Shown here: positions 1 through 64,000 of the stretch, one piece after another
Position numbering within the stretch: the stretch's first letter is position 1
How the letters are laid out: the number at the start of each line of letters is the position of its first letter
Source of the DNA: Membranipora membranacea
Lineage: Eukaryota; Bryozoa; Gymnolaemata; Cheilostomatida; Membraniporidae
Direction: 5' to 3'
DNA: 64,000 bases
NCBI GenBank assembly: GCA_914767715.1
Contig: OU612068.1
Span: 19,034,001-19,098,000 of the forward strand
Program-made: the position numbers and the translations under genes
Notes under the pieces: model-generated
What the model saw: the letters and a program-made list of their open reading frames with translations, nothing else
Told to the model about the DNA's origin: nothing
The model's database searches: none

Positions 1-12
1 CACTGTTTACAG

Positions 13-1378
13 ATATAAAGGAGTAGCTGAGATGTCTAAGCCCACTTCCGGTACGTTCTACTTGTTGTTAGATCTGATGTTATTCTTCGATCAGTATCAC
101 AGTGAGCAGTATGACTCTGCACTGGACATCATCAGACAGCTCAAGATTCTACCTATGTCTCTGGATATGGTGGAGCAGAAAGTTAACTCATTTAAATACT
201 ACGAAGAAGAGGTAAGATGTCATAGATAATTCATGCATTGATGTGACTCATTGTCAATTTATTCTAAAATAAATCGGCATTTTTATCCTAAACAAAACTA
301 AGTTTGCTGAAAGTTGAGATATATTAGTTGTGAATGAACTCTGAGATAAATAAAAAAACAATCTACCAATCTTCCAACCACGAATTATGAGCTCTGTGAT
401 TATGATTAAGTATATTTTAATTATTTTCATACCCATTTACTGACCCTAGCTCGGACAGTATCTATTGAATGCCAAATGCAATATTATGATTAATCATATT
501 TAGAATTTATCTGACGTTATTATTATAATGATTGTAGATCAGGCAATCATTGCCTGATGTGTTGTTATCAACGATGAACATCCTACTGAATATGTACAAG
601 AAAAACAGGTATAGTTATACAATGATTAAAAATAGATAAACCTTTTTATGACTGATTGAGAATTTGTATCATCCCCCTCCTGAGAATACACAGTGTGTGT
701 CAATATATTCTATTTTTATGATAAGGTATTGTTGTTGGTGGGCATTTATGAACATTCACAGCTGTGACAAACCATCTGAATTTTGCCGCATACTTTTTGC
801 TCTAAACTATATACTTGTCACTTTGTATTCACTTGTGACAATTACATTGGAAACGTTTAATGTATGAACTGTTTTTGTGTTACAGACCAGTGAACGCGAC
901 AGGAGGACGACTCGGACAGTCAGCCTCTCTGTCATTTGTTATGGATGATGGAGGAAGAAATACTGTAAGTGTAAATTAGTTGTTTGAGATAAAAAATATA
1001 GTTAGATCAAGAAATTAGAGGAACTCTTTTGTTAGACTATTTGATCCTGCTAAATCACAGCTCACTCACTGGATTTTGTTGCAGCATCGGGCATATAGCT
1101 CAACATTGTAGTGATGCCTTATTTGGAGTTGCCCTCCCAACATCAAAATGATGAGAATTCACTTGGTATCCTTATGCTCATGTGCTCATGTAGCCATACA
1201 ATTAATTTATGATTCAACATAGATGTAAGCATGTTAGACTTTGGTTCTCTTGTTTCAGACTGTTGCCGGACTACGGGAGAACGCCCGAGCCCTGATCACA
1301 TTCGCTGGTATGATGCCATACAGATTACCTGGTGATACAAGTGCAAGACTTGTACAGATGGAGGTGCTCATGAATTGA
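13..1378 (+). CDS. NUP93: Nuclear pore complex protein NUP93, C-terminal exons (5' part outside window)
   Basis: NUP93 is a scaffold nucleoporin of the inner ring of the nuclear pore. Four coding exons are visible: 13-211, 538-608, 886-964 and 1259-1378, ending in TGA at 1376-1378. The first begins after a TTTACAG acceptor at the window edge, and all later junctions have GT donors and AG acceptors with matching phases (0, 2, 0). The peptide contains [18 protein letters not shown], then [13 protein letters not shown], then [14 protein letters not shown] and [14 protein letters not shown] at the stop. From memory of the family these are the most conserved C-terminal blocks of NUP93, including the usual last residues. 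The linker exon 886-964 (serine and glycine rich) is divergent, as in other species. The gene converges on ARL2BP, with about 0.85 kb between the two stop codons. I am confident of the identity. Confidence 0.95.
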
Positions 1379-1804
1379 TGAAGTTAGGAAAATCATCTTC
1401 ATGTGTCAGTATCTATAATTGTAACAAAGTCCAGGTACAAGGTTGCTTCTTTTGGTATGCAACATATCCCAAGAATACAAGTTATGACCTTAATGTTACG
1501 GCAATTTGACTAAAGGCACAGTTAAAACACAGCTAGTCACTAGACATTTGGACAATGCTTTAACAATTAACAGCACAGTATGATGTAATAACTGCAGTTG
1601 ACTATTATTTGGCTGAGCTTAGTCATACGATGTGGCTGGAAGCTCACTCTAGATATCCGACGCTGGATGGTGGGACCAATTGCAATGTAAAAATATTCTG
1701 AAGTTAATAGTTTTTCATAGTTTCTAAGCCTATTATATGTACAGCAATTAACATTATAACCGTAATATGTAATCAAATTATAAATCATTTATTAGATTGC
1801 ATCA

Positions 1805-1810
1805 AATAAA
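1805..1810 (+). terminator. Candidate polyadenylation signal for NUP93
   Basis: AATAAA lies 427 nt after the NUP93 stop codon in the same orientation. It is the first canonical hexamer I noticed downstream. No transcript evidence is available. Confidence 0.4.
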
Positions 1811-2166
1811 TCTCACCGCTTCCCAAAAATGATTATTGGTCTGATGTACCAAAAATAATATGCAAAACATATAGAGGGAATGAATAAGGACGGGTTTACT
1901 TGAGAGCAGTGTGGCATTACCAACTGTGGATGATTGAAGCTATCAACATAAAAAAAGTTTTGTCTTATATGGGACCTTCATAATCCAACTTGTTGCACCA
2001 AAAATCTCACTACTTCGTTTTATGATAATCAATAAAATGATTTGACCAGTATATCAGCCGTATACTCAACATGGTTGCTATATAATGAAAAGATATAATA
2101 GCTGTTTAAATGAAAGTTATTTGGATAAATGATAATTCATGGGAATCCTTATGAATACTGCCAGAA

Positions 2167-2172
2167 TTTATT
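2167..2172 (-). terminator. Candidate polyadenylation signal for ARL2BP
   Basis: TTTATT on the + strand reads AATAAA on the minus strand, about 55 nt after the ARL2BP stop codon. That spacing is compatible with a very short 3' UTR. Confidence 0.5.
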
Positions 2173-2227
2173 TAAGTGCGCGTGCAAATTTACAGAAATG
2201 AATGTATAATAGCTGCCAGTTATCATA

Positions 2228-5200
2228 TCATAAGGTACTACCACCATTTTGATTGTCTTTTTGATCACCCTGTCCCTGTTCTGCGTTGTTACTGGCTGAT
2301 GTGAATGACATATTGCAGGCACCTATGGATAAGTCCAGTTTTAGTGGTGTTATGGTAAGACCAGATGATAGATCTACTACTGTTTCTTCGCGCATCTACA
2401 ATAATTAAATGCTGAGATGAGAACCCTAGGGAATAGATCATAGTCATCTGCTTTTTCTCATTGAGGGAGCAACTCCACATCGCACAATGTGGAATATTCC
2501 TTGATTCATTGATTATTGGCTAGGGGCATTCACAATAACGTTATGCTTTAGAACAATGGAACGATATTGGAAAACTTACCGCCCGATAATCTAGGAACAT
2601 TTCTTTGAAGGTAACAAAGTCGCTGAAGGTCATGAGCATCTCAAATATTTCTCCTTCCAATTCATCTTTTCTCTCTCTACAATAGTGTCATTTCAGGTTG
2701 CACGTTATCTTACAATTAGAGTGGACAACTAAATTATCGTAGAAATTGTGTGTACCACTGATCACTTTCACAGTAGTCTCTTGAGCCCAATTATAAGTAA
2801 ATCAAGGAAAAAACCTGAATAGTGTTGTTGGTAGCAGAATCTGAAACACAAATAGTAATATTCAAGAGTATGCAAGGATTTGATATATCAGTGAACGAAT
2901 TGATGTAGTATGATGCAATTGAATACTTACGACAACTGAGCAGCAAAGTCTGCCATATCAAAATGTTCTATCCGCTCTGCCAGTTCTTTTTCTATGTGCT
3001 TTTCTATCAAATCACACTGTAAAACAGATAAACATATTGAGCTTTTAGTTGTATTATTGCTGTTGACCATTAGAAATAGACTCCTTGGTAATTTGCGTGA
3101 ATGGAACACGAACGCAGAAGTTGTAAAAAGCGCAAGGTTTCACAAAAGGTCAGTAAGTGGAATGTTGGATCAATAAACTATGGAGTAGCCTTCTGTTCCA
3201 AACATTGTGAAATTCTTGGAAGCCTGACAACCACTGGGATTATTTATAATCCTGTACGTTGAATTATTGATGGTAAGATTGCTTGACTTAACTTGTATGG
3301 TAATTAATGGTGATTAATTATTGACTTACATATTGTTTATGGATATCTGTATATACAAATTTATTCTCTTCTGTATCCTCAAATTGCAAGTAGTGCTTCT
3401 CCATAAAATCATTTTGAATGGTTTGAAATTCGTCCTCTGCAATAAAATATGAAGATTATGGTGTTGAATTCATTTTGTGATTGAGGCTGATAAGACTTGT
3501 CGCAAACAAACAATAGATTGATGGAAAAAGGCTACATGTTTTGATACATTCAAGTAGTCCATGGGCGATGGGATGTCCCTGCTGACAATCGCAACACACC
3601 CTTGAAGCTTCCTGGGATCACAAATATAGCATTTTTCGCAACACACCCTTGAAGCTTCGTGGGATCACGAATATAGCATTTTCTAATTTTAATTTTTATC
3701 ATCTAATATCATGAAAGGCAAGCATCTGTAAAAGACTTCCATTTGCAGACCTTGCCACTCCAACCTACCCATAATGATGTCTTCTATGTGTCCAATAATC
3801 ATATCAAAGCGTGTGTCCTTCATACTGGAACTAAAATAATGATACAACACAATCATAGCATGAAAGCCTTGTTAAATTCAATGACCGGACAGTAGTTAGA
3901 GCTAGCTGGTTCTCTGGGGGGTCTTTCAATTCAAATCAATCTGATCGCTCACTCAATGAATGAGTGATAGCTGCTAGGGTCTCGCTTAGAAATCGCTCAA
4001 TCATTGATGGGGCTATATACATCCTGAGGGAGCGATTTGAGAGCGATTTTGTTCAATTGAAAGACCAAGTGAGTGATAACTTTGAGCTATGTGATAGTGA
4101 TAATTTGCTTTAGCATAGCATGTTTTGTTTACTGTATCGCTATCAACTCTATGTTTATTTGGCTCTCTCCTAAGCGATCCAATCATCGTTGGTTATCATT
4201 TTTCATGATACATGGAAAGGTCTGCTAATTATGAAAGTCAGATGGTGATCCCAATACCCGATAGATATGTAAGGACAGGACAGAGGCACTAGCCAATATG
4301 GCATTGACAATTATTATTAATCCCACCACCTTTAGGCAATAAAATAAAATAATAAGCATGGATTCAGCAGCAGCAACTTACCTTTGTCTCTGTCTCAAGC
4401 TGTAAACCATACAGTAATACACACACATGATTCAACCAAACTATGACAGTCAATCATTCATAGCCTGTTAGGTAGCTCATGCTAGACATCTCAACAAAAG
4501 AGGATGTTTATGAGGATATTTGTTGTTGATGACCTCCATAAGTATTCAAATCTAAACGATACTTTGATGTAACCAGGGAAGGACAACACTCTATCAGATG
4601 TTTGACAAACCTTGATGTTGCTAATTCCTCTTCTGTGAAGTCCATAGGCTCTAGCTGTAAAAATCTTGTCTCCAAATCATCATTTCCTATAACATAAACA
4701 ACACATTGACGGATTTACTGGCTTTGAAATATTTTATGTTGAACATTGACATTGAACCTTGACATTAGACATTGAAGTTGAACGTATTACGAATTCGACA
4801 ACATACTGCAATTGAACCTGTATTGCGAAGGCGGAGTTTGCATTTACAATGTGTCGAGAGACGCACTACACAAAAGCCTTAAGAAACACAGAATCCACAT
4901 TCAATGCAAACAGGCTGTTTTATCACCTTCTACAAGAGAACAAAAGGCCATTTGGCTCTGACTTGGTCTAGTAGTTAGTTAGTATAATATATATATTCAA
5001 ATATAGTTCTCTTCTCAGAGCTCAAGCTGTGATGAAGCACATCAGATTAGGCCTGAACATCTGGTGAGTTATGGTATTTACACACAAAAACTCAACAACA
5101 TTGTATCAATGAACTCCCTCTTCATTGATTGTATATAACAACAATATTACCCTGTAGTGTAGGGTAGATAGTAAGTTTTACCCTTTCTTTAACTTATTAT

Positions 5201-5405
5201 TGGTGGTAGATGGATTTGTGTTACTCCTTGAGTTAATACTAGGCCTTAGAGAACAGTTATGATGTTTTAGTATTGGTATGTGACTTGTGCGTGTACAACC
5301 AGGTTGAAATTGTACACAGGCAAATAACATCCCACATCTGAATCCATAAACAAAGTTGATTTATTGGCACTTACCATGATTTTGGGTTTGGTTGTCATCC
5401 GCCAT
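2228..5405 (-). CDS. ARL2BP: ADP-ribosylation factor-like 2-binding protein (BART), complete, 8 coding exons
   Basis: ARL2BP binds GTP-loaded ARL2/ARL3 and acts at centrosomes, cilia and mitochondria. Coding exons in transcript order are 5405-5375, 4686-4611, 4399-4382, 3830-3769, 3436-3330, 3016-2931, 2676-2580 and 2395-2228. Phases agree at every junction and the total is 645 nt, giving 214 residues; human is about 163, so both ends are longer here. The BART domain is clear: DTRFDMIIGHIEDIIM, then DFMEKHYLQFEDTEENK, a helix with FDMADFAAQL, and then FKEMFLDYRA. The last exon continues with VVDLSSGLTITPL, matching the conserved tail that follows the domain. The ATG (MADDNQTQNH) sits in a small first exon with a consensus donor. 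The gene is convergent with NUP93 and lies downstream of FOG on the same strand, with about 1.07 kb between the FOG stop and this ATG. Confidence 0.93.
3589..3682. repeat. 47-bp tandem duplication in ARL2BP intron
   Basis: Two adjacent 47-bp copies (3589-3635 and 3636-3682) share CGCAACACACCCTTGAAGCT and the following bases, with about two mismatches. This is a recent local duplication in the intron between the exons at 3769 and 3436. Confidence 0.85.
3920..4066. repeat. Small MITE-like element with 12-bp inverted ends
   Basis: GGTCTTTCAATT at 3920-3931 is the exact reverse complement of 4055-4066, bounding 147 bp inside an ARL2BP intron. The interior holds several degenerate GCGAT / ATCGCT motifs in both orientations. 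No convincing target-site duplication is seen. Confidence 0.5.
4382..4399 (-). other. ARL2BP: 18-nt coding microexon of ARL2BP
   Basis: The exon encodes about six residues (LRQRQ-like). It lies between a GTTTACAG acceptor and a perfect GTAAGT donor. It enters and leaves in phase 2, so it can be included or skipped without changing the frame. It sits just before the BART domain. Inclusion is inferred from the splice sites, not from transcripts. Confidence 0.7.
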
Positions 5406-6476
5406 TTTCAAGCTTTCATTCATGAAGTCCGATAAGCATTACACACATATCTTTCAACAATAATTGTTAATCGCAATGTTAATGTTGATATTGTATTTGG
5501 TCTATAGCAGATCATTACTTAAAAAGATTTAAGGTTTTCTAACTTATTATTTCCAACATAGAGGACAACTCCGATTATAAACGATCATCTGTTCTCAGGC
5601 CACGGAAGGTGGCTGCTCAGGCCTAGTTTACAGCCTTGATGTTTACTTTACACAGCTCCCAAAATGATATAGCCAAAGAGTGAAAGCAATGCTATGAACA
5701 GACGAAATTCCCACTTTTGAACAACAAAAAAAATCCTCGATGTGCAGCTAGACATAATTATGTAAGTTTGTCCAGCTGCCAGTTGCTGAACATAACTCAA
5801 AGCCTGGGTGTTCGCACTTTGAAATAGATTACGTCATTCAACAATGTCCATGTGCAAGTAAATTTAGTTTTTTCGTTCATTGCTATGGCAAAGCTTTGAT
5901 ATGAACAGTGGTTGTTTTTTGTTTTTCTTCACTTTAAATCATAGTTTCTTCCAACCAGCATCTTTTGATCACAAACGGAACAATGTATAAGCTAGTTGAG
6001 AGACCAGCAACAAAGTCATGTTATTGATATTTGTATATGTTAAGAAATGAACTTGACATGGATAAACAAATAACTGAATTGTCAAAACTGAGAATATCAA
6101 CCTTCAGATCTGTTTTAGATCCTACTGAAAAAACTGGAAAGCACTCAAAACTATCATAATCATAGAGAAATCAGAATAAAAATACTTTGATACAAAAGAA
6201 TAGATTGAGGGCGATTTTGTATACTACATAGACGGGAGACAGGACACGGATTGAAGACTAGATTACAAATCTTGATTGGATTAAAAACTGGAAAAAATTT
6301 TGAAGTTAGCAAGATCAAATATACAAATTTACAATGAAAATATAGCTAGAAACGCAGTGTACTAGAAAACAAAAAAGGACATTTCTGTTGATATGCTTTA
6401 TGCTAAAATCAGCAAAACTCTATCTAACACTAAATAAAAAATGAAAGATGGATGCTGAGTAACACGAAATTCAAAG
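5406..6476. other. Intergenic: ARL2BP promoter side and FOG 3' UTR
   Basis: This is the space between the ARL2BP start codon and the FOG stop codon on the minus strand. It must contain the ARL2BP promoter and 5' UTR and the FOG 3' UTR. I see no further reading frame, repeat, or clear minus-strand AATAAA close to the FOG stop. Confidence 0.6.
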
Positions 6477-7536
6477 TCAATTATTAACAGTGATTGTTGT
6501 GTGGCTCCTTTGCTGTGCCTTGAAATGAGGACAATAAAGTTTCTTGTGAGCTTCAAAAGTTGAGATTGAAGCAAACGATGCATTGCAGGAGCAAACATGA
6601 GGCTTGTGAGGGGCTGGGAGGGCTACACTTGGTGATTGAGGACTAGTGCTCGATGTTGTAGAATCAACAATGATTTCGGTAGGCTCTTGTTTCACCATAC
6701 TAGGCGGCGGGGATGTGTTCGATTTCTCGCTGCCATTGTCTTGCGGGATATTAGAGGTTGATATCTGTTGGAGCGGTGAGCCACAACTGACCGTGGAGCT
6801 CGAGTGAGGGCTGGCTGAGTCAGGCCTTACAATCTGCAGAGCTGACATACCGTTTTCCTTCCTCTGTGGTGAGATTTGAGGCATCGGAGGGATGCTAGCA
6901 GTCGGTGTCATACTGTACTCAGACTTCTGGTAATGCTTACGGGAGCGGCGTTTCTTATAAGGCTCATTCTTCAGCCTCAGCAGCTCCTCATCTACAGTAG
7001 TCGGTATTTTCATCGGCAGCGCTGGTGCTGACACTCTTTGTACTGTGATTGGCAGCTCCATACTCTCAACATCATCATCACAAAACTCCTCTCCTGACAT
7101 CATGTGCTGCCTTCCATGCTGCCGCATGCCCCTCATTGTATTACCGTGGTAACCGCAAATTTTACATTTGAAAACCAAGTTCACTTTCAGGTGTGTGTCT
7201 GCGTGCTCGGATAGTATACGACTTGATTGAGTTGTGAAGCTGCACTCATCACATTGGAGTATCGGAGGACTCGCAGCAGGCAATGTGCATGTGTGAGCAG
7301 TGAATGTCTCAATAGTCCTGTAACTTGTACTGCACTGCTTGCAGGTATAAGTTATTACAAGGCGCTCATCCACAACAGGAGGATGGTGGACAATGTTCTC
7401 AGACTTTGCCTTCGTTGGTGAAGGAATCATATCATCTTCCTTATCCGATGTATTATTTGATCGATGAGCACAGTAGTGTTGTTTGTGGGCCTCATACACT
7501 TCCCTCTTATAGAACGGTATACTGCAGCTTTCACAC
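6477..7536 (-). other. ZFPM: FOG terminal exon with five zinc fingers
   Basis: The exon starts after a TTATTAG acceptor and runs 353 codons to TAA. Fingers in order: a CCHC finger beginning CESC and ending HKQHYC; an atypical one, C-x2-C-x12-H-x-C; two C2H2 fingers (starting CDEC and CKIC); a basic KKRRSRKHYQK patch suitable as a nuclear localisation signal; a Ser/Pro-rich stretch with VKQEP (sumoylation consensus); and a last finger, C-x-C-x12-HKKLYC. The frame stays open upstream of the acceptor into the intron, which is not coding. Confidence 0.88.
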
Positions 7537-10500
7537 CTAATAACAAAGAGAAACATGGCATAAGCGATTAGCCCGGCAACAACTTGGCTATTTTGCATTG
7601 GGTTGTCCACCTATTTACAAGGAGGGAACAACTTTCAATATCACTTCCATATCGAATCATTGCTAGTACGTTGTGTAAAACTTCAATGGTACGACTTTTA
7701 GTTTCAAGACAATATTCATACACTCTTTCATTCACAAGAACTTAGCTGTAAATCATTGTTATCACATCAGACAGAAATGCTACTAGTTAAGTAGGGAGAC
7801 AATTAAAGCCAAAAAGGACGTACCTGTAGATGGTTCTCTTGGGACTAGGCTTAACTGAAGCTGGATGTCTGGGTAATACAGGCATGCCTGACTCCGAGGC
7901 CGGTGATATCGGTCCAGGTGTAGAGTTAGAGTGTACACTGGCGCTTCTCTTCATGGGTGGAGACATATCAGAGTCAGCATCTTCTGATTTTCTCTTCAAT
8001 GTTCCAGCTGAAGCTGCTAACATCTCCTGTTTGACTGTCAGATCAAGAGGTGCTGTTTCATCTTTATGTGTGGAGCTTGTGGCGGCCCCTCCAGTCTAGA
8101 AACAAAAATAAATTGTCATCAATATAAATGAGTAATTGTTCACATGCTATTTATTACCATGCTTGGTCTTATTTGCATCGATGGCTTTGATCACTGAATA
8201 AAGTTGACATTTATAAAGCCTATATCTGAGGATGTATTTCCACAACAGTTTTATCGGCGAGTTTCTCATCAGAAACAACAATGTTCTGCTAGGTGTTTGG
8301 AATAAGTACCATTATCAATAAATAATAATAGCCATAATTCTAGAAACACATTATATTCTGACTCAATTTCTCATGTTAACATGATGCACTACAAGTAAAA
8401 AGACAATAATTGCTAATTTTAATGGTACTCTTGTAGGCAATATCGACATAAACTAGATCGGGGCTGGAATTTATCGCCTGGTAACGGACAACGGCATGGA
8501 TGATAAATCACACAATCATCATGTGACATTTTATTATCACGTTATCAGTGGTCAGAATCAGCTAGATGAGCCTGGAAACCAGATAACAATCATTGCTAGA
8601 TACTGATAAGTATCTTATTGTAGATTGCTATCAAGGAAAGATAATTACAAACTTTATCAGTTCATCTACGGCCTGCAGTCCATTTAATAGTAGTATCGTG
8701 ATTCTTTTAACCGGTAGAATGCCATGTGCGGGTGGTCTCGTTGACCCCCCTTTAGTCTTACAGTAGGACAAGGACATTGTTGGTCATCATTAGGAAACAA
8801 GCTCGCATCAAGTTATGATCGGAATCTTAGTCTAACCTTTGATTGACTATCCTGATTACTGGGCTGACAATTATACGATGACGCAAGTACTGTAGAATGT
8901 TAGTCTAAATTAGTATCAGTCTTACTCTATAGACATACAACACCCACAAGTGCACCCAAGAGTGCTAGTACCGATCAGTGATGTCTCAGAAAGATTGGCC
9001 AGCTTTTGAGAGTTACACACCCAATCCTGAACGAGGCTAGCTTAAATTGATTATCAGAGTGGGCTTTTTTCCTCCTGATACTATTTACGTTTGCTTAATT
9101 TTAATATCTGAGTGCGGTTTACTCTTCCTGACGTTTTTTGGGTATGGGCTGTAGATGGATCTCACAACTGCCTGCAAATTTTTCTGACAACACTGCATAG
9201 ATCAGTGGGGCCTCAGTGGGACCATTTCAAAGTTTCATTGAAAACAAGAGACAAGTTTCATTCAAATGTGACGACTCAGTAGGTCAAACCAGTTTAGTGT
9301 CCTATTGTTGAACATACCTTAACAGCATTCTGCATAGCTTGAGCGAGCAGAGCTGGGGATTGGAACATTTTGAGATGGGGCATCATAGGTAAGGTAGCAG
9401 CAGCGACAGCTCCAGGAAGGTTAAGCATAGAGGAAAGGGTAAATGGGAGACTGGCGGCAGCCATTGCTGCGGCAGCTTGAGTAGCTAATGAGGCTGTAAG
9501 TGTCTGATTGTCAAATACACTGACCTTCTTATACATCTCCTGTAATCACAACAAAAACTTGAGTTTAGATGAAGGAACATCCTTGAAAGATGGCAGGTAA
9601 AACCAAATGAGTGAGTATGTATAGATAAAGGGACATCCGTAAAAAGCTTACTGGTAATTAATTATAAGGTACAACCGTGAATTAACAAAAATTAAGACAT
9701 TTTAAAATTATTACCTGATTTCGCAGCTTTGTCTTGGTTTTTTCGGCGGAAAAACTCTTTAAAATCAGAAATTGGTACCAGTGAAATCAAAAACCTTCTG
9801 TTAGGTGGCGAAAAAAACCTCCGTATTATTACCCATGGACCATTGAATTCCATATCTGGAATAGCATCATTAGCTTTCTTTTGCAAAACAATGGGCTTGC
9901 AAAAATAGCCAGTCCCTAGTAGCAATCTAGAAATGCCCTAATCATCGACACTGTATGGGGTATAATTACTGTTTGCAATTTTGTAAACAAGACAATTTCT
10001 CAGGCTAATTATTCATGCTACTAGGGACAGCCAATCAGATAACAGTCAGATGGGTCCCTGTGTTTAGTGTCCTAACCGTATAACGCTATGATACTATTTC
10101 CATTCTAAGAGAAGAATCTAATTCAGTGCCATGGACATATCTCCTATCATGGGATCAATTTTTGACCTGCCTTTATTTTTGTTCCTCAAAAGTAGGGAAT
10201 GAAAACAGATTTAGATCTAAATTCTATTTGGAAGATGGATTGTTCTCAATAAATCTGAAAGCTTCAAGCTGCAAAATATCTGAATTAATACTAACAAAGG
10301 ATTGTAATCTAAAATTTCTGACAGGTTCGACCGGCCAGATGTTCCTGATTGCATATAGGACTGATAAGATTCAGAGTATCTACGTGCACTGGAAATGACA
10401 AACATGATATTATCTCTATCTTTTACGCAGGCACTTTTATCTCACCACGATATTGCCGCCTTTAGTCTGATAATAAAGTTTTAATAAACTTGACATTCAA

Positions 10501-13500
10501 ATCTAATAAGTGATACGAAACTCAAGATTGCCAAACATTTCTAACGCTTGTATGTTTGTGTTTTTCAGGCAGATTACTTTACAAAGAGTGTTAACTGATA
10601 CTCTGGGCTGGTAGATTGCGCTAGGTGAGAACATGACTAGGATAAAGATTGTCATATTAGCCGCTAAATTCTTCCAATGATTTAGTTATTACAAAAGCAG
10701 ATTAGAAATAAGATAGCGCCAAGTGGGCTGGTTATTTATTTGGCACATGATAAATTGTTGTGTGACTAAGATGTTGACTGGCGAGATGTGGAGAGAGGAG
10801 AAGGATGATATTGAATTCTTGAGTACTTGAGATGAGAGTTGTGTAGATCTTTGTTACAACACGATATCTAGATTGCTGATAAGAAGATGTTCTGTATATC
10901 TGTATACGATTTCAACCCACCACATTTTCAAAAATCTTAGCTTGGCCGTAATCTGCCCTGAGATCTCAGTATGAATGTCAGTAGTAGATGTGGTGTGACA
11001 GACGATGGTTTGGCAGCTTCAGATAGCAGTAAGACAGCAAGTGAGTGCACTTCAGGGTGGTATATTATAATCATGTGATTTACGTAACAAATCCCAAGGG
11101 AGGTAAGAACCGAAAAAGATAAAATCTAAGATGTCAAAATCATGAATCAAGCAGGTTTTGCTTCACCAACAAACAACATGGGTGAAAAAGTTAAGTTAAC
11201 ATTGATAACCAGGTTCCGCACCATTAGAATCGTCAGCACACACAAATTTTTGGGTGTGACTTAGAATTATGAAAACATTACTTAGTCAGGCTAGTAACCG
11301 GCATATCAGCAGCCACAAAGATTACAAAGCTAAATTTGTGTATTTGAGGGCTTACAGCATGTTGATCATCTCGGTGATGTGGTAAACTTGTATAAATTAT
11401 CTTATCAGTACTTGGCTTTGAGAGATAGCAGCTGTTTTACTATCAGACCACTCCAGGAATCTTTTATCACCAATTACTAATCAAGTGGTTTAAAGTTCAG
11501 TTCTACTAACACAAGGTCAGCGCTGCTAGGCAGCAAATAAATACAGCATGGTGTTATTATCTCAACTCAAAGTAAAAATAACCTGTGTTTTATCATCCTT
11601 ATCACTGCTGTCCTTCCTCCCAACCCAAAACTAAAGTCTCCTGAAGATTACAAACGTTTTGGTTTGACGGGCTATTTTCAACTTCTCATTTATTGCATGT
11701 ATTTGTAATATTTTTGTAAAAGATGGTGTTTTTAAGGATATCCTGGTTGACCTGTTTTATGTCAACCAGCCTTGAACGAAATATGGACAAGTGTCACATG
11801 AACGGCCAATTTCCCTTTCAGTGCCAAGTTCAAGCTAATCTCCAAAGATCATTATTCCTATCTGCTTCCCTTCTTTCATTTATTTATACAGATAGCTGTA
11901 AGGCTGGCAAGGTCGTTTGGATTCAGGGCTGTAGTTTAGTTAAAATGGTAGGGGAGGCGCAAATCCTAGAGGGTGTAAAGAAACACCAGGTTGGGTATTG
12001 TAAGTTCCTCCTGAGTCCCCAGTGCCCAGCCTCCAATGTTTTTGAAATATAAATAGCAAATGGAAGTCACAAATGAGCTGATTCTGCCATGGAATATTCA
12101 ATTATAGCATTTTTAGGCCACTCTTTTCAGCATTCTAGGGGAGGCAGAGCGTCCTGCCTCCCCCAAAACTACGGCCCTGGGATTGGAGAGGTGTACTGGA
12201 TAGTCTGCGATGGATAAGACACAGAGATATATCTGATGGTTCCAGTACATCAATAGCTTATCATAAAGTTAATTGTTTTTATAAGCAATCAGCCATCATG
12301 GCACCTTATTGAGTGCGATAAAAATTTGTAGATTTGTATTCAGGAAGTTTGGAAAACTGGATTTTTGATCGTATCTTACTGTAGAATTATATAACTGAGC
12401 AGAGTTTGAATGAGTCCGCTCGATTACACCGCCTGATTTTTATCGATTGAAACTTGGCATCAAATTATAAATTCCCAAAAACTGATACGATGGCATGGGA
12501 ACTCAAAACTCAAATCAAAAAAGTAAAATCCCCTTTGGGAAAAAGGACAGACTCAAATTCATAGTAGCGGTTGGGAGGCAGGTTCCACAGACTTTTTAAG
12601 GGACAAGTGCATACGAAGATTCGAAAATCCTACCGGTGCCTTCATTCTACCATCCATAACAAGTCAAAGGGTGAAGAGAAAATAACCATTAGACATGTGA
12701 TCAATCAATGAGTACTAATTATAAAGCGTCTCGGATTCTGAAATCTCAAGGTCAAATTTGAACGATTTCATAGTCTTGAATCAGCCTGTCTTGACAAGCT
12801 TTGTTGTGGGGGGAACAACCTCCCCCTCACAACAAAGCTTGTCAAGACAGACTAAGTCTTCTCAGGTATTGGATTCCTACGCTACCTTTGATGATGGAGA
12901 GAGGGGAGACGTGGATTGAGAGAGACTCTGTTGAGAACTGGCTGCTCCATTGTCAGATCTGGGTGAGTTTGTGTTAGTTCTATTCTTACAGTAATGCTGT
13001 TTGTGCGCCTGGTAGGATTCTGGTTTCTTGAAATGTATCTCACAATCGTCACAATAAGTCTTATCTGATGAGAGTCCTTTACAACAGAAGATACGGATAC
13101 TGATAATGAGCTGATAACTGATTAAAAGTACACTAACATGTAATTACCTTCAGGATCAGTTAAATCCTTCAAACCACAGACAAAGTATCAGTGTACAACC
13201 CCATTTAAGACCTTCCAAGCAAGGCCACACGTCAAGGAAGGCACTGGTGCAAAATCAAAACCATTGAATGTTATTTATTTCTTATGGAACATGATTTAAA
13301 CTTCGGCATGCAGACCAGCTAGAATTCTTCCATCACCATTATCACATTAAAAGTTTAATGCCGGAAGGATTTTCTCTGAATTTAAATTACAAGGTCTGTT
13401 TCAGTTCGAAGACTGAGATGTAGAGGTGCTTTAAAGGTGCTCTGAGTTTGTAGGCAAGTCCGAGCACACCTAGGAAATTTAAAAACATCCCAAGACTTAT

Positions 13501-16500
13501 TCATACAATTTCTTACTGTTGATCCTTGATGCTGCCTCCATAGCATCTTGTTTAGTTTTATGTTTGTCTCTGACATGAGTTTTTATATCAGCCTGAGTCA
13601 TTGACATAAATTTACACACAGTACATATATACGCTGTCTGCTGTAGATTGTCTGAAGTTGGGTCCTTGATGTCGTCTGCATTAGCAGCACTGCTTCCTGG
13701 GGACCGGGACTCTGCAATAGATCATTTTGTATTATATTTTAGTATTTATTATTATATTCTTATCACATGATTTTAGATTCTGTTATGTTTATGGTAATAA
13801 ATTGGGGTAGATGTTGTGGACTAACAACGCCATGTTTATAGAGCAAGGGCATAAATATGTATGGCAAAGATGTAACCTTATAAGATAATATTTATCTACA
13901 AATTGTATTTGTTTATGAACAATAAGTGTAAATAAGAGGCTGACTCATTTTTATCTTTGGAACAGGAAGATAAAAAGTTTGTCTCCTCAGAAACTGTAAC
14001 AGCCAGGATGGCAATCATCAAATATTTGTCAATGACTATGAGTATTTAGTATGCTTGATATTGTTGAATATATTTAAAAGAAAATAAATGTGAATATAAA
14101 TTTGAAATATCAAAAAAAATAAAAATGTTGAGTATATACCTGAGTTTACATTGTTAGATGTTGTAGGTGAGTTTAGCTTGGAGCAGTAGTGTTTCTTATG
14201 TGCGGCCAGCGTGTTTGGATTTCTGAATGAGATCCCACACAAGGTACATGGATAGGGTGAATCTACAATTATAGATAGATAATCAGAACAAAATACTCGA
14301 GATTCATGATAACAAACCCACAACAAAGATAAGTATGGCGTTTAAATGTCTGGCTTACACATTGTCGTAGTTTTTGTGGAATAATTTTCATAGAACAACA
14401 ACCGGCTTCCAGTCTGGCGGACCACCATCTAATCCTGTACATCATAACAGATTATATCACTATGATATGGAAGTATATATCATAATAAATATGATTGAAA
14501 CTAGGAAGTGACAACGCTATGGTGATTAATGGAGTGAAATACTAGATTGATATTAATTGCTTTATTAGCTCATACCAGATTGGTTGGTAGCCTGTGTTCT
14601 ACTGGACTTTGGTGGAGAAGCAGGGCGGGTCACCGTCTCTGAACCATTGTCCTGCTGGTGCATCTTTCCGTCTTTTGAAGGATCACAGAACTCTGCGATG
14701 AGCTCCTCACCCTCTGTTAGATTCTTGATCACTTCAACCCACAGTTGGCCTCCTGAAATAACAATGTTTCTTCAAGTTATGTTTGTAGGGGGCTCGTGAA
14801 GTGGATTGGTGTTACATTTTTTTGGTGATTCTATTCCTTAGTAGTAGAAAAATCAAGAAATGGTATCAGCAAAAAAGTATAAAACACTAATTCCTGTCTC
14901 ACAAAGTTTCAATTATTCAGCCTTAGTTGTAAAAAAACTTTTGTATATTTTACTAAATTTTTATCATATTTAAACTTTCTGGCGCTATGAACTCTGAACA
15001 AAAAAGTGGAGAACCGACCAAGAAACATTGAAACAATTCTAAAAATTTGGGTGGGACAACGGAAGTGAAATGCGTGTTTAAGATGAGTCAATACAATGTT
15101 TCACCAGTTATTCATTAATCAAGTTCACCTTTAATCTTCCCAATTAAATCTCTTATCAGATATGGGCCAATAATAAGGTCTTGTTATCGTGCTGCCATAT
15201 TGGATAGGCAAATCGAACCATGCTTAATTTTAATCTCAAACGTTGCGCTATCAGCATGTTAGCACTGCATATCAAATTGCACTGAGAGACCAGTGGATTC
15301 TTGCATCGACTAATCATTCTCTTATCTTTCATGATCTGCAGAGCAACTTGAGATAGCCAATACTAATATCTAGACACTGTGATGCCTGATAAACTTCATC
15401 TCAATGAGTGGTCAAAAGCCTGTTATTAAATTCCAACTTATAAGCTAATGGGCCATGTGTTATAGAGAATTGATAAACTGAGATTTTAAGCAAGATATGT
15501 ATGACTGACACACAGACTTAGCATTGAAACCTCATGACTGCACACTTTGGAAAGGTGGGTGGGGTATAGAATTCTCCTAATCTCATTGCACAGGCCTTCC
15601 ACTCTCACTTGGTCTAGATCCTCACAGATAAAATAATTGCCACAAACTGACGTCTCGACTCCCAATATTTGCCTACTTGAAAGTCGCCCCATTCCCCAAA
15701 ACTATAATTTGATGATAGACATAATATAGGTGAAGGAGGTTATCCCATTGACTTTTTGACCTATATGAAAGATCTTCATGTATAAAGCCGTATCTAAATA
15801 TCTGGGGCGTTCTAGTTTCTGATATAAGTCTGAATTGTCCAGCATTGCATGACAAATGGGCCAGACATCACTTCAAAACACATATTTTCTAATCTTCATC
15901 AATAAAGTGTAGTCATTGAGTTGCCTTCCCTTACCAACATAGTATATCCTCAGATTGGCTTCAAAATCATCTCCAGGTGATCCGATATATTTCAGCCATC
16001 CACAGTTAATCGCTGATTCTAAGAGGAAGAAGATTCTACCCTTCGATATACTCTCAAACTGTAAAAATTTAAAAATAAAAAGTTGAGAAATACAACCATA
16101 AATGTCAAGTGCCAAGCGTACAGGGATATGAGTAAGGATATGTCATAAGTTTTTAGCCCACTGAGATTGTTATCACTGCATGGCTTAAGTCAGATTTATG
16201 AACATCAAAGAGTACAAATTCCTTTAAATGGCTCAATTTTAACTGGTGGTTTATCCCTGGATTGAACTCCTGATGCAACTTGATACCACCTCAATTCAGC
16301 ATCTATAGTGGCAGTAAAGTGACCTGATGTTATCAGCGCTTGAGGAATGAGCATTGTGATGAATTTTGGGACTAAATTTGTTGGTTTCTGCCAAAATAAA
16401 TAGATACAGATCAGTGAGATACATCTAGGAATTTGATTAGTCAAAATTTGATATATTCTTGGTTGATACAAGAGGAAATGGAATACAGGATCTCAAATTT

Positions 16501-19500
16501 TTTAAAACTGTTTCACTAAATAATCATCCCATATGATGTTTTTGATAGAAATAATCAAAACTCCAACAGCTATTTGAGATTAATGCCAACAGTAAGATAA
16601 GGTTACTAGTGTATAGTTGGCTGACTTATCACACGAACCCATCAACAAGTAGAAATTTTATTAGTCTTATCAGCTACAAGTGACAAAACAGGGCTTTGTT
16701 GTTGCTAGCCTCATATCAAATTTGGTATGATATGATCCTATCTATGGCACCAATTTTGCTTATAAGATGTCTACTCTGGCGTTTATTTTATCAGTGTAGG
16801 GCTGATTAGACAAGCCCATATTTCCATCAACACAGACACATATGTGAAGACTGGTCCTCCGCGGACCAAGGCGCCCTATAAAGTCAGGGTGGGGTGATCG
16901 TGATAAAATGCCTTCCGTTTACTCTGCACAGCCGCAAGATGTGGCAAGCAAGATTATAAGTGGTAGATACAAGATTAGTTGATGGGCTAGTTTGGGTATC
17001 AACTATCAGTCAGATGTTTTCTAATCTAACACTCCCACAGCCTTGCTAAGCTGCTCTTATCGGATAACATGAGCATAAGTATCCCTGAAACCACTTAGAC
17101 CTTATTCATTGTGTTCGCAGAAAGAGTACAACTGCTGTGTTTCTGTGACACTCTTTGGAATGTAATCTGGCTGTTCCAGGAGCATGCATCAAAATAATCG
17201 TGCTTGAAACGATAGCAATATTAATTATAGAATTATCATGAGGGGAAAAGATTACTATCATTCTCGTCAGTAAGATAACTGTAACATGAGTTTAGAATTT
17301 TTATGGTTACCTAGATGCTGCATTATGAGACTTACCGAAACAATTTGCGGGTTGTTCTTGATCAGTGCTCTATCGTCAGGAGGCTCAATTCTCTGCGCTC
17401 TCAGAGGATCCAGTCCTGCACCTTTACTGATCGGTTTAGCTGATAGTATAGTGTAGCCATCTTAAAATACACAGAGATTTATCAATCATTTTGAATTGAC
17501 AGCTTAAAATTCATTAAACGCTACACATAGCTATAGCAAGTGGTAGTGGAAATTCCAGATCTGATATTCAAAGGAAAGGTAGCATTGGCCCAATGGCAAC
17601 GCTTCAATCAATCAGACCAGGTGTCAACATTCTATCACTTACTCCGTGATTTCATTATCACAGATTGAGGTAGCAAGATGTTGACAGCAAAATGGAAAGT
17701 TATCTCAAGGATGTGTTGAGACGAAGATAAAGCATGAGCGTGATTAACAGTTCCGATTACTCATAAAACAGGCCATCTTCTCATCAATTGATTATTTAAA
17801 CTTCAAATTCAAGATAAGAAACAGAGGATATGAGATTTTACCGGCGTCGGCGCGTCTTTCAACTTTGAGTGGCGCATCATCCGGCACTCCTAGCTTGGCT
17901 TCCAGACTCATTTCGCTGGCTGGAGGAGTTGGTGAGACATTCTGTCTCTCTACAGGACTGGGAGGTTCATCCTTAATGCTCACATCAGGGTCAGCGCCTT
18001 GAGTACTGTAATGCGCTGCTGGATTAGCTGATGGAATGGGTGAGGAGCTCTCACCATCATCAGACTTAGAGTCATCCTCGGGAGATCCTTGCTCATGAAT
18101 TTCTCTTTCTATCTCCTTTGCCCTTGAGGTCATTTTGGATTTATCCTCATCGTCTGCAAGATAATGATAACTGATTTTCAGAATTTCTTACTTCATCTTG
18201 AACCAATTATGATATAGATAGCCAAGATGAAGCATGCCAACATTGTTGATCATGTCAATTCATGCACTCACAATTAACCTGGGACTGACTGGAGAAAGAT
18301 CAAACAGATAGAGTTCCCATCCCGCTGGTACAATAGCTAACATTACATAAAATCACGAGAGATGGCCCACTAGATTATGCTTCTTTAGCTTTGCATGTGA
18401 ACTTCATTGATCTCATTGCTTCCTTTATGTTATATCTGGTTTGAAATCAGCGCTGCACATTGTTATCTGTCAGCCCATCTGAAAACATGTAAGGCTTGCA
18501 TATACAGAAAAAATCAGATCTTTATCAGATACCAGTTTGAGAGATTAATAATCCCTCACAAGCTTTTATAACCAGTGCCTATGTTGCTCAAAATCTTACT
18601 GCGCTGTCTGTTTGTCATATAGTAGCTCCACAAACAGGAGGGTGAAACACTAGGATTCCCAAAACAGTTTGTTAGAACTTTTGACATCAAAAACCAATAA
18701 TATTTCCAAACAAATACAAGATGACCATAGTAGCAACGGGACAATGAAATCCCATATAATATCACAGAGTAAGGATATATATCCTTACTCTGTGATAATA
18801 TGATATGAGACAGGTAATTTTTGTACCCTTTCGAACACAGTAAAATACAATACATCAACCTAACCAGTGTTGAATTTGAAAGAGAGAAAATTGAAGAAAT
18901 CCCTAGAGCTGCTCTTGGCAATAAATAGTTTTTTCAAATTGGTCCTATGAAACTGAATCTTGGCTGCACCATGGAACTATAGATGAATTTTAAATCTTTC
19001 CATGTTAATTTTAAGATAACATGTCTCTGAGTTTTTATCAGAAGGACTTAAAGGACTCATATATCCTGATCATAATCAAGGAGACTGTGGTTTATATCAA
19101 AAAGGCGTCTGAAACATCAATGAAACCTCAGTAAAGTGGTTCCTCTTTTTAGGTAACAAGATCCTTCAGATTATCAGCAGAGATAATAGCTCAGCAATTT
19201 GTCCATAACAAGCTTTTATAATTTATTTTTATAAAAACAGCAATTTTCTTTATCAATATGCAATCTGATATTTCTGTGAACCCATGAAAAGAAATATGAT
19301 GGTTAATAGGTTCAAGATAAGCACTGACATTCATTCTTTTTGTGATAAATATCAAGTCATATTTAGATTTAGGAAGGTTCTTATAGGAGCACTTAATCTA
19401 TTTCTCTCTGATGTAGATGCAGTACCACGGCTATCCAATTCACTTCTTAAACCTCAGCCGTTCAGTGACTTTTATCTTCATATGAAATCTACCACCATAC

Positions 19501-19960
19501 ACTATGACTGCATGTCAACATGAGACTTGTAGATCTGATAAAATACTTCTATAACGAGCTTGAAATAATTATGGTAATTTTCAACTTGAAAACTTCTCAA
19601 AGAGAATAGGCTAACGACAACAACCTGTCTACGTGTGGTACAGTATGAATGAGCATTCTCAGACCTTACTTCTTGTCTGGCAACAACGACCATACCCTAC
19701 CTCACATATTCAAAAGTATATTATCAGTTGATAATCCAGAGCCAGATTGAGCACTCGTGTTTGAGGCAAACTACACCCACACCCGTAAAATTATACTGAA
19801 CCCCAATCAAGTAGTGATAAATGAAGCTTAAATCTACCATGATTGATTTTGTTGGTTAAGACCTGAGTCCTCAGGGCCTTGCCAATTTTTGCGCCTGGGT
19901 CTGTGTTGAATCGAACTTACATTTGACCGGCTTTGGATTTTGCTGCTTGCGTCGAGACAT
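6477..19960 (-). CDS. ZFPM: Friend of GATA (ZFPM / u-shaped family) multi-zinc-finger cofactor
   Basis: FOG proteins bind the N-terminal finger of GATA factors and recruit NuRD and CtBP. Coding exons are 19960-19921, 18153-17842, 17460-17336, 16387-about 16216, 16058-15935, 14752-14576, 14262-14140, 13711-13517, 13076-12886, 9539-9318, 8095-7824 and 7536-6477. Phases agree everywhere except the exon 4 to 5 join. The product is about 1000 residues, like vertebrate FOG1. Features in order: MSRRKQQNPKPVK at the N terminus (NuRD-binding motif); an acidic Ser/Pro region with IKDEPPSP; a PR domain in exons 4-6; a CCHC finger (exon 7); a C2H2 finger (exon 8); a CCHC finger (exon 9); an Ala-rich segment (exon 10); PLDLTVKQE, a CtBP motif overlapping a sumoylation site (exon 11); and five fingers in the last exon. 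Two last-exon fingers are atypical: one ends H-x-C, and the last CCHC finger begins C-x-C. The ATG choice rests on the diagnostic N-terminal motif. Confidence 0.92.
9840..10140. repeat. Dispersed ~300-bp repeat, copy 1 (FOG intron)
   Basis: This stretch is about 85-90% similar by eye to 22947-23247 in the same orientation. It starts CCATTGAATTCCATATCTGG and ends near AGAAGAAT..CATAT. It is a fragment of an interspersed repeat, probably a transposable element, of unknown class. Short open frames inside it do not resemble a known protein. Confidence 0.7.
11925..12185. repeat. Possible foldback element in FOG intron
   Basis: CAGGGCTGTAGTTT near 11925 is mirrored by AAACTACGGCCCTG near 12166, and GGGGAGGC-type tracts occur near both ends. 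It looks like a degraded inverted-repeat element of about 260 bp. Confidence 0.4.
12786..12850. repeat. Foldback hairpin, CTGTCTTGACAAGC family, copy A
   Basis: CTGTCTTGACAAGCTTTGTT is followed about 25 nt later by its reverse complement, giving a stem of over 20 bp around a G/C-rich loop. It lies just downstream of FOG exon 9. Related hairpins lie at 21896-21965 and 55721-55817. Confidence 0.75.
14576..16387 (-). other. ZFPM: PR (SET-related) domain of FOG, three exons
   Basis: Exon 4 (16387 to about 16216) gives VQSRDKPPVKIEPFKG, which lines up with the start of PR domains, where a Pro-x-Gly element precedes GPFxG. Exon 5 (16058-15935) gives CGWLKYIGSPGDDFEANLRI, resembling the W-x-R/K-Y-V/I..N-L core of PRDM proteins. 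Exon 6 (14752-14576) gives GGQLWVEVIKNLTEGEELIA, close to the corresponding vertebrate FOG2 segment. The domain is probably a protein-interaction module. I saw no SET catalytic motif. Confidence 0.8.
18756..18801. mobile_element. Ultra-short palindromic insertion, copy 1 (32-bp core + 7-bp TSD)
   Basis: The core at 18763-18794 is CACAGAGTAAGG, then (AT)4, then the exact reverse complement of the first arm. It is flanked on both sides by the direct repeat ATAATAT (18756-18762 and 18795-18801). It lies in the FOG first coding intron. No open frame is possible. See copies at 34033 and 60979. Confidence 0.8.
19921..19960 (-). other. ZFPM: FOG first coding exon: NuRD-recruiting N-terminal motif
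   Basis: The exon encodes MSRRKQQNPKPVK and ends in phase 1 at a GTAAGT donor; the first codon of the next exon completes a Tyr. The MSRRKQ-xP-xxxK pattern at an extreme N terminus is the repression motif known from FOG1/FOG2 and SALL proteins, which binds the RBBP4/7 subunits of NuRD. It fixes the translation start. Confidence 0.9.
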
Positions 19961-20452
19961 GTCTTTAGTTTATTCTTGCAATATTTGTCCTCACAGTTCC
20001 ATTTAATAACCTCTTATCATAGGTAAGTTCATCAGAAAAATCTCTGCAATGGAAACAATGATATAAATCATTTCCCACCGTCGCACGCACAGTGCACGAA
20101 AAGTAGAGCAGAAGTCATCATGGGGATCAGCAGCTGGTATTGGTGGATGGGTGATTTGGGCAACGGCGGTTTCTTGGACCGAAAGCGGTAATAGGCTATC
20201 CATCAAGATCACACGTACTCTGCTGAGAATTGTTGAGTTTATGACTCACAAACAATGTCAAAACAGTGTTCTGACTATAACTTAAAGCTTGACATCTGTT
20301 ACTGAGGAAGGCAATGTTTCCAAAATACAAGCAACTCCTTGATACAAGCACATTGGTAATAGTACACTTGAAAGAAATCAATGCTATTAGTTTGGTGTAA
20401 TCTGAAGGTAAAATGATAGATCAGTGTATGTATGTGTGCTATTAGCAATGAA

Positions 20453-20552
20453 CTAAACCTCAGGTTTAGTTCGACGCAAGCAAGCAAGGTTATATTTGAC
20501 GCAAGCAGCAAAATAGCAATGAACTAAAGGAGGTTTAGTTCATTGCTATTAG
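20453..20552. repeat. Hairpin cluster built from AATGAACTAAACC units
   Basis: AACTAAACCTCAGGTTTAGTT (an imperfect-centre palindrome) near 20453 is followed by GACGCAAGCAAGC / GACGCAAGCAGC repeats. At 20514-20552 there is a perfect stem, AATAGCAATGAACTAAA, 5-nt loop, then its complement. The shared GCAATGAACTAAA unit suggests duplication with partial inversion. Confidence 0.65.
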
Positions 20553-21895
20553 AATACCATACAAACAAACATCCATATAATATGTAACAAGCCAAATCAT
20601 TATTGTTTACGAAACACAATTGACTCTACTTACCTCTAATTCTGTGCCTTGTCTCACGACTTGAATGAAAATCCTGGGCCGATATTTAGCTGGTTAGGGG
20701 ATAGTGTTTGCTGTGCTCAACAGGATGGTAATGTCTACCTCCTCATTCAACTCTGTTCTGTTGCTAGTCTTTAGCATGTTGCATTGAATGAAACTACTCA
20801 TGTGGACTTGTGCTGACCTTTTCAACTCTGCTCTCATTGGCGACCAAGATTCATTAAGCCTTCCTATTGGCCTTATTTTGCACAAATCTATTGGTTGTTC
20901 AACTTCGCTCATTGATGTCATTGGCTCATTCAAGTGCAGACTTTTCATTGGACACAAACTTGTTTACAAATAAAATGTCCTTTGTCAGTCTGTTAATTCT
21001 CTTAAAATATTCGATTATTTCATAAACAGTATAATAAACTTTGGGATTGAAGTTCCAAAGTAAAAGCAACATAGTATTTGAGTTGAGAAGATATCTTCAT
21101 GACATATAAGGGGTGGGTTCTCTTTCATTTCCAAACTTATTACTATCTGGAAGTTGCCGGTCAACCATCAAAGCCCTTTTTTATTAATGAATGCATGTTT
21201 TGAAATAGATAATGTGCATTTAACATTCATTTGTAATTTACATGTATTTAATTTCAACAACACCACCCTAAGATTAGAATAAAAGCTAAAGAAAGGTAAA
21301 GCCAAGCCCAAAGGTAGGTTTGTCTGTCAGTATCATCAAACAAATGAAACTGACAAACAAAATGCAACCACAGGCCATCTGTAGTGTAATTTGTGCAGAT
21401 CCATTGGTTGTCTGCCTTCACCTTTGGGACATTTAACCGCTGGACTTGCACAATCTACAGATGGACTGTGGTTGAATGAATGGTGGCTAAACTTAATTAA
21501 TGGTATATTAAATTAATAGTAAGTCTAGGTTAGTAAGAATGACCATCGTTCCAGGGTATTGCTGACCCACTTCCCCATAACTGCATATGTCAGCAACAAC
21601 TATGAATAATGTTGATGGCCATGCGTTATTCATAGGCCTATTGATGATCGCAGTTTGTGCTAGCCCAGTAGAGCGCTTGCCACCTGGACTGGTACTGCAA
21701 CGGGTCTGACCTGTAAATATAATTAGCAGTTGAGTAGGCTGTGTGTATGCGCAGACTACAGATTAAAAACTCCTCGGGCAGACCCTTTTTTTTGTTGTTA
21801 GTTAGTTGTTGTTGTTAGTTGTTAGTCGCGCTATGAGGGGAGACTGCATATGTAGTTGCAAGTCCATAACTGGTATGATCGACATCACTAGCATT

Positions 21896-21965
21896 GGCTT
21901 GGCAAGCTTTGCAGTTTTAGCTGGGAGAGAGTAGCAAAACCCAGCAAAGCTTGTCACGACAGGCT
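21896..21965. repeat. Foldback hairpin, CTGTCTTGACAAGC family, copy B
   Basis: GGCAAGCTTTGC and GCAAAGCTTGTCACGACAGG form imperfect arms around a loop of about 30 nt. The sequence is related to copies A and C. Confidence 0.55.
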
Positions 21966-22035
21966 GAATCAGACCATACCTACTACCTAGATAATTGTAC
22001 CCTACTTTATATTGCACAACGGACAGCTAATAGCC

Positions 22036-22705
22036 TAAAACTCCGCCGTCAAAAGGGAATGTGACATAAAAATTATGATATGGTTCCAAAATGTCCAACA
22101 TCTGGAAGAGCATATGAGAATTAGTGGTTCTACAAGTTTTCATGGGTCATGCTATCATTAATAGCCAAGAAACGGCCGAAAACAGTTGCAATACCCCCCT
22201 TTTTTAATTTTTCTGCCGACTGGTTAGCTGGCTTTAGATGTTCATATAGATCTGATTCTTTTTATTGCCCAAAAATATCTTTTACAGCCCTAGGCACTTT
22301 TTTGATGATACTAATAGCAGTTCATTTTTGCTATAGGCTAAGCATTATATATATCCTTGTAATTTTCTTTTATGAAATTATAATGGAAACTTAAAAATAC
22401 GTGCCATTTGAACGACACACTCAGAGCATTGGAAACTGATGTTATGCAATGAGAGGGTCAATACAATGTCACCATAAAAAATCAGATCTATACGAGCGTC
22501 CAAAGCCAATTTTCCAGGTGGCAACTAACTGAAAAAGTAGTTTTGCTTTTACGATAGTTATTACATGTGATATAAGGGGGTATTGCAACTGTCACTTATG
22601 AAAACTTCTACAACCACTAATTCGGACATGCTCTTTCTGATTTTTGATGTTTAAAAAACCATATAATTACTTTTTGATAATTTTCCCTTGCCGGCAGCGT
22701 TTTTA
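22036..22705. mobile_element. Non-autonomous inverted-repeat (MITE-like) element, ~670 bp
   Basis: The left arm (about 22036-22210) and right arm (about 22560-22705) are diverged inverted repeats. Matching landmarks are GAGCATATGAGAATTAGTGG against the complement of CCACTAATTCGGACATGCTC, and TTGCAATACCCCCC against the complement of GGGGGTATTGCAA. The centre has no recognisable protein. Target duplications were not resolved. Confidence 0.6.
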
Positions 22706-22946
22706 GTAACATTATGTAAGGTACTATATTACCATTGCGATCTGTATGAACAACTCTACCAGAAATAACAGTTCAACCATATCCACCCAATTTCGTAAAT
22801 GGTAGTAAACGATAGGAGGAGGACTCAATATAGGTGTTTGTCCCAACTCCCGACGTTTTAAAGTCATTCCCCCCTTTAAGTTATGCTTTAGAAGCAAAAA
22901 TGCAGTTATTGTGTGGTGGTTGATGTATAGCTGATATAGGTATAGG

Positions 22947-23247
22947 CCATTGAATTCCATATCTGGAATAGTATCATTAGCTTTCTTTTGCCAAACAATG
23001 GGCTTGCACAAATAGCCAGTCCCTAGTAGCATTCTGAAAAAGCCCAAATCATCCATGTTGAAGGCATTTTATTACTGTCTGCAGTTTTGCAAAGAAGGCA
23101 ATTTCCCAGGCTATTTAATTAATGCGAGTAGGGACAGCCAATCAGATCAATGTCAGATGAGTCCCTGTGTTAAGTGTTCTAACTGCATGATGTTATGATA
23201 CTTTTTCCATTCTATGAGAAGAATTTCATTCTGTGGTATAGGCATAT
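22947..23247. repeat. Dispersed ~300-bp repeat, copy 2
   Basis: Same orientation as 9840-10140; see that entry. Mismatches are scattered and mostly point changes, as expected for two independent old insertions or one old duplication. Confidence 0.7.
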
Positions 23248-25758
23248 TGCAGAAAAGACAATCAAGGTTCACACCCATTTTCAGCTAATCAGCCAGAAAT
23301 TTATTTATAAGTCGGGAATTCAGTGAAGAGCCATGTTCATTGTGAGAAATTTGTCACCAGCTTGCTCAGTCACTACTCGATCATCAATAAACTTTGAATT
23401 AGTTGTGCACAGCTGAACAGAATTGATTTTAGGTCACCATTCATCCGGTTTTGGTCTGCTATTCATGGTCTAGTCTAGGTTCTATGTCCACAAATTGGTG
23501 TGTTGTGACCCCTTTCAACTATCCTGCGTGGGTTTAATATTCCTTACTGTGCTCTTTGTACTTTGCGATGGAAGGTAAAAATAATTTTATTATTGAGCAA
23601 GGAGTTGTGTGATCTAAACCTGTTCTGAGATGATGTCACTGCGATTTCTTCAATATCCAGGGCGGTTTTCCTTTCAGAATTAGCAAGGATCCTCCATATC
23701 AATTGTGTCAAAACCATCGCTCTTTTGGATTTTCAATTACGCAATGTTGTGTGAAATAGGGTAACAAGCCTCTGGAAGTTCCTATTTCTCTCAGCAAAGA
23801 AAACCACATAAAACAATTTGTGTAAGTTTCTGTTAGGAAAGCAGGTACTGCACAAACAAGATAAAAATTTGAAATCATTGTCTGCATTTGGGGTTGCTTT
23901 CCATCCCATAGCTGGTCGACCCGGGATCAACTCCGAATTCGTGGTACTTTGATGAAGCTCCACCGTGGTAGGGTTCTTTGTTTACAAGGGGTAATTACGA
24001 CTCTAGAAACTGGTTATCTACATATTTTCGAGAGTTGCCTGGCCCTGTTGATTACCAAACCGTTTCACAAAGGCCAAGAATTAGAGGCAAACCAGGGTTT
24101 TGTGCAAAACTCTAATACATGGTGAAGGTTACGCTTTACACATGACACGAAGCAATACTCAATGTAGCTGCTGACTGTCCACTGAGTGATACATCCGTTT
24201 TTATTGCGCTCATCACATGGAGATTATGTATATAGAGAATATGTGTATCTCTGATCGTAAGAGTAGTTTTTTAAGTGTGAGTATCCTGGATTCTAGAAAT
24301 TGACCTTGATTTGTCACACCTCATTCCTTCTGACGCTACTTAAGAATCAATCAATGCTCTATCAATCAGAGGTATACATCCATTTGGGTGTATCATGAGA
24401 TCAGTGGGGACCAACAGGCTTAAATCCACTGGAAGCAAGAAAATTCCCTGTTTGGTTCTGTTTTTGTTGAGTTGGCGCGGCTCTTAGCTTGAAATTTTTC
24501 TGTATATAAGTGTCAAGTTTTGATCTATCCTTTTTCACAATGCTTCTATATGATTTAATCTGCTGTTGACCAAAAGGGACTTGTCAGAAACGTTGTATTA
24601 TTCCTAATTTCAAAGGTCCCAGCTTCTAATTACAGACTGTTTTCTTTGACTTTGTCATTGTCAATTTATATTTATAGCATTGATTCATGATGTTAGTTTT
24701 CCAAAAACAAAAAACTTTCTCAGTGTGTAGGGTGCCCTGCGCTTAAAAACTTGAATACTTAGTTTTCTTCTGCATAATCGCTTCATTCATAACTCTATGG
24801 CTTCTTCAAGCTGTTACATTACATCCATCAATGTCAAGGAAGTCATTCTTAGAAACACTAGCGCATGTACAATAATCAATTTGGTGTTGTCTGTGCACTT
24901 CTGTAGCTGTTGTAATCAAAATGTGCTCTACATCAAAAGCCGAAAAATTTTAAATTAGTTTTTATTGGCAAAATGTGAATAGGTCATGTCACTTCTTTCT
25001 GACATCTAGTTGCACAAATTCTCCTCAATCTTGTTTTTGACCTGTAGGTCATATGACTTGTGATGATTTAATACTCATGAATTTAAATATGGCGACTCTG
25101 CCAAGAATTGTCGGATTCACTGGTTAATAAATTAGTGACTTTTGATTGATGAAATTCCACTATACTGAGAATCTTTCAAAAATCTCAAGATAGAATAGTT
25201 AGCAAATTTTCCAATTAACGAAAATGAGAGAATTCAGAATCTAATGAAAAATTGACAGCCTGGAGGGTATTATAGGGTCGGGTTGTCTGAAAGAATAGAT
25301 ACAGCGTTTATTATTGTCATGTATATTGTATAATAATGGTTTGACAATAATTTTTCAATGAATTTGTATAAGTTGTATCTTTTCTAAATGTTATATTCAG
25401 CTGATATTTTGAAGTCTGGGTGAAAGATGAACCTTTGTAAAATGAAGATATACAATGACTACAAACTTTAATGCTGTTTATTTTTAGTTGTGTCCTCTGC
25501 CGAATGTTGATCATGCTGAATTAGTTAGAAGCCTGAGCTTTAGAGCCTCATTTCTTGTCCACCCTCCTCCATGTGAATGGTGAGTTATTCAATACAAAAA
25601 TTAAAGTCTCCACACGAACAACATCTGACTGATAATAAGATCTGAATCTGAGAGTTATGTTATGTTTATCATTTTGATACCACATTACATTAGCTGATAT
25701 GAAATGTTAATTATTATAACACTTTCCCATAATTTTAATACAGCCTATTAAAGACTAA

Positions 25759-26121
25759 CCAAAGACCAAAGCATGTTATGGTCAGGCAGTTACTTATGAT
25801 AAAGTTGTGTCAGATTCGCATGGTAAAAAATTCAATGCTCTTCTTGCTATGAATTATTGATGGTGGAGAAAGTGCCTCCCATAAGGGAAGGCAACTCTCA
25901 TTCTCTGCATTATGATGTCACAATCTCCGGAAAGTGCGTGTTTCTCGTATTGCGCTTCCTAGAGACATAATGCAGTGATGAGGTTTACTTTCTTTTACGG
26001 GAGGCACTTTTTCCGCCATCAATAATTCATGTGGAGTAGAGCATTGAGTTTTTTTACCATGCAAATCTGACACAGCTTTATCATAACTGACTGCATTACT
26101 TTAACATGCATTGGTCTTTGG
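25759..26121. mobile_element. Foldback MITE-like element, ~360 bp
   Basis: Arms 25759-25915 and 25965-26121 are inverted repeats of about 155 bp with roughly 85% match. Landmarks are CCAAAGACCAAAGCATG, GTGTCAGATT.GCATGGTAAA and GAAAGTGCCTCCC. The short central loop is GC-rich for this region. There is no coding capacity. Confidence 0.75.
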
Positions 26122-26483
26122 GTTTATGCATAATCATCATATGCAATCATATAAAAGATAGCCAAATTAGCCAATTAAATGCCATGTTATTACGTAGGCT
26201 TGACGTAAACTTCCTGAAAATAGACCAATGAGACAATGGTTCTATTATGAGTGAGTTTATTTTGAGCCTTGAATTCCTTGCTGCATTTTGGCCAGCCTTT
26301 CCTTTTAAATGCTTGCACATCATGATGCGCAAGTGCCCTACAGGGGCATTAAAATCTTCTCCCTACTAAATATAGTGTAGTAGGGTGTTTAGAATGAGGT
26401 ATCTGCGATTTCTAATATTTCTACATCAAAAACCAATTGCTATCACAGGTGTTTATTTAGCTATAATATATAGCTAAACTCTT

Positions 26484-26536
26484 ATTATGGCCCCGAATCT
26501 GGGAGTATATTATACTCCCAGATTCGGGGCCATTAT
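26484..26536. mobile_element. 43-bp near-perfect palindrome with 5-bp direct flanks
   Basis: The core at 26489-26531 has 21-bp perfect arms (GGCCCCGAATCTGGGAGTATA and its complement) around one T. ATTAT occurs directly before and after. This is GC-rich DNA within an AT-rich neighbourhood and could be a very small inserted element. The 5-bp flank is weak evidence in such DNA. Confidence 0.55.
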
Positions 26537-28997
26537 TAGATTCATCTTGTGGTCTTAAATTATGATGCTGAGGATACAGCATAATATTTAATGCAGAGTT
26601 TTTATCCTCATTCACCAATATGTGATGAATATTGTGCATTATTACAAATGTTACTCCACAGTAGGTGATTGATGTTAAGCGTTTGGTTCGCGGCAGTATA
26701 GCCGATAGAATCAAATGTGTGACCAGTAAACAGCCATATTCATTTTTATAAAGTAATGTTGATCAACTAGTCACTGAAACAAGTCGGGTAGGGAGTCATT
26801 CAATGTTAGTAAGTTAGGGTTTTGAGCTAAATCACCACTATAAATTTAACTAAAACCCGCTGTCTTCTGGCCTTTTAATAGGCAAAATCCTTAATGAAGT
26901 CCTATCAAGCAATTTTGGAACAAGTGAGGAACAATCTGTTCTATTTTCGATTGAATAACTCTTCATGGCTATATCTAAAATGATAAACTGAATGGATGCA
27001 CAAAACTTATAAAAAAATACAGATTTTTATTGTTATCGACTGAGGCAAGCACCCAACTTTTATTGATTGAAATTGAAAGTTCATTCCGGTTTTTTTAGTG
27101 AAATTGTGGCCACTGATTGCGGGTGTACCCCAGCATCAAACTCAGATCCTATCTCTTAGGCATTAGGAATTATTGGTGCAACAGTATTTTCTTGAGTTGT
27201 CTTCTCAGTGAATATGGATATAGTTGCCTTCTCATGCATACTGAGTGTGCAACTCCAAACAAAGTAAATTCTCAATATTTATTATCATGGGGTCGTTACT
27301 TTAGGCAATGTCTACCAGTATAAATGTCTCATCTTTTTATCTAAAATAACATCATAGCAATGCAACATTTTGTTGGGCTATTATCTACGTAACAATCCAA
27401 TTAGTTTACCAATTTGGTTTATCTTGTTTTTGCAATAAGAGCCGGTTACAGGTACTTTTTGCTATTTTTAATAACCACAAAGCCCATGATATCTTTCTTG
27501 TAATCGGTTCTAGTTTTTTTGCGTTGCTTTCACTCTCATAGTGATGGCTCAGATTAGTGGTACACCTATAATTGATTAGTGTCTTCCTGTTTTAAGATTA
27601 ACAACGCCCCTGTTAATCTTATAACTTATAATCATTATAAGCGTTTCCGGTTCTTCATTATCTATACCAGCACTCTCACATACACCGATGATATAAAAGT
27701 GATACGTGTCAACCCTTATGTAACTAGCAACTCAACACATTGCCACCACCATTAGGCTGAACATTCACTATTGGTATCATAAAATGTCAACGAACCCTGA
27801 TCGACCGAAAAGTTCCTTTGATCAACTGTTCTTAATTAACTATATTGCCCAGTATTGCCACAGCTTGACTCGCCCTAGGGCACCAGGTGCATATACATTT
27901 AGTGTGTCAAATTATGATTGATGTTAATTAAAAATGATAATTGAAAAAAAAAAGATTATCGCTTTCAAGTTGTGTAATGCGTGTAAATGGTTGGATTAGG
28001 AAAAATTATATAAATCCTTATGATAAACCCACCGTAGCAGGGTTGTTTCTATTACGTTTCAATCTGATACGCAAATGTAAAATTTGAAACCACAAGGCTA
28101 GCCAATGTCCAATAGCAGCACAGATTTCCCCATATTTCAGAGTGGGTAGTGGTTGATCAAAACAGCTTTTAATGAGATTATTCCTATAGATAATACTTTG
28201 ACTGAATAATTTTGATCAAAGGCAACATATTTATTTATAAGAACCCTTGTGTTTATTTACTGCATATCTCATAAATATAGGGATATTGATCGATTGTTGT
28301 GGGGCATTGGCTATTTGTTGTTAGTTGTTTTTACCAGAATACAATCATCTACTTAACAAATTAGTCCGCTAGTAAGCACATTGTCTACTTGGATCAAAAT
28401 TAAGGACTAATATGATTAGTAGACCCCCTAGATCAATTTTTATCCAGTTTGGGCTGCTTCACTTTACCTTAACGATTAGCAGTAGGCAAAAAATTGAGCA
28501 CCTTTCGCTTGTCGCTTATCAGAAGAGTGGGGGCAACTCCAAATACAGGTGAACTTATCCCGCTGACCCCAAGCTGACCTTTCAAATGCATCCGGGTTTT
28601 TTCAAAATAATATGTTATGATATTAGTATTTATGTCTTCAGATGTTGAGTAAATTTTAAGCGTAAACAAGCCTAGACAGTGAAAAACCATTTCAATCTCG
28701 TGACCTTCAGTTCACCCCATAGACATTTTTAAAATATCCAGTGAAATATTTCATGAACTGAAAAAATTAGCTTGTATGAATAAGGTCGTGGCTTCCAGAA
28801 AGCCTTTCAAGAATAATGCTAGCTGCATACTAGATGTAGAGGACTGCATGTGCAGTGAAAAAAAAGAAGATTTCAAATAGTCAATAAAAAAAAAGCCCAT
28901 CAATCAAACTTATTGCTTATTAATTGTTTAGTTTATTTTTTAGGAATGGTAAATGTCACATGTCAGTTGGAAAAAAATAGTGTCAAAATTGGGTTGA

Positions 28998-29056
28998 CTC
29001 TTGTCAGAGCTGTGGCTGGAATTGATATTCAAATCGAGCCACCGCTCTGACAAGAG
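28998..29056. repeat. Hairpin, 20-bp arms
   Basis: CTCTTGTCAGAGCTGTGGCT pairs with its complement at 29037-29056 with one mismatch, around a 19-nt loop. No function is apparent. Confidence 0.6.
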
Positions 29057-30442
29057 ACTTTAAGAAGCTTGTATGAAATCAAAAGTTCACTTAGTCCGTC
29101 ATTCTGACAATAATGAGATTGAGCGTTTGCGTAGATTCTATGTAGATCTGAGGAACATCTGCAGTAATCCTATCATAAGTAATTATATTATTTTGTCAAG
29201 ATTTTTTACGATTTGTCGTAATCGTTTGTAGTACTTTAATCAATGTCTTGCTGTTCCCTACTTGACACCGAAACTTTCGCATGGAATGTTAATGTCCAAG
29301 TTGTGTGAAGTGCCGTCCATTACTAAAAAACGAGGAACCCAAATATCGAGGGAAAGTTAAAGCGATTCATGTTGAAACAGTACAATGGTACCAAGTGATG
29401 GCATATTTTGGATTGAGTTATTTTTACCCAATAGGAAAATAGACCTCTTTCCAATAAAAATCTATGACATCATATGATATTATAGTCGCAACCCTGCCTT
29501 CATATTGATGATTTGATGTAAGGCTGTGGTTTTGTGAGAAATTATACATTGATGCCTTTCTGATGCCTCATTGCAAAAAATATAGCTCCTCCCATCATAT
29601 TCGACAGGCTCTCATCCTTACATGCATTTACTGGGATTTCCATTATTGAAATTGGTCACGTGACCCATCAATCAATGCCAGCCATGTGTAACAAGGAATG
29701 CAGCTGGTTTCAATAACAATCTACTTAATATTCAAGATGATTGCCTGCCGCCAAGTTCTTGGCATAGCTTTCAGTATTCAGAGCCCAGCATATTTTACTT
29801 GGCTAGCGACCACATGCCAACTGGCCAACATGCCAACTGGCATAACCAATAGAAAAACTATAAAAACGGATCGATTCACTTGCCTTATTCTTATGTCAAA
29901 TTGGCAAATCATTGAATGTTGAGTGGGGTACATTTGTAATAAACATGTTTTTTACTTGACAGTGAAGAAATCTTGGAAGTGCTGGATCCGGTTAAGGTTG
30001 ATGAATGTGATTGAGCGATAGCTGTTTGGGCAGATCTTGCTGTGCTGGTTAGCTTTTTTCTTATGACTGTGGTATACACCCCCACCCTCTCCCCCTCCCG
30101 CATGCTAGAATGTAACTATTAGGAGCCAATAACGTCAGCAGGTGCCTAATCTAGTAATGTCTACGTGTCTAGTCTAGACATCACTAACATACAGTGTCAA
30201 CTAAGTTAACTAATACAAAGTGAAAGTCTGTGTTTTGTTAAAAGTCATTTTGCTGCTGCACTAACAAATTTCTAGCCTACCATAAAATAACCCGTGTATG
30301 ACTCGGTGAACAAAGAACCAGCACAGTTATCATCTGCGATTGATTTGAGAATAATAAAGAAATTTGATACCCAAAAGGAATGTTTAAATTGACTTATTAT
30401 GGCCTGATATATGTGCTACAATGCATTTTTTTCACTTAACAG

Positions 30443-30490
30443 AATACATGGCTGAGGTGGTAGATCTAACACATAGTGATGGGGATCAAG
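30443..30490 (+). other. Start exon of the zinc-finger gene, encoding an N-terminal SIM
   Basis: A polypyrimidine-AACAG acceptor precedes five untranslated bases and ATG. Fourteen codons end in phase 1 at a GTTAGT donor, fitting the phase of the next exon at 34333. The acceptor implies an upstream noncoding exon that I did not find. If this exon is not used, an in-frame ATG at 35087 would give a shorter protein lacking the first SIM. Confidence 0.7.
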
Positions 30491-33400
30491 GTTAGTGAAA
30501 CATTCTGAGAATTATTTAGCTTGAGGTCATTTTCTCAACCTGTGTGCGCTTGTTCCTGAGGTGATCTTAGACATGGAATATGTGATGTGTAATGTTAAGA
30601 TGACAAAACCTGCCATGGTCCATCCATGTATTTGATCAGTTGATGGAAATCTGTCGTCTGTTCTTTTGGATGACCTCAAGTGCGGAGTATCAATGTTAGC
30701 ATTGTGAGCACAGTCTGTATGCCTCTTTGAAAGCTCCAACATAGCCATATGTCAGAAAGATCATGCCACATCTCTTTGTCAATAAACAAGATGGCCGACT
30801 TGTGAAAAGTAAATGAACCTGGGAAATGAAGACAGGAAAACAGGATGTATGTTTAGTTATCCCAGGGTTTATTTTGCTTTTTTGTCCAATTAACAAATTT
30901 ATCAGTAAAACCAAACTGATGTGGGTGGGTGGTGTCTTGGGGTGTGTTTTAGCATAATAGAGATCCCAAAATGGGTCATTGCCTATTTTGGGTACATCCT
31001 CTTTTGTTAATACCCAAAAATAGAATTATTTTGGGTAAGACCAAGTGGAGGGCCATACTTAAAATACAGTGAGAATGTTTGTGGTTGAAAACCGGTGATG
31101 GTGGATTTGAAACACTACTGAATTCAACAGCCTAAGTGTATGGCTGTTGAATTTAGTAACTCTGCTTCTGTTCTGTGTACTCGCCATTGTTCAATGTTGT
31201 GTGGTCAGTGATTGATTGATTGCCTGTCTGAAACAGGCAATCAGACAGGCAATCAATTGCTTGTTAGGTTTTGTTTAGGTTTGTTGTTAGGTTGAATTAG
31301 TGGAGCAACCGAAGTTGAATGATCTGTTCAGTGTGTTCAGTATGAGTGTGCATAATTCCATATAACAGGGGTGAATGGACCACACCAATCATTCTGCAAT
31401 ATGCGATAGTCATGCCTTCCTTGTATAGACATAAACTTCTCAAACAGCTTATTCATCACTTGCGCATTAATTATAATTACCTAAGCTTTCCTGTCACTGC
31501 TTTGCCCTTGGGTTTTGGAAAATTGCCATAAATTGATTACTGTTGCTGTGATCCTGGTTCATAAAACAAGTAGGTATGTATATGTTGAATATAATTATTA
31601 TTCAATGGGATGACGGCAGGGAGTGTTCAATGTGACATCCTTCAAAATGAGAATTCATTGCTTAGAAACAAAATCCCGTGCGTCATCAAACTAGACAGCC
31701 ATGGTGTTCATATTACCCAACCGTTGTTCTCATAATACTACTATACACCATCAAGCCCATGTTCTCTACTCTAATAAAAGCAATCAAAAAGTTGATGCAA
31801 TCGCATATGGAATGTTGTAAATATTTCATTGAAATCAATATCTTAGATCAATATCAAGTTTCAGTAATACATGCCATACACTGCTCTGCCCATGTCAACA
31901 TAACATCAATCCTAAGTGATCACATTTTTGTACTGAGTAATTATATTTGTGTACCTAGATATTCTTGAACACGCCTTGTCTCTGGAGTCTCATGAATAAA
32001 ACCCTGAACGATGCTTAAAGTACACCTAAGTCAGAATGACATTCAATCTGGACCAGCGTGTTTCTTTCTGATTGGTTCATTTTCAAAGAGACGTCCTTGA
32101 CCTCTGAAGCTTTATATCAACACTGAACTTGGTATGATGTCCTTATCAGCAAAATTGACACTTTGACCGTGTTTCTTCCTGGAAAAAACTAATCAGTGTG
32201 TGTATGAGTTAGTTAGAAGTGATTTCATGCTTTTAATATGAAAGTCACCAAATTCCTTTCATGATATTCATTGTTGAGGGCATCTTTTTCTCTCATCAAC
32301 TGTGGACAAAATTATACTGGTTTCATCATCATAATGGCAATTCTTTGTCTGATAATGAATGATAAGATATGATAAGAATGATCAAAGCTAGAATATGTAG
32401 TAGCAAGGCTTCAAGTCTGCTGTTAATGTAATCAATGTTTGGCACTCCAAACATTACTTATTGTTATGTTCGCTGTAATATGTTGCTGGAGCCCCTTGAT
32501 TTATATACATCACATGAACATGACTGCTCATAAGATTGCCAATTCACAAACAAAGACTCCATGATGTCTACTAATGAGATATGAGGGATAATTATAGATG
32601 TCATTGATTAGCCTTAATGTATGCAGTTTGTGGTCTGAGCCTTAGTTTATGGGTACATTGATAAATAGGGTGTATAAACAGGCTAAGCATGGACTAGTTT
32701 TAGGATATTGCACCCACCGGCCATTATACGTGACATTTACTATAGTTTATCATGTATCGTTTTATACCTTTATCAGCTATTGATAATTGTTAAAGGTTGT
32801 GAGTAATGTATGTGGCAATCGGATAACATGAATATGGTATCTCTCTTGCTACAATGACTGCTTCACTACATTGCAACTGTGTATTTTGTATTTTTTGCAC
32901 CACAAATAAAACAAGGAAATCAAGCGGTCTAAAAGTGACATTTTTCCGAACCGATATACTGGCTTATCTTAGGAGCTGCTTCTCACCTAGTTTAATAATC
33001 TCGGAATCCCTGAACCACACAAATGAGTGATAGCCATTGCATCTTGCCACATCTTACAGTGATTAACTTACAATTACTATAATCCATAATTATGATAATA
33101 TTTTAATGTTGGGGTATAATTGGTACTTATACCTTATTAGCAATATTTACGTATGTTTTTTTACTAGCTATTCCAAGGGATCAATCATGTTAATAACCCG
33201 TTGTGATAGTTTGACGCCTTTTAAAACTTGACTCATTGCTTAACCTGGGACCTGAAGGCTGTAGATCCATAGACCTTGTCTGTTGGTAGGGCTGAGACCT
33301 TCGAGCTGTTGGCCTGCAACCTGTAACACTCTTTGGGATGTGGCAGCTATTTGTATTCCTCTGCAGACCCACTTCACCCATTTTTATGGAACATATATTC

Positions 33401-36400
33401 TGATTGCCTCCACTTGAAAAACACCCCTTTATAGCAGGCTTTCCTCAAGGAGGCCAGTGGCTACAGTGAGCTAACATGCAGAGTTGGCTTTGCAACATAG
33501 CTTTTGTTTGATCAATAAAGTTGTAGCTAAGTTTTGTGGATCCTGGATAGTGAAGAATAAGATAACGTACTGTGCTAAGCTAGGCAAGTTTCACATCCAA
33601 TTCCAAGATGGAATGAAGTGAAACAAGGCACAGCGGTGACACACAACACAATGTTGATGGAGGTACCGTCTGTTGCAGCAATGAATGAGGGAGTTCATTG
33701 GTTGAAGTCATGTGGTTTCTTACACGAAAATATTAGGGTTGAAACGGATCATGTGAGTCTGCATTTTTAGGGATGTGGCAGGCTGTTTGAAAACAAACTG
33801 AACTTGTAAGATGTGAAACTGCTCAACTGTAAAAGAGTGTACTAGTATAGAAGGTAGCCACTACTACTTAAGGGTCAATTCAGATTGGATTAAGTGATAA
33901 ACACCTTGGCTCTATACATAGAAAGAGGTGTCAATACCCTGACCACCATGCTAAAGGTTCACCTGGTTTGTCATTGGGCAATGGCATTGGCTGCAGCGTC
34001 CATATTTGACTAGCCATTATATTTTGCATGCAATAATATCACAGAGTAAGGATATATCCTTACTCTGTGATAATATTATCATGCTTCAGGATTTGATGAT
34101 AGCGTAGCTCACAGCTTACGTGTACATGGTATTGGTATAAGTGTACGGTTACTGTCATATGAGAATGTTTTAGACTCGGTCAAGTGGTTAACATTGTTAT
34201 CAGTTGATTCAGCAAACATTTATGGGATCTGATGATCGTATAAGTCATGTGACAAAAACTACACTCCTATGCTCTCATAGGATCATTGCTGTACTAGGCC
34301 TACATATTGGCATCAGGATCATTCTTTTACAGACTTGCCAAGTATTAGCAACACTTCAGCTAAATCACAAAGGAGAACGTTGAGAGCTAGAAACAACAAA
34401 GCTGATCAATATGAAACTGCTTTAGTAAAACCTGATAAAGACGGCAGTCTCAAACAATCTGAGAGCACAGCAACACAGCATTTGGAAAGCAAACAAGTAA
34501 GTTAATTCACTATTGTCAGAGCATACAATTGATTGTATGGGTAACAACAATCAAATCAGCATTCATCCACAGCTGCAAACAAAGGGTTTTTCAGCAGCGA
34601 TCAAATAAGAATCCGATTACATTAATGGAAAAATGCACCAAGACAAAGAGCGATGTATAAGCCTAAGCCTAAAGCACTGTTTATTCAGCACTGTTTATTC
34701 AGTTTAATGCGAGGTATGTTCAATGTTCACTGGACCATTTTTTTACTTGATCCGAGGGAACGACCACATCATTGTGTAAATGTGAGATTATGAATGCTAA
34801 AATAATACTGGTCTGTGGTAATTAAATTCATTTGGTGCGTAAAGCTAGAATTGGACACATGGTGAGAAAGGTAAGTGGGTGTGTGTATTTAATAAACCAT
34901 TGACAAAATTATCTATTGAATAAACATTGTGGTGGGAAACTGGTAGGTTATTATTCTCGCTTGTGGCTGTTCCTCGGCAAATCTTTCTGGTGGGGAATAT
35001 TCATATTGTTTTCACAAGTTTATTAACCATTGGATTAGTTGATTTTAAGTCTCATTCATTTCCTCTTGTAGCATAATCAAAGCAATATGCAGTCACTTGT
35101 TGGAAAGAATGTCAGCTGGAGTGGCAGCCAGTTCAAGGTACCGCATGGTAAATCCAAAAGTCTTGTACCAGTGCCTGTTGCACTCAAATGTCCTGGCTGT
35201 AAATATCAAACGGAATGGCGACATGACTATGCAATGCACTTGTCGAAATGTGACCAAGCTCGATCGATCATACAACCTCAGACACCTGGGCAGTATTTGG
35301 CTCAATTTCTGAAAATTCCTACCAACCAAGCTAACATGGTGGTAGCTCAGCAGTTCACTTCACCAACTCGTACTAACACTGCGTATTCTGATAAACGGTT
35401 CAAACAAAATGCAAACCTTCCTCTGCGTCACATCCTGCATAAACAGAAAGACCTGTTACCGCCACCACCATCCTACTCCGAACATGTTTCTACTGTGAGG
35501 CACACTATGCCACTCCCCCCTAGATTGCAGCAGAATCCACAAATTCCACTGCGTTCCAATCCTCAGACAGGTGTGCAACATCAGCAGCCAAAATATTTAG
35601 TGCCATCAGAAGTACCAGTAGATCTGTCTATATCACCTGTTGAGAAAAAGAAACCTGATCAGACCGTGAAGGCTGGTGCTATAAAGAGAAAAGCAAAGGA
35701 ACCCTGCTCTATGCCAACCAAAGTTCGAGCACCTCTCGTCACACTGCCACCACCTACTGCGCCAATATTTGCCTGTACCCATTGTTCCTTCCGTACTGAC
35801 ATGCAAGAGAAAATGGAAGTACATATTCGTAAACATGAATTTGTACCGCCGCCAAAGCCACATGTTCCTTCACAGGGGAATATTGTCCCAGTTGCCATGC
35901 CTATAATTCCTGTTCCAGTACCACGAACATTCACTTGCAATCATTGTACATTTAGGACATCCTCAGAGCTCTGCATGGTTCGTCACCTTTTATCAAAACA
36001 CAGGACCCAGCTTCTACCAAGAAGTAAAATGACTAATAACAATAACTGTAAAATATTCTCCTGTTCTTTCTGCAATTACTTGACAACTGAAGCAAAGATG
36101 GTAGATCACATGCTACATCATTACAAAAATCACCCGCCATGTGGAAGTTGTTCGTCGTGTCAGAACTGGCAACACCCATTCCACAATTCAAAACCTAAGA
36201 ATGTTCAGGTAATTCAAAAACCACCCAAAGACCCATCTCCTAAGAAGACTGAATCAATCCCTACTTCTTTGGCCAAAACTCAGCAATCAAACAGCCTGAT
36301 ATTGTGTACTTTCTGTGGGAAGCAATTTCCTGTGCAGGGACTCTTACAGGCTCATATCTTAGCAGAGCACATGAATGTGGGGCCAATCATTGCTATCAGA

Positions 36401-39238
36401 CAAAACAACCATGAAGATACTTCGAGCAAGACAACACCTGACATGCAAAGCAAGAATAACAATTTGATGGTGCCAGTCACTAAAACTGGTGGGGCATTAC
36501 AAGAAAACTCACCCTCTTCTAAAACTTGTTCACTCCCAACACCACCATCCTCAGATGGGGAATACAATGAAGCGTCAGATGTCGCTGAGTCTAGCTATGT
36601 GCCAACAGTGGTGTTTGACACGATGTCAACGTCGTCCGATGGGTCAACGAACGAGCCATTCAAACTCCCAGAGCCAGTGAAGAAACTAGCTGAGGTTTGT
36701 ACAATTAGTGTAGGTGAAACAACCAAAAGAGCTCCAGACACCAAAACAGGAAGTGACAGCAGTAAGACTGAAGCAACGAGTTGTAAAAGTGTGCACGCTC
36801 CTTTACCTGTTGCAAGATTGGCGGTGAGTAAAGTTAGCATTACAGACACCGAGTCAGCAGATCCCTATGAATGCGATAATAGCGATGATGCGTATTCTCC
36901 AACAAGGAAGAAAGTTAAATTAGGTTTGAAAATATTTCGTAACTTGTCAGGTGAATACCAAGCGCAACAGATTGTAGGCGCCAAACCTGAGGCAGTAAAA
37001 GCGAGCGAATCTCTTTCATTTGGTATCATTAATCAAACGCAGCAGTACACCAATATATTGAATCACAAAAGTGCTCTGCCAGCCATGGACTATCAGCGTA
37101 TGTCCCAAGAAATACATCACTCTCTTGCTGCAGCAGACAAAGGTTGTGATGACAAAGTTCAAACTGCTAGGATTCAAGGGCCCGCTCGAAAGCCTCCGCG
37201 TAAAGTTATCGCCGCAAAGAAAGCTCAGACCAATCGTAAATTTGCTGGAAACCAGAAAAATAAGACCAGCAGTGACAGGCGGACTAGCAAGTTCCCCAAT
37301 AATGACGATCAAACTGATCTCCGTATTCAACAACCTCAGGCCTCATGTCCAATGAACAATAACAATAATAGGGACGAAATAAAACATGTGGATGACAAGC
37401 AGCGCAAAGTATCTGGAGGGAACGGCAACTCTAATTCTCGTACGCCAACGCATGAATTAGAAATGGAGGTTGATCTTTGTTCTGATGGGGAGAAAACATG
37501 CACAGAAGGTAAGTATAAAAACCATCTATTTAACTTTGTTTTCAATTAGTTTGGCTGCCATCTCATTTTTGTCAATCAGCAAACCACAGTGTTTAATAGA
37601 TGTCATTTCAAGGTCAGGTTGCAATAACAGGTCACGTCAACGCTTAATTGTGTCAATCTGTATCAAATGAGCCAATATTGGCAGCTGCGATGTCACATTT
37701 AACTTGTTATCAGTTAGTGGAATTTGAACTCTAACAAACTCAACCAAGAGTTAACCGGATTTGATATGATTGCTCTTATCTTGCAAGGTGGCCACACTCA
37801 AGCCAATGCTAGAAAGAAAATGGCTGAACTACTGCGCTCCAAACTGGCTAATATTGACCTCAAGACCAAAGGTCGACAGCCAACGGAAAGAACACCCTCA
37901 CCTGTAAAAATGACATTTATAGATGTTGCGGGAAAGTCAGATGAGGTGTCAATGAAGCCTGGTGCTGATTTCGAGCCTGATGAGTGCATCGATTTGACCC
38001 TTGAAGACACAGATGATGAACCTGAACCTGATCATTCACACAAGGCTGAAAATGTTGGCATCAACTGTCGGGTCAACATTCAGAGACTCAAATCAGAAGA
38101 TATAAAACAAGAATTGGCAGACGCCAACATTGCTGATGAACAGACTTCTTTGCCCGCCCCCTCCTCTTCTGATCCAACTTCAGATTTTGAAAACAAACTG
38201 CCAGAGTTGCGTCAAGTCAATACTCTATCAAAATGTGCTATAGCAACAATGACCTCATCAAAACACAGCACTGGCCCCAAAAAACTCAAAACCTCAGTTG
38301 CTGCCATACCTGATGTCAAATCGATCAAGAAATCAAAGGCCGTAAGACGAAGAGACAAGTTTCTAGCCACGCCAGCCAGATTAGCTTCCAGTAGCTGCAG
38401 CGTAAGCACCCTAGATGAAGAAGATATGGTGATCTGCCCTTACTGTCCAAAGCGGCTTCTCTACCGCTTACTACCAGCTCATGTTCAATTCCATGGGAGC
38501 GACTGTGAACACAGATGCAGAGAATGTGACTTCGCAACAAGCTTCAAGTAGGTCAACCATCCCGACAGTCGGAAGTTTATTTTTGGTAGCGCTCATGAAC
38601 TGTCATTGCTTTTTTCTAACGCTGCGACCTTACATTTTTATCAAATTCTGAAAATCTGATTGTTAATTTGCCACCGTGCGTAACTTGAACCTAATGGAGA
38701 TTTAATCCTTGTCTATGTGTGTTAATAATATAGGAGTGACATTAATCTTGATTTATTTCATCATTTGCACTTTGCTCTGTATTCGAACACGATAGTGTTT
38801 CTTGCGTAAAGCAACAATGGTTATCTCTTATCTTGCTTATTAATGGGGTGTTTCGATTTCATTGTGTTGTGTAGGTGGGTACTAGACACGCACATTTCTT
38901 GTCACAAAGACTCCCAAACAGACGCTCGTCAGATATCAGAGGATGAGTGGCTGAAAATCAAACACGGAATGAATTATGATGACGAAGATATTGAGCTCAC
39001 TCAAAAGTTAATCATCAAGGATGCGACGTGCGTTCTCCCTACAACACCTACAAAGCAAACGGCTCGTAAAACTGCTTCGAAAAAGAGCACTGCTGTAAAC
39101 ATGGCCAGTATCCAGCCACGGAAATCAAACATTAATGCTGAAGACAATGTACAACAGGTTGCCGTCAACATTCGGCAGGCAGTGTGTACCAATGATTTAT
39201 TTAATCTTATGATCTCTGATGTACGTAAAAAATCTTAA
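30448..39238 (+). CDS. Seven-finger nuclear protein with CtBP motif and two SUMO-interacting motifs; family not assigned
   Basis: Five coding exons join in phase: 30448-30490 (exon starts 30443), 34333-34496, 35072-37508, 37788-38547 and 38875-39238. They total 3768 nt (1255 residues plus TAA). Residues 1-14 are MAEVVDLTHSDGDQ, an N-terminal SUMO-interacting motif. A C2HC finger lies at 109-129; VPVDLS, a CtBP motif, at 250-255; and fingers at 304-324, 358-379, 400-419 and 481-502. A Ser/Thr/Lys-rich disordered middle follows. A second SIM, ECIDLTLEDTDDE, is near 949, with sumoylation sites LKSE and IKQE near 982-990. Two C-terminal fingers lie at 1098-1117 and 1125-1145. The last finger is split by the final intron, and splicing completes its C-x2-C-x12-H-x3-H pattern, which supports the model. 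It is likely a SUMO-linked corepressor. The closing finger pair faintly recalls ZNF280/POGZ proteins; that link is weak. Confidence 0.85.
31215..31257. repeat. Hairpin, 16-bp perfect arms
   Basis: ATTGATTGCCTGTCTG pairs perfectly with 31242-31257. The loop carries another CAGGCAAT copy. It lies in the first coding intron of the zinc-finger gene. Confidence 0.65.
34033..34076. mobile_element. Ultra-short palindromic insertion, copy 2 (30-bp core + 7-bp TSD)
   Basis: The core at 34040-34069 is CACAGAGTAAGG, (AT)3, then the complement arm. ATAATAT flanks it on both sides (34033-34039 and 34070-34076). It lies in the intron before exon 2 of the zinc-finger gene. Confidence 0.8.
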
Positions 39239-39842
39239 TCCAGTGCCAGCAATGCCTCTACTTGTACAATCTATATTTATACAGCTACCATCGAACTAAC
39301 GCTGATTTAGAAAAGCTTAGCATGTTATCCCACATTTTTGAGCAGACATCATTAGCCATTCCTATCATACACAATCTAGGCCAATATGCATAGTCAACAT
39401 GACCTAATTTCCTTAAGCTTGAGCTTTACGAATCACCTCAACAGAGAATCATAATATTATTCTATTCAAGATGTTTAGTTGCTAGATTATATGCCATTAT
39501 CTTAGTTCTAAGTAGCCTCTCATTCTATTCAATGAATTATCAGGTCCTTTCAGTAACTACAAAGGGAAATATAATATCAATAGTTGATTCTGTCAATATA
39601 TGAGGTCTTCCTTAGAAGCTCTGTTCCTTACATAATGGCTGACAATGTTGTTTTGTGCTCCTACAAAAAGTAAATGCATTGTTGTTTGTAAAGTTGAATT
39701 GTGATCCTTGGTCTGCTCTCATGCAAATTAATCATCTCAGACCATGAGTGTAAACAGCAAGGTTGCATTGCATATTGATCACAATAACAAATTATCATGA
39801 CCAAGCCGTAAATGTTTGTGCTACATGAAGGAAATCAAATAT

Positions 39843-39871
39843 TTAATGAGATCCACAGTGGATCTCATTAA
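39843..39871. repeat. 29-bp palindrome
   Basis: TTAATGAGATCCAC, one A, then its perfect complement. This is the same architecture as the palindrome at 26489 but unrelated in sequence. No clear flanking duplication. Confidence 0.6.
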
Positions 39872-40583
39872 TAAGGCATAGGCTTCTTCGCAGCAAGCTG
39901 ATAGAGCGAGATTAGAGACGCTTAAAACAGAAGCCACGCTAAGACAACGCTTATTGGCATCAAATAACACAAGTCCTCTAATACCTGTTCATTACAATAT
40001 ATAATATATAGGCAGATGATTTATGACTGAAACTCTGGGCTCTTTTATGTAATGATTGATTGCAAGCTTGGACAACAACATGCTGCAGGAAACCAGCCGA
40101 AACAATTATGTCTCGCTATTATCAATGACTGCCAGTAAAAACAATTTCAAAGTTCAATACCATTCCCTGCTTTGATTTCGTGTGCTGGGGGACACGTTAT
40201 TTATGGTGATGGCCAACCTCAGGATAAGATATCTTTGTTGAGTTCAAGGGATGTCATACAGAACTTTGCTATCGTTCCATAAAAGAAACTCTGCTGATCA
40301 GTTGCTGGCCTACAGAGGGGGGGGGGGTCAGGTGCTAGGGAGTCATCTGAGGATTTGGGTAGTTTGTGACGGCACTAAACCACTATGCCGCACAGGATAG
40401 GATATCATATGATATCAATGAATTGCAAAAACTAGGCAATAGCAAAGTGATAATTAATTGGCTTACACGCATCAAGACGGCATAGCGTAACCACACACAC
40501 CAGGACACAGCCCATTATTTGGTCATCGTTATTGGAATAAATGTCTTTTAAAATGTCATTATTTCTGCCACTGGAAGCGCGCT

Positions 40584-40701
40584 ACCTGTTCCATTGTAAT
40601 AAAATTGATTATTAATAATCAATGTAAAATCCCATACCAGTTGAGAGCTATGGGATTTTTCACTGATTATTAATAATCAATTTTATTACAGTGGAACAGG
40701 T
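40584..40701. mobile_element. Compact foldback, ~118 bp
   Basis: Arms of about 53 bp, starting ACCTGTTCCATTGTAATAAA and ending AAATCCCATA, pair with few mismatches around a 12-nt loop. Each arm contains the self-complementary GATTATTAATAATC. It looks like a minimal MITE. Confidence 0.75.
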
Positions 40702-41719
40702 GCTTTTGCCTATTGGGAAATGATTATTATTATGGCATTTCCAGTGAGAGCCAGAATGGTCACTGTCATGACCTGATACATGACAGGTGATGGCTGTCAC
40801 AAGTTAATAACTAAAGCTGTCATGAAATTAAAATTGGGATCATCAAAGTTATTTCTCTTACTAGTCAGCTTCACAACAACCCCAAAACTGATCCTCTTGG
40901 GCCACCAGAAGCCGTGCGGCGAGGCAATGAAGTCGACCCTTTCAAAATTTGATCGCTAGGACGAAGTGTTCAATGTGTGAGGTCACACTTTGATTTTTTT
41001 CCGAATTTTTTATATACATTGGCTCCACCTAAGAATGCGGGTCAATCTACTTCAATTTTTTGCGTTGAAATAATCACTTTGATGACACGAGTTACGTTTG
41101 ATTTCAACTTGGTTCATCCAATTTTGTCGAAATAAGCATGATTCTAAAGTTTCCGACAGTAGACTAGAAGGAAAATTTATGTTTATGACATCATATCCCT
41201 CTAGGCAAGGTTCGCGAGCGTCAGCAAGGCCTTTCTTTGAGAACTCATAACTTCCGTCTTTGTTGCCCAATTGTAATGTTCTTGGGCTCTGATAATTTTT
41301 AGCTTTATTTCATGCATGCTTTAAAGGCAACATTAAGAAATTGAAGATTTCTATAATTATCAGAGGGTATTGCATTATAAACCACTTTGCAACCAGTTGG
41401 CGAATTATGAGCAGTCAGGGATATGTGCAAAAAATGCACTGGGGAAATTCTTCCACAAATAGTGGGGAGAAAATTCTAATACCTTGCGATGAGTGATTGG
41501 AGCAATAAATGGTGTGCCAATAGCAAACGCCACATGTTATATCTCCACTAGAAAATATTGGAAGCTTTTAGGTCTTTGTTGTAGATAGACGATTTTCAGT
41601 TAATGCCAATATTGACTACGTCACAGAAAGGCTAGACAAAATTATTTTATAATCTTCAATCAACTGAAGCAGAAGTATCATCTGTTTTAGTATTGCTGTA
41701 CTGTGACCATTCTTATAAG

Positions 41720-41812
41720 TCAATACAGACTTTTAAGTCGCCACACACTTATAAGTCATCAAACACAGACTTGTAAGTCACCACACGATTATAAGTCTGT
41801 GTGACTTTCAGG
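41720..41812. repeat. Degenerate repeats of (A)CTTATAAGTC / ACACAGACTT
   Basis: TTATAAGTC occurs repeatedly with ACACAGACTTGTAAGTC variants over about 90 bp, some in inverted orientation. A further TTATAAGTC lies near 42440. Confidence 0.6.
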
Positions 41813-42034
41813 TGAGATGATTGCTAAATTTGATTGATTTGATGGCTTAATTTTGAGTGAGTTCACCAATTGATTGTGACACGAGACTTCATTGAAGTTT
41901 TTTATTCTTTTTTAATTTTTTGGGATTTTCCATACCCCATCAGCTGCTATGCCTGATGAAGTTATCCTTGCCTCGTGAATTCTAGATATTCCTTCTTTGG
42001 TCACTTTTCAAAAGTAAGGCCAGTTTCTAAGCAC

Positions 42035-42142
42035 AATGATGTTCACAATGATGATGAGGACAATGATCACAATGATGATGATCACAATGACCACAATGAT
42101 GATCACAATGATGATCACAATGATGATCACAATGATGATGAT
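42035..42142. repeat. Minisatellite, 12-bp unit CACAATGATGAT
   Basis: About nine imperfect units. Both strands stay open (Asp/His/Asn-rich on +, His/Cys/Asp-rich on -) only because the unit length is a multiple of three. Confidence 0.85.
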
Positions 42143-42251
42143 TGTATAAACAAATTCCAGCAGAACTTGGTGGTGCTTTTGGTACATGAGCCATCATTGA
42201 TAAACAATAATATCTTCCCTGTGAATGTGTCTGGACTGAATCCTTGATCAC

Positions 42252-45200
42252 ATCTCAAATTGAGTTCCGTGACTATTTCTTTAGGCATCTAACATAAAAC
42301 ATTTCAGAGACATAACCTCTGTGATCTAATTATACACTTGCAAGTCACTATGACCAATGGCAAAGAAATCCCTCAATTCATTGTTGGAGTTCATTGTTGT
42401 GGCCAACAAAAAGGGAAACATGATTCAGCTGTATCATTTTATAAGTCACATTCATTTATAAGTGTAGTGATTATGGGATGAGGTGTCACAGTAAGCCGAA
42501 TTTCTAGCTTATTCAATGATGGCCAAAAATTAAAACATGGAATGCGTATAGATAATGCTGAGATAAATCTGCCTCTCATACGGTGCTGCGACCCTTGGTA
42601 ATGGTAATATATATAGATGGCTAGATGGATAGATGGAATAAGTATGCAATAATAAATGTTAGCAACTGAAAAATGCATGTTCAAGTTACTTTGATACCAG
42701 AGATATCGAACGCCGATATTCTGAAAAATACACTGCCAGAACTGTTTAAACAATGAACTCCCTCTCCCCTAGGAAGAACAATAGGGCGAGAAAGACCAAT
42801 CAGCAATCAGTATTGCTTGAGCTATGTCTGGGACAATTGTGAAAATAAAAATGGCCGCAAAGTGATGAAATCATTAATACATCAATAAAATAACATGGCT
42901 AATGAGCCAATGTTCTCTACCATTGGTTTAAAGATAGAATTCCTGTTTCATCTCTTTGCAAACCAACAATAAAATTTATTGAATACATTTCTGCTGTGGG
43001 ATAGAATTACAGAGAAAGAAAGAAAGGTGCAAATGACTATCACTGACTCTAGGATCTAGGATATATATACTTTATTCTCAACTTAGGACGTAAAAGAGTC
43101 ACAAAAGAAGAATACAAAAATATCTTGATGTTATCTTTCTTTGACCAATACTCTTCCAGGATAACATTTGGTTTGAACACAACGGCACAAAAACATTCCT
43201 GAAGAGTTTTTTGGTTCACAAACTATCTACCACTGAATGGCAGCTGTTTATTTTGCAGCGAATGAAGTTGTCCTCTATAAGCTCACCTATTGACGTAAAA
43301 TGCTGTTATTGCATCCAAAAAAACATTTGGTGATTTTCAAATATCATTTCATAATTATCAGTGGTATAAACTGCATTTTAAAATGATAAAATCTTCTAAG
43401 ATCACCTGCTAATCTCTCAAAACCATTAAAATCTTGAAAGCGAAGTGGTGATTTGTCTAACTACTGTGAAGGGGTACTCTTCCTTGGTATTTGGTTTAAT
43501 GTTTTTCAGTGAAATCGCCACTTTTCCCCCAATAAATTAGTGGAATCTTTTTTAAACGAAAATGTGCAGCTGTTTGATGTTGCAAATGATGAGCAGTTCA
43601 GGCAGGTAATGCCTGATTCACTCCTTCAATTCCATACAAATAGAGTTTGCATTAGTTACCTCAGGAATGACTCAAAGCAGCTGGAAGTAATCTAATTTTA
43701 CTTAGTTTGTTGCTGCATGGAAAGTTCATCAAGTTGCAACAAACTGTTGTCTAAAATACTTAATTCACTTGCTTTTGCACAGCAGATATAGGGAATGTCA
43801 GTGACTATTCATATAAAAACTGTAAAATGTGATACTTTCTCGCACTCTGTCGATCACTTGGGCTATCCAACTTGGTGAGTCAACTTAACATAAAACAAGC
43901 TAAATGCACCCACAAGATCCGGATGTTGCCCACCCACCCTTTTCATCCCATTCGGCACATTGTCATCGAGCTTGTTTGTCCGTGAGTAAATCTGAACTTG
44001 TTTCTGATATTTTTATGCCCTTTTTTCATGTTTAATGCAGCTTATTCCATGATATTGTAAATACCTCAAAATCCGGACTTGAGATATAGGTTTTGTCAGG
44101 ACATCTTTGGACTGGTTGTGACCGTAAGAACCTCATGATAGGATGGGACCAGAACCACTTGGTGCTTATCTAAACATACTTCTATGATGCTTGGCTGCAA
44201 CTCATAGCTTTATTCCTCGATATGAGTAATATTTTGTCGGGAGGGCTGGTGTCAGTTTGGTCTATCTAATCTACTTGAAAGGGAAATAAACGTGTAAATA
44301 CTTGGTTGTACCATAGTTCCCCATAGCCATGGATTTGGCTAGGTCTTAACCTACCAAGCAGTCATTATAGGTATGTTGATTTGACAAAACCTGAATAAGC
44401 AATATCACTCACTTGACCTTGAACTTGAATATCTAGACTCAATAATTGTGAAGAAATCGTAAACACGCTAATGAAGTGCCTTGCTTGCAGGATTGTCTTT
44501 TGAATGAGACCTGGACCTTGAGCTTGCCTTGTTTCTTCCTTGTAACAGTGTATCATTGCGGGTCGCTGCAAAATGCTCAACAATCAAATCAAATCATAAC
44601 GCACTTGCTCTTTTAGTCCTTTGTTGTCTAATAATGCTAACGGGGGAGGCAAATGTTGATTTGAAAAACCCTTATAAATACGTACATAAAAATTACTTCC
44701 ACAAGTGTTAACCGATATTGTATTATGAAAAGATTTCCTTGTGTTAGGCTCTCTTGATGCTGCTACCACCATAATTTTTTACCAAAAATTGAATGTGGTT
44801 CAACTTCAAAGCACAAGTAAAAGCAGCCAAAAATTGCCTTCCACTTTGTTTTTGACCTAATAAAATAGACATTTTGATAATTTTGTGATATCAACCAGTC
44901 GCATATTATGATTGCATCAATTTTTCTCTGCATGAAGAATGGGCCTGGCAATAAATGTCATCCCACATAGATCATCTTGCCCACATGTAAACGTCAATAG
45001 TTCTGACCATTGACGTCAAGCTTGCAATAAAAATTTAAGCACTCACAGCCAAAACACGTTGTGCAGTAAAACCTCAACAGGAACTTAGCAGCTGCTGACC
45101 GAGGTCCAAGTTGAAACACTAAGGCTATACGAAATTTGTCAATTGTGATTTATTTGTTTGCGGTTCAAGCATCACAATTGATATAAATTGTCGAATGGCC

Positions 45201-48200
45201 AACACAAACTTGGACTTTAGTTTTTGGCTGTCCAAATAAAATATGAACTTGCGCAAAGTAAACAACACAAGCATTTGAGCAAGTATGAAGGTTCACAATT
45301 ATAACTAGTCTAGAGTGTTTTTTTGGTTCAGGACATTGATAACCTTTGTCAACAAGAGCAGTAAGTACATGTGACTGCAAGATACAATCACCTTTATAAC
45401 TATTATCGAGAAACCATAAAGCGGGCTATAATACAATAAAACCCTATAAAATTGGCTATAATCCCAATTATATATCATGCTCTCATGATTTCACTTTAAA
45501 AAACTGCAGGTCGTATCATGTGTGGTTGAAATATGGTAGAAGAAATGCTATTCTACCTGTAACTACACATTCTGGCCTGCATGTTTACTTATCACTGGTT
45601 ACTTTGTTGCAACTAGCTACTGGTGCAATTAAAATTGAGAAATGTGTGTTGTTTATGAAAAACATGTACTTGATTTTTTGGAAATTTAGTAATAACTTCA
45701 CCCGCTAATATTGTATCATGTGATGACGGTGATGATATTAAAGGAAGGGCTTAGTATCATAGTTAGATCATGCTAGGAGTTGCTTGTCTGAATTAGACAC
45801 TGCAAAACCAGAAAAGAGAGGAAAACTCTTTCGACTATCATGGATAGATGGAAAACCAACTGGAACTCAAAAATCTGATATGACATGATTTTGCGTTGCC
45901 GTCAATGCATCAGTGGGCACGTGTGTGTGTTTTCTATTATGGAGTGAAGACTGCAATGGATGCTATAATTGAGGTGGATTTGGTGGAAAAAAGAACCACA
46001 GGCCAAGGCCAGTCGTTTCAACAGGGAACCTCCGTTCGATGAGGCAAGAAATATTCATCATTGCATATTACTTCCAGCAAGATATCACCTCCTTTCTAGA
46101 TGAACAAAACTAAACACCTCTACCCAATAAGACATGATGGACAAAGCTATAATGCCTCATTTTAGCAAATGGTTCCTCAATGCTTAAACTGTAGTTCTGT
46201 CATTTTTATGACAAACCAATGAAATTCAAGTCACAATCCATCATTGTATGAGACTCCTCCTTTTTTATGCTATTTATGCTTTTATGTACTCAGTAGGAGC
46301 GATTCTCTTCAATCATCAAATGACAGGCGAGCCACAGGGGCAATCAAATTAAATGTTGATAGAAACCAGAATTGCCCATTAAGCTTATTCGCTGGTTAAT
46401 ACACGTCCAAGATAATAAATCAATAAATGATTTATAGGCATTTATTGAAGGAGAGGCACGCAATAAAACCTGGTCGTGATAAAACCTGCTTGAGTTAATT
46501 TTGGACCCCTTAATAATAGCACGCCTAACAAGTGGCTAACAGATTTAATTCTAGGCGTCAAGGTTATGATAACAGGACAGCAGCAAAGAACTCAAGGTCA
46601 CCAGCCATTACTCAAAAACAAACATGGTAAAATTGTGATGAATGTGTTTATTCGAATCGCTGTTGTAAAGCTGTTTTCATCAGACTTGGTCGCCTCTATT
46701 ATTGGCTAAAAATAATTTTTAGTGCCATTTCATTCGCCTGAATGCACGCCTAGTAAATAATGTGGTCGCCTTGACAACAGACGTCTATTGACAGGCGAAT
46801 AAGCTTATTATTATCCCATAAATAGTGACTTTTTTTTGCAATAAAAATAAAAATGTTTAATTATTGCATGAGTGTTCAACTTTTTGTTTTCCATTTATGT
46901 CTGCCAAAATGACATCGTGCCTTTGAAGCATGGAATAAACATGGCATTTATGTCCTAGTCAAGTTGGCAGAGATAGGCGCCTGTTTAATTATCATAATTC
47001 AGTACAGCTCAAAACTGGCTTGCAGCATTCATAAAGTTTTAAAGCATTTCCTAACTCTTAAGGCATTCGTTCGTCACGGCAGAATAGCGCCTGAATTTAA
47101 GTTTCTTGAACTGAGTACCCAAATTGGAAACGCACTGAAAACCCATAATTTGGAAATATCTTGGCCACAATGGGACACTGGCTTTGCTATTTAATAACCT
47201 TGTACTCTTGAAGTTGCCTTTCTGGATGGAAGGCAACACCACCATCGCTGTGCGTCAGAGATAAGGCTATGTCACAGGGCAACCCTGCAGGCATTTTATA
47301 ACAGCTACCACATTATTATTATTATTAAAATGATATCAATCTCATCAGGGAGAATTCTCCCTGATTCCATGCATTGGAAACCTCATCCAGCAACTGGGCA
47401 GATTTCCCTAGTAACATTCCTTGTGTGTTTTGCGTTGAGTAAAATAAGTACCTAACAAAAGACACAGGATATAGCTGAGGACCAATGCATTGGCTATAGT
47501 TTCCTGTGGTTAATAATAATCCACAGGGCGTTACTGGTCTACCGCAGAGTGCCAGGTTAAAGTTACATTGTTGGTAGTTTAAGCGCTCAAACCGTGACAG
47601 GATAGCTTGTAGAGTCATTTCATTATCAACCACTTTGGTGGGGAACATGGGTTGATAAATGAAATGCGGATACTAGCTATCCAGCCCCAGTTTGAGCGCT
47701 TACATTGTTGGGTATGTTTGACTCAAAGCTCTAAGTTTCATTAGCATATCTTGACCACAAAAACGCTTGTCAAGTAGCATTTTACCAATCTATCACCATT
47801 TAATGTTATGTTGTTGACCGATCCTAATTTCTAAACAGCATAAATAATTTTGAAAATCTAGTAGCGCTTTTGGGTTTATGACATTTCCTTAGGTAAAAAA
47901 CAATGCGAATCGCATGCTGATCAACATATTTTTCAAATATTTTTCCCAACTCCAGAAAAACCATGCTCTGAAAATCGAGCATCTCATACACATTTATATG
48001 TTATAGATTGATAAAGACAAGACAACTTTAGCGGTTGAGAAAAGTTGAGAAAAATTTTCTTTCCAGTGGCGCTAATAGCTCAAACTGTATCCATGGGCCA
48101 TGTAAAAGGTTGCCAAGGTGCTCTTAATTAGCCTGAGACCTTCAAAATGATACCAAATTTGGGGATAAAAAATTTTGATTTGATTACGTCGTGTTAGTAT

Positions 48201-48508
48201 ACGCAGAATTGAGGAAGATAACTCTGTTTTTTCAACACAAATGGCCAAGTGAATTTTAATGCAATAGATACCAAAACAAGGGATTATTAGTCTTTGTGAT
48301 TGATGTTATTCTTTGAATAAAAAAATTTATGATAAGTATTAAATGATATTTGATCTCGGTCCTCTTATTGTGGAATAAAGATGAATGGTGTGCAGCGAGT
48401 TATGGAAGACTTCTAGATTGTTCTGCTTCCACTCCACTTCACGTTTTCATTCATATATGTAGACAGAATGTTATGGAAATTTAGCTGTTTGCGGCTGTTT
48501 TTGCATGT
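42252..48508. other. Gene-poor stretch
   Basis: I recognise no gene, RNA gene or strong repeat over most of this 6 kb. Exceptions are an (ATT)n run near 47313, a perfect 22-bp palindrome (ATCAGGGAGAA and its complement) at 47344-47365, and a possible inverted pair AAGCTTATTCGC / GCGAATAAGCTT near 46382 and 46793 that may bound a degraded element. Open frames are short and unremarkable. Confidence 0.5.
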
Positions 48509-51040
48509 CCTGTTTTGATTCCGTGTCAAAATGTCATGGTCAAAATGCCATTGGGACAAAATGCCAGTGACATAATGCCATTGCCCTAATGTCATGGCTA
48601 TAATGCCATAGGTGATAACACCACTGAACACTATACCAATGCCAAAATACCAGTTGTACAAAACGCCAGTTGTGTCAAAATACCAGTGGACATAAAGCCA
48701 TATTGGACATAATACCATTCGGGACAACATACCATATCCCAAAACACCATTGCCATGATGCCAAAATATGTAACCAAAGGAGATCAAGCTACACTGTATT
48801 TTTTGTGTCTTAGTTGTATTACGGCTGCGAGTTGCTCGTTGAGAGTAGGCGGTGGCTCAGCTGCAAGTCATAAAGTTTCTTCGTTCAATTTCGATGATAT
48901 CTGGGGTTTGTTTGGCTCCACAAACTGAGAGCTAGTGACTTGTAACAAATATTTCCCAACTATTCTCTAGAATGATATGACAATAACTCCCAATTACCAC
49001 CAACTTTTTTTTTTAAAGCCAAGTCTTGACTCGTCGCTGCCCTAGAGTCTCATGCTACTAATGACTTGATAAGACTACAAAAAGAAAAAATCTGTTCACC
49101 CAAAATGAACTTTCACGGTTAGGCCATGGCTGTAGTATTCAGCAAAGCCATTTTATAGGGGTTTGTGACACACAGGACGTTCACCTTCACAACTTGGATT
49201 TCATGTTGTAAATTTAGCGTATGATAATGAGGATATAGATAAGTTTTTTACATCCGTTTTACAACCATTTTAATGATAGAAAAATCACCCAGGGTTTGTT
49301 TTTAGATCTTTCAAAGCTTTTGATACAATAAATCACAGCATTTTTATAACTAAACAGATTTTTTTTCAGATATTCTTCCCCCTCATATCGACTGTTAGAA
49401 AAATTATCTTTTAAATAGAAAGCAGTTTGTCTTGGCAAATGAATAAAGTCGGTTTTACTGCCTGTCATGATCGGTGGTCCCCAGGGTTCGGTTCTTGGGC
49501 CAGCACTATTTATAATTCATAATATTGACCTTTTAAATGCATCACCTGCTCTAAATTGAATACTGATATTTTTAGTACTGCGCCTGGAATCACGAAGAGA
49601 AATTTACCTCTGATAAATGAATGGTGTATCACAAACTGTCTTGTGATAAACTATGGGAAAAACTTTTTGGAACCCCAAACAAAATTTTTAACCATTTGAG
49701 AAGCCTGAAAAAGGAATTAAATTTAACCCTGTTGATGAAACAAGCACTCGGTCCAGCATTAGAATTAGAGTTCTGGGGCGACGTAAGTGATAGCCAGATA
49801 CGACTCTACAAAAAAATGCTCTGCGTGTCATCAAGGGAATTAGACCAGGGGTCACATTTCTAATAATTTTGAAAAACTAAAACTCATACCATTACAAATG
49901 AATTTTGAATACAGAATTTTGAAACTTTTATTAAAATCATACTCGATTCAAAATAGTTTGAATATGATAACAAGCCATGAAAACAACGCTTGATCAAACA
50001 AACTTGAATTTATTAAAACCAATAACAAGCAAGGAGAGAGGTCCTTGTTCATTTTGGGAGTTTGGGCAGGGCCAGGGTGCAAACTCACAGTCGGGTTGGT
50101 TGGGCGTCTCTGGTCAAGTGGTGCATAGCAGATACGATGGGCACTAAGGGATAAAACATATCAGAAAAGTTTACACTTGTTGCTATTAAAAAGAAAAACT
50201 AGGCATTGTAATATGTTGCCAAATGTCTCGGTATCAGGTTGAAAGCTATGAACAAGATATAAAAAAGTATCCAAATACAAAGATAATCATTATGACTGTT
50301 CTAGAAATGGCCTTGCCTCAGATGTTTGTGTAGGTTAAATAAAATTTGTCAATTTTTCAGTGTCTTGACGCTGAAAAAGCTTGTATTTTATGCTAAGCTG
50401 CATACTCATGAACTCATGATTAGAGTTTTCCTACACTATGTTCAATCATGCTAGCCTTCATGATGCCGGTAATAGCATCAGACAAGACCAGTCAAAACCC
50501 TTCAAGCCAAGACATGAAGTTGGTGAAATTTAGAGAGTCAATCAATTTGCCATAACCCACAGAGTTGACGGCGCAATATTTAGCTGCAATTTCTGAAGCA
50601 CACACTAGCCTTCAGTACAATGGGGCCAAACAAACCCCAGAGAAAAAAGTTCAAACGTAGAAACTTCGAAGTGAACAGTGAAGGAGATGGGTCTAACCAG
50701 CTGAACCACTTCCTACCCTGACCAAGCAACTCGCAGCTGTAATATGACTAACAAAAACAATACAGCGTGGCTTGATCTCCTTTGGTTACATATATTGGCA
50801 TTATGGCAATGGTATTTTGGCCTATGGTATGTTGTCCCAAATGGTATTATGTCCAATCTGGCTTTATGTCCACTGGTATTTTGACACAACTGGCGTTTTG
50901 TACAACTGGTATTTTGGCATTGGTATAGTGTTCAGTGGTGTTATCACCTATGGCATTATGGCCATGGCATTATGGCAATGGCATTATGTCTCAATGGCAT
51001 TTTGACCATGGCATTATGGCCGGGTACCCCTGTTTTGATT
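48509..51040. mobile_element. 2.5-kb foldback transposon with iterated TIRs and 12-bp flanking direct repeat
   Basis: CCTGTTTTGATT occurs at 48509-48520 and 51029-51040, flanking an element of about 2.5 kb. Its arms (about 48521-48925 and 50620-51028) are inverted copies. The outer ~270 bp of each arm is a degenerate tandem array of short units of the type AATGCCATTGGGACAA; the inner part contains GGGGTTTGTTTGG. Long TIRs built from short tandem units are typical of foldback elements such as the TU family described in sea urchin. The centre holds a decayed LINE fragment, not a transposase, so the element is non-autonomous. Confidence 0.75.
49285..49960 (+). pseudogene. Decayed non-LTR retrotransposon (LINE) reverse transcriptase fragment
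   Basis: Near 49301 the bases encode LDLS and then, after a one-base frameshift, AFDTINHSIF, which is RT motif A of LINE elements. At about 49472 GGPQGSVLGPALFI matches the next conserved RT block. The Y/FADD catalytic block is not recognisable. Further downstream, around 49720-49960, fragments in different frames resemble the end of the RT region and the linker after it. Stops and frameshifts show it is dead. It is a CR1/L2/Jockey-like fragment; the clade cannot be settled by eye. Confidence 0.8.
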
Positions 51041-52917
51041 GAAAAACGCATTCTTTTAATACTCATGAAAATTATAGAGATTGCAAAATTCAACCCAATA
51101 CAATAATATGGCTCCAGATTGCCACAAACCCAATCAAATTTATGCAACTTTTATGCAAATCTGAGTTAAACTTGATTCAAGACAATGCAATTTCATTTTT
51201 TTGCGGTAGGGATTCAATAGAACCTATCAATATTCACTTTATTCCTAAGCAACCCTTTTAACCTATATCACTTTATTACAATTGATTATGGAACAATGAG
51301 AGGCTCTATCCATCTCCCAGATATGATCATAATAGCAATGACAGTTTGAACACAATAGGCAACACGGTCAAGGAGTGATTCTCATTTTATTTGAGTTCAG
51401 CAACCAAAAAGCATTAAAAATAAAAAAACAATCACATGGCGCTGATTATTAAGAGGTATCCCCCAACCTTTTAAGTCGTCTCTTTGATCGGCAAAACAAT
51501 GCTGCGATAAAATCCATCTGGATAACTGTTTGGCAACCGATGGCTGCCAAAAAGGGATCTGGTTGGCCACAATAACACATTTCATAGGGCAGACAGGTCT
51601 GTAGCAGTGGCGGATTTGTTTTAGACACTCATCATTAGGGCGAATATCCCTTCCCGATGGGTTTACTGACAATATAACTGCACTAAACCCATTTATTCAG
51701 CCACCGGCGCATGCTAAATATCCCTCCGGAAGGGTTGTTGTTATATTTGAGTTAGATGCCAAAAACCCATCCGGATAAACAAAACAAGAATTTAACAATT
51801 GAGTGGTAATGAGTGGTAAAGCGATTGAGTTATAAAACAATTGAGTTGAGACAATCGAGACAATCAAGACAGTCGAGACACTTGAGTAAAACAATTGACT
51901 GAGTGGTAAAACAATTGAGTGATAATGCGTCAGACGTCGGTTTGGTATGGAGGGTTTTTTAGCTATCGACCATCCACTTACAATATCGTCCATGTTCAGA
52001 CAGGAAGAAGTCATCTCCTGGGTTGCTATATACCATTGGGTGGGTAAAGTTTGGATTGGGCTTCAAATCAGGTGACAACCTGGACCAGCAGGCTTTTCGT
52101 TGCTTTTCTGAAGATGTGGTAAGACCCCCCAGAGCTAGCTGGACGCATATATATAAAACAAATGTAAATTATGGATGTGAATGTACCTTTACCTTGCTCA
52201 CCAATTTGAGGGGATTTTCTGGCGATTCAATTTGAGGGTCCGAGGGATCATAGGGGCTTTGACAGGGTCTATGACGATGGACAATGTCATTGTTTGTTGA
52301 CAGGGACTACAGATGACAGTTTTATTGCTAGCTATGAGGTCATTTAGTGAAATGTTTTGCGTCATGAATACACGTATGGCTTTCTCACACAATAGCGTGG
52401 TGCGTCATAAGCGACTACCCGCGTCATAAGCAACTAAATTCTTATAATTTAATGAGAATACATTGCAGATTGAGGGTCTCACCACAAGAACATAAATGTC
52501 ACAATTGACTCCACTATGACCTCATAGCTAGCAATAATGTCATCCAATATGAAGCAAAAATTTGACTGTCACCGTACAGGTTGGTATCGTTACGACTTGG
52601 TGCCAAATCAAATGCTGCTGAGCGTCATCAAATACCCTGATGGCGTTTAATGTAAGAATGCCAGCACACAAAACCACAAGTCAAGGTCATGTATAGTGAC
52701 AGTCAAATTTTTGCTTCATATTGTCAATGTTATCTCACTTATTGCATTTCAATCAATCACATACATTCTTTTTATCAATCCAATGCCACACCTGCTTGCC
52801 ACAGATTTGATGGTAAAATGCTCTAAAGACAGCGTTTAGTCTCAACTCAAGATTATCTAGGGACAGACAGGATGGGAAACATTAGAGGGGTTGCGAGGTT
52901 TGTAGAAACCTAGATTG

Positions 52918-53060
52918 CGACGTTTTGGGTTTGCGGCGTTTGTGAGTGTGTGGCGTTTGTGAGTGTGTGGCGTTTGCGGCGTTTGCGGGATTGCGACGTT
53001 TTGGGTTTGCAGCATTTGTGGGTGTGCGGCGTTTGTGGGTTTGCAGCGTTTGTAGGTTTA
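52918..53060. repeat. GCGTTTGTGGGTTTGC-type minisatellite inside an inverted arm
   Basis: Tandem degenerate units alternate GGCGTTTG, TGGGTTTGC and TGAGTGTGT. The partner arm near 54530-54620 has the complementary unit but a shorter array, so array length has changed since the arms formed. Confidence 0.75.
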
Positions 53061-54037
53061 CGGACAACATGGAACATAGGGCCCTTGCCGGAGGGTATGG
53101 CCTCGTGGAGCGCGCTTTAGATACTGTAACCCTAAAGCAACATGATTTAGCAGTCCTGTGTTCCTGAAAAGGCCATTAATAATAATTATATTTGCAGAAT
53201 TGATATATTGGAATATTATCATTTAGTACTGGTATATGGACAATCCATCTAGCAGCGGAATGCCAAAACAATTTGGCTAGAGACTATAGATATCTAGAAT
53301 GTCCTAGTCTGTGATCTAAGTGTCAATACATGTTTTCCAAAGCTAGTTAACCCATCATGTACCAGCAAGAAATTGGTACAAGAACAAGCCTCAACAAGTG
53401 ATTACAGAGATAAACTACCTCCAGCAAGCAAGTTTTTATCAAAATCCAATCTGCAATGTATTCTCATTAAATTATAAGAATTTAGTAGCTTATAACTCGG
53501 TAGTCGCTTATGACGCACCACGCTATTGTGTGAGAAAGCCATCGCGTATTCATGACGCAAAACATTTCATGGCTAAAACATCTCATTGGTAATCGGTGTT
53601 GATGTTGATTTTATAGTTAGATAAAAAACTTGCTTGCTGGAGGTAGTTTATCTCTGTAATCACTTGTTGAGGCTTGTTCTTGTACCAATTCCTTGCTGGT
53701 ACATGATGGGTTAACTAGCTTTGGAAAACATTCAACTTGAATGGCGAGAATCGATTCATCACAGTAATATAATAATGATATTCATCACCATTCTGCCACC
53801 TCTCCTTACTTGGCCGTATGCCAACATGCATGACAGATGCTGGTAATAAATTTAATGGTGTCAATATGGAACGGAAACCCACATAGAATTTTAAGTCTCT
53901 CATGGTGGACATGGCAGTCATGAGTCACCTAAGCTGTGTTGGATCTCAAAAAAAGGCTGATGGATCATGTTGTTGTTCATGGTATTTATCGCTCCAGTGG
54001 CTTTTATCTAAGAAATTATTTTGTGTGGTATGATGAT

Positions 54038-54146
54038 TAGTTAAAGAGCTCTAACTCCGGTGGTTCAGTGGCATTACATTATCATATGACATTATCAGAT
54101 GATAATGTAATGCCACTGAACCACCGGAGTTAGAGCTCTTTAACTA
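54038..54146. mobile_element. Perfect hairpin, 46-bp arms, TA-flanked
   Basis: Arms 54040-54085 and 54099-54144 are perfect complements (starting GTTAAAGAGCTCTAACTCCG) with a 13-nt loop. TA directly precedes and follows and could be a TA target duplication as made by Tc1/mariner-type transposases, or simply the last pair of the stem. It lies inside the nested repeat complex and is absent from the partner arm as far as I can see, so it is probably a recent insertion. Confidence 0.7.
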
Positions 54147-55003
54147 TATGATGATAAGCTTCTAAGAAAATGCCAGTTTTGTAGGTGACAACCCATGATG
54201 GCTTCTGTCGCTAGACAGACCTGACCACATACCAGCACAACATCTTTTCAAAACAATAATGTCTATGTATTGACACTTAGATCACAGACTAGGACATTCT
54301 AGATATCTATAGTCTCTAGCCACATTGTTTTGACATCCTGTCGCTAGATGGATTGTCCATATACCAGTACTATATGATAATATTCCAATCTATCTATTTC
54401 GTCAAATATAATTATTTTTAATGGCCTATCCAGGAACACAGGACTGCTAAATCATGTTGCTTTAGGGTTACGGTATCTAAAGCACGCTCCACGAGGCCAT
54501 ACCCTCCGGCAAGGGCCCTATGTTCCATGTTGCAACGCCGCAAACCCAAAACGTCGCAATCCCACAAACGCCACACACCCAAAACGTTGCAATCTAGGTT
54601 TCTACAAACGTCGCAACCCCTCTAATGTTTCCCATCCTGTCTGTCCCTAGATAATCTTAAGTTGAGACTAAACGCTGTCTTTTGAGCATTTTACCATCAA
54701 ATCTGTGGCAAGCAGGTGTGGCATTGGATTGATAAAGAGAATCTATGTGATTGATTGAAATGCAATAAGTGAGATAACATTGACAATATGAAGCAAAAAT
54801 TTGACTGTCACCGTACAGGTTGGTATCGTTACGACTAGGTGCCAAATCAAATGCTGCTGAGCGTCATCAAATACCCTGATGGCGTTTAATGTAAAAATAC
54901 TAGCACACAAAACCACAAGTCAAGGTCATGTCTGATTTATTTGAAAATATAAATCATATCTGTTCTTGAGTGATAGCTTTGATTACGATGAGATGATTAC
55001 GTA

Positions 55004-55004
55004 A

Positions 55005-55076
<72 letters not shown>

Positions 55077-55129
55077 GCATATACATATACATATTCATAT
55101 ATATATATACATATACATATACATATATT
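55004..55129. repeat. (ACATAT)n microsatellite
   Basis: About 20 copies of the hexamer ACATAT, nearly perfect, with a short ATATAT interruption near the right end. Confidence 0.95.
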
Positions 55130-55720
55130 GGTCAAAGGTCTTTGCAGCGTAAAAGGAATGCAAACTCAGGGTGGCCTACTTTGAGGCAGGTTTGGTGCTG
55201 GGTGTTTCGCTTCAAATCTCCAAACAGTAGCATCCACGCAATAATATCTAATCTTGGAGAGAGATTTTGTTGGATATCATCAACGATGAAGCAAAATTAT
55301 GGTAACTGTAACGGTATATTTTGTCCCATTGCAAATAGTATACTAGTTTGGGATTCAAGCTCTACTGTTGCTCCAAGTATGTGACAGGATGTTAATGGCC
55401 ATTGTGACGTAGATCTAAGAAAATCTTTCACATATTTGATTTCAAGGTAACGGTAATTTAAGAGCTTTGACGAATGTAATGGTCGATCCATCAGAGCAAT
55501 ATACGTATAATTATATAAATTGTTATATAAATATGGTATTAGTTTTCTAGATGTCAGGTATAGGACAGAGTTGTCTGGTCAATTGAAGGTGGCTGAGTAT
55601 TACCATATAATACTCAACCTTCCAGAGGCGTTCTAAGACTTTGTTACGAGACTAGATCTCCTTGTCTTTATATTAGAGCCGTTTTCAAAGTTGGTCAATC
55701 AGTAGTGTTCAGGAGGCAGA

Positions 55721-55817
55721 CTAGCCTGTCTTGAGGGAGGAGGAACAAAGCTTGTCAACTCTTGCACGCTCAATATCCCCCCACCCCCACCGAAAAACGC
55801 TTGTCAAGACAGGCTAG
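55721..55817. repeat. Foldback hairpin, CTGTCTTGACAAGC family, copy C
   Basis: CTAGCCTGTCTTG at the left end is matched by its exact complement at the right end. Internally, CAAAGCTTGTCAA and a C-rich tract resemble copy A. This copy gives the clearest outer ends of the family. Confidence 0.65.
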
Positions 55818-56610
55818 AGGAAGACATGACTTGACTTTTGATTGCAACAATTTAAAACTAGTTCCGCATTCCTTAGCTGATCAAAAAAAAAGCCACAGCT
55901 GTGATAATTATCAATATAATCTTAATTGATGTTTCCACCAGCTGATACCAAAGACTGATTGGTCTGATTTTACTACCGGTAATATAACATCTAATGGATC
56001 ATAAGTAAGCTAATAAATCGACCTCTGACGTCAATATATCTACTCGGTAGCTCATCACTTTCAAAACTCTGATTTAAGTTTGATTTTGATGTCAATGTTT
56101 TACATTGTGTTTCTAACCATCCAAAATGTTTTTAGCCAAACTAGGACTGCGGCCTTCAGGGTTAGTGACCTATGGGCTCTGTGACAAGTGACATGTGACA
56201 ATGACATGTGACACTGACAGGTGTCACTGACGGGTGATGTCAAAAGCTCACTAAGACCACGGGATCGCTATATTTTTATAAACATGAAGAGTCTCATATC
56301 ATGTTTAAGTAGGGTTAATACCCTGCGTCTTGAGAGTTTTGTGGTGTCCTTAATCCTTCCGCGCCTGGCGGATCAAGCAAAAATGTTTACAAAAATGAAT
56401 ATTAATCATTGAAGCCATAAACATATAAATTATTTATCTGTTTATATTTTTATGGTTGCAGTTAACTTTCCAATCCACTGTCAAGAACTGAAATCTATAA
56501 CAATCTTCCATCCCTAACCATGTACTTATATGTGACATTCAACTCTTTTGTCTAACTGCTCGCATATATACAGCCGTTTTCTCTCACAATATCTTTCTAA
56601 ATGTACGAGT

Positions 56611-56638
56611 ACGTATGTACGTATGTATGTATGTATGA
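56611..56638. repeat. (GTAT)n microsatellite
   Basis: Short run of GTAT / GTAC tetramers. Confidence 0.8.
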
Positions 56639-56803
56639 TATTACTTGGATTACTTTATGTACCAATGATGGTCTAGGCCAAGTTTGGTCAAGTTAGCCCG
56701 CATTTTGAGTTGCTCCCCCTCACGGCTTATTGGTGGAAGGCGAGCAACTGGAATGTAGGCAAACATGATCCAACTCTATCTAATAAAAGACAAAGTTCAC
56801 TAC

Positions 56804-56890
56804 ATTGTATATGTATATGTATATGTATATGTATGTATATGTATATGTATATGTATATGTACATGCATAGGTATATGTATATATATACAC
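56804..56890. repeat. (GTATAT)n microsatellite
   Basis: About 14 hexamer copies with small interruptions. The unit is the reverse complement of that at 55004-55129. Confidence 0.9.
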
Positions 56891-57549
56891 ACATTTGTGC
56901 AACAAAGTGTCATATATTTTATATCCCACTATTGTACCCATAAAAACCCTGGACAATGAGTGATTCATATATGTATATATATAGTGGCTATCAGTGTGTA
57001 GGGCATATCTTTGCATTGGAGTTGTCCGACCATGTCAGGCTATTTTATCTACCATTAATTACTATTGGGTTAAGGATGCCCAACATGATTATTTAAGAGG
57101 ATTTAAGACATGATTTTTTTGTGGGTCATATAAAATGACTCCTTATTTTTGAGTGACACTTAGTTAAAGCCAAATACACAGATGACACTTAAAAGCACAG
57201 ATTTGAATCTATGTATATCTATATGTATATACATATATATTTTGATGTTTATGTTTTATTTATTAGTGCCTTGGATGCCGGTTTGGGTGGGATGGGTGTC
57301 CATTGATTATTTTAGAGGATGTTTACTTGAATTTAGGTGGAATAGATTAACCTGAGTGAGACACATAAAAATGGTGAGTTGCCACAGATTCGATCAAAGC
57401 CTTTCTACACTCTCACTCACTTTGATACAGAGAGTTTAACTTCCTGCTGAATGTGAGTCTGTTGCATTGTCCTGTCAAGAATACAGCTAACCTACACCAT
57501 ATCAATTTATTCTCAAGACATGAACAGAATCCATCACAGATGATATACA

Positions 57550-58330
57550 CAGCATTGACGGTGAAACATGCCATATATTCTAGATATCTTTAGTCTCTGG
57601 TCGTATTGACTTGTCATTCCTCAAACCCTGTGTCAGTTGCTAGACAGACTTTACCACTTACCAGCACTGTGTGGTTATATTTTATTATTTAACAGAGCAA
57701 GGTTATATCCGCCCATTATATCCATTTTATTATGTTATCGCAACAACAATCTAAGCCTACCAGTAAACCAGAGATTACAAAATCACGTTGCTTTAGGATT
57801 AACTATCTAAATGGTGAAACCATAATCATATAAGTATGTATATGTTGCGGGGTGGGGGGGGTGAAACTTTTTCCATACTATTTTGCAGGGGTATAATGAC
57901 AAATTTGATGTTACCGGAAATCTCTAAGTTGAAATGCAATAGCTGACAACATGGAAGCATCAAAATGGTTAATCACATACTGGGGGGTATGGCTTTGTGC
58001 CAAAACACTGTGGCTTAACGTAATAATCGAATAACACACTGATGAGTGTAACGTTAAACCACTAGCACACATAAAAATCCAGTCATGTAAATGTCATGTT
58101 TGATTCATCTATAAATGTAAATCATAGCCTCCAGTGATAGCTTTGAAAACAAAATTGATCGTGTATAAGCTCAGTTTTTGCGTTAGTTGTATAATAATTT
58201 TGCTTTTGGCCAGAGGCCTGTGTATTGTAAATGGAATGTACCTCAGGTTGGCCTATTTTGAAAGAGGTTTTAGGCTGGAGGCTTCATAAAAAATCTCGAA
58301 CCACAAAGCTTGTAGGATTTATCTCCAGCT
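57550..58330. repeat. Diverged copy of the 52.5-55.2 kb repeat
   Basis: Matching landmarks in the same orientation as the right half of the complex: TCTAGATATCT.TAGTCTCT, GTTGCTAGACAGAC.T.ACCA, ATCA.GTTGCTTTAGG.TTA, and later GTCATGT.TGATT and GCCT..TTTGA..CAGGTTT. It is lower in identity than the two arms at 52-55 kb, so it is an older relative. Confidence 0.55.
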
Positions 58331-59779
58331 CATAATCGTCCTTACTTGGTCTTTCCAACATCTCCACGAAGCTTGTTTGAAATCGGGAGGAAAACTCCAA
58401 AAACAATCATGCGAACAATGGGGAGCCTGAGCTCAGGGAGGGAGTGGGCTGAAATCAAGGGTCATGGTGGTCGTTGAGAAACTTTAGAGCCATCACACTC
58501 AATACCTACACGCGTTCAATTATTATGATGTTTATTAATTGTCAGTATGTCAAGCTATTCAAGTCTTGACAGCGATTTGAGAGTTTTGTAACAAAGAATT
58601 CAAGCGGTTGTTGATTGTGAACTCCATGTGCCACTCTGGCGGGGAACCATCTTGCCAAGAATATGGTAGAGACATACTAATTTATTCCCAAGAATATTTC
58701 CAAATACATCACAAATTATGTGCTTTAACACTCACAGTAAATTATGTAGATTAGCTTTGATGTTAATGAGACCACTTCAGATTTAACTCTTATAAACTTT
58801 TGTATACAAGGATGTGGTAAAGACATCACAGATTTAATTGCAACTGTTGGACCCATAAAACCCTTAATGTGCACTATAATCTGTAATTTATAATGAACTG
58901 ATAAGCGCTAATAATTCTTGTGATGTTAGGTGAGATCTTCGACCTTGATGGTGATACCTCTTTTTTATCCCTACCTTGTTCTAGTGTAGTTTATTCAGCA
59001 GAGCAATATTGATGTGAAAATTTTTTATGACATAGTTGATGTGAAAATAAATAGTGGAGAATGTCCAACACTGAAAATAGAAACTTATGCACATACACCC
59101 TAATCATAATATCTGCCAGCAGTGCAAGCCCACATAGCAACATACCAAGAAAGTTTGGGAATTTAGGGGTCCCCAGATGCAAATGCAGTTCCGGCAGACT
59201 GATGCAGTTCCAATGCAGACCAGCCTGAGCGAATCGAATTTGATTTTTGGATATCCCTGATGTCAATATAAGAACATTTGATCAATTCGTTATTAATGCG
59301 CTTGGAAGTCGCAAGTAATAACCTCAGTTTTTAGCATCAATTCAAATGTACTGATCATTTGCGTTAAACCTACAATCAATCATGAAAAACAATGAGTGCA
59401 CCGAGGGTCCTTTTGTTCATTTTAGACATTTTTGGAGCCATCACACTCTATACCTCCAAGTGTTCACATATTATGATGTCTATTAGTTGTCAGCGTATCA
59501 AGCTATTAAAGTTTTGACAGCGATCAAAAAGTTTTGTAACAAAGAATTCAAGCGGTTGTCTTGTGATTGTGGACTCCGTGTACCACTCTGGCGTGGAAAT
59601 CATCTTGCCAAGAATATGGTAGAAACATACCAATTTATTCCCAAGAATATTTCCAAATACCTCGTAAATTACTGTGAGTGCGCAAACACTTACAGTTAAT
59701 CATGTACATTAGCTTTGGTGTTATAGAGACAACATCGGATTTTACTCTTAGTTCCCAGCATAAATACTCCCAATAGCAG

Positions 59780-59836
59780 TGATGTGTTATTTTAATATCC
59801 TTACAAATGTAAGAATATTAAAAAACCACATCACTG
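59780..59836. repeat. Hairpin inside block X copy 2
   Basis: GTGATGTG.TTTTTTAATATTCTTACA-type arms pair imperfectly around a 4-nt loop. Not present in the other block X copy as far as I can see. Confidence 0.5.
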
Positions 59837-60009
59837 ATGTATCGCTAGGCCAGTCAAACCCTTTTATGTACCATGTAAAATTTGATATTATGTACATATA
59901 TCCAAACTAATCCTTGTGATGTTGGGTGTGTCTGTCTGGCTAGACTTTTTGTGAGTGCGCCGAGGGCCTGTCACTTTCTTGATTTCAGGCTTAATCACTA
60001 CTCCCGGCC

Positions 60010-60101
60010 AGGGGAGGGGAGGGGAGGGGAGGGGAGGGGAGGGGAGGGGAGGGGAGGGGAGGGGAGGGGAGGGGAGGGGAGGGGAGGGGGAGGGGAGGGG
60101 G
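60010..60101 (+). repeat. (GGGGA)n microsatellite, G-quadruplex prone
   Basis: About 18 copies of the AGGGG pentamer in near-perfect array. Every four units offer four runs of G4, so the + strand can form quadruplexes. No adjacent gene is recognised. Confidence 0.95.
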
Positions 60102-60978
60102 CATCGGGCGGGGCAAGAGTCTGGGTGGCTCAGACTAAATCACTCCCAACCCATATGCTCCTTTGAGAGCTTAACTCCTTTTTACTGCCTCTGTAATTTC
60201 TTGTGTAGATATTTTGGCGCAAATACAGAGATAAAAGATTTTATTATACTGTTGATTTGGCAATATGGTTAGGAGCACCCAGTGTTAGAAGTTGAAACTT
60301 TAGGGTGTATATTATACAAGGATGTGGTCAAGATATCCTAAATTTAATAACAACTGCTGGACCCATAAAACTCTTAATGTACACTATAATGTGTAATTTA
60401 ATGAAGAGATAAGCGCTGCTACTAATCCTTGTGATGTTAGGTGTGATCGTCCACCTGGATTGTGACACGTCTTTTTATCTTACCTTGTTCTAGTGTAGTT
60501 TATTCAGCACAGCGATATATATAGATGTGGAATATTGTTGATTTGAAAATAAATAGTGTAGTATGTCCAACACTGAAAATAGAAACTTTTACATATACAC
60601 CCCATAATATCTGCCAGCAAAATAGTTTGGGAATTTAGGGGTCCCAAGATGCCAATGCATTTAATGACCTGCCTGAGCGAACTAAGTTTTATTTATGGAT
60701 CTCCCTGTTGTTATCATTACAAAATATTTGATCAATTCATTGTTGATGCGCTTGAAAGTTGAAGGCAATAACCTAAATTTTTATTTGAATCAAGTCTAAA
60801 ATTGTCAGCAGTGCAATCCATTGTGCTATATTTTTAAATAAAATTCAAGATCTGGCCACTCACGTTTCTAAAAAGAACCGATAATTGACGTTTGAAAAGG
60901 ATCACAAACAGATAATAGTTTCACAGCTGGGTGTTGTTTAGAGTATCCACGTCTATAAGTGTCTGTTGTCATTACTAC

Positions 60979-61020
60979 AAAATATCACAGAGTAAGGATA
61001 TCCTTACTCTGTGAAAATAT
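60979..61020. mobile_element. Ultra-short palindromic insertion, copy 3 (28-bp core + 7-bp TSD), with empty-site paralogue
   Basis: The core at 60986-61013 is CACAGAGTAAGG, (AT)2, then the complement arm. AAAATAT flanks it directly on both sides (60979-60985 and 61014-61020). The duplicated block at 61381-61402 has the same flanks, with a single AAAATAT at 61388-61394 followed by AGCTTGGG, exactly the expected unoccupied site. Confidence 0.85.
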
Positions 61021-61619
61021 AGCTTGGGAATTTAGGGGTCCCCAGATGCCAAAGCATTTAATGACCAGCTTGAGCCAATAAAATTTTATATCTGGATATC
61101 CCTGTTGTCATTATTACAAAATAATATTTGATCAATTCGTTGTTAATACGCTTGGGAGTTGAAGGCAATAACCTCAGTTTTTAGCATCAAGTCAAAAATT
61201 ATAGACAGCTGTCAGCAGAGGAAATTCATTGTGCTATTTTTAAATAAAATTCAAGATCTGGCTGCTTTCGTATTTAAAAAAATACAAACACTAATTGACT
61301 TTTAAAAAGGATCCCAAACAGATATAGTCTCGTAGCTGGGTGTTGTTTAAAGTATCCACGTCTATAAGCGTCTGTTTTCATTACTACAAAATATAGCTTG
61401 GGAATTTAGGGGTCCCCAGATGCCAAAGCATTTAATGACCAGTCTGAGCCAATAAAATTTTATATTTGGATATCCCTGTTGTCATTCTTACAAAATATTT
61501 GATCATTTCATTGTTAATACACTTGGAATTTGAAAGCAATAACCTCAGTTTTTAGCATCAAGTCAAAAATTATGGACAGCTGTCTGCTGGAATATTTTGT
61601 CATTTTTTTGTATTAAATA

Positions 61620-63640
61620 CTGATCAGGCGATAGGATCTGTAAACTCTCATATGTAAAAAAACCCCAATAATTAACTTTTTAAAAAGTCACAAACAGATA
61701 TAGATTCACAGCTGGGTGTTGTTTAAAGTGCATATACGCATCTAAAGGCGTCCGGGCAGTAAACTTATTTCTATTCACCATATAGGGCCATTTCCAACAC
61801 AGCCGACAGGACAGTGTCAGTTAACTATTACGTCAATATGTCCCCATCATGCTCCAAAGGGCATGGTAAGTTTTTGGGCACACCATATATAATTCCCTAA
61901 AAATAGGCGGCCATTATTTTCTCTTGTTCCAGTGCATTCATCATGTCTTTTCAAGGTTGTCTATCTCTGAATGTATTACGTATACTGTTCTGCATACTCA
62001 ATATAGTGACCATGATTACTCTTCTATCGTAAGGCAACCCCCCCCCCCCTCACGCTCAGAGGCTATGATGTTTTGTCAAAAAATCATTTTGAGATATCAT
62101 GCTATTGTGTGTGATCTCCCTTGCTTCATGACACCAGCATATGAAGCTAGAATATTACAGCCTATGCGCGTCACCGCTGGATTTGATCTCGTTTGAAATG
62201 ATATGTCTGCGGTCAAATGAATGGCTTCAGGGGTGCGGTTTGTCTGTTGTTGCTGAGCCTTAGCTATCCTTCAAAGATCCTGTTACCCTACCAGCAATAA
62301 TTTTCCGACTCCATCAACAACTGACTTTGGCAAGTTTAAGTGATGACTCAGGTTAGGTTAAGCATTAGCTGGCTTGGGAACCTTACCTCTGTCATTCAAA
62401 CTATACCTATACACATAGTCTCAGAGTCAAGAGATGAAAAAATCCATACTATTTTTTGAGCGATTAAGTATACGGGAGGGGGAAGGGGTGATAAGAGTTT
62501 GGGGGCTCAAACTCCTAAGTTTGTGATGGTCAGCCAACCTTTTCTACGTTTTTTGAGTGATGTGCGCTCAAGGGACGTTTATTTTTGTATGGGAGTTTTG
62601 CAGATAAATATATATTTTTGGTCGAAATTGCGTAGGCTGATAAAATTAATTGCATTGGCGTAAAAAACCAACTATGTGGCTTGTAGGCGGATGTAAACGA
62701 GGTGACAGGGAGGTTAATACCAGCTTTGCCTTTGAGATGGTTTGAGTCGGCGTGGGTTGTTACCACAAAGAGTGTGGTTTAAGCCAAACAGGGTAACTAA
62801 TTGCAGAGGGAATGTGATTGAGACCCAAAGCTCGTAATTGTAAAACAGTGAGTTGTCTACTTCCACAAAAAAAGGGCATGACTCCTGATTTATATCTTAA
62901 CAAAGCAGCTCTCCCATGATTGATGGATTGTTCTCTGGGTGGACAAACATTAAAACCATGTTAGTAAAATGAAAAGAGTCTAAGGATGACAGTAAAACCA
63001 ATCATTACCGACTTCTTGGTATGAATTGAAACATCATTATTTTCATTTATATTTTAAACTCTTTTTATAGGTAACTATATTATTTTGAAAATATTGAAAA
63101 AATAAGTAAATCAGATCAATTCAACTTGACCAACAATACACAACATATTCATAGAAACTATTCAAGCTAAATGTCATGAAAAAACGTACCCACGATACAA
63201 CATGGAGTTCCCAGGAATATCATGCCCTATCTATGATTTGAAAGAGATACAATGCAATTGGACGGATTCCCTGAAGTAAAAGGTCTCAAACATCTATAAA
63301 AATATATGTATCATAAAGGACACCATGCACTGTAGATCACAAAGTATGCGGCTGACATACTCACAATTTTCTAGTCACACAAGAGGATAGATAGAATTGC
63401 GTAACAAATTAAAGAGGATGGAGGATTGAAAATTTCCGACCGGATTAAGAAACTTTATGGTGCAAGTGATTGTAAATTGAATAAATACAAAGTAAAATTG
63501 AAGAGTTCCAAAATCAAGGCGAAAAATGGCAAAGAATCACAGCTAATAAAATAGAGATTGTTCAGAAATCAGTAAGAGAATGTAATACATCGTGTCATGG
63601 TTGTCGGTGGTGTATGACAAAACTCAATTACCTAAATAAG
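61620..63640. other. No feature recognised
   Basis: AT-rich DNA without recognisable exon, RNA gene or repeat. A short poly-C tract lies near 62039. Confidence 0.4.
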
Positions 63641-64000
63641 TTAAAGCCTCTGGAAAGAAGATGATAGCCAACGTTCCACATTAGTGATGAGCTGTTTTCT
63701 AGGGAGAGGCGGCAGAGCAGTCCCTGGTCTTGAAGGCTTCACTATCATGTTATCAGGCTCTTCAATCATAGCGAGTCTTGCCGTACGAGACGGCCTGGCA
63801 CTCTGTGCTCTTTGTTTTACAGCAGGTGTTTCAGGCTTGTCCAGAATTTCCTCACCAGTAAGTATATGAGGAGGAGCGGGCGTCTCACCTGCAGCCCCCG
63901 TAGGTATTTGTGTGCCCTTAGCTAAAACTAAGGTAGTGGTTGCTGATCCTGAGGCTACAAGGGCACCTGAGGGATGAAAGCCACAGTGTGCCGCACTCTC
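63641..64000 (-). CDS. Unidentified gene, terminal coding part (continues beyond window)
   Basis: Reading leftward from the window edge, one frame stays open for 119 codons to TAA at 63643-63641, which is unlikely by chance in DNA this AT-rich. The peptide is Pro/Thr/Ala/Ser-rich: it begins ESAAHCGFHPSGALVASGSA, continues with SARPSRTARLAMIEEPDNM and KPSRPGTALPPLPRK, and ends WLSSSFQRL. The composition suggests a disordered C-terminal tail. FHPSG..VASGS resembles a WD-repeat strand but too little is visible to claim it. A CAG/GTGAGA donor-like site near 63887 and acceptor-like CCCTCAG near 63967 mean the exact exon limits are uncertain. Product unknown. Confidence 0.45.
   Translation of the reverse strand, partial: ESAAHCGFHPSGALVASGSATTTLVLAKGTQIPTGAAGETPAPPHILTGEEILDKPETPAVKQRAQSARPSRTARLAMIEEPDNMIVKPSRPGTALPPLPRKQLITNVERWLSSSFQRL

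What the first reader, a model, noticed from the sequence alone, without database searches (positions are those of the whole stretch)
60979..61020. A 28-32-bp palindromic 'nano-element' that inserts with a 7-bp target duplication
Seen directly: three loci (18756, 34033, 60979) carry the same perfect palindrome CACAGAGTAAGG-(AT)n-complement with n = 4, 3 and 2. Each sits between perfect 7-bp direct repeats (ATAATAT, ATAATAT, AAAATAT), and the third has an empty-site paralogue in a neighbouring duplicated block. Arms are identical across loci and only the AT spacer varies, so copies are recent or conserved. An insertion of under 35 bp consisting only of two abutting inverted repeats is far smaller than usual MITEs. 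A 7-bp duplication does not fit the commonest superfamilies (hAT 8, Mutator 9, PIF 3, mariner 2), although Dada-type elements make 6-7 bp. It may be a pair of terminal repeats left after complete loss of the interior, still mobilised in trans, or a new element class.
Basis: partly seen in the sequence, partly recalled or inferred. Interest (0 to 1): 0.88.

Follow-up and report, generated by a model that had tools for sequence, protein, structure and literature searches.

The report
Scars left by departed P transposons
The tiny 28-32-letter mirror-image sequences are most likely not a new jumping element but the repair scars that P-type transposons leave behind when they cut themselves out, and this animal genome carries hundreds of them.

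Summary
In detail: three perfect palindromes, CACAGAGTAAGG-(AT)n-CCTTACTCTGTG, each between perfect 7-bp repeats, one with an empty-site paralogue. The window's 339-Mb genome has 681 exact copies, reversed-pattern control 0. Of 54 examined, 37 have a perfect 7-bp duplication; shuffled flanks give 1.5. The target is ATAWTAT.

The 'mobile nano-element' reading fits poorly. The best explanation is excision scars of a P-superfamily transposon. P transposase leaves 17-nt 3' tails at the donor site. Tails of CACAGAGTAAGGATATA pair through their terminal TATA and give exactly the commonest copy, a 30-mer. Three predictions were met: asymmetric microhomology joins (37 places, control 0); long elements starting with that 17-mer (638 places, some of them scars, control 0); and similar scars of a second family whose P transposase is identified (101, control 0). 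The 33-bp terminal repeat occurs at 71 places; one convergent pair, 5,915 bp apart, encloses a P transposase.

Ten further scar-like palindromes, of at least five arm types, lie in the sequence held; one type gives 586 matches genome-wide.

Not shown: the 17-nt cut itself, or mobility of any copy.

The parts
18756..18762 (.). left 7-bp target duplication ATAATAT
   Evidence: perfect direct repeat of 18795-18801
18763..18794 (.). 32-bp excision scar, spacer (AT)4; equals a join of two 17-nt tails through 2-bp TA
18795..18801 (.). right 7-bp target duplication ATAATAT
34033..34039 (.). left 7-bp target duplication ATAATAT
34040..34069 (.). 30-bp excision scar, spacer (AT)3; the commonest form, equals a join through the tail-terminal TATA
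34070..34076 (.). right 7-bp target duplication ATAATAT
60979..60985 (.). left 7-bp target duplication AAAATAT
60986..61013 (.). 28-bp excision scar, spacer (AT)2; equals a join through ATAT after 1 nt is trimmed from each tail
61014..61020 (.). right 7-bp target duplication AAAATAT
61349..61444 (+). paralogue of the flanks of 60986-61013 without palindrome or duplication (empty site; single AAAATAT at 61388-61394)
20439..20552 (.). probable scar of a second terminal-repeat family: 7-bp duplication CTATTAG on both sides of CAATGAACTAAA...TTTAGTTCATTG (20446-20545), with a filler that repeats pieces of the arms
   Evidence: 586 short palindromic matches with the same arms in the genome

Best explanation
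Each palindrome is a donor-site scar of a P-superfamily DNA transposon. The transposon inserted at an ATAWTAT-like site and duplicated 7 bp. On leaving, its transposase cut the transferred strand at the element border and the other strand 17 nt inside each terminal repeat. Both chromosome ends then carried the same 17-nt 3' tail, CACAGAGTAAGGATATA. Microhomology end joining, probably polymerase-theta type, paired the tails through self-complementary TATA, TA or ATAT, sometimes after trimming or with templated filler. The result is duplication - arm - (AT)n - reversed arm - duplication. Shown: the anatomy, the copy number, the predicted asymmetric joins, parent elements with the predicted ends, a P transposase between two of those ends, and comparable palindromes of a second P family. 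Inferred: the 17-nt cut in this species, the repair enzyme, and that scars cannot move.
For: 1) 681 copies, control 0; 37 of 54 with perfect 7-bp repeats. 2) Junctions: 37 of 54 equal a join of two CACAGAGTAAGGATATA tails without inserted bases (21 at 30 bp, 6 at 28, 4 at 32, 3 at 26, 1 blunt at 34, 2 others); 17 of 54 carry filler or substitutions. Of the 108 ends of these copies, 61 match the parents' 33-bp repeat for exactly 17 nt, 46 for 12-16, and 1 for 18. 3) Asymmetric joins: 37 places, control 0; 17 are exactly CACAGAGTAAGGATACTCTGTG. 15 of the 37 have AT on both flanks, against 30 of 54 symmetric copies and about 0.3 of 37 by chance (AT is 9.6% of dinucleotides). One held example has a perfect duplication (L042:2781-2803). 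4) The 17-mer followed by a non-T base: 638 places, control 0; 11 convergent pairs of 526-1683 bp among the first 100 listed, eight of them 693-726 bp. 5) 33-bp repeat at 71 places, control 0, 6 convergent pairs. The 5,915-bp pair C3:29036945-29042859 encloses a PF21787 match (E 4.8e-34); 0.005 such enclosures expected by chance. Its frames carry HTH, RNase H N, GTP-binding and RNase H C domains of P transposase. 6) Second P family, L074: all five P-transposase domains, ends CATAGACCTACT.. with an 8-bp duplication, and 101 palindromic matches, control 0. 7) Drosophila P excision joins have this architecture (PMC2895639, section 7); 17-nt stagger (PMC7776569, passages); Galileo 7-bp duplication GTATTAC (PMC4168063, passages).
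Against: Only one of the 134 P-transposase matches found (a lower bound) lies between two such 33-bp ends, and in that copy the two frames are separated by one stop codon, so a working transposase for this family is not shown. The duplication of the 5.9-kb copy was not read; 7 bp for long elements rests on one old 256-bp relative (L038:1662-1917, ATTATAA/ATTTTAA, 1 mismatch) and on two long elements separated by exactly 7 bp. 17 of 54 junctions need filler or substitution, and one end keeps 18 nt (L025:5009). 8 of 54 copies lack a 7-bp repeat even with 2 mismatches. In the L074 family 31 of the 50 listed palindromes exceed 34 bp, so they need filler or a longer stagger, and their flanks and letters were not read. 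Five-copy tandem and nested scars would also fit a mobile unit.
Confidence: 0.94

Rival explanations
1. A true mobile nano-MITE: the 26-36-bp palindrome itself is cut and pasted in trans by a P-type transposase that recognises the outer 12 bp.
For: Hundreds of copies with target duplications; an empty-site paralogue; copies inside copies with a 7-bp duplication, e.g. C5:17751982-17752050, and tandem copies.
Against: Spacers vary as joins of 17-nt tails predict. Asymmetric joins exist that no palindromic unit would template. Parent elements with longer identical ends exist. A second P family with identified transposase shows the same kind of palindrome. The scar lacks the internal transposase-binding sites that Drosophila P needs (recalled, not tested), and 17-nt staggers from both ends would overlap in 28-32 bp (inference). 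Nesting is expected anyway, because the scar recreates ATATAT-like targets.
Confidence: 0.04
2. Footprint or MITE of another superfamily with similar duplications (hAT-like with A2/G5 ends, or Dada with 6-7 bp).
Against: The transposase found between two of these 33-bp ends is a P transposase. Of 108 arm ends, 61 stop matching the parent repeat at exactly 17 nt and 1 goes further. No Rfam match in the window, so the three window copies are not in known RNA genes, where Dada inserts (the other 678 copies were not checked). A hAT search of the genome was tried and not answered.
Confidence: 0.01
3. A conserved regulatory palindrome or hairpin RNA locus, not transposition-related.
For: Arms identical over hundreds of copies (the search asked for identical arms).
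Against: Flanks differ between loci and are duplicated, an empty paralogue exists, spacers vary, and no Rfam family matches the window.
Confidence: 0.01

Closest known systems
Drosophila P-element excision junctions (P{wa} in Rad51-deficient flies; PMC2895639 Table 1, section 7 read)
   Same: Target duplication + up to 17 nt of terminal repeat + joint + up to 17 nt reversed + duplication; among joints that keep both tails nearly whole, AT (14 isolates) and TA (5) are commonest; asymmetric joins and templated insertions occur.
   Different: There: one marked element in mutant flies, 8-bp duplication, and 18 isolates joined by a longer homology that removes most of the tails. Here: hundreds of copies in an assembly, from several families; this family duplicates 7 bp, and its tails end in TATA, which makes one product dominate.
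Galileo (P superfamily, Drosophila; PMC4168063, abstract, passages and one section seen)
   Same: Mostly 7-bp duplications; palindromic AT-rich target GTATTAC against ATAWTAT here; long terminal repeats (the L074 family here has imperfect ones of about 400 bp or more).
   Different: The family behind the finding has 33-bp identical ends where tested; Galileo's excision scars are not described in the parts I saw.
P-MITEs of Anopheles gambiae (PMC1562414, passages seen)
   Same: Short non-autonomous elements with P ends, like the ~700-bp elements here (which were located, not read).
   Different: 8-bp duplications there; scars are not described in the passages I saw.

Membership tests
P-superfamily excision scar | short target duplication (7 or 8 bp) on both sides | tested here: met
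   37 of 54 perfect at 7 bp; L033:2001 perfect at 8; 10 other CA..TG palindromes in held sequence: 6 at 7 bp, 4 at 8, none at 5, 6, 9 or 10
P-superfamily excision scar | arms are the first nucleotides, at most 17, of a P terminal repeat | tested here: met
   of 108 ends 61 match the 33-bp repeat for exactly 17 nt, 46 for 12-16, 1 for 18; longer elements start with the same 17-mer
P-superfamily excision scar | junctions with microhomology, trimming and templated filler | tested here: met
   34 of 54 joins use 2-4 bp microhomology; 37 asymmetric joins; filler resembling the arms
P superfamily (parent element) | P transposase domains between the same terminal repeats | tested here: met
   C3:29036945-29042859 encloses PF21787; HTH, GTP-binding and RNase H C domains in L050; THAP part not read in this copy; one of six pairs
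P superfamily (parent element) | 7- or 8-bp duplication of the transposase-bearing copy | not tested
P superfamily (parent element) | 17-nt staggered, GTP-dependent cleavage | not testable with these tools
   inferred from junctions only; stagger in Drosophila from PMC7776569
MITE moved as a unit | constant interior among copies | tested here: not met
   21 different spacers among 52 copies and asymmetric forms
MITE moved as a unit | transposition of the short unit | not testable with these tools
   needs a transposition assay
hAT | 8-bp duplication | tested here: not met
   duplication is 7 bp; 1 of 52 perfect at 8
hAT | hAT transposase with these ends | not tested
   the genome search for PF05699 did not complete; the enzyme found with these ends is P-type
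Dada | 6-7-bp duplication inside multicopy RNA genes | tested here: inconclusive
   no Rfam match anywhere in the window, which holds 3 of 681 copies

The most novel reading that the evidence does not exclude
P-element excision is unusually frequent, or even regular, in this animal's germ line or in a clonal body lineage, and end joining rather than copying-back is the normal outcome. The genome has then stored well over a thousand scars (681 + 586 + 101 matches for three sets of arms alone) as a natural record of microhomology end joining, and some scars may be scars of scars, since each recreates its own target.
Probability: 0.15. Interest if true: 0.85.

Novelty: new member of a known kind. 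Interest (0 to 1): 0.62.

Why it matters
It turns a supposed new transposon class into a readable fossil record. Each scar marks a site where a P-type transposon once sat and left, and its centre records how the break was joined. With hundreds of scars per family, the stagger length, tail sequence and joining rules can be read from an assembly without an excision experiment. Repeat annotation could easily file these as orphan palindromes or tiny MITEs, so the same misreading may occur elsewhere. In four searches of the held library (listings, plus the papers cited) I saw no genome-wide description of P-type scars; most subscription papers, and bioRxiv preprints, are not held.

Tried and rejected
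hAT with 7-bp duplication was my first idea (CACAG ends, nTnnnAn target); dropped when the P ends and transposase were found. Searching public collections for the palindrome gave nothing: viral contigs 0, genome contigs 0. Searching papers for the 12-mer gave 12 unrelated titles, apparently primers. The convergent pair C1:26977485/26978014 turned out to be two separate scars, not a long element. Five solo ends were read: degenerate scar-like copies in two (L078, L080), probable chance matches in others. No CACAGAG ends were seen in the P loci L045-L074; the stretches held do not reach the element ends where those are known (L050, L074). In one search, several of the 638 places are scars whose 18th base is not T (for example C1:8861499, C1:26977497), so 638 is not a count of long elements; the 33-mer count (71) is the clean one. 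The count of 586 includes at least one overlapping double count. Palindromes that do not start CA and end TG were also scanned as a contrast: 2 at 7 bp, and 29 to 63 at 5, 6, 8, 9 and 10 bp each, which on the listing (6 bp and up) come mainly from tandem arrays, AT repeats and off-register copies of the main family, so that contrast is noisy. The third-family count (CAGAGACTATAG) did not complete. The organism was not identified: a 100% protein match has no name, and the only named hit is a distant bryozoan protein. Neither changes the odds.

Full report
OBSERVATION. The three palindromes are real and exact: 18763-18794, 34040-34069 and 60986-61013, with 7-bp direct repeats ATAATAT, ATAATAT and AAAATAT. 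The third has an empty paralogue about 400 bp downstream, and the alignment shows a clean gain of 28 bp plus one 7-bp repeat. The window is C4:19034001-19098000 of a 339,339,785-base genome in 18 contigs; the exact two-armed pattern with a spacer of 1-20 bp occurs 681 times there and the reversed pattern never.

TARGET DUPLICATION. I read the flanks of 54 copies: 49 of the 50 listed, 3 in the window, 2 met by accident in L075. 37 have a perfect 7-bp repeat, 42 at most one mismatch, 46 at most two; 8 have more, one of them a perfect 8-bp repeat (L033:2001). Dealing the right flanks out at random gives 1.45 perfect on average and at most 6 in 1000 trials. The symmetrised target of the 37 perfect copies among the first 52 is A91 T88 A64 W82 T64 A88 T91 (percent), that is ATAWTAT.

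WHAT THE CENTRE SAYS. Spacers differ from copy to copy: 21 kinds in 52 copies. They are not random. P transposase cuts one strand 17 bp inside the terminal repeat (PMC7776569, passages). After P excision in flies the chromosome ends carry 17-nt 3' tails; in Rad51-deficient flies they are joined as duplication - tail - joint - reversed tail - duplication. Among joints that keep both tails nearly whole AT (14 isolates) and TA (5) are commonest; other isolates have templated inserts, and 18 used a longer homology that removes most of the tails (PMC2895639, section 7). If the tail here is CACAGAGTAAGGATATA, its last four bases TATA pair with their copy on the other end. That gives the 30-mer CACAGAGTAAGGATATATCCTTACTCTGTG: 21 of the 54 read copies. 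TA pairing gives 32 bp (4 of 54), blunt joining 34 bp (1), ATAT after trimming 28 bp (6), AT 26 bp (3), two more join without homology, and 17 of 54 have filler or substitutions, some that repeat the arms (ATAATCCTTATCCTTAT). Compared with the parents' 33-bp repeat, 61 of the 108 ends match for exactly 17 nt, 46 for 12 to 16, and only one for 18. In part this follows from the palindrome, but a longer tail would have brought in the C at position 18, and it is almost never there.

PREDICTIONS TESTED. (a) Asymmetric joins at the inner TA of one arm: CACAGAGTAAGGATAN{0,4}CTCTGTG occurs at 37 places, control 0; 17 are exactly the predicted 22-mer. 15 of the 37 are bordered by AT on both sides, compared with 30 of 54 symmetric copies and about 0.3 of 37 expected from the AT frequency of 9.6%. 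One asymmetric copy in held sequence has a perfect 7-bp duplication (L042:2781-2803). (b) Elements that begin with the 17-mer and continue differently: 638 places, control 0; some are scars with filler, but 11 convergent pairs of 526-1683 bp stand out among the first 100 listed, eight of them 693-726 bp, and two neighbouring elements are exactly 7 bp apart. (c) An old 256-bp relative in L038 (1662-1917, duplication ATTATAA/ATTTTAA) gave the longer repeat, and the 33-mer occurs at 71 places, control 0, all listed. Of six convergent pairs one is 5,915 bp long (C3:29036945-29042859) and encloses a P-transposase match (PF21787, E 4.8e-34); 0.005 enclosures are expected by chance. It is the only one of the 134 matches found that is so enclosed. 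Its frames hold the HTH, RNase H N, GTP-binding and RNase H C domains; they are separated by one stop, so this copy is described, not claimed to work. (d) A second P family with all five domains (L074), ends CATAGACCTACT... and an 8-bp duplication GTTAGATC should leave scars too: 101 palindromic matches, control 0. Their lengths are broader (28-44 bp in the 50 listed, 44 being the most the pattern allows; 31 of 50 above 34), as expected for tails without a self-complementary end, though a slightly longer stagger is also possible. Their flanks were not read.

GENERALITY. A scan of the held sequence (348 kb, 83 sources, counted) for other CA...TG palindromes of 18-80 bp between direct repeats gave 6 with 7 bp and 4 with 8 bp and none with 5, 6, 9 or 10 bp (two 11-bp rows are off-register copies of the main family; palindromes with other ends give a noisy contrast dominated by tandem arrays). 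They fall into at least five further arm types. One, CAATGAACTAAA, is also in the window (20439-20552, duplication CTATTAG) and has 586 short palindromic matches in the genome, control 0, most often 26 bp (17 of the 50 listed).

MECHANISM, STEP BY STEP. Shown: scar anatomy, duplications, junction classes, parents with the same ends, P transposase with these ends, like palindromes of a second P family. Inferred: 17-nt cleavage in this species, polymerase-theta-type joining, loss of mobility of the scar. The scar makes a new ATATAT-like target, which explains nested copies (C5:17751982-17752050, inner copy bordered by ATATATC twice) and rows of copies that share one duplication (C1:15232587-15232649; five in a row at C2:39442019-39442186).

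KNOWN OR NEW. P-element scars are known from Drosophila assays; P elements with 7-bp duplications are known (Galileo, PMC4168063, abstract and passages). What is new here, as far as the library searches show, is the scale and the disguise: scars of several P families, hundreds in the larger ones, that look like a family of 30-bp elements. I therefore call it a new member of a known kind.

LIMITS.

Noticed in passing
window 54029-54155: 109-bp near-perfect palindrome (TAGTTAAAGAGCTC...) between perfect 9-bp repeats TATGATGAT: looks like a fold-back MITE of another superfamily with a 9-bp duplication.
   Followed up: partly
window 39843-39871: 29-bp hairpin TTAATGAGATCCAC-A-GTGGATCTCATTAA, i.e. 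a 21-bp palindrome between TTAA sites; might be a trace of a TTAA-type transposon.
   Followed up: no
window about 52330-54930: Several long inverted-repeat matches (for example 52705/54802 and 53079/54518), plus a 148-bp direct duplication at 52545 and 54784.
   Followed up: no
L081, L074, L082 (C2:140200-146600): P transposon with imperfect terminal inverted repeats of about 400 bp or more and an 8-bp duplication, reminiscent of Galileo; L073 and L074 are 99.9% identical over the stretch held, so recently active.
   Followed up: partly
G000 C2:39442019-39442186 and C3:18615519-18616069: Rows of scars: five head-to-tail copies with a 35-bp period sharing ACAGTAT, and a complex cluster of nested and repeated scars; an excision scar may be seeding a minisatellite.
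   Followed up: no
L002:2340-2834: Tandem array of an 18-bp unit CACAGTAACTCAGCCTGA.
   Followed up: no
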